Below are positions 1 to 20,590 of a stretch of DNA of 20,590 bases, one piece after another. Every line of letters starts with the position of its first letter. The first letter of the stretch is position 1. The translations under genes and the position numbers were made by a program. A model generated the notes under the pieces. It searched no databases. It saw nothing but the letters and a program-made list of their open reading frames with translations, and was not told where the DNA came from. Origin of the DNA: a virus; IMG/VR virus record IMGVR_UViG_3300009428_000107, positions 1 to 20,590 of that record; one strand, written 5' to 3'.

Positions 1-122
1 ATATGCAAAGCTGGGATTGTTACCTTATGTTGCAGACTATGAATATACATAGCAACTCTCCATACAGCATTAGAGGATTTGCTTAAGTTTTTCATGTAGT
101 CTGACCACGCTTCATTTGTCAT
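1..122 (-). CDS. Unknown protein, N-terminal fragment cut by window edge
   Basis: An open frame of 40 complete codons starts at ATG 120-122 and runs off the left edge. It begins MTNEAWSDYMKNLSKSSNAV. The start codon overlaps the stop of the upstream 35-residue gene as ATGA, a coupling seen at other junctions of this operon, and this decides the start. No family is recognised from the visible part, which looks soluble with mixed charge. The C-terminus lies outside the window, so length and function cannot be judged. Confidence 0.6.
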   Translation of the reverse strand, partial: MTNEAWSDYMKNLSKSSNAVWRVAMYIHSLQHKVTIPALH

Positions 123-226
123 AAATCGTCATGTCTTTTGATTTTTTCATTGACTTCCTTCAGTCTTTGAGCTTCTCTTCTAATTATGTATACACACATA
201 ACACTTACTATTATTAACACTAACAT
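119..226 (-). CDS. 35-residue single-pass membrane micro-protein
   Basis: The frame encodes MLVLIIVSVMCVYIIRREAQ followed by a charged tail ending RHDDL. Residues 2-15 form a short hydrophobic segment, followed by an Arg/Lys/Glu-rich amphipathic helix, so an N-out/C-in membrane-anchored peptide is likely. It starts just after the stop of the DUF3820-like gene (TAA-G-ATG) and its TGA overlaps the next ATG as ATGA, so it is translationally coupled on both sides. Function is unknown. Small membrane peptides of early phage operons often act on host membrane proteins or superinfection, but nothing here shows that. The coupling and the composition are the evidence that it is a gene. Confidence 0.55.
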   Translation of the reverse strand: MLVLIIVSVMCVYIIRREAQRLKEVNEKIKRHDDL

Positions 227-227
227 C

Positions 228-473
228 TTAAAGGGCTTTTATTAAAGTGTTTTTAACTACTGATGCCCTTGTCTTACACATGTCCATGGATTTCATCATC
301 CATCTTAAATAGCTTGTGGGAACTTCAGTAATTTTTCTTCCCTTGTATCTCCCCAACACCATTACATTGTCTGTCAGCCTGAACGGCTCTAGCCTTAATT
401 TTTGGTTGAGACTGCTATTATGTCTTCCAGACCTGTTCTGATTTCTTAATTCTACTTTGTTAAAATTTCCCAT
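228..473 (-). CDS. DUF3820-like small protein
   Basis: An 81-residue basic protein. Residues 39-60 (VLGRYKGRKITEVPTSYLRW) match the core of the DUF3820 family (F/G-K/R-Y-K-G-K-x-I-x-x-V-P-x-x-Y-L-x-W), a short domain found in phage proteins and at the end of some DnaQ/ExoX-type exonucleases. The biochemical role of the family is not established; association with nucleic-acid enzymes is known for some members. The N-terminal 30 residues are polar and probably flexible. The start ATG 471-473 follows an A-rich tract (AAAAAAGAAAAAAG), the usual Bacteroidota translation signal. The next gene starts 1 nt after the stop. Confidence 0.65.
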   Translation of the reverse strand: MGNFNKVELRNQNRSGRHNSSLNQKLRLEPFRLTDNVMVLGRYKGRKITEVPTSYLRWMMKSMDMCKTRASVVKNTLIKAL

Positions 474-510
474 CTTTTTTCTTTTTTAAATATTAGTGTT
501 AATGTTTTCT

Positions 511-594
511 TTATCCCTTGTCTTTTCTCATTTTATAAACTAAAAATCCGTTCCAAGCCAGTACCAATAAGCAAATTAAAATATTTTCTTTCAT
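511..594 (-). CDS. 27-residue membrane micro-protein candidate
   Basis: ATG 592-594 opens a frame encoding MKENILICLLVLAWNGFLVY followed by KMRKDKG. Residues 4-20 form a convincing hydrophobic helix ending in aromatic residues, followed by a positively charged tail, which predicts a single-pass inner-membrane peptide with the tail in the cytoplasm. It lies in the gap between the HTH gene and the DUF3820-like gene, downstream of a terminator-like structure, with 37 nt to the next start. No family is recognised. A frame this short can occur by chance, but the helix and flanking charges make it credible. Confidence 0.4.
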   Translation of the reverse strand: MKENILICLLVLAWNGFLVYKMRKDKG

Positions 595-611
595 CTATCT
601 TGGTGTTAAAG

Positions 612-693
612 GTTAAAAAGAGGGGTCAGCTTGTATTCAACCTAAAGCGTTTCCCTACAAGGGATTAATTTATAGTTAACTGCCCCTCTCTTT
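612..693 (-). terminator. Nested stem-loop with U-tract, terminator-like
   Basis: On the minus strand AGAGGGGCAG (680-689) pairs with CTGACCCCTCT (619-629) with one bulged base and runs into TTTTT (615-619). Inside the long loop is a second hairpin, TCCCT-3 nt-AGGGA (652-664). The 5' arm overlaps the last codons and stop of the 57-residue HTH gene (stop 676-678). GC-rich stem plus U-tract fits an intrinsic terminator or attenuator at the end of that gene. The long structured loop is unusual for a plain terminator, so a regulatory RNA element is also possible. Confidence 0.5.
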
Positions 694-849
694 AGCTTTC
701 CTTGATGCAATCAGTCTCTTGTATCTATAGAGTGTGCGCTTTGATATACCTAGCGCCATTGCCGCTTGTTCATCTTTCCTAAATCTAGCCATAGCTATAC
801 GAACCAAGTACACATGGTTTTCCTCTATGTTTAGATTATCAGTCCTCAT
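676..849 (-). CDS. 57-residue Fis-type helix-turn-helix protein
   Basis: The frame encodes a very basic 57-residue protein. Residues 25-47 (KDEQAAMALGISKRTLYRYK) form a classical Fis/HTH_8 helix-turn-helix: helix 2 EQAAMALGI, turn SK, recognition helix RTLYRYKRL. The tail is Arg/Lys-rich. This is a stand-alone DNA-binding domain of the type that ends NtrC-family activators, and it probably acts as a dimer. Its target is unknown; it could regulate phage or host promoters. It begins inside the preceding 47-residue gene (11-nt overlap), so translation is coupled. The end of the gene forms one arm of a stem-loop, which suggests post-transcriptional control. It is too short for many gene finders. 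Confidence 0.65.
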   Translation of the reverse strand: MRTDNLNIEENHVYLVRIAMARFRKDEQAAMALGISKRTLYRYKRLIASRKAKERGS

Positions 850-982
850 CGGTAACGCTTATTATTATATCATCAGTCCCCATCTTACCTCTTAGCAGTG
901 AACGTAGTTTTCTAGCTTTGTCTATGGTTTTGTAAGTGCCGTAGGTGACACCCCTAAACACAACTTTAAATAGCTTTTTCAT
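839..982 (-). CDS. 47-residue small protein, unknown
   Basis: The frame encodes MKKLFKVVFRGVTYGTYKTI followed by a Lys/Arg-rich helix and an acidic end (VTDED). The pattern of a beta-strand with an aromatic turn, then a helix (DKARKLRSLLRGK), then a strand (DIIISV) suggests a compact beta-alpha-beta micro-domain. The ATG (980-982) overlaps the stop of the DnaA-domain gene as ATGA, and the 3' end overlaps the following HTH gene by 11 nt. This chain of overlaps is the main reason to accept it. No family is recognised. Confidence 0.55.
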   Translation of the reverse strand: MKKLFKVVFRGVTYGTYKTIDKARKLRSLLRGKMGTDDIIISVTDED

Positions 983-1530
983 ATTAAGTTTTTTACTCGT
1001 TTAAGTTCAGCTTCTAGCGTGTGTATTCTGTCTCTAAGTGTTGTGGAGTACACTTTAAAAGCTTTGAATTCTTTTTCTTTTTCCTTTACACTTTTTTTGT
1101 AATCAGAATAGTCTGAAATAACATCTCTTAACTTTTTTGATACGTCTAGAAATCTAAAGTGAGTTAACTTCACGTCCTCAGATATATATAAATCTTTAGG
1201 AACCAATCCGTTTTCAAGGAAGTATTTTCTAGCATCATCTAGCATCTTGTCGTAAACAATTATATAATCTGGATCATATTTGTAATTGCCTTCGTGATTT
1301 TTACAAGCATGTAGTACGGTTGCATGGTCTCTGCCTAATAGTCCACCTATAGAAGTTAATGATAAAGATGTATTTCTTTTTATAATGTGAAGGAAACAAT
1401 GCCTGTATATAACATCTCTTCTCTGCCTTGAGTTACCCCATAGATGCATTGACATTTGAACCTCTAAAAACGCCTTAACCATACTTAATGAAACCATTCT
1501 GTCTATTCTTCTTTGTTTAGCCTTAGTCAT
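979..1530 (-). CDS. DnaA domain IV-like DNA-binding protein with C-terminal coiled coil
   Basis: 183 residues. Residues 57-78 (SLTSIGGLLGRDHATVLHAC) match the signature of DnaA domain IV, the helix-turn-helix that binds DnaA boxes; the bacterial signature is GGRDHTTVLHAC, with the R-D-H triad contacting the box. No AAA+ ATPase domain is present, so this is a stand-alone origin-type DNA-binding domain. Residues 135-183 are rich in Lys/Glu/Leu heptads and likely form a coiled coil for dimerisation. Possible roles are recognition of the phage origin, competition with host DnaA, or transcription control. The start is coupled to the upstream gene (TGATG overlap). The other candidate family is Chp/phage replication initiator proteins that use the same fold. 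Confidence 0.75.
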   Translation of the reverse strand: MTKAKQRRIDRMVSLSMVKAFLEVQMSMHLWGNSRQRRDVIYRHCFLHIIKRNTSLSLTSIGGLLGRDHATVLHACKNHEGNYKYDPDYIIVYDKMLDDARKYFLENGLVPKDLYISEDVKLTHFRFLDVSKKLRDVISDYSDYKKSVKEKEKEFKAFKVYSTTLRDRIHTLEAELKRVKNLI

Positions 1531-1820
1531 CAGTCTGTGATGTTGTGGATTTCTATTATTGTTTTATCTAATATAGAATCAACACCTCTTTGAATCTGCA
1601 TGAATATCTTCTCCTCAGACTTAGGTATAGCGCCTTCAAGTAGTGGTTTTAACCACGCTTCTAGCTTTTTCTCTAATGTGTTTATAGAGTTCTTCACGTC
1701 TTGTCTGTATAGATTCGGTATGGTCTTTATATTGTCCATCTGCTCTAGCGCTGATTGAAGTATAACTATCAACTTCAAAACATCTGTAAACCTCTTCATT
1801 CCCTCCTTGTCTGTATCCAT
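1530..1820 (-). CDS. Helical protein, unknown function
   Basis: 96 residues, start ATG 1818-1820, ending in TGA that overlaps the start of the DnaA-domain-IV gene (TGATG). The sequence is almost entirely predicted helix, with hydrophobic heptad spacing in residues 10-30 (FTDVLKLIVILQSALEQMDN) and 45-62. It probably forms a helical bundle or oligomer. The tight coupling to the DnaA-like gene suggests that the two products could work together, but that is inference. No domain is recognised. Confidence 0.65.
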   Translation of the reverse strand: MDTDKEGMKRFTDVLKLIVILQSALEQMDNIKTIPNLYRQDVKNSINTLEKKLEAWLKPLLEGAIPKSEEKIFMQIQRGVDSILDKTIIEIHNITD

Positions 1821-1822
1821 CT

Positions 1823-1972
1823 TTATTTTATTTTATTCAAATTTAAAACAACGTCTTCCCAATACTCTCTCTTACGGCCTACACTAAAAAACATACATTG
1901 TTTGGCTTGAATCATAGCGTAGGTTTTATACCTTATTGCAAACTCCTTAGCCTTTAGTATTGGACTAAGCAT
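1823..1972 (-). CDS. 49-residue small protein, unknown
   Basis: ATG 1970-1972 lies inside the end of the upstream gene (8-nt ATGCTTAG overlap) and the frame ends TAA two bases before the next ATG. The product begins MLSPILKAKEFAIRYKTYAM and continues with a basic aromatic segment (FFSVGRKREYWEDVVLNLNK). It is mostly helical and positively charged. The continuous overlap with both neighbours fits the close-packed operon and supports it as a real gene, although no family is recognised. Confidence 0.55.
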   Translation of the reverse strand: MLSPILKAKEFAIRYKTYAMIQAKQCMFFSVGRKREYWEDVVLNLNKIK

Positions 1973-2168
1973 CTGATTCATTTATAAGTCTGCTTATTTT
2001 CTCCTTATCAATGCTTATGATTCTTCTAAGCATCTGTCTTTCTTTAACCTTGGCCTCTCTGTAATCAGCCTTTGAAGAGTCAGCCCCTAAGTTCTGATAC
2101 AATCTAGCATTTTGCTCTAATACACAATCTATAGTTTTCTTGTGTTCTTTGTTGTCGTGATAGGCCAT
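1965..2168 (-). CDS. 67-residue charged helical protein, unknown
   Basis: Starts at ATG 2166-2168 (MAYHDNKEHKKTID) and ends in TAG inside the start of the next gene. About 40 percent of the residues are charged; the C-terminal half (AKVKERQMLRRIISIDKEKI) looks like an amphipathic helix. No membrane segment, metal motif or known domain is visible. It is the middle member of a run of small genes between the SSB-like and DnaA-like genes. A chance frame is unlikely given the fit to the gene packing. Confidence 0.6.
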   Translation of the reverse strand: MAYHDNKEHKKTIDCVLEQNARLYQNLGADSSKADYREAKVKERQMLRRIISIDKEKISRLINESDA

Positions 2169-2211
2169 GTTGGTTTTATTTAGTTGATAAAAGAGTCATT
2201 ACTAATATACT

Positions 2212-2463
2212 TTACACTAGTGATTCTCCAACCTTTTTAATAGAAAATATTTTAGTTATCACTAACTGCCTGACAGACTTATACTTATGTCCGTAAACCA
2301 AGTCGTTTAGTCTGCCCATAGTTTTAGAGTCGTTCTTCATTATGTCATGAGCGGTGGTGAATTTTGAAACTGCCCATGTATCTAGCTTTGTATAAGTCTT
2401 CCCCTTCTTATATGATATACATATCTCTAAGTAGTATATATCTCTTTTGTTTCCCATTCCCAT
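2212..2463 (-). CDS. 83-residue protein, unknown
   Basis: Start ATG 2461-2463 follows AATTTAAA, an A/T-rich leader typical for this genome; an in-frame second ATG lies two codons later, so the N-terminus could be two residues shorter. The product is basic, with a beta-rich first half (DIYYLEICISYKKGKTYTKL) and a helical middle. It overlaps the 3' end of the upstream gene by 37 nt. No family or catalytic motif is recognised. Confidence 0.6.
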   Translation of the reverse strand: MGMGNKRDIYYLEICISYKKGKTYTKLDTWAVSKFTTAHDIMKNDSKTMGRLNDLVYGHKYKSVRQLVITKIFSIKKVGESLV

Positions 2464-2771
2464 TTTAATTTAATTTTTGCCGAAACAATAGATAGTTCTA
2501 GCTTTCCAGACCCTAAATCTTCTGTACTAAATAAGGCTACATTATTGTTTGCCTTGTTTCTAAAAAAGATGATTGTGAAGTCTGTTTTGTGCCACTCTTC
2601 ATCTTTGTCAACATCTACATAGTACTTATCTCCATCTTTGTAGTACTCTGTATCTATTAATCTAAAGGTGAATTTTCCATTCTTGTTTTTAGCTGATACA
2701 AAATGGGGCTGAACATCAACGATATCCAACCCCATATTTAGTTTTAACTCAGCTACAAGTAGCTTAATCAT
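2427..2771 (-). CDS. 114-residue beta-rich protein, unknown
   Basis: The start ATG (2769-2771) directly abuts the stop of the SSB-like gene, so it is translationally coupled to it. The sequence alternates hydrophobic and polar residues in short strands (KFTFRLIDTEYY, KYYVDVD, FTIIFFRNK, KLELSIVSAKIKL), suggesting a small beta-barrel or sandwich. Its place right after the SSB-like gene in the recombination operon suggests a role with DNA metabolism, but no known domain is recognised. Confidence 0.65.
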   Translation of the reverse strand: MIKLLVAELKLNMGLDIVDVQPHFVSAKNKNGKFTFRLIDTEYYKDGDKYYVDVDKDEEWHKTDFTIIFFRNKANNNVALFSTEDLGSGKLELSIVSAKIKLKWEWETKEIYTT

Positions 2772-3074
2772 TTAAAACGGCAAGTCGTCACCAGGAGTTA
2801 CCGGCGATGGAGCGGCGGTCTTCTTGTAAGTCTGTCCGTTGTCCCCTGCGGATTTGTCGTACAGACTGATAAACGTGTAGTTCTTACCGGCTTTATTTAC
2901 ACCACTCTTTAACGTGCAGTAAACACGAGATGGCTTACTAGCATCTCTAGAATTAGCTACTAAGAACTTACGAAGATCGTCTAGTTCTTGCTCAGTAAAA
3001 CTGAAGTTGATAGTTGTTTGTGGGGTGTTTACATAACCCACAAAAGTGCTTTGATTCTGATTTGTCTGTGACAT
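2772..3074 (-). CDS. SSB-like protein with acidic C-terminal tip
   Basis: 100 residues ending in PVTPGDDLPF. The last residues (DDLPF) match the conserved SSB C-terminal tip (E. coli DDDIPF) that docks partner proteins such as exonucleases, RecO and primase. Before it lies a flexible linker rich in Pro, Thr and Ser. Residues 15-75 contain strand-like segments (INFSFTEQEL, SRVYCTLKSG, YTFISLYDK) that could form a small OB-like fold, shorter than the roughly 110-residue core of bacterial SSB. It is the third gene after ERF and the exonuclease, a common partner arrangement in phage recombination. The ssDNA-binding assignment is inferred mainly from the tip and context. Confidence 0.6.
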   Translation of the reverse strand: MSQTNQNQSTFVGYVNTPQTTINFSFTEQELDDLRKFLVANSRDASKPSRVYCTLKSGVNKAGKNYTFISLYDKSAGDNGQTYKKTAAPSPVTPGDDLPF

Positions 3075-3085
3075 AATCTTTAAAA

Positions 3086-3394
3086 TTAAATTGTTGCTGA
3101 CTTGTTTTTCATCCTATCTTGAAATTCTTCGTAGTTGTCAGCATAACCTACGCTTCCTTTCATTTGCTTATCGTGCATACTTATGTAATAAGATATGTTG
3201 CCTATAGACTTCTGTAGGGCTTTTGATATATCCCCAAGTGTCATGCGTGTGTTTCTATAAACGTATACGCAATACATTTTTCTAAAGTCTGATAAGTATC
3301 TATCTGTTTTTCCTTTTATCAAATCCACTCCATACTCGTCTTGTATAGATTGAATAAGTCCAAGTGTGATAATCTCTTTCTTATCTCGGTTCAT
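3086..3394 (-). CDS. Diverged DnaA domain IV-like HTH protein
   Basis: 102 residues. Residues 32-75 follow the layout of DnaA domain IV: a basic first helix (RYLSDFRKMYCVYVYRNTR), then MTLGDISKALQKSIGNISYY in place of the usual SLxEIGxxFGRDHSTVxxA, then a histidine (H74). The R-D-H triad is replaced by K-S-I, so the usual DnaA-box contacts are probably lost or changed. It is a second DnaA-like protein in the same operon as the clear copy at 979-1530. Its gene overlaps the end of the exonuclease gene by 4 nt (ATGA). A general HTH protein is the alternative. Confidence 0.5.
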   Translation of the reverse strand: MNRDKKEIITLGLIQSIQDEYGVDLIKGKTDRYLSDFRKMYCVYVYRNTRMTLGDISKALQKSIGNISYYISMHDKQMKGSVGYADNYEEFQDRMKNKSATI

Positions 3395-4212
3395 ATCGTT
3401 CCGTAAATTGCAAACGTGCTAGTATCTTTTTCCGGTTGGTCTAGCCATGTTCTTATGTTATTAATAGCAGACCAAAACTTAGCCTCGCCTCTCTTTAGTG
3501 TTAATTCAGATGCCTTGTATACACCACAAGTGTAAGGAACAGACTTACCTTGAACCACCCAATAGAAATCATCTGTCTGCATTACCTCGCAGTATATATA
3601 TGCTTGAATATCGTAACAGAATTTATCAACATCCCACTTGAAACCATGTAGGTCTCTAGATGTTTTTGAATCTGAAACAAAACCATCACCCATTACATCA
3701 AGGAATCCTCTAACCGGAACATCTCCAATCCAATCATTAATCTCATATTGAGTCTGTCCTTTTAGATATTCTCTAACCATCCTGACTTCACCTGACTGCA
3801 TGTCTAGAACTTCAGACTCATCTAAACGAACTATCATTTTCTCAGCTTGGTTCATCATGTCTTCGTTGACGATAGTCTTCCCTTGACTAAGGCCTAGTTC
3901 TGATTCAGATGCTAACCAATCTTTATAATCCTTACATGCTCTAGGGTTTTTATATCGGTCTGATAACTCTGTTATTTTTTTCTCATCGTAAATAACATAA
4001 TACTTATCCATCAACGTCTCCGGTTCTAGAAGAAGTGTGTCATACAAGCCACCGAATGTAAATGCATCAGACTCTTTTCTAAGAAGTCCACGAACATACA
4101 ATTCAAATAACTTCATGTCTTGTTGTCTTGAGCCATCAGCGGCATACTTAAGAGCCGAGTAAGAGACATAGCCCTTACCGGTTCTCTCCATAAGTTTAGA
4201 AGCGAACTCCAT
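3391..4212 (-). CDS. RecE/exonuclease VIII-type PD-(D/E)XK exonuclease
   Basis: 273 residues. It has the motifs of the RecE C-terminal nuclease (DUF3799 type). Residues 53-64 (FGGLYDTLLLEP) correspond to the motif that normally carries a His; D172 is in RGFLDVMGDG; D181 and K183 are in VSDSKTSRD, the D-x-K core; Q203 and Y206 are in YDIQAYIY. Such enzymes digest one strand of dsDNA from an end and load a single-strand annealing protein. The ERF gene lies directly upstream with stop and start touching, giving the usual exonuclease-annealase pair. The usual motif-I His is Asp58 here, which is noteworthy. The fold assignment is strong; the alternative is a Cas4/RecB-like nuclease. Confidence 0.8.
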   Translation of the reverse strand: MEFASKLMERTGKGYVSYSALKYAADGSRQQDMKLFELYVRGLLRKESDAFTFGGLYDTLLLEPETLMDKYYVIYDEKKITELSDRYKNPRACKDYKDWLASESELGLSQGKTIVNEDMMNQAEKMIVRLDESEVLDMQSGEVRMVREYLKGQTQYEINDWIGDVPVRGFLDVMGDGFVSDSKTSRDLHGFKWDVDKFCYDIQAYIYCEVMQTDDFYWVVQGKSVPYTCGVYKASELTLKRGEAKFWSAINNIRTWLDQPEKDTSTFAIYGTI

Positions 4213-4790
4213 TACTTAACGAATTTACCTAATGCCTCTTTCTGCTTTTCTGAAAAGCCACCACCATACTTGGTTATGACTTGCTTGTAAGCAATACCCT
4301 TAGCGGATGTAGACTTAGCATTTTTAATGTAATCTACTGCTTTCTGAAAAGTGTCTGATGCGCTAGTAGGTGTAGACTTCTTGTAGTTGTTGTTAGCACC
4401 ATGGCTATTTGTAGAATCAGCATCCTTGGTGTCGTCAATTAAAAACATGCCATTGAGCGCATACTTTCTAGCATACGATGATGATGCTCCAAAACACTGA
4501 GCGATATCCATACCTTTTCTGTTCGGGTCAATACCCGCTTGGGCAGTCACTGATATTAAATCTGTACCATCCATTACCGATACATGAGATTCAATGTAAG
4601 GTATCCCACATAACTCGTGAACCTCATCTCTAATCGTCATTGATAAACCATGCTTTGATAGAAGAGGCTTTACTGCCTCAAGAATATCCTCGGCACTGCG
4701 ATAAGCATATTTACCAAATGCATTGAACTGACCTTTCGGTGCTTTTAATTCTGACTGCACTTTTATTAGTGCTTTATTAATTTTCTCCAT
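4212..4790 (-). CDS. erf: ERF family single-strand annealing protein
   Basis: 192 residues from ATG 4788-4790. The ERF core is clear: residues 24-45 (AFGKYAYRSAEDILEAVKPL) and 92-120 (KGMDIAQCFGASSSYARKYA, then LNGMFLIDD). ERF proteins anneal complementary ssDNA in recombination-dependent replication or genome circularisation. Residues 122-150 form a polar linker and the C-terminal 40 residues form a small basic helical domain. A longer frame can be read from a TTG at 4812-4814, but that codon lies inside the promoter -7 element, so ATG 4790 is the start. It is the first gene of its transcript and is followed without gap by the exonuclease. Confidence 0.88.
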   Translation of the reverse strand: MEKINKALIKVQSELKAPKGQFNAFGKYAYRSAEDILEAVKPLLSKHGLSMTIRDEVHELCGIPYIESHVSVMDGTDLISVTAQAGIDPNRKGMDIAQCFGASSSYARKYALNGMFLIDDTKDADSTNSHGANNNYKKSTPTSASDTFQKAVDYIKNAKSTSAKGIAYKQVITKYGGGFSEKQKEALGKFVK

Positions 4791-4811
4791 CACTATTGAA
4801 TTTAAGTTGAA

Positions 4812-4843
4812 CAAATATAGAAAGCTAAATCTGTATTACCAAA
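4812..4843 (-). promoter_or_regulatory. Bacteroidota-type promoter of the recombination operon
   Basis: On the minus strand a -33 TTTG (4840-4843) is followed by exactly 20 nt and then the -7 element TATATTTG (4812-4819), a full match to the Bacteroidota consensus TTTG-N19-21-TAnnTTTG. The predicted start of transcription is near 4805, giving a leader of about 15 nt before the ERF ATG at 4790. It probably drives the whole minus-strand block from ERF to the left edge. Confidence 0.8.
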
Positions 4844-5090
4844 CAAACATCAAGAAATATAAATTGAAGCTGTCTGTATTAATATATTATATATAAAGGT
4901 TTAGGGGGTTAGAATATATATATATATAATCATTGGGGGAAAAGGTGTGATTGTGATTGGTTAATATTAGTTGATAACAATGTCAATAACTCAAGACAGA
5001 TTCGTAATGCGCCTTCCAATTAGTTGCCATACATTTGAATCGTAGAAGAGGCACTCTCCCCTTTCTCTTTTACTTTCCATCTCTATCTTG
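4844..5090. other. Gene-poor AT-repeat region upstream of ERF promoter
   Basis: This gap holds an alternating AT tract (about 4914-4929) between two G-runs (GGGGG at 4903-4907 and 4935-4939) and a GATTGTGATTG element near 4949. Similar AT tracts and G-runs occur in the 11.05-11.2 kb region. An easily melted AT segment next to G-runs could be an origin or transcription-control element, but no defined iteron was found. One 29-codon minus-strand frame at 4991-5080 is listed separately. Confidence 0.4.
4991..5080 (-). CDS. 29-residue micro-protein, doubtful
   Basis: ATG 5078-5080 opens a frame encoding MESKRERGECLFYDSNVWQL and a short basic end (IGRRITNLS). It lies between the hairpin after the 127-residue gene and the ERF promoter. 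The composition is plausible for a small soluble peptide, but there is no family, no coupling and only a weak purine-rich leader (AAGATAGAG). It may be a chance frame. Confidence 0.25.
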   Translation of the reverse strand: MESKRERGECLFYDSNVWQLIGRRITNLS

Positions 5091-5127
5091 GTAAGACTGG
5101 GGAGGCGTTAAAACCTCCCCTCCTTAC
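5091..5127 (-). terminator. GC-rich hairpin after the accessory operon
   Basis: A perfect 7-bp stem GGGGAGG (5099-5105) / CCTCCCC (5114-5120) with an 8-nt loop, extended across a small internal loop by GTAAG (5091-5095) / CTTAC (5123-5127). It begins 3 nt after the stop codon of the gene at 5130-5513. There is no U-tract on the minus strand, so it may act as an RNA-stabilising 3' end or a Rho-assisted stop rather than a textbook intrinsic terminator. Confidence 0.6.
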
Positions 5128-5129
5128 TT

Positions 5130-5513
5130 TTACATACTAGAAAACACTTTAGCGAATACATTCATTATGCTCTCAGCAGTATCATCATCAATCAAATCCT
5201 TCTTGTGACATATTGATAGCGCCATAGCAATCTTAGTAGCGGTTATATCTACATCCTCAGACTCATCGTTATGTGATAAGTTCATCATCTTTTCAGTAAC
5301 CACAAAACAGAGTACTATAGCCTCAATCTTGTTGTCTGTGATTGCATCAATTGCTAATAAAATATCGCTCTTCATATCTGCCTTACTAGCGGTTTCAAAT
5401 ACAGATATAGCATTCGCGGTCATCTTCTCTTCATCAAGGTTAAAGAACCCTGTGATTGTGTCTGAATCAGAATTATAGTCTGATGCTTGGGTCATAAAGT
5501 CGTCTATTTTCAT
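5130..5513 (-). CDS. 127-residue acidic helical protein, unknown
   Basis: Start ATG 5511-5513 overlaps the stop of the DUF3846-like gene by one base (TAATG). The product is acidic and mostly helical, with a hydrophobic central segment (IEAIVLCFVVTEKMMNLSHN) that is more likely a buried helix than a membrane span, because it is flanked by acidic helices. It is the last gene of its operon, followed at once by a strong hairpin. No family is recognised. Confidence 0.6.
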   Translation of the reverse strand: MKIDDFMTQASDYNSDSDTITGFFNLDEEKMTANAISVFETASKADMKSDILLAIDAITDNKIEAIVLCFVVTEKMMNLSHNDESEDVDITATKIAMALSICHKKDLIDDDTAESIMNVFAKVFSSM

Positions 5514-5842
5514 TAGAATTTTATCATTAGGTTATCAATTACATAATCAGCAGTCTCCTTATCAAAAGGTATTGTATCACCCTCATCTGTAAAGGCACAT
5601 ATCAATCCCTTACCAATGAACTGCCACTCCCCTATGTTAAATAGCCCTATCCTCTCTGAGGCGTTGTTTAATTGGCCTTCCTCGTCTATCCATAGGTCTA
5701 GGTCTGAGTTAAGAGCAACACGCTCTATCATATCGCATTCAAGCGATGCATACATGTCGTTCAATTCAACAGACTCGGTGTTGTAAAGAACTTTCTTGAT
5801 TGATTTTTCACGTGGGTCAATCTCCACTACATAATTAGCCAT
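5513..5842 (-). CDS. DUF3846-like protein
   Basis: 109 residues. The central part (DLDLWIDEEGQLNNASERIG) matches the DUF3846 pattern of a strand ending in V/I-D-E-E-G followed by a polar N-rich turn and an Ala/Ile helix, then a strand leading to a glycine turn (FIGKGLICAFTDEGDTIPFD). DUF3846 proteins are small phage and plasmid proteins of unknown function. The C-terminal helix (KETADYVIDNLMIKF) is amphipathic. The start at 5840-5842 lies just upstream of the 38-residue gene's stop region, and the 3' end is coupled to the next gene. Confidence 0.55.
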   Translation of the reverse strand: MANYVVEIDPREKSIKKVLYNTESVELNDMYASLECDMIERVALNSDLDLWIDEEGQLNNASERIGLFNIGEWQFIGKGLICAFTDEGDTIPFDKETADYVIDNLMIKF

Positions 5843-5843
5843 T

Positions 5844-5960
5844 CTATTCTATTTCTAAAAGATTACACAATTTTTCGTAGACCTCTTGTCCACTTGTACT
5901 CATTCTATCGTAGTCCCATCCTAAGTCTGCAACTAGGTCTCTTACGTTTTTTATATCCAT
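5844..5960 (-). CDS. 38-residue micro-protein, unknown
   Basis: ATG 5958-5960 follows TTAAATAAAG, an A-rich leader like those of neighbouring genes, and the frame encodes MDIKNVRDLVADLGWDYDRM followed by STSGQEVYEKLCNLLEIE. Two short amphipathic helices around a Gly-Trp turn are likely. It starts 13 nt after the DUF1281-like gene and its TAG lies directly before the DUF3846-like ATG. Position, leader and composition support a real small gene with no recognised family. Confidence 0.55.
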   Translation of the reverse strand: MDIKNVRDLVADLGWDYDRMSTSGQEVYEKLCNLLEIE

Positions 5961-5973
5961 CTTTATTTAAGTA

Positions 5974-6585
5974 TTAACTCCAACTATATGTAGGTGTAGG
6001 ATAAAAATCGTCCTGGTCATGAACCTCTTCCTTCTTGTCTGTATACATGTACAGACTCTTCTCGGAATCCCAATACACTTCCCTTCTGTTTTCATCGTCA
6101 ATCATCTTCGGTTCCTCCTCTAAGAATAAGTTATCCTCTGTTGACATATAGATTCCGTATTCTATAGACTCTTCTTCACCCTCTATCTTAAAGATTAGGT
6201 TCGGATACATTTCTATCATCTTATGTAAGATAGGCCTAGGGTCAACCCAAGCAGTAGCCAAGCCATACCTTACTCCCGAAATATCATAATCACCCTCTAC
6301 AGAGTAATAGATGTCTCTAGAGTGACAACTCGCGTTCCACTTAGTACCCCAATTCTCTCTATTCCAATCATACCAATTTGGTATGCCTAGATTATCAAGT
6401 TCTTCTTTCTTGTCACGACCTACACTTCCTTGAAAAAGATTGTCCGGTTGTGGTATAAAATGATTGAAGTCAAACTCAAGTTCTTCTGTATCGTGTTTTT
6501 CAGAACCTTGCACGTTGTCTACAAACTCTTTTATATCTTCTTTACTTCCGTTCACTTCTATCGTGAGATTAAACCAATTAGGCAT
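5974..6585 (-). CDS. DUF1281/YubB ferredoxin-like domain protein
   Basis: 203 residues. It begins MPNWFNLTIEVNGSKEDIKE, the N-terminal signature of the DUF1281/Api92 family (M-P-N-W-x-x-N-x-x-x-V-x-G). The proline-rich IPQPDNLF and the tryptophan-rich WYDWNRENWGTKWNAS (residues 71-86) also match. The fold is ferredoxin-like; the family is spread by plasmids and phages and its function is unknown. An acidic C-terminal extension of about 60 residues, ending in PTPTYSWS, is beyond the usual domain. It follows the 74-residue gene with 6 nt between them. Confidence 0.75.
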   Translation of the reverse strand: MPNWFNLTIEVNGSKEDIKEFVDNVQGSEKHDTEELEFDFNHFIPQPDNLFQGSVGRDKKEELDNLGIPNWYDWNRENWGTKWNASCHSRDIYYSVEGDYDISGVRYGLATAWVDPRPILHKMIEMYPNLIFKIEGEEESIEYGIYMSTEDNLFLEEEPKMIDDENRREVYWDSEKSLYMYTDKKEEVHDQDDFYPTPTYSWS

Positions 6586-6591
6586 AATAAT

Positions 6592-6816
6592 CTATTTAAA
6601 TAATTCATTAATAAACTTATCGTACGTCTCAACCCATGGCTCAACATGTATTCTATGTCCTCTATGTGTTGTAACCTTTGGATACGATGCGATACGCACA
6701 TCATCACCCATCATTGAATCACTCCTATCTATTAAGAAGTGTTGCATCTCGTACTGCTCGTACTGATAGTCTAAGTCGGCAGTCTCCATCTCCCATTTCA
6801 TTTTCTCGTTTACCAT
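6592..6816 (-). CDS. 74-residue protein, unknown
   Basis: Starts at ATG 6814-6816 (MVNEKMKWEMETADLDYQYE), with a Tyr/Met-rich acidic first half and a basic strand-rich second half (YPKVTTHRGHRIHVEPWVET). No family is recognised. A TACTTTTG -7-like element lies 27 nt upstream, so it may be the first gene of a secondary transcript. The following DUF1281-like gene starts 6 nt after its stop. Confidence 0.55.
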   Translation of the reverse strand: MVNEKMKWEMETADLDYQYEQYEMQHFLIDRSDSMMGDDVRIASYPKVTTHRGHRIHVEPWVETYDKFINELFK

Positions 6817-6842
6817 GTCTACTTGTTTTTTATAGTTATATT

Positions 6843-6850
6843 CAAAAGTA
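6843..6850 (-). promoter_or_regulatory. Possible -7 element for the 6.8-5.1 kb genes
   Basis: On the minus strand TACTTTTG matches TAnnTTTG and would start transcription about 22 nt before ATG 6816. No TTTG is present 19-21 nt upstream, so only half the promoter is supported. It sits in the 54-nt gap between two 74-residue genes. Confidence 0.3.
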
Positions 6851-6870
6851 ATTCAAATTAATTACTAATC

Positions 6871-7095
6871 CTAATCTCTTATCCAAACTTCATCCACCTT
6901 GTAGCCCTTTCCCTCCATTACAGATATGTAATTGTCAAGGTGCTTGGCGTTGTTGAACTCTTTGTAGTCTGTCTCCCATTTGCGTGATGTCTTACTCACT
7001 ATGAAACCTACCGATGCGATAAACTTCTTGTCAGCATACTGAACTTCAACAGACTCCTCTTCTTCTCTTATCCACGTTGTCTTTATCTTACTCAT
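6871..7095 (-). CDS. 74-residue small protein, unknown
   Basis: Starts MSKIKTTWIREEEESVEVQY and continues with alternating strand and helix (KKFIASVGFIVS, then FNNAKHLDNYISVMEGKGYK). The last part, a helix then GKGYKVDEVWIRD, resembles small alpha/beta phage proteins with a beta-beta-beta-alpha-beta order, but no named family is recognised. It overlaps the end of the membrane-protein gene by 8 nt. Confidence 0.6.
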   Translation of the reverse strand: MSKIKTTWIREEEESVEVQYADKKFIASVGFIVSKTSRKWETDYKEFNNAKHLDNYISVMEGKGYKVDEVWIRD

Positions 7096-7366
7096 TGTAA
7101 TAATCTTTTAATGATTGATACTCCATTCTGATTACCTTAACCTCACTGAAGAAGAAAAGAAAACCTCCGTAAGACACTACCACAAGCATTGCGAACATAG
7201 CGCCTACTGAACTGATACTCATCTCAAATCCCAGAACTTTTTCCTCAAGAAAACCCGTAAACATAGTGTACAGACAGAGCAGACAAAGTGTTGGGATGTT
7301 TAGAATTAAGAACAATTTAATCGTTGACATTAAATAAAATGCCGAGAAACTATCTAGCTTTCTCAT
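7088..7366 (-). CDS. Two-TM membrane protein
   Basis: 92 residues from ATG 7364-7366. A longer frame can be read from a TTG at 7439-7441, but its extra residues overlap a hairpin and look non-coding. Two hydrophobic segments are clear: about residues 14-39 (STIKLFLILNIPTLCLLCLY) and 51-75 (SVGAMFAMLVVVSYGGFLFF), joined by a short acidic loop (LEEKVLGFEM). The charged C-terminus is probably cytoplasmic, giving an N-in/C-in hairpin. The size and two-TM topology would suit a holin, but the gene lies far from the endolysin and in the other arm, so a role at the host membrane is equally possible. Confidence 0.6.
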   Translation of the reverse strand: MRKLDSFSAFYLMSTIKLFLILNIPTLCLLCLYTMFTGFLEEKVLGFEMSISSVGAMFAMLVVVSYGGFLFFFSEVKVIRMEYQSLKDYYNE

Positions 7367-7430
7367 AGTTAGTAATGCTACGCTTGACCAAAGCGCAGAC
7401 TTATTAGTTAAGGTCAAGATTGATGATTGT

Positions 7431-7452
7431 GAGAGAGGCAAAAGCCCCCCTC
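7431..7452 (-). terminator. Hairpin after the VWA-like gene
   Basis: On the minus strand GAGGGGGGC, a TTTT loop, and GCCTCTCTC form a 9-bp stem with two G-U pairs, starting 9 nt after the stop codon at 7461-7463. It has no U-tract. It probably separates or protects the end of the AAA+/VWA-like transcript from the downstream membrane-protein gene. Confidence 0.55.
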
Positions 7453-7460
7453 ACTATTTG

Positions 7461-8354
7461 TTATTTAAGTTTACTTAGGTCAGTCTGCACCTTGCTTAGA
7501 ATATCCTTGCAATACTCCACTGCATTAGGTACATTCTTAAAGTGATACGTGTTTGGACATGGTATCCGCAGGGTATAGTCTGCACCGAATGTCTCAGACA
7601 TTACAGACTCCTCCACTAGGTCTCCGGCATTATGGCCGTATCCATATTGCGCCTTAGACTTTGCGCTAGAGTAGAACTCACCATTAGGATTCTCTATCAT
7701 AGCAAAGATGTTTCTTCTGAAGAAACTTGGATGCGATACCCCCCCAAGTCTTTTTGCATTGCTTGGTTCATCGTAGTCTTTGACAGATAGGAATAGTGCT
7801 AAATCACTGCTCACATCGTCATCCGCTATTGCTCCACTCATTTGATAAGATGCAGATACCTTGATTCTACTCTCCTTTTCTAGCAGTTCTGCTAACTTGT
7901 TAATCACTGCAGACTGAATGTAGAAGTTCATAGGTTTCGTATCCCATGGCGCATCACCATCGTAGACAACATGTATGCTTGGAGCAGTACCCGATGGCTT
8001 ATTTTTAAACCATTGGTCTTCATCGCCACTCATGATGGCCGCCACATCAAAGTCATGGCCCTCAATGTCCATGGATATAACGTCTTGCTTTGCCTTGAAC
8101 TCGGTCTCAAACCCTGCGAATGCAGTTTTCATTTGTTTAGGTTCGTAACCTTTCCATAGTAACTTCTTAGAGGCGTTAAGGTTTTCGCCAAACTCCATAT
8201 CACCATGGAACTGCTTTTCAAATTTCTTATTAGAAGATTTGTTCGTGCTAGGATTGTAGGTATCCATCACATCGCAGAATTCACCGAAGTTCATCGCCAC
8301 TAGGTGCGCTTTCTTCTTCTCTTTTCTTTTATTTTCTACTACTCGCTTTATCAT
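7461..8354 (-). CDS. DUF7192-like phage protein, possible VWA-like partner of the AAA+ ATPase
   Basis: 297 residues. The basic N-terminus is followed by MDIEGHDFDVAAIMSGDEDQ (residues 95-114), which resembles the D-x-x-G-x-x-x-D-V-x-x-x-x-x-G-x-x-x-x-W signature I associate with phage DUF7192 proteins. Residues 126-220 have the order of a von Willebrand A domain: strand IHVVYD, a turn DGDAPW where a MIDAS D-x-S-x-S would sit, helix AVINKLAELLEK, strand IKVSASYQM, strand DLALFLSVKD, helix. The MIDAS motif itself is absent. The gene follows the MoxR/CobS-like ATPase by 24 nt, the same order as in MoxR-VWA, NorQ-NorD and CobS-CobT pairs. The VWA reading is an inference; partnership with the ATPase is likely. 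Confidence 0.6.
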   Translation of the reverse strand: MIKRVVENKRKEKKKAHLVAMNFGEFCDVMDTYNPSTNKSSNKKFEKQFHGDMEFGENLNASKKLLWKGYEPKQMKTAFAGFETEFKAKQDVISMDIEGHDFDVAAIMSGDEDQWFKNKPSGTAPSIHVVYDGDAPWDTKPMNFYIQSAVINKLAELLEKESRIKVSASYQMSGAIADDDVSSDLALFLSVKDYDEPSNAKRLGGVSHPSFFRRNIFAMIENPNGEFYSSAKSKAQYGYGHNAGDLVEESVMSETFGADYTLRIPCPNTYHFKNVPNAVEYCKDILSKVQTDLSKLK

Positions 8355-8378
8355 GTCTCTATATTTAATGTTTAGTGA

Positions 8379-9650
8379 TTACGATAACTTAACGCCCTCA
8401 GTCATGGCGCGTTGTTGGTCAGACTTGTATTCATTAAGAATAGCGCGTTCAACGGCCACCTTAAGTTTCACTCCTCTGATGACCATCTTGTTGACTGCCT
8501 TGGTACGTCTAGGTGTAATCGTGATACCTAGATTCTTAGCATTCTTGCGTATCGCTAGTACTGCTTTAGTAGCATCGGTGTTGCCAAAGATTGCAATCTC
8601 CAATTCCTCGTCATATCCCCACTCAAACTTCTCATCAAATCTATCTAGTGTAGCCTTGTCTAGCTTGTTGCGTGATGAGTAGTCTTTGTCTGCACCATTA
8701 CCGAATGTGTTGGTACATGCTATCACCTTGAAGTCTGTATGCTTGGAGACCACCTTGTCCGGGAAAGTATACTCGTCACCACTCAGCATGTTGTTCAGAC
8801 TAACTGCTACATTGGGATTCATAGCATCAAACTCATCTAGGATAAGTAGCCCTCCATCCTCGTACATCTCACGAATAGCAGTCTTAACATATTTGCCCAT
8901 GGCATCCATGTATCCAATGCATCGCCCAAGGCTGATCTCATTAGTGAATGAGAATATTCTATAGTCTAGCCCTAGTGCCTTAGCCACTTGAACTGCTCCG
9001 TAAGTCTTACCACTACCGGCATCACCTTTGAGCAGTACATAGCTATCATCAGCTACAGACTCAAGCACATCCTTGAATAGGTAGTGCTGCATACCTAGCT
9101 TCTTTACTTCCTCTTCCTTGGGTAGCTTTACTTCAATTCTATGCACCTTTGGTATACTAGCTATACGTATCTCTTCCTTGACGATGGCAGTTACAGACTC
9201 AATGTCTACTTCACCTTTAGCGCCTTTGGTCATTAACTGCATGGCCTCCATCATTAACTGCTCTGCAGTCTTTTCTCCCTTTACTTCTTTCACTTCTTTC
9301 TTAGTTTTTGTTATTGCTACTTTTTCCTCACCAAACGCTGATACTACTTCATCGTATAGTAGACCATGCGTTAACTCATCAATGAAATACTCCGATTGAC
9401 CTTTGCCAATGTCAGTATCATGGCAGAACACATGCACTACGCCATCCTTCAGACTCACTAGTCTTCTCATGTTGTCGTGAGCATCTTCTTTGTTCAGTTT
9501 ATAAATTGCTTGTTTGAGCGATAGTTTACCGCTTTCAGTACGCAGACCGAAGTCTAGAAACAAACTCTGCGTGTTGTCTGAAACACCTAGTACTTCTGTG
9601 TTGGTTAATACTTCTGCGATTGCCCATTGATTGCTCGTAAAACGTGCCAT
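8379..9650 (-). CDS. MoxR/CobS-like AAA+ ATPase
   Basis: 423 residues. Walker A is G209-DAGSGKT-216, Walker B LLILDEFD 268-275 (D272, E273), sensor 1 N314 in IACTNTFG, arginine-finger candidate R337 in ATLDRF, and sensor 2 R381/R382 in ITPRRTKA. This set and the GYMDA/FNNMLSGDE-type pore region place it in the MoxR/CobS/NorQ branch, whose hexamers remodel partner proteins or insert metals. CobS-like genes are common in marine phages. The N-terminal 180 residues are a separate part: a folded region (1-105), then a Lys/Glu-rich linker (110-180). The adjacent gene encodes the probable partner. The target is unknown. Confidence 0.82.
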   Translation of the reverse strand: MARFTSNQWAIAEVLTNTEVLGVSDNTQSLFLDFGLRTESGKLSLKQAIYKLNKEDAHDNMRRLVSLKDGVVHVFCHDTDIGKGQSEYFIDELTHGLLYDEVVSAFGEEKVAITKTKKEVKEVKGEKTAEQLMMEAMQLMTKGAKGEVDIESVTAIVKEEIRIASIPKVHRIEVKLPKEEEVKKLGMQHYLFKDVLESVADDSYVLLKGDAGSGKTYGAVQVAKALGLDYRIFSFTNEISLGRCIGYMDAMGKYVKTAIREMYEDGGLLILDEFDAMNPNVAVSLNNMLSGDEYTFPDKVVSKHTDFKVIACTNTFGNGADKDYSSRNKLDKATLDRFDEKFEWGYDEELEIAIFGNTDATKAVLAIRKNAKNLGITITPRRTKAVNKMVIRGVKLKVAVERAILNEYKSDQQRAMTEGVKLS

Positions 9651-9698
9651 AACTATTCTATTTTATTGTTTATAATTAAAAATGATGATTGTGATTGA

Positions 9699-10019
9699 TT
9701 ACGCTACATTGTTAGTGTAGTACTTGAATGCTTTCTTGTACTCTTTTCTTATCAGTCTGAGATGGTACATTAACTCAGTCATGCCTCCTATAGCATACTC
9801 ATCTAGCTTGTTTGCATTGTATCTCTTTTCAAAGCCATAGCCATAGCTAGACTTATTCTCCTTGATGTAGATGAACTGACTCTTTATCTCAACAGACTCA
9901 ACGTCTACAACCATCGGATATGTGCCGCCATCATAGCATACAACGTGCATACCTTTGTCCTTTACGAATGCACATAATTCGTTTACTTCGTTCACTAGGG
10001 TTACAACAGACTTCTTCAT
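9699..10019 (-). CDS. 106-residue protein, unknown
   Basis: Starts MKKSVVTLVNEVNELCAFVK with an amphipathic helix, followed by strands (MHVVCYDGGTYPMVVDVESV, FIYIKE), a polar glycine-tyrosine stretch (SSYGYGFEKRYN) and a basic C-terminal helix (HLRLIRKEYKKAFKYY). It probably folds as a small alpha/beta domain. It is the gene before the AAA+ ATPase and is separated from it by 48 nt with no terminator seen, so co-transcription is likely. No family is recognised. Confidence 0.6.
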   Translation of the reverse strand: MKKSVVTLVNEVNELCAFVKDKGMHVVCYDGGTYPMVVDVESVEIKSQFIYIKENKSSYGYGFEKRYNANKLDEYAIGGMTELMYHLRLIRKEYKKAFKYYTNNVA

Positions 10020-10074
10020 ATTGGTATTGCCGTTTAGTCATCCGGGCTTGTTTGTTAGTGACTAAGATTGAGGA

Positions 10075-10090
10075 GCAGACCGAAGTCTGC
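10075..10090 (-). terminator. cUUCGg tetraloop hairpin after the first left-arm gene
   Basis: On the minus strand GCAGAC-TTCG-GTCTGC forms a perfect 6-bp stem closed by a C(UUCG)G tetraloop, one of the most stable RNA loops. It begins 11 nt after the stop at 10102-10104. No U-tract follows. The stem is built from two facing copies of the over-represented CAGAC(T) word. It may stabilise or partly terminate the mRNA between two genes. Confidence 0.6.
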
Positions 10091-10101
10091 ACCCATTGTT
10101 A

Positions 10102-10440
10102 TTACTCTGAGTCTTCCATCCATCCTAGGATATCTATAACTTCATCCATCATCGCCGCATATTTGTTCCTATCTATTGATGTTGCTTTCATCCCTAGCTT
10201 ACTGAACTCGTATTGGGCCTTGCCGAATGTAGTAGGGTTGGTTTCTCTAGCGTAGTATACACTTCTACCATTTAGCACTAGGGTTGTCTCACAGACTGCC
10301 TCTCCACTCTTCATTATTAACTTCTGCTTAACGATGAACTCAGCATCTACTCCAATAACCTTGGCTACGATTTCGTTTCTTTCGTTAACTCCTTGTACAT
10401 CTAACTTGGCAATCAATTTCTCTGCATTTGTCATTCTCAT
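10102..10440 (-). CDS. 112-residue protein, unknown; first gene of the left arm
   Basis: Start ATG 10438-10440, preceded by TCTTAAA. The product begins MRMTNAEKLIAKLDVQGVNE and has an alpha/beta appearance: helix, strand (EIVAKVIGVD), strands (KQKLIMKSG, CETTLVLNGRSVYYA), then helices with a hydrophobic C-terminus (MMDEVIDILGWMEDSE). No family is recognised. It is the promoter-proximal gene of the minus-strand arm, a position often used for proteins made very early, but no minus-strand TAnnTTTG was found upstream. Confidence 0.6.
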   Translation of the reverse strand: MRMTNAEKLIAKLDVQGVNERNEIVAKVIGVDAEFIVKQKLIMKSGEAVCETTLVLNGRSVYYARETNPTTFGKAQYEFSKLGMKATSIDRNKYAAMMDEVIDILGWMEDSE

Positions 10441-10469
10441 TTCATTTTAAGATTAAGATTGTAGTAATA

Positions 10470-10499
10470 ATGGGGACAGACTCAGATGCCCATCCCCAT
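10470..10499. repeat. Inverted repeat with CAGACT in the loop
   Basis: ATGGGGA (10470-10476) and TCCCCAT (10493-10499) form a 7-bp stem around a 16-nt loop containing CAGACTCAGATG. It lies about 30 nt upstream of the first minus-strand gene and would be in its leader RNA or act as a DNA operator. Confidence 0.45.
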
Positions 10500-10717
10500 A
10501 ATAGTTCTTTCAATTTCGGATAATCAGACATCATCACATCAGTGCTCATCGGCAATGCTAGTCTGCTTGTTTATACTGCTTGTCCATCTCAATCCATCAT
10601 CAGTTAACCTTGATAGGGCAGTCAGTCTATGTGGTAGTCTTTATACTTTACCTAGACTTGTTTCGGTAGTTACCAATCGTTTGACCTTACAGACTTGTTC
10701 TGAATCCTTAACAGACT

Positions 10718-10813
10718 ATCATGACTTGCTTTCGCACCAACATCATAGCCGACTCAGAGTCTGTGAGAATACCCACAACATATCACTACCTTCCATTCAA
10801 TCATGACTTGCTT
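10718..10813. repeat. Pair of 14-bp direct repeats
   Basis: ATCATGACTTGCTT occurs at 10718-10731 and again at 10800-10813, 82 bp apart centre to centre, roughly eight helical turns. It is in the non-coding control region. Only two copies were found. Confidence 0.5.
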
Positions 10814-11273
10814 ACACCCACTTCTGCATTGAATGCATTCGGTTATTGCGTTTGTCGTAATTGAAGTATGTAAAGAACGTATCGTTTCCGATGGTCAAAT
10901 ATTTAGAAAATACTTTGAATAATCCTAACACTTGTTGTCAAGGCTAGTATTAGTGGGGAGTCTGAGAGTCTGCCCAATGATGGCTATTGGCGCAAATGGT
11001 AAATGGGTAGGTGTTGATTGTTCCTAGTCTGAACTTGTCTAACACAACGGATGAAGATTATGTTATATATATATATGAAGGGTAGTCTAGCTAGTCTGAA
11101 TGGGTAAAAGGCTGAAACATTCGTCGTAACTCGTTGGAAATCAAGGGGGTAGGGTTTTGATAAGCGTTTCGGTTTTCTGACGATTATGGCCCTATATATA
11201 TATTATCCCAATACTAAACATTTCTCACAAAAATTAACTAACACCCTGTAAAACAAAGCCTTAAAGAATGATA

Positions 11274-11292
11274 CTTAAAGTGATGCTTTAAC
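11274..11292. promoter_or_regulatory. Palindromic operator O1
   Basis: CTTAAAGTGATGCTTTAAC contains the inverted repeat TTAAAG-5 nt-CTTTAA and ends 2 bp before the TTGACA of the promoter at 11295. A second copy with 17 of 19 identical bases lies at 11486-11504. An extra half-site CTTAAAG is at 11260-11266. The position suits an activator or repressor site. Confidence 0.6.
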
Positions 11293-11294
11293 AC

Positions 11295-11325
11295 TTGACA
11301 ATGTCATTTTTAAGCTGTAACTTTG
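11295..11325 (+). promoter_or_regulatory. Strong rightward promoter P1
   Basis: TTG (in TTGACA, 11295-11297), then 20 nt, then TAACTTTG (11318-11325), a full Bacteroidota-type promoter. Transcription should start near 11330. The first sizeable gene starts 250 nt later, and a hairpin with U8 intervenes, so the promoter probably makes a small RNA plus read-through. Confidence 0.75.
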
Positions 11326-11329
11326 CCCT

Positions 11330-11480
11330 GAAGCTCAGTATTTGAGATTGAGTGGTTGGGTGAAGATTCCCCCACACTTCTCTTCTGAAAATCTATAGCA
11401 CTTTGGATGCGAGGATTTTCCCTGAAAGAATAAAGGAAAGAGCAAGTAGCTGTATGAGGGGCTGCTGTACACTTTTTTTT
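11330..11480 (+). ncRNA. Candidate ~150-nt small RNA
   Basis: The segment from the predicted P1 start to the U8 tract contains no plausible protein gene and can form stem-loops. GTGGTTGGG/CCCCCAC (11352-11375) forms a 7-bp stem with a UU bulge, GAAAATC/GATTTTC (11387-11420) a perfect 7-bp stem, and the terminator hairpin (11445-11466) follows. Its own promoter, structure and terminator together are the evidence. It could instead be a structured leader that attenuates late-gene transcription. No known RNA family is recognised. Confidence 0.5.
11445..11480 (+). terminator. Intrinsic terminator of the small RNA
   Basis: AGTAGC (11445-11450) pairs with GCTGCT (11461-11466) through one G-U pair around a 10-nt loop, and eight T follow at 11473-11480 after a 6-nt gap. 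The long U-tract is the clearest of any terminator in the window; the gap between stem and U-tract makes it less than ideal. Confidence 0.5.
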
Positions 11481-11485
11481 ATACA

Positions 11486-11504
11486 CTTAAAGTAAAGCTT
11501 TAAC
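11486..11504. promoter_or_regulatory. Palindromic operator O2
   Basis: CTTAAAGTAAAGCTTTAAC, the second copy of the palindrome at 11274-11292, differing in two central bases. It ends 35 bp before the TATCTTTG of P2, compared with 25 bp for O1 and P1, a difference of one helical turn. This supports the two promoters being controlled by the same protein. Confidence 0.6.
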
Positions 11505-11507
11505 CCT

Positions 11508-11666
11508 ATGCTCGTCTTAATCTGTCTCTTCTTATTTGTTATCTTTGCTTTTGTAACATTCTATTACTTAAGCGATTACAATTATGAATCTATCCAAGAA
11601 CCTTTCTCTTGCGGAAGTGACGAAATCTGCCACTGCGAAGAGGCGGGGAATTGCAAACGAACCTAG
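11508..11666 (+). CDS. 52-residue Cys-rich membrane protein overlapping the endolysin, candidate
   Basis: ATG 11508-11510 opens a frame encoding a strong hydrophobic helix (MLVLICLFLFVIFAFVTFYY) followed by a polar tail with four Cys (SCGSDEICHCEEAGNCKRT). It overlaps the first 83 nt of the M15 endolysin in another frame. A single-TM protein embedded in or before an endolysin gene is a common arrangement for holins and spanins, so a lysis role is conceivable. Against it: the promoter P2 lies inside the frame, there is no clear start signal, and T-rich DNA gives hydrophobic residues by chance. Confidence 0.35.
   Translation: MLVLICLFLFVIFAFVTFYYLSDYNYESIQEPFSCGSDEICHCEEAGNCKRT
11540..11547 (+). 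promoter_or_regulatory. Promoter P2 of the lysis/small-protein genes (-7 element)
   Basis: TATCTTTG matches the TAnnTTTG -7 element, in the context TTTGTTATCTTTGC. A -33 TTTG is not present at the usual distance, so an activator at O2 may be needed. The predicted transcript starts near 11552, about 30 nt before the M15 ATG. Confidence 0.55.
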
Positions 11667-12045
11667 TGTAGAACACCTGGAGAACCTTAAGGCATTATCG
11701 GAGAATATATTCCAGCCTGTTAGAGAGGAGTTCATGTGTCCCATATTCATTAGCTCTGGCTACAGATCTGAAGCACTCAATGAGGCTATAGGAGGAAGTA
11801 AAACATCGCAGCATAGCAAGGGTGAAGCCTTTGACTTGGATGCTGATGTATACGGTGTTATTACAAATGCAGACATCTTCAACTATATAACAGACAGACT
11901 TGACTTTGATCAATGCATCTGGGAGTTCGGCACGGATAGTAATCCAGACTGGGTACACGTGTCTTATAAAAAAGAAGGGAAGAATAGGGGACAGATTCTA
12001 AAGGCTGTACGTGTGAACGGTAAAACATCTTATAGGACAATCTAA
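11584..12045 (+). CDS. Peptidase M15 endolysin
   Basis: 153 residues. The M15_3 domain (zinc D-Ala-D-Ala or L-Ala-D-Glu peptidase) spans almost the whole protein: N-terminal MNLSKNLSLAEVTKSATAKR is the family start and fixes the initiation codon; ISSGYRSEALN (56-66) is the substrate-side motif; zinc ligands are H77 (SQHSKGEAFD), D84 and H125 (DWVHVS), with E114 in IWEFG as a likely catalytic residue. It has no signal peptide or wall-binding domain, so release would need a holin. It cuts the peptidoglycan stem peptide at lysis. The next gene starts on the last base of its stop (TAATG). Confidence 0.9.
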   Translation: MNLSKNLSLAEVTKSATAKRRGIANEPSVEHLENLKALSENIFQPVREEFMCPIFISSGYRSEALNEAIGGSKTSQHSKGEAFDLDADVYGVITNADIFNYITDRLDFDQCIWEFGTDSNPDWVHVSYKKEGKNRGQILKAVRVNGKTSYRTI

Positions 12046-12293
12046 TGAAAGCTAAAAAGTCTACATCAGAGTATTATAAAGAAAACCCTGAAGCTGCTGA
12101 GAAGAGAAGAAGATGGCAACGCAAGGAGAACAAGAAGCCTGGTAAACGTAAGTACCGTTCATTCTTAAATAAGATGAGGCGTAAGGCTGGTCGTTATGGC
12201 AATGGAGATGGACAAGATTATGACCATAAGACTAAGAGTTTTATGACAGCAAAAAGAAATAGAAGTAAAGACAAACCTAAAAAAAAGAAGTAA
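12045..12293 (+). CDS. Lysine/arginine-rich 82-residue protein
   Basis: Begins MKAKKSTSEYYKENPEAAEK; nearly half of the residues are Lys or Arg, with a C-terminal KDKPKKKK. A central Gly-rich turn with DGQDYDHKTKSFMTAKRNRS resembles small basic proteins that I recall from marine phages near structural genes. It probably binds DNA or another polyanion; a virion-internal or DNA-condensing role is inference. It is coupled to the endolysin and to the next gene by TAATGAA junctions. No named family is recognised. Confidence 0.65.
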   Translation: MKAKKSTSEYYKENPEAAEKRRRWQRKENKKPGKRKYRSFLNKMRRKAGRYGNGDGQDYDHKTKSFMTAKRNRSKDKPKKKK

Positions 12294-12463
12294 TGAAGGC
12301 AATGAAAAAGAAAGAGTACGGCAAAGGCGGTATGATTGAATATAAGAAGGGTGGTAAGATGAAAGGAAAAAAAGCTTTAGACTTTAATAAAGATGGAAAG
12401 ATCACCAAAGCTGATTTCGCTATGCTACGTGCTATAGCTAAAAAGAAAAAAGCTAAGAAGTAA
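12293..12463 (+). CDS. 56-residue Lys/Gly-rich protein with EF-hand-like loop
   Basis: The frame begins MKAMKKKEYGKGGMIEYKKG and contains DFNKDGKITKAD (residues 30-41), a near-perfect EF-hand calcium loop (D1-x-N3-x-D5-G6-x-I8-x-x-x-D12) followed by a helix FAMLRAIAKKKK. Position 12 is Asp rather than Glu, as in dockerin-type loops. Basic and glycine-rich segments flank it. A calcium-binding virion or DNA-binding peptide is possible. Start and stop overlap both neighbours as TAATG. It is short but very well supported by the loop and coupling. Confidence 0.65.
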   Translation: MKAMKKKEYGKGGMIEYKKGGKMKGKKALDFNKDGKITKADFAMLRAIAKKKKAKK

Positions 12464-12627
12464 TGAAGGCCAAGAAATCTAAGACACACGAAATAGTAAA
12501 GGCCCCTAATGGATTCCACTGGATGAAAGAAAAGGGCAGGTACTTCTTAATGGCTCAAGAGGGTAAGTTTGTACCACACACAAACGCTACACTAGATGCT
12601 AAGTTTAGAATCAAGAAGGCACATTAA
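12463..12627 (+). CDS. 54-residue basic protein
   Basis: Starts MKAKKSKTHEIVKAPNGFHW and continues to a helix ending KFRIKKAH. The middle (FHWMKEKGRYFLMAQEGKFV) looks like a small beta-hairpin of the kind that follows a bound ligand or DNA. The N-terminus repeats the MKAKKS of the gene two before it. Start is coupled through TAATGAA; the 3' end overlaps the convergent regulator gene by 17 nt. No family is recognised. Confidence 0.6.
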   Translation: MKAKKSKTHEIVKAPNGFHWMKEKGRYFLMAQEGKFVPHTNATLDAKFRIKKAH

Positions 12628-13045
12628 TCTGTTCCTCACCCTCTAGCTTTCTGTAGTACTTCTGAACAAGGAGACGGCCTCTCTGTGATAAAGAGTATCT
12701 AACTCTATACCTCATCTTGCTTTCGTCAAATATAGACTCCTCATAGCTAGTAGGGGACAGCTTGTCGTAGTACTTATATATATACCCTAACGTTTGAAGT
12801 GGGTATATTATTCTACGTGCAATCTTTAGTTTACTATAAAAGTAAGCCTTTGAAGAATGGTCTATGGTAAAGAATTCGTAGTCGTAAAAAAACAGTAAGA
12901 AGTTTAAGTAGGCTTCCGTAATATCTGTTGACTCTATGATATCTCTTACTACTAGCTTGTGATATTTATTGTAAGATCTTCCAAGGTCTTCCTGCTTTCG
13001 CATCTTAAATTCACGGAACATACCCTTTCTTGTTCGCTTCGCCAT
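12611..13045 (-). CDS. Winged-helix (MarR-like) regulator candidate
   Basis: 144 residues from ATG 13043-13045; an in-frame ATG 9 codons upstream lies inside the predicted -7 element and is less likely. The basic N-terminus (MAKRTRKGMFREFKMRKQED) is followed by helices, then a putative recognition helix (SKLKIARRIIYPLQTLGYIY, residues 71-90) and a wing and final helix (RYRVRYSLSQRGRLLVQKYY, 112-131) matching the MarR/PadR layout in which the wing ends S-L-T-x-x-G-x-x-L. It is the only minus-strand gene of the right arm. A 20-bp palindrome lies at its own promoter, so autoregulation is likely. The regulator assignment is by pattern, not by search. Confidence 0.55.
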   Translation of the reverse strand: MAKRTRKGMFREFKMRKQEDLGRSYNKYHKLVVRDIIESTDITEAYLNFLLFFYDYEFFTIDHSSKAYFYSKLKIARRIIYPLQTLGYIYKYYDKLSPTSYEESIFDESKMRYRVRYSLSQRGRLLVQKYYRKLEGEEQINVPS

Positions 13046-13059
13046 TTTTATTAAATTTG
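13030..13059 (+). promoter_or_regulatory. Rightward promoter of the fibre/packaging genes
   Basis: TTG (13030-13032), 19 nt, TAAATTTG (13052-13059); transcription would start near 13065, 18 nt before ATG 13083. The -33 box lies within the start of the minus-strand regulator gene. The -33 element is only TTG. Confidence 0.5.
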
Positions 13060-13074
13060 TAGTATAATACAAAT
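13055..13074. promoter_or_regulatory. 20-bp palindrome between regulator and fibre gene
   Basis: ATTTGTAGTATAATACAAAT is identical to its reverse complement at 18 of 20 positions. It overlaps the -7 elements of both flanking promoters, so a bound dimer would block both. It is a likely operator for the adjacent winged-helix protein. Confidence 0.6.
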
Positions 13075-13077
13075 ATA
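13070..13077 (-). promoter_or_regulatory. Leftward promoter of the regulator gene (-7 element)
   Basis: On the minus strand TATATTTG matches TAnnTTTG; the start would be near 13064, about 20 nt before ATG 13045. No -33 TTTG was found in the expected place. RNA polymerase on this promoter and on the rightward promoter would overlap. Confidence 0.5.
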
Positions 13078-13082
13078 CTCAA

Positions 13083-13826
13083 ATGGCTACTCTTTCAGGA
13101 AATAAGGTCAAGGACACTTATTCGTCCCTATTAAAATTAGAAACAAGCGGTGCTTCATCGTCTTTAAAAACAATAGAAGACGGAGCGGGTGTAGACACGG
13201 CTTTAAAATTATCTACTACTGAGGTTCAGGTGGATACCTTAAGCTTTTCAGCATCACCTACTACAGATAACGCAGAGCTTTCAGCATTACTTGTTGACGG
13301 ATCAAACAACGTAGTAAAAAGGGAGTTGGATGCTAGCGCGTTTTCGGCGCAAGCAACTCAATTATTTGCAAATCCAATGTTTGTACTGAGGCCTTCGGCA
13401 GCTTACATTCTTACAGATACACCTGCTGTTCCAGCACAAGGCGCTGTAAACAACAATTCAAATACATCGTCATATTTATTTAACGACAGTAGTAACACAC
13501 ATTTACAAGCTTCTTCAACTACAACAGGAGCAATAACCATAGAGCGTGAAGGAGCTATTAAAATTGAATTTAACTTCATGCTAGAAATATCTAACGCAAA
13601 TACAGATATCACTATTCGCGCTTACCGTAAGCTATCAGGAGGCTCTGCTTCAGTTATTCAAACTATAGAAAGATCTAACGTAGCAATTGGAAACATGGCT
13701 ATAGGCTTTAGTTTATTCACACATTGTGCCGTTGATGAAGATATATATTACGAAATAGGTAAGAACAGTTCTGGCGGAGCTTCACTAAATACTCAAAGTA
13801 CATTTACTATAATTAAATTAGACTAA
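13083..13826 (+). CDS. Structural/fibre protein, beta-rich
   Basis: 247 residues. The N-terminus (MATLSGNKVKDTYSSLLKLE) followed by a Thr/Ser/Asp-rich repeat-like region (to about residue 90) resembles the head of marine phage tail or head fibres. Residues 95-247 are strand-rich with few charges (GAITIEREGAIKIEFNFMLE, TIRAYRKLSGGSASVIQTIE) and fit a C1q/TNF-like jelly roll that often trimerises. It is likely a virion decoration or receptor-binding protein. It is first in the transcript running towards the chaperonin and terminase genes and overlaps the next gene by one base. Confidence 0.6.
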   Translation: MATLSGNKVKDTYSSLLKLETSGASSSLKTIEDGAGVDTALKLSTTEVQVDTLSFSASPTTDNAELSALLVDGSNNVVKRELDASAFSAQATQLFANPMFVLRPSAAYILTDTPAVPAQGAVNNNSNTSSYLFNDSSNTHLQASSTTTGAITIEREGAIKIEFNFMLEISNANTDITIRAYRKLSGGSASVIQTIERSNVAIGNMAIGFSLFTHCAVDEDIYYEIGKNSSGGASLNTQSTFTIIKLD

Positions 13827-14161
13827 TGAACGAAAATCAAAAAAAATGCATACGCGAAATACAGGAAGTCGTTATATCTATAAACGATATAGTAGAAAAA
13901 TACGGGCTTTCTGACGAATTCTTGTCTTGCATTGCTGTAGGCTTTTTAGATATGGACAGTAGATACACTGATGAGTACGGAGGCGAAAGAGCTGACATGA
14001 ATCTTTTATCTTCATTCTCTGTAACAGATGAGGACGAACTAGATGATTTGCTTTCCTACTGTGTTGAAGCGTATAGAATGGACGCAAACGAAGATTCGCT
14101 TGACTCTTCAAGTATAAATTATTGGATTAACTTATCAAACGGAGATAATAGCGTTAACTAA
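13826..14161 (+). CDS. 111-residue acidic protein, unknown
   Basis: Start ATG overlaps the preceding stop (TAATG). The sequence is strongly acidic, with helical segments (IREIQEVVISINDIVEKYGL, DELDDLLSYCVEAYRM) and no known domain. It follows the fibre protein gene directly, so it may be a fibre-assembly factor or chaperone, but that is only positional. Length and acidity would also suit a small virion-assembly scaffold. Confidence 0.6.
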   Translation: MNENQKKCIREIQEVVISINDIVEKYGLSDEFLSCIAVGFLDMDSRYTDEYGGERADMNLLSSFSVTDEDELDDLLSYCVEAYRMDANEDSLDSSSINYWINLSNGDNSVN

Positions 14162-14191
14162 ATCGCTTTTTCTTTACATAATTAAATTAAA

Positions 14192-14422
14192 ATGATTAGA
14201 AAAATTATTATAGGGCGAGACCCTAAAGATGCTATGGCGTACTACACTGGTATGCGCGCTGGTGCAGGTAAAGTAGTTGCAATTACTGAAGACGAAGCTT
14301 ATTTATACAAGTATAATAAGAAAAGGTATTTAGTGTATATAGAAAACGAAGAAGGCACGATGCTATGGAAAGCTATAGATGATATGCCTTGTATTCTTGA
14401 ATATGATTTAAAGTTTGAATAG
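14192..14422 (+). CDS. 76-residue protein, unknown
   Basis: Start ATG 14192 follows ATAATTAAATTAAA, the strong A/T leader also used by TerL. The product begins MIRKIIIGRDPKDAMAYYTG and is alpha/beta: strand, helix, strands (GKVVAITEDE, YLVYIENEEGT) and a final strand. No catalytic motif or family is recognised. It is directly adjacent to the GroES-like gene, with no gap, so the two are co-translated; an accessory role in assembly is possible. Confidence 0.6.
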   Translation: MIRKIIIGRDPKDAMAYYTGMRAGAGKVVAITEDEAYLYKYNKKRYLVYIENEEGTMLWKAIDDMPCILEYDLKFE

Positions 14423-14995
14423 ATGAAGCCGATAAATCATTTTATAGTACATATCCCTAAAAAATTTCAAGACGAAATTAAATTTAACGGAGGAAAGATT
14501 GAGATCATAAGCAAGTACAATGAGTTTGAATACAGGGTAAACTCTGGAGAAATAATCTCCGTACCTAAAGGATTTGATGAAGACTGTATAGGGTCTACAA
14601 TGTATTTTCATCATCACGTAGTAATAGAGCAACGATATGATATCGGGGAAAATCTTTACTTAGTGCAGTATGAAGCTGATGGAGGATACGGAAACCACGC
14701 TGTTGCTATTGAAGATGAAGATGGTGATATAACTATGCTAGGTGACTGGTGTTTTGTATTGCCACCTGTTGAGCCAAAAGAAGAAAAGAGTTCTTCTGGA
14801 ATTATACTCAGTATAAAAGAAAAACCTGAATTAGAGGGGATACTATTTGCAATACATAAAGATTCAGAATGGATTGGAGTAAAGACTGGCGATATAGTAG
14901 GCTATACAGAGAATTCAGAATATAAAATGGATTTAAAAAACGCTACAGTATACCGAATGAGATCAAAAGAACTGGTGTATGTCAAAGAAGCGTAA
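14423..14995 (+). CDS. Tandem GroES-like co-chaperonin
   Basis: 190 residues. The second half matches GroES: barrel strand WCFVLPPVEPKE, mobile loop EEKSSSGIILS (residues 120-130; compare E. coli ETKSAGGIVLT), the strand ELEGILFAI, then VKTGDIVGYTENS and the closing strand SKELVYVKEA. The first half (1-106) repeats the layout: start strand INHFIVHIPKKF, loop FNGGKIEII, SGEIISVPKGF, then IGSTMYFHHHVVIEQ. So it is probably a double GroES domain, forming a lid on host GroEL during capsid protein folding, as phage T4 gp31 and other phage co-chaperonins do. It lies just before the terminase genes and starts right after the preceding stop. Confidence 0.75.
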   Translation: MKPINHFIVHIPKKFQDEIKFNGGKIEIISKYNEFEYRVNSGEIISVPKGFDEDCIGSTMYFHHHVVIEQRYDIGENLYLVQYEADGGYGNHAVAIEDEDGDITMLGDWCFVLPPVEPKEEKSSSGIILSIKEKPELEGILFAIHKDSEWIGVKTGDIVGYTENSEYKMDLKNATVYRMRSKELVYVKEA

Positions 14996-15272
14996 ATTTA
15001 GTACGGTAGAAGCATCAAAAAGACTACTGACTTCTATGGAAGTTGCTATAAATAACATGATTGATGAAATCAGGAAGCCTGTTGATACTGAGCTTTCCGG
15101 ATCGCAAAGAAAAGCAGAACTACAGAGTATAAAACAAACTGCGACAGATGCAAAAGAACTCCTCATTGAGTACCAAAGACTTGAACAAATGGTCAAAGAA
15201 ATCAACGAAACAGGAGGAATTGAAGAAGAGCAAGACTACTCCGGAGGATTCGCAGAAAAATTTTCAAAGTAG
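14979..15272 (+). CDS. 97-residue coiled protein, small-terminase candidate
   Basis: Starts MSKKRKFSTVEASKRLLTSM, overlapping the co-chaperonin end by 17 nt. It has a basic N-terminus, two long amphipathic helices (residues 18-40 and 50-78) and an acidic Gly-rich tail. The gene directly before TerL in tailed phages often encodes TerS, the DNA-recognising subunit, and such proteins are small, helical and oligomeric. No sequence signature confirms it, and a head-assembly protein is possible. Confidence 0.5.
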   Translation: MSKKRKFSTVEASKRLLTSMEVAINNMIDEIRKPVDTELSGSQRKAELQSIKQTATDAKELLIEYQRLEQMVKEINETGGIEEEQDYSGGFAEKFSK

Positions 15273-15285
15273 CCAAATCTTCATT

Positions 15286-15314
15286 TACTGGGATTATTAA
15301 TAACTATCCTAGTA
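15286..15314 (+). promoter_or_regulatory. Hairpin in the TerL leader
   Basis: TACTGGGAT (15286-15294) pairs with ATCCTAGTA (15306-15314) through 9 bp including one G-U, around an 11-nt AT loop. It lies 17 nt before the TerL ATG, just upstream of the AAATTAAATTAA leader. No U-tract follows, so it is more likely a translation or mRNA-processing element than a terminator. Confidence 0.45.
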
Positions 15315-15330
15315 TTATAAATTAAATTAA

Positions 15331-17460
15331 ATGGCAGGTCTTAAAAATGTTGAAGGATATGAAAACTATGTTGTTAACATATGTCCCCACGATACGAGTG
15401 GTGAGGTTATCCAAATCGGTGGGATTGATATTCAGCTTCCCAAGCAACCAAGCAAAAAAGAAATACTCTTTAATGAAAGGGATGTACCTCTGCAAATGTG
15501 GAAAAGAATTCCTGTGCCAGCAGAAATGCAAAGGATTCGCTCTATGGATGAGTGGTACGAAATGCAGTCAGACTTCAAAAAAAAATTCTCTCCGTATATT
15601 GAAAAAGAGTTTGAACGCCGCCGTAACGGTCTCTGGTTTTACAATAACGGTGAGCCTATCTACATTACAGGGAGACACTATATGATGCTCCAGTGGAGCA
15701 AAATGGATATTGGCTACGCATCTTATTTAGAATTCCAAAGAAGACTCTTTATACACTTTGCTGCATGTGAGTCAGATCCTCGTTCTATTGGCCAGATGTA
15801 TACCAAATGTAGACGCTCTGGATACACAAATATATCAGCAGCTATACTTGTAGATGAAGGAACACAGGTAAAAGACAAACTTTTAGGAATACAGTCTAAA
15901 ACAGGTAAAGACGCACAGGAAAATATCTTTATGAAAAAGGTCGTGCCTATGTTTAAGTCTTATCCTTTTTTCTTTAAGCCTATACAAGACGGTACTACAA
16001 ACCCACGTATGGAACTTGCTTTTAGAGAACCTTCAAAAAGAATAACTAAAAACAATAAAACCTCTAATAATGGTGAAGCTCTTAACACTATTATAAACTG
16101 GAAGAACACTACAAATAATGCGTATGATGGAGAGAAGCTTCACCTTATGTATCTTGATGAAGCTGGTAAATGGGAAAAACCTACAGATATACGCGAGGCA
16201 TGGAGAATAGAAAAAACCTGTCTTATAGTAGGTCGTAAAATTGTAGGAAAAGCTCTTGTAGGCTCTACGGTAAACCCTATGGATAAGGGTGGTAACCAAT
16301 ACAAAGAACTATGGAGGGATTCAGACCCGGATGATAGAAATGCTAACGGCAGAACCAAAACTGGGCTTTATCGTTTTTTTGTTCCGGCATACGAAGCTCT
16401 TGAAGGGTTTTTTGATATGTATGGAAATCCTGTTATTGAGAACCCGGAAAAACCTGTAAAGACTATTGATGGAGACTACGTAGATATAGGCGCTAAGACA
16501 TATTTAAAAAATGAAAGAGATGCTTTAAAAACAGATGCTCGCGAATTAAATGAATTCACCAGGCAGTTTCCCTTTACTATAGAAGAGGCAATGAGAGACA
16601 GCATTGAAGGGTCTACATTTAATATAGGTAAGATATATGAACAGATAGAATACAACCAAGAGCTTTTTCCTAATCCTGTTGTTCAAGGTAATTTTTCATG
16701 GAGGGATGGTTTAGTTGATAAAGAAGTTGTATTTACCCCGAACCCCCAAGGACGCTGGAGATTAGCATGGATGCCTAAGCCTGAAATGCAGAACAAGTAT
16801 GTTTTTAAACATAGTAAAAAATATCCAGCTAACGATCATATAGGTGTTGGAGGTGTGGATAGTTACGATTTAGATTCTACTACCGATAACAGAGGATCAA
16901 AGGGAGCTTGTCATCTTTATAATAAATTTAGCATGGCTGCTCCTCCTAATATGTTTGTTGCTGAGTACGCTTCAAGACCTCCGCTAGCAAGAATATTTTA
17001 CGAAGACGTTTTAATGGCGGCAGTGTTTTATGGATATCCACTTCTTATAGAGAATAATAAATACGGTATTGTAAGATATTTTGAATCAAGAGGCTATGAA
17101 GAATATGTCATGAAAAGGCCCGAACATTTAAAGTCTCCAAACGCTGCTACAAACACAAAGACACGTGGAATACCTTCCAACTCAGTAGATGTTATACAGT
17201 CTCACGCTCAAGCAATAGAGGCCTATGTTGAGGAACATGTAGGATTAAATTCTAACACAGGAGAAATAGGTAACATGTATTTTGAAAGAACTTTAGATGA
17301 TTGGATTGGATATAAAATAGATAACCGTACTAAGTTTGATCTTACCATTAGTTCTGGATTAGCTCTTTTAGGTGCGCAGAAAGTTAAAACCAAAAAGAAG
17401 GAATCTAATTTTAATGATAAAACTTTTTTTAGAAGGTATAAAGACGAGTTAAGGCGTTAA
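15331..17460 (+). CDS. terL: Terminase large subunit
   Basis: 709 residues. ATPase domain: deviant Walker A KCRRSGYTN (159-167), Walker B LHLMYLDEA with D276/E277, and the coupling motif GSTVN (311-315). Nuclease domain (RNase H fold): D510 in GGVDSYD, E574 in LLIENN and D620 in NSVDVI are the likely acidic metal ligands. An upstream segment with YITGRHYMMLQW (110-123 region) is typical of the adenine-binding part in crAss-like and related marine TerL proteins, as far as I recall. It translocates DNA into the prohead and cuts concatemers. The Walker A lacks the usual GK(S/T) Lys, with Lys at its start as in lambda gpA. Start ATG follows AAATTAAATTAA. Confidence 0.9.
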   Translation: MAGLKNVEGYENYVVNICPHDTSGEVIQIGGIDIQLPKQPSKKEILFNERDVPLQMWKRIPVPAEMQRIRSMDEWYEMQSDFKKKFSPYIEKEFERRRNGLWFYNNGEPIYITGRHYMMLQWSKMDIGYASYLEFQRRLFIHFAACESDPRSIGQMYTKCRRSGYTNISAAILVDEGTQVKDKLLGIQSKTGKDAQENIFMKKVVPMFKSYPFFFKPIQDGTTNPRMELAFREPSKRITKNNKTSNNGEALNTIINWKNTTNNAYDGEKLHLMYLDEAGKWEKPTDIREAWRIEKTCLIVGRKIVGKALVGSTVNPMDKGGNQYKELWRDSDPDDRNANGRTKTGLYRFFVPAYEALEGFFDMYGNPVIENPEKPVKTIDGDYVDIGAKTYLKNERDALKTDARELNEFTRQFPFTIEEAMRDSIEGSTFNIGKIYEQIEYNQELFPNPVVQGNFSWRDGLVDKEVVFTPNPQGRWRLAWMPKPEMQNKYVFKHSKKYPANDHIGVGGVDSYDLDSTTDNRGSKGACHLYNKFSMAAPPNMFVAEYASRPPLARIFYEDVLMAAVFYGYPLLIENNKYGIVRYFESRGYEEYVMKRPEHLKSPNAATNTKTRGIPSNSVDVIQSHAQAIEAYVEEHVGLNSNTGEIGNMYFERTLDDWIGYKIDNRTKFDLTISSGLALLGAQKVKTKKKESNFNDKTFFRRYKDELRR

Positions 17461-17480
17461 TAGCCAGTCTTTTAATTTTG

Positions 17481-17488
17481 TATCTTTG
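17481..17488 (+). promoter_or_regulatory. Promoter before the portal gene (-7 element)
   Basis: TATCTTTG preceded by TTTTAATTTTG matches the -7 element and typical upstream context of Bacteroidota promoters. The -33 box is weak. Transcription would start near 17493, 22 nt before ATG 17515, giving the portal and downstream tail genes an extra promoter. Confidence 0.55.
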
Positions 17489-17514
17489 CGAGGAAGTATT
17501 CTGCGAAACGCTAT

Positions 17515-19953
17515 ATGTACAATAAAGACGACAACAAAAGCAAATACGGGAGTTTTCCTGATCCATTTGCTCATTATTCTAAAAAAGTATCAGAGCCTTA
17601 TGGTATTCAGTATGCTAAAGCTATTGAAAAACAATGGGGAAACTCAGATGATGAACGAAGTCTTTTCCGTAGGAGGTTAAAAGAGTTTGAGACCAATCGC
17701 GACTACGCGAACGGAACCCAAGATACTTCTATATATAAACAGATATTAAACTCATTAGACCCAAACAACGGTGACGGCACATTGCTAAACCTTGACTGGT
17801 CTCCAGTGCCTATTGTTCCTAAGTTTGTGAAGATTGTTGTAAATAACATTCTGTCAAGAAAACCGTATCCAAACGTAAGGGCTATTGATCCTTTATCTCA
17901 GTCTGAAAAAGATGATGAAAGAGCTAAAAAACTTTTTGAAGTAAAAAATAAAGAGGTTATTCAGCAAATGCAAAGTCTTGGTGTTGACACAAAAGTAGAT
18001 GTAAATTCTATACCTGAAACTACTGAGGAAGCTGAAATATTCATGGATGCCAATATCAAAACAGGAGCTGAAATAGCAGCACAGGTTGGTACTAACATGA
18101 CTCTTGAGTGGAATGATTTTGATCAACGCATATACCGTAGAGCAGTAAATGATTTAGTCTCATGTGGAATGGGTGTTGTTAAAAGAAACAACGATCCTAA
18201 CTATGGTATCACAGAAGAATATATTGATCCAGCATTATTCTTCCATAGCTACACCGAAGATCCTACGTTTAGTGACCTCGTCTACGCTGGGCATATCAAG
18301 AGAATTAGCATCTCGGAGCTTAAACGTATTGCTCGTGATGAACTCACAGAAGAAAAGTATGAGGAAATAGCGCAGAAAGTAAAAAACAAATATCAAAATA
18401 AATCAGACAAGCTTTCGTATAAATATTATGACGAAACTTTAGATAGAACTACTTACGGATACGATGAGTTTATTGTTGAGATAATGGACTTTGAGTTTTT
18501 ATCAACAGACAATATAATGTTTGAAGAAAAAGAGTCTAAGTTTGGAAATTCTAACTTCTATTATAAAGGCTTTGAATATACGGCTCCAAAGGAATCAGTA
18601 TACGATAGAAAGCCTAGATCAATGAATGTTCAGACTGTTTTTGGCGGAAGCTATGTTGTTGGTAGCGGATGTTTGTTTGGCTATGGTCAGAAAAAAAACA
18701 TACCAAAAAACGTACACGATTTAACTAAAGCTAGACTGTCTTATTCTGTTGTTGCTACGAATTTACGTAGAATGATGCCTAAGTCTCTTGTTGGATCTGT
18801 AATAGGATTTGCAGACCAGCTACAGCTCTCGCACTTAAAGCTTCAACAAGCTATAGCTAAGGCTAAACCTGACGGTCTAATAGTAGATGTTGAAGGGTTA
18901 GAAAACATACAGCTTGGAAAAGGTGGTGAACTTCAGCCTTTAGACATACAAGACATTTACGAACAAACAGGTGTTTTCTATTACCGAAGCAAAAATCCAG
19001 AAGGAGGTTTTCAAAATCCTCCAGTTAGATCTTTAGATAATAGTATTCGCAACATTAACGAGCTTATTACTATATACAACCATAACCTTCGTCTTATAAG
19101 AGATACTACTGGTATAAACGAGGCTATGGATGGAACATCTCCAAAAGGAGAGCAACTTGTAGGTGTTCGTCAACAAGCGATATCAGCTGGTAATAATGCT
19201 ATATACGATATAACAAATGCTTCTCTCTATTTGTACAGCAAGGTTTGTGAGGACGTTATAAAATGTCTGCAGATACTACCCAAGGAGTCTGTATTGTTTT
19301 CAACTTACGTAAAGGCTATAGGAAAAGAAAACATGAGAGTGCTTTCCTCATTTGGAGATTTACCTATGTATAACTTTGGTGTTAAGATTCAAACAGAAAT
19401 GGATGAGTCTGAAAAATCTTACTTAGAGCAGAATATTCAGATTGCTTTATCTCAGAAAGAAATTGACCTAGAAGACGCTATTGCTGTTAGACAGATTAGA
19501 GATGTGGATCAAGCGGAGCAGCTACTTATAGTTAGACGTAAAAAACGCATGAGAACTCAGATGCAACAGGCGCAACAAAACTCTCAGATGCAAGCGCAAA
19601 TGAATCAGGCTACTGCCCAAGCATCATCACAAGGAAAGATGCAGGAAATACAGATGCAGTCTCAGGCTAAAATTTCAGAAATTCAAGCAGATGCTCAGGC
19701 TAAGGCTCAATTACTTCAGCTAGAATACCAACTAAAAGGACAAATTGAAGGAGCTAAAAATGAATTAGCTATGGGTATCCGCCAACAGGATATGCAGTTT
19801 AGAGAGGGTATGGAAGATAAAAAAGAAAAAGCTAAAGACGAAAGAGTTAAAAAACAAGCGGTAGAGCAATCTAAAATGATATCACAAAGACAAGGTCAAC
19901 GCGGAGAACTAGAGGAAAACGATAATTCAATTACAGACCTACTAACTTCTTGA
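17515..19953 (+). CDS. Portal protein
   Basis: 812 residues. N-terminal YAKAIEKQWGN, RDYANGTQDTSIYKQILNSL and NLDWSPVPIVPKFVKIVVNN (about residues 33-112) match phage portal proteins of the crAss-like type that I recognise. The body is alpha/beta with a long stem-and-wing region. The C-terminal 675-805 region is Gln/Ala/Met/Lys-rich coiled coil (QMQQAQQNSQMQAQMNQATA), as expected for the barrel or core of a portal dodecamer. It forms the DNA entry channel of the head and docks TerL, whose gene is 54 nt upstream. The start ATG follows the promoter. The long Q-rich tail is larger than in many portals. Confidence 0.8.
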   Translation: MYNKDDNKSKYGSFPDPFAHYSKKVSEPYGIQYAKAIEKQWGNSDDERSLFRRRLKEFETNRDYANGTQDTSIYKQILNSLDPNNGDGTLLNLDWSPVPIVPKFVKIVVNNILSRKPYPNVRAIDPLSQSEKDDERAKKLFEVKNKEVIQQMQSLGVDTKVDVNSIPETTEEAEIFMDANIKTGAEIAAQVGTNMTLEWNDFDQRIYRRAVNDLVSCGMGVVKRNNDPNYGITEEYIDPALFFHSYTEDPTFSDLVYAGHIKRISISELKRIARDELTEEKYEEIAQKVKNKYQNKSDKLSYKYYDETLDRTTYGYDEFIVEIMDFEFLSTDNIMFEEKESKFGNSNFYYKGFEYTAPKESVYDRKPRSMNVQTVFGGSYVVGSGCLFGYGQKKNIPKNVHDLTKARLSYSVVATNLRRMMPKSLVGSVIGFADQLQLSHLKLQQAIAKAKPDGLIVDVEGLENIQLGKGGELQPLDIQDIYEQTGVFYYRSKNPEGGFQNPPVRSLDNSIRNINELITIYNHNLRLIRDTTGINEAMDGTSPKGEQLVGVRQQAISAGNNAIYDITNASLYLYSKVCEDVIKCLQILPKESVLFSTYVKAIGKENMRVLSSFGDLPMYNFGVKIQTEMDESEKSYLEQNIQIALSQKEIDLEDAIAVRQIRDVDQAEQLLIVRRKKRMRTQMQQAQQNSQMQAQMNQATAQASSQGKMQEIQMQSQAKISEIQADAQAKAQLLQLEYQLKGQIEGAKNELAMGIRQQDMQFREGMEDKKEKAKDERVKKQAVEQSKMISQRQGQRGELEENDNSITDLLTS

Positions 19954-19968
19954 TAACCAGTAAATTAC

Positions 19969-19976
19969 TATCTTTG
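19969..19976 (+). promoter_or_regulatory. Promoter -7 element next to the BppU-like start
   Basis: TATCTTTG ends only 4 nt before the ATG at 19981. With the usual start about 4-7 nt downstream, the mRNA would begin at or just after the ATG, so it would be leaderless or the element is not used. No -33 TTTG at 19-21 nt upstream was found. Confidence 0.4.
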
Positions 19977-19980
19977 TAAA

Positions 19981-20340
19981 ATGGCTACACAAATAAACTT
20001 AGACAGTGCTACAAGAGTAGACGTAACATGCAGAAAGGGCGACACTTTTGAATTAGAATTCACATTTTCTGATGACGCTGGAGATGCTATAGATTTAACT
20101 GGGTATACCTGGAAGATGGATGTAAAAGAAACAGACACCTCATCTTCAGACGTTATAGCTGATAGCTCTTTTTCATACACAGGCACAGGTTTAGGGGTGC
20201 TAACAATAACCGCTTCAGCATCAGTTATGGCAGCGGTAAGCGGTGGTTTATATGTTTACGACCTGCAATCAACTAATTCAGGTGTTGTGAAAACCTGGGT
20301 ATATGGAATATTCAAGATAAACGAAGACGTTAGTGAGTAA
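19981..20340 (+). CDS. BppU-like baseplate/fibre attachment protein
   Basis: 119 residues with the pattern of BppU-type and related N-terminal virion domains: a strand (VDVTCRKGDTFELEFTFSDD) with R-K-G-D-T, then a DAIDLTGYTWKMDVKE strand pair, and VLTITASASVMAAVSGGLYV, ending in VYDLQSTNSGVVKTWVYGIF. The G-D-T-F-x-L and I-D-L-T-G-Y motifs are the key marks. Such beta-sandwich domains attach adsorption proteins to the baseplate or tail. The next gene overlaps its end by 8 nt. Confidence 0.65.
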   Translation: MATQINLDSATRVDVTCRKGDTFELEFTFSDDAGDAIDLTGYTWKMDVKETDTSSSDVIADSSFSYTGTGLGVLTITASASVMAAVSGGLYVYDLQSTNSGVVKTWVYGIFKINEDVSE

Positions 20341-20590
20341 CATACAGGTTAAAAACGGACAGTCAACTAGCATTAGTGGTATATCTACCACCAATACTTC
20401 CTTGGCTATAAAAGAGTCCTCTATAAATGTTAGCATTGCTAAACTCGGTGGGGATAAAAATTACGTGCATAGTCAAGACTCCCCAAGTGCGTCTTGGACT
20501 GTAACACACAACTTAAATAAAAGAGCTTCTGTGTCTGTTGTTGATTCAGCGGGAACAGTTATTATATGCGATGTAGACTATGTATCTGAC
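20333..20590 (+). CDS. Tail-fibre-like protein, N-terminal part (runs off the edge)
   Basis: An open frame from GTG 20333-20335 continues 86 codons to the end of the window. It overlaps the previous gene by 8 nt. Residues 50-86 (SPSASWTVTHNLNKRASVSV, then VDSAGTVIICDVDYVSD) are a typical tail-fibre beta-module of the W-T-V-T-H-N-L / V-V-D-S-A-G-x-V-I type. The preceding 50 residues form strand-rich Ser/Thr/Asn sequence. It is likely an adsorption protein. No in-frame ATG is near the start, so the GTG start is inferred. Confidence 0.7.
   Translation, partial: MSNIQVKNGQSTSISGISTTNTSLAIKESSINVSIAKLGGDKNYVHSQDSPSASWTVTHNLNKRASVSVVDSAGTVIICDVDYVSD

What the first reader, a model, noticed from the sequence alone, without database searches (positions are those of the whole stretch)
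7461..9650. Phage MoxR/CobS-like AAA+ ATPase paired with a VWA-like partner lacking a MIDAS motif
The ATPase has every AAA+ motif and its downstream partner has strand-helix order like a VWA domain but with DGDAPW in place of D-x-S-x-S. The gene order copies host MoxR-VWA chaperone and CobS-CobT chelatase pairs. Two long genes conserved as a pair in a small-gene early arm suggest a dedicated remodelling system acting on host or phage complexes. The target is unknown.
Basis: partly seen in the sequence, partly recalled or inferred. Interest (0 to 1): 0.62.

Follow-up and report, generated by a model that had tools for sequence, protein, structure and literature searches.

The report
Phage AAA+ motor with degenerate-VWA partner
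This virus carries a two-gene molecular machine, an ATP-driven ring protein plus a plug-like partner whose predicted fold resembles the adaptors of bacterial metal-insertion chaperones but has lost their usual metal-binding grip; the same gene pair occurs side by side in phages of very different bacteria, and nobody appears to have said what it does.

Summary
(1) AlphaFold2 models of two divergent DUF7192 proteins (pLDDT 86.5 and 90.0) rank the VWA domain of NorD, taken from NorQ-NorD complexes, first among solved structures by VIA-align; Rea1/Midasin-MIDAS and other VWA domains follow. (2) The pair is adjacent, same order and strand, in 50 of 50 distinct IMG/VR ATPase clusters with enough downstream sequence, and in ten named phages; the two proteins co-diverge (r = 0.78). 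The MIDAS motif is degenerate in the window (D-G-D-A-P) and in most relatives (4 of 56 keep D-x-[ST]-x-[ST]). The ATPase is not a CobS orthologue despite the 'porphyrin biosynthesis' label. Best explanation: a phage two-component remodelling motor working like NorQD, whose adaptor no longer uses a MIDAS metal to hold its target. Target unknown; interaction untested; sequence profiles alone do not detect the VWA relationship. Side finding: a cellular DUF7192-DarT1 fusion beside the same ATPase type and a NADAR antitoxin. New variant of a known kind.

The parts
8379..9650 (-). MoxR/CbbQ/NorQ-type AAA+ ATPase, 423 aa
   Evidence: AAA_5 3e-11, AAA 1e-8; phrog_249 1e-46; family-profile PDB hits Midasin, CbbQ, CobS, NorQ
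9003..9026 (-). Walker A GDAGSGKT (residues 209-216)
   Evidence: translation; G209, G212, G214 and K215 at 55-56 of 56 relatives
8880..8933 (-). region corresponding to the helix-2 insert, SLGRCIGYMDAMGKYVKT (residues 240-257)
   Evidence: G246 56/56, G252 54/56, T257 46/56; resembles the GRxLL/IxxxxT motif highlighted in the NorQ/NorD contact logos of PMC13036017; inference, ATPase not modelled
8832..8849 (-). Walker B LLILDE (residues 268-273)
   Evidence: D272 and E273 56/56
8706..8711 (-). sensor 1 N314-T315
   Evidence: 56/56
8637..8642 (-). arginine finger R337-F338
   Evidence: R337 56/56
8508..8513 (-). sensor 2 P380-R381
   Evidence: R381 56/56
7461..8354 (-). DUF7192 (PF23822) partner, 297 aa; VWA-like fold with degenerate MIDAS
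   Evidence: PF23822 48.1 bits vs cut-off 27; AlphaFold2 pLDDT 86.5; NorD VWA top solved match
7998..8081 (-). putative pore finger: strand 92-95, short helix 104-108, strand 115-119, with the conserved G99-x3-D103-V104-x5-G110 motif
   Evidence: secondary structure; G99 55/56, G110 56/56; same order ahead of the MIDAS core as the NorD finger 403-448 described in PMC13036017; inference
7947..7961 (-). degenerate MIDAS position D132-G-D-A-P136 (DxSxS in classical VWA domains)
   Evidence: family frequencies N 29, D 8 at 132 and S 33 at 136; D-x-[ST]-x-[ST] in only 4 of 56
7716..7718 (-). R213, with G110 the only fully invariant residue in 56 DUF7192 proteins

Best explanation
The two genes encode a two-component AAA+ remodelling motor that works like NorQ-NorD, CbbQ-CbbO or Rea1/Midasin. 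The ATPase forms a hexameric ring (inferred). The DUF7192 protein is a compact stand-alone VWA-like adaptor that docks on the ring and inserts the hairpin just before its beta1 strand into the pore (inferred from NorQD), so that ATP turnover pulls or twists the adaptor against a bound target. The classical MIDAS metal site, which in NorD is needed to activate the target but not to bind NorQ, has decayed, so this adaptor must hold its target by another surface, perhaps its N-terminal region or the conserved K192/R213 patch (inferred). The module sits in a replication/recombination arm, has no conserved third gene, and occurs in phages of unrelated hosts, so its target is most likely a widely conserved host complex or the phage replication machinery (inferred).
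For: Family membership of both proteins. The DUF7192 neighbour exceeds the Pfam cut-off in ten distant named phages and is next in 50/50 distinct IMG/VR ATPase clusters with sufficient downstream sequence, none upstream. ATPase and DUF7192 distance matrices correlate, r = 0.78, best of 1000 permutations 0.12. Two models: VIA-align top hits NorD VWA 9qhd_G (Z 9.8, rmsd 11.0, 190 aligned; second model Z 7.1, rmsd 8.3, 200 aligned) and 9qh6_G (Z 9.6; 7.0), with Rea1-MIDAS 6qt8 the next family (Z 7.7, rmsd 4.2, 166 aligned; Z 6.4, rmsd 5.8, 182 aligned); Foldseek top for the second model is 9qhe_G NorD, E 2.7e-3, prob 0.84, next row 0.11. Among viral models, beyond DUF7192 itself, the named hits are phage VWFA/CobT proteins, E 6e-6 to 3e-4. 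The ATPase profile independently finds the motors of those same systems: Midasin, CbbQ, CobS, NorQ. NorD MIDAS mutants still bind NorQ, and finger plus C-terminus make the contacts (PMC9976466, PMC13036017). No neighbour family recurs in more than 5 of 64 distinct loci.
Against: No sequence-level link to VWA: no VWA family appears among the Pfam matches of the 56 members up to E 1, and hhalign against phage CobT VWA gives probability about 0.1% (that profile holds only 5 sequences). NorD Z-scores are moderate with large rmsd (8-11 A), and Z under 8 is common without true kinship by the tool's own note. Interaction, hexamer formation and ATPase activity are not shown. The finger assignment rests on order of elements, not on superposed coordinates.
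Confidence: 0.72

Rival explanations
1. It is a phage CobS-CobT cobaltochelatase helper that borrows host CobN to boost cobalamin, for example for ribonucleotide reductase.
For: phrog_249 is labelled 'porphyrin biosynthesis'; cobST clusters in tailed viruses have been read this way (PMC8651126), and the Alteromonas phage R22Y gene, a member of this family, is published as cobS (PMC11705849).
Against: P0002 scores 20.2 bits against the 558.55 cut-off of the CobS equivalog; accepted phage CobS proteins also miss that cut-off but score higher, 65 and 95 bits. CobT-paired phage CobS proteins form a separate 100/100 group from all 68 other ATPases. The partner lacks the MIDAS that phage CobT proteins keep (D[WY]SGSM). 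phiM5 carries the pair with no ribonucleotide reductase annotated. CobN rings in only 5 of 14 control genomes and not in Bacillus subtilis, which is among those controls.
Confidence: 0.08
2. It is a virion-assembly chaperone, as proposed for the MoxR p618 / VWA p892 pair of Acidianus two-tailed virus.
For: Precedent of a viral MoxR-VWA pair with strong interaction and partner-enhanced ATPase activity (PMC4124505). The window also carries a GroES-like gene.
Against: The pair lies in the leftward ERF/exonuclease arm, opposite to terminase and portal, and near a genome end, away from the structural genes, in phiM5, and near the right end in Sephiroth and Tourach. In the phiM5 record neither protein carries the 'detected in phage particle proteome' note that structural proteins bear.
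Confidence: 0.1
3. It is a conflict module: the ring-plus-adaptor acts as a switch for, or inhibitor of, host defence such as ADP-ribosylating or restriction systems.
For: In an Acholeplasmatales MAG the same ATPase type precedes a DUF7192-DarT1 fusion followed by a NADAR antitoxin. McrBC uses a similar finger-in-pore arrangement without a VWA domain (PMC13036017). The module occurs in unrelated phages.
Against: One cellular fusion locus only; just two more of 160 genomes of that order have DUF7192 at all, with frames of about 300 residues. PADLOC gives no model for P0001 and only weak generic ATPase matches for P0002.
Confidence: 0.2
4. DUF7192 is not a VWA relative; the model resembles VWA only as a generic Rossmann-like alpha/beta fold.
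For: No profile-level match; PDB Foldseek E-values weak for P0001.
Against: The listed matches are mostly VWA, and the AAA+-associated ones, NorD first, lead the VIA-align tables; named viral hits just beyond DUF7192 are phage VWFA/CobT proteins; a D-x-T-x-S MIDAS-like motif survives in the phiM5-like clade exactly at the predicted site.
Confidence: 0.12

Closest known systems
NorQ-NorD (nitric oxide reductase chaperone)
   Same: Adjacent MoxR-type AAA+ and VWA-domain partner; NorD VWA is the top solved match to both DUF7192 models by VIA-align.
   Different: NorD is about 70 kDa with an extra N-terminal domain and an intact DxSxS-T-D MIDAS (PMC9976466); DUF7192 is 297 aa with a degenerate MIDAS; target unknown.
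Viral CobS-CobT clusters (cyanophages, haloarchaeal viruses, Ochrobactrum phage OC)
   Same: AAA+ ATPase of phrog_249 near a protein with a VWA domain.
   Different: CobT is about 700 aa with an intact MIDAS motif (D[WY]SGSM) and precedes cobS in the loci read here; the ATPases form a separate clade.
Rea1/Midasin MIDAS domain
   Same: AAA+ motor plus VWA plug; Midasin tops the ATPase profile search and Rea1-MIDAS is the second family in the partner's structure comparison.
   Different: One giant chain with several AAA+ modules and an intact MIDAS that binds ribosome assembly factors (established knowledge).
Acidianus two-tailed virus p618-p892
   Same: Viral MoxR ATPase with VWA partner (PMC4124505).
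   Different: Archaeal virus; linked to the virion and tail development; its VWA partner is far larger.
Pfam DUF7192 / phrog_1909
   Same: P0001 is a member above the curated cut-off.
   Different: The family has no assigned function; the window member has E instead of the conserved P112 and W instead of M115.

Membership tests
Pfam DUF7192 (PF23822) | score above the curated cut-off | tested here: met
   48.1 bits vs 27; all 56 aligned members match the family
MoxR / CbbQ-NorQ-CobS-Rea1 group of AAA+ | Walker A, Walker B, sensor 1, arginine finger, sensor 2 | tested here: met
   nearest solved relatives Midasin, CbbQ, CobS, NorQ
MoxR / CbbQ-NorQ-CobS-Rea1 group of AAA+ | beta-hairpin insert in helix 2 | tested here: inconclusive
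   conserved G246-x5-G252-x4-T257 stretch at the right place; ATPase structure not modelled
CobS equivalog (TIGR01650) | score above curated cut-off | tested here: not met
   20.2 vs 558.55 bits
VWA domain superfamily | Rossmann-like fold with VWA strand and helix order | tested here: met
   on predicted models only; NorD, Rea1, vWF A1 and integrin I matches
VWA domain superfamily | match to a VWA sequence profile | tested here: not met
   no VWA family among the matches of 56 members up to E 1
VWA domain superfamily | MIDAS DxSxS-T-D (known to be absent from some true VWA domains) | tested here: not met
   D-G-D-A-P in P0001; D-x-[ST]-x-[ST] in 4 of 56; the T and D ligands were not mapped
MoxR-VWA partner pair | conserved genetic linkage of ATPase and partner | tested here: met
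   50 of 50 clusters, 10 of 10 named phages
MoxR-VWA partner pair | finger of the VWA domain in the ATPase pore | tested here: inconclusive
   hairpin with conserved tip at the right place in sequence order; complex not modelled
MoxR-VWA partner pair | physical complex that changes ATPase activity | not testable with these tools
   needs purification and assay
CobT / NorD VWA family | profile-profile homology | tested here: inconclusive
   hhalign probability about 0.1% against a 5-sequence CobT profile

The most novel reading that the evidence does not exclude
A portable phage motor whose MIDAS-less VWA adaptor reads and switches conflict machinery: phages carry it as a solo ATPase/adaptor pair, while a cell has the same adaptor fused to DarT1 beside a NADAR antitoxin, implying that ring-driven remodelling gates a DNA ADP-ribosylating toxin and that the phage version counteracts or mimics such gating.
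Probability: 0.18. Interest if true: 0.82.

Novelty: new variant of a known kind. Interest (0 to 1): 0.56.

Why it matters
Almost 600 phage records hold an ATPase similar to this one (a count that includes cyanophage CobS), among them well-studied Staphylococcus and Listeria Herelleviridae; where the neighbour was read outside the CobS-CobT group it is DUF7192. They are annotated as 'porphyrin biosynthesis' or 'ATPase' next to a 'hypothetical protein'. Recognising the pair as a NorQD-like motor with a MIDAS-less adaptor corrects a misleading metabolic label, gives DUF7192 a testable role, and offers a small natural system for asking how AAA+/VWA motors hold targets without the MIDAS metal.

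Tried and rejected
tblastn of P0001 against 50,697 phage records and a single-protein IMG/VR scan found nothing: the family is too divergent for one-sequence searches. Alignments A1/A2 were too diverse for back-translated scans. The DUF7192 profile against PDB sequences gave only weak hits without VWA chains. hhalign with phage CobT was not significant. An IMG/VR scan for more CobT found none, and PF11775 gave no match in 99 genomes of the Spirosoma class. A conserved third gene was sought: only an SprT-like gene and a terminase-like gene, each in 5 of 64 loci. No paper in the held library mentions DUF7192. A reading of DGDAPW as a family signature was rejected: it is not kept even in L001. 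Catalytic activity of DUF7192 was considered; no evidence either way.

Full report
What is there. The window is a 20,590-base IMG/VR virus record. Its terminase has relatives in Flavobacterium, Cellulophaga and Tenacibaculum phages and uncultured phages, so the host is probably a Bacteroidota (inference). Rightward genes include endolysin, a GroES-like gene, terminase and portal. Leftward genes include an ERF annealing protein, an exonuclease VIII-like nuclease and a DnaA C-terminal domain protein. The finding's two genes lie in that leftward arm: ATPase 8379-9650 and partner 7461-8354, separated by 24 bases.

The ATPase. P0002 matches AAA_5 and AAA and phrog_249. All motor motifs are present and are invariant or nearly so in 56 relatives: G214/K215, D272/E273, N314, R337, R381. 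A profile of its family finds, among solved structures, Midasin first and then CbbQ, CobS and NorQ. It is not a CobS orthologue by the curated model: 20.2 bits against a cut-off of 558.55. In a tree, the four CobT-paired phage CobS proteins separate with 100/100 support from all 68 other ATPases; the window groups with L001.

The partner. P0001 is a member of Pfam DUF7192 and phrog_1909, both of unknown function; no paper in the library mentions DUF7192.

Linkage. In ten named phages (Staphylococcus K, Listeria P200 and LP-018, Mycobacterium Tourach, Gordonia Sephiroth, Sinorhizobium phiM5, Tunturiibacter Tunturi_4, Alteromonas R22Y, Acinetobacter Herod, crAss-like cr114_1 read with TAG=Q) the next gene after the ATPase exceeds the DUF7192 cut-off. 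Eighty IMG/VR loci fetched by the ATPase alone collapse to 55 clusters; five are cut off by contig ends and all other 50 have DUF7192 downstream on the same strand. The 1346-base gap counted for L037 is to a second, tandem DUF7192 gene; in L097, a longer piece of what appears to be the same contig, another DUF7192 gene starts 54 bases after the ATPase. The distance matrices of the two proteins correlate at r = 0.78, against at most 0.12 in 1000 permutations. Beyond the pair no neighbour family recurs in more than five of 64 loci. The exceptions to linkage are the cyanophage-type CobS proteins, which lie beside a CobT-like 'peptidase' instead; PMC8651126 states that cyanophage cobT is usually misannotated as a peptidase.

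Fold. AlphaFold2 with 56 aligned DUF7192 sequences gives P0001 a confident model (pLDDT 86.5, pTM 0.85). VIA-align ranks the NorD VWA domain from NorQD complexes first (9qhd_G Z 9.8, rmsd 11.0, 190 aligned; 9qh6_G Z 9.6, rmsd 9.4, 191 aligned), then Rea1-MIDAS (6qt8 Z 7.7, rmsd 4.2, 166 aligned), then vWF A1, TFIIH and integrin I domains near Z 6. A second model, L062 (13% identical to P0001; pLDDT 90.0), again has NorD first (Z 7.1, rmsd 8.3, 200 aligned), and Foldseek puts NorD 9qhe_G first at E 2.7e-3 with the next row at 0.11. For P0001 itself Foldseek is weak (best E 0.042, VWF A1). Against viral models, hits beyond DUF7192 include phage VWFA/CobT proteins at E 6e-6 to 3e-4. The partner and the ATPase thus point independently to the same known systems. 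Caveats: large rmsd for NorD, the modest Z of the second model, and no detectable sequence homology. The two models share most of their alignment, so they are two family members, not two fully independent predictions.

MIDAS. At the DxSxS position the window has D132-G-D-A-P136. Across 56 proteins position 132 is N in 29 and D in 8, position 136 is S in 33, and only four keep D-x-[ST]-x-[ST]; those four fall in the phiM5-like clade. The motif has therefore decayed, or was never complete, in most of the family. In NorD, MIDAS mutants T534V and D562N still bind NorQ but abolish target activation (PMC9976466), so loss of MIDAS is compatible with a working motor and predicts another target-holding surface.

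Possible finger. [quoted passage not shown]). In DUF7192 the segment just before beta1 is a strand, short helix and strand (92-95, 104-108, 115-119) carrying G99 (55/56), G110 (56/56) and P112 (54/56, E in the window). I propose this as the finger. This is inference from order; the complex was not modelled.

Mechanism proposed. Shown: conserved pair, motor motifs, predicted VWA-like fold, degenerate MIDAS, co-divergence. Inferred: hexamer, finger in pore, ATP-driven twisting or pulling, a target held without MIDAS metal, and a target among host or phage replication complexes.

Rivals. A cobaltochelatase helper is disfavoured by the CobS test, lack of MIDAS, the separate ATPase clade and absence of an annotated ribonucleotide reductase in phiM5. 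A virion chaperone like ATV p618 is disfavoured by genomic position. A conflict role is kept open by one cellular locus: L101 in an Acholeplasmatales MAG, between an RNA polymerase subunit gene and rpiB/upp-like genes, has the ATPase, a 655-residue DUF7192 protein ending in a DarT1 domain (8baq, E 6e-19), and a NADAR antitoxin (E 1.6e-65). DUF7192 is otherwise rare in cellular genomes: 3 of 160 in that order and 2 of 198 in the phylum of the Flavobacterium genome G003, counts that include the starting genomes, and 0 of 14 controls.

Verdict. The system is a new variant of the known AAA+/VWA chaperone pair, widespread in phages and unnamed; the target is the open question.

Noticed in passing
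L101:4059-8354 (JAITXT010000021.1): Chromosomal AAA+ ATPase, then a DUF7192-DarT1 fusion, then a NADAR antitoxin: a DarT1-NADAR toxin-antitoxin coupled to a MoxR-type motor. Single locus.
   Followed up: partly
L097:4083-8023 (Spirosoma sordidisoli; L037 looks like the same contig): Two tandem DUF7192 genes follow one ATPase.
   Followed up: no
window:979-1530(-): Phage protein with a DnaA C-terminal DNA-binding domain (PF08299, 3e-11) but no AAA+ part.
   Followed up: no
window:14423-14995(+): GroES/Cpn10-like co-chaperonin with an extra N-terminal half, near the terminase.
   Followed up: no
L013 (crAss-like cr114_1), 4171-5082: The DUF7192 gene reads through only with TAG recoded; the deposited annotation calls it a transcriptional regulator.
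   Followed up: no
L086:2595-3389: SprT-like gene just upstream of the ATPase in 5 of 64 loci.
   Followed up: no
L014:765-2933, L110:2474-4651, L111:1457-3622, L112:1394-3619: Cyanophage 'peptidase' genes contain a CobT-type VWA with intact DWSGSM motif and a G-[VI]-[LI]-[DN]-x4-L-x2-YK finger-like stretch before it; the peptidase label looks wrong, as PMC8651126 also says.
   Followed up: partly
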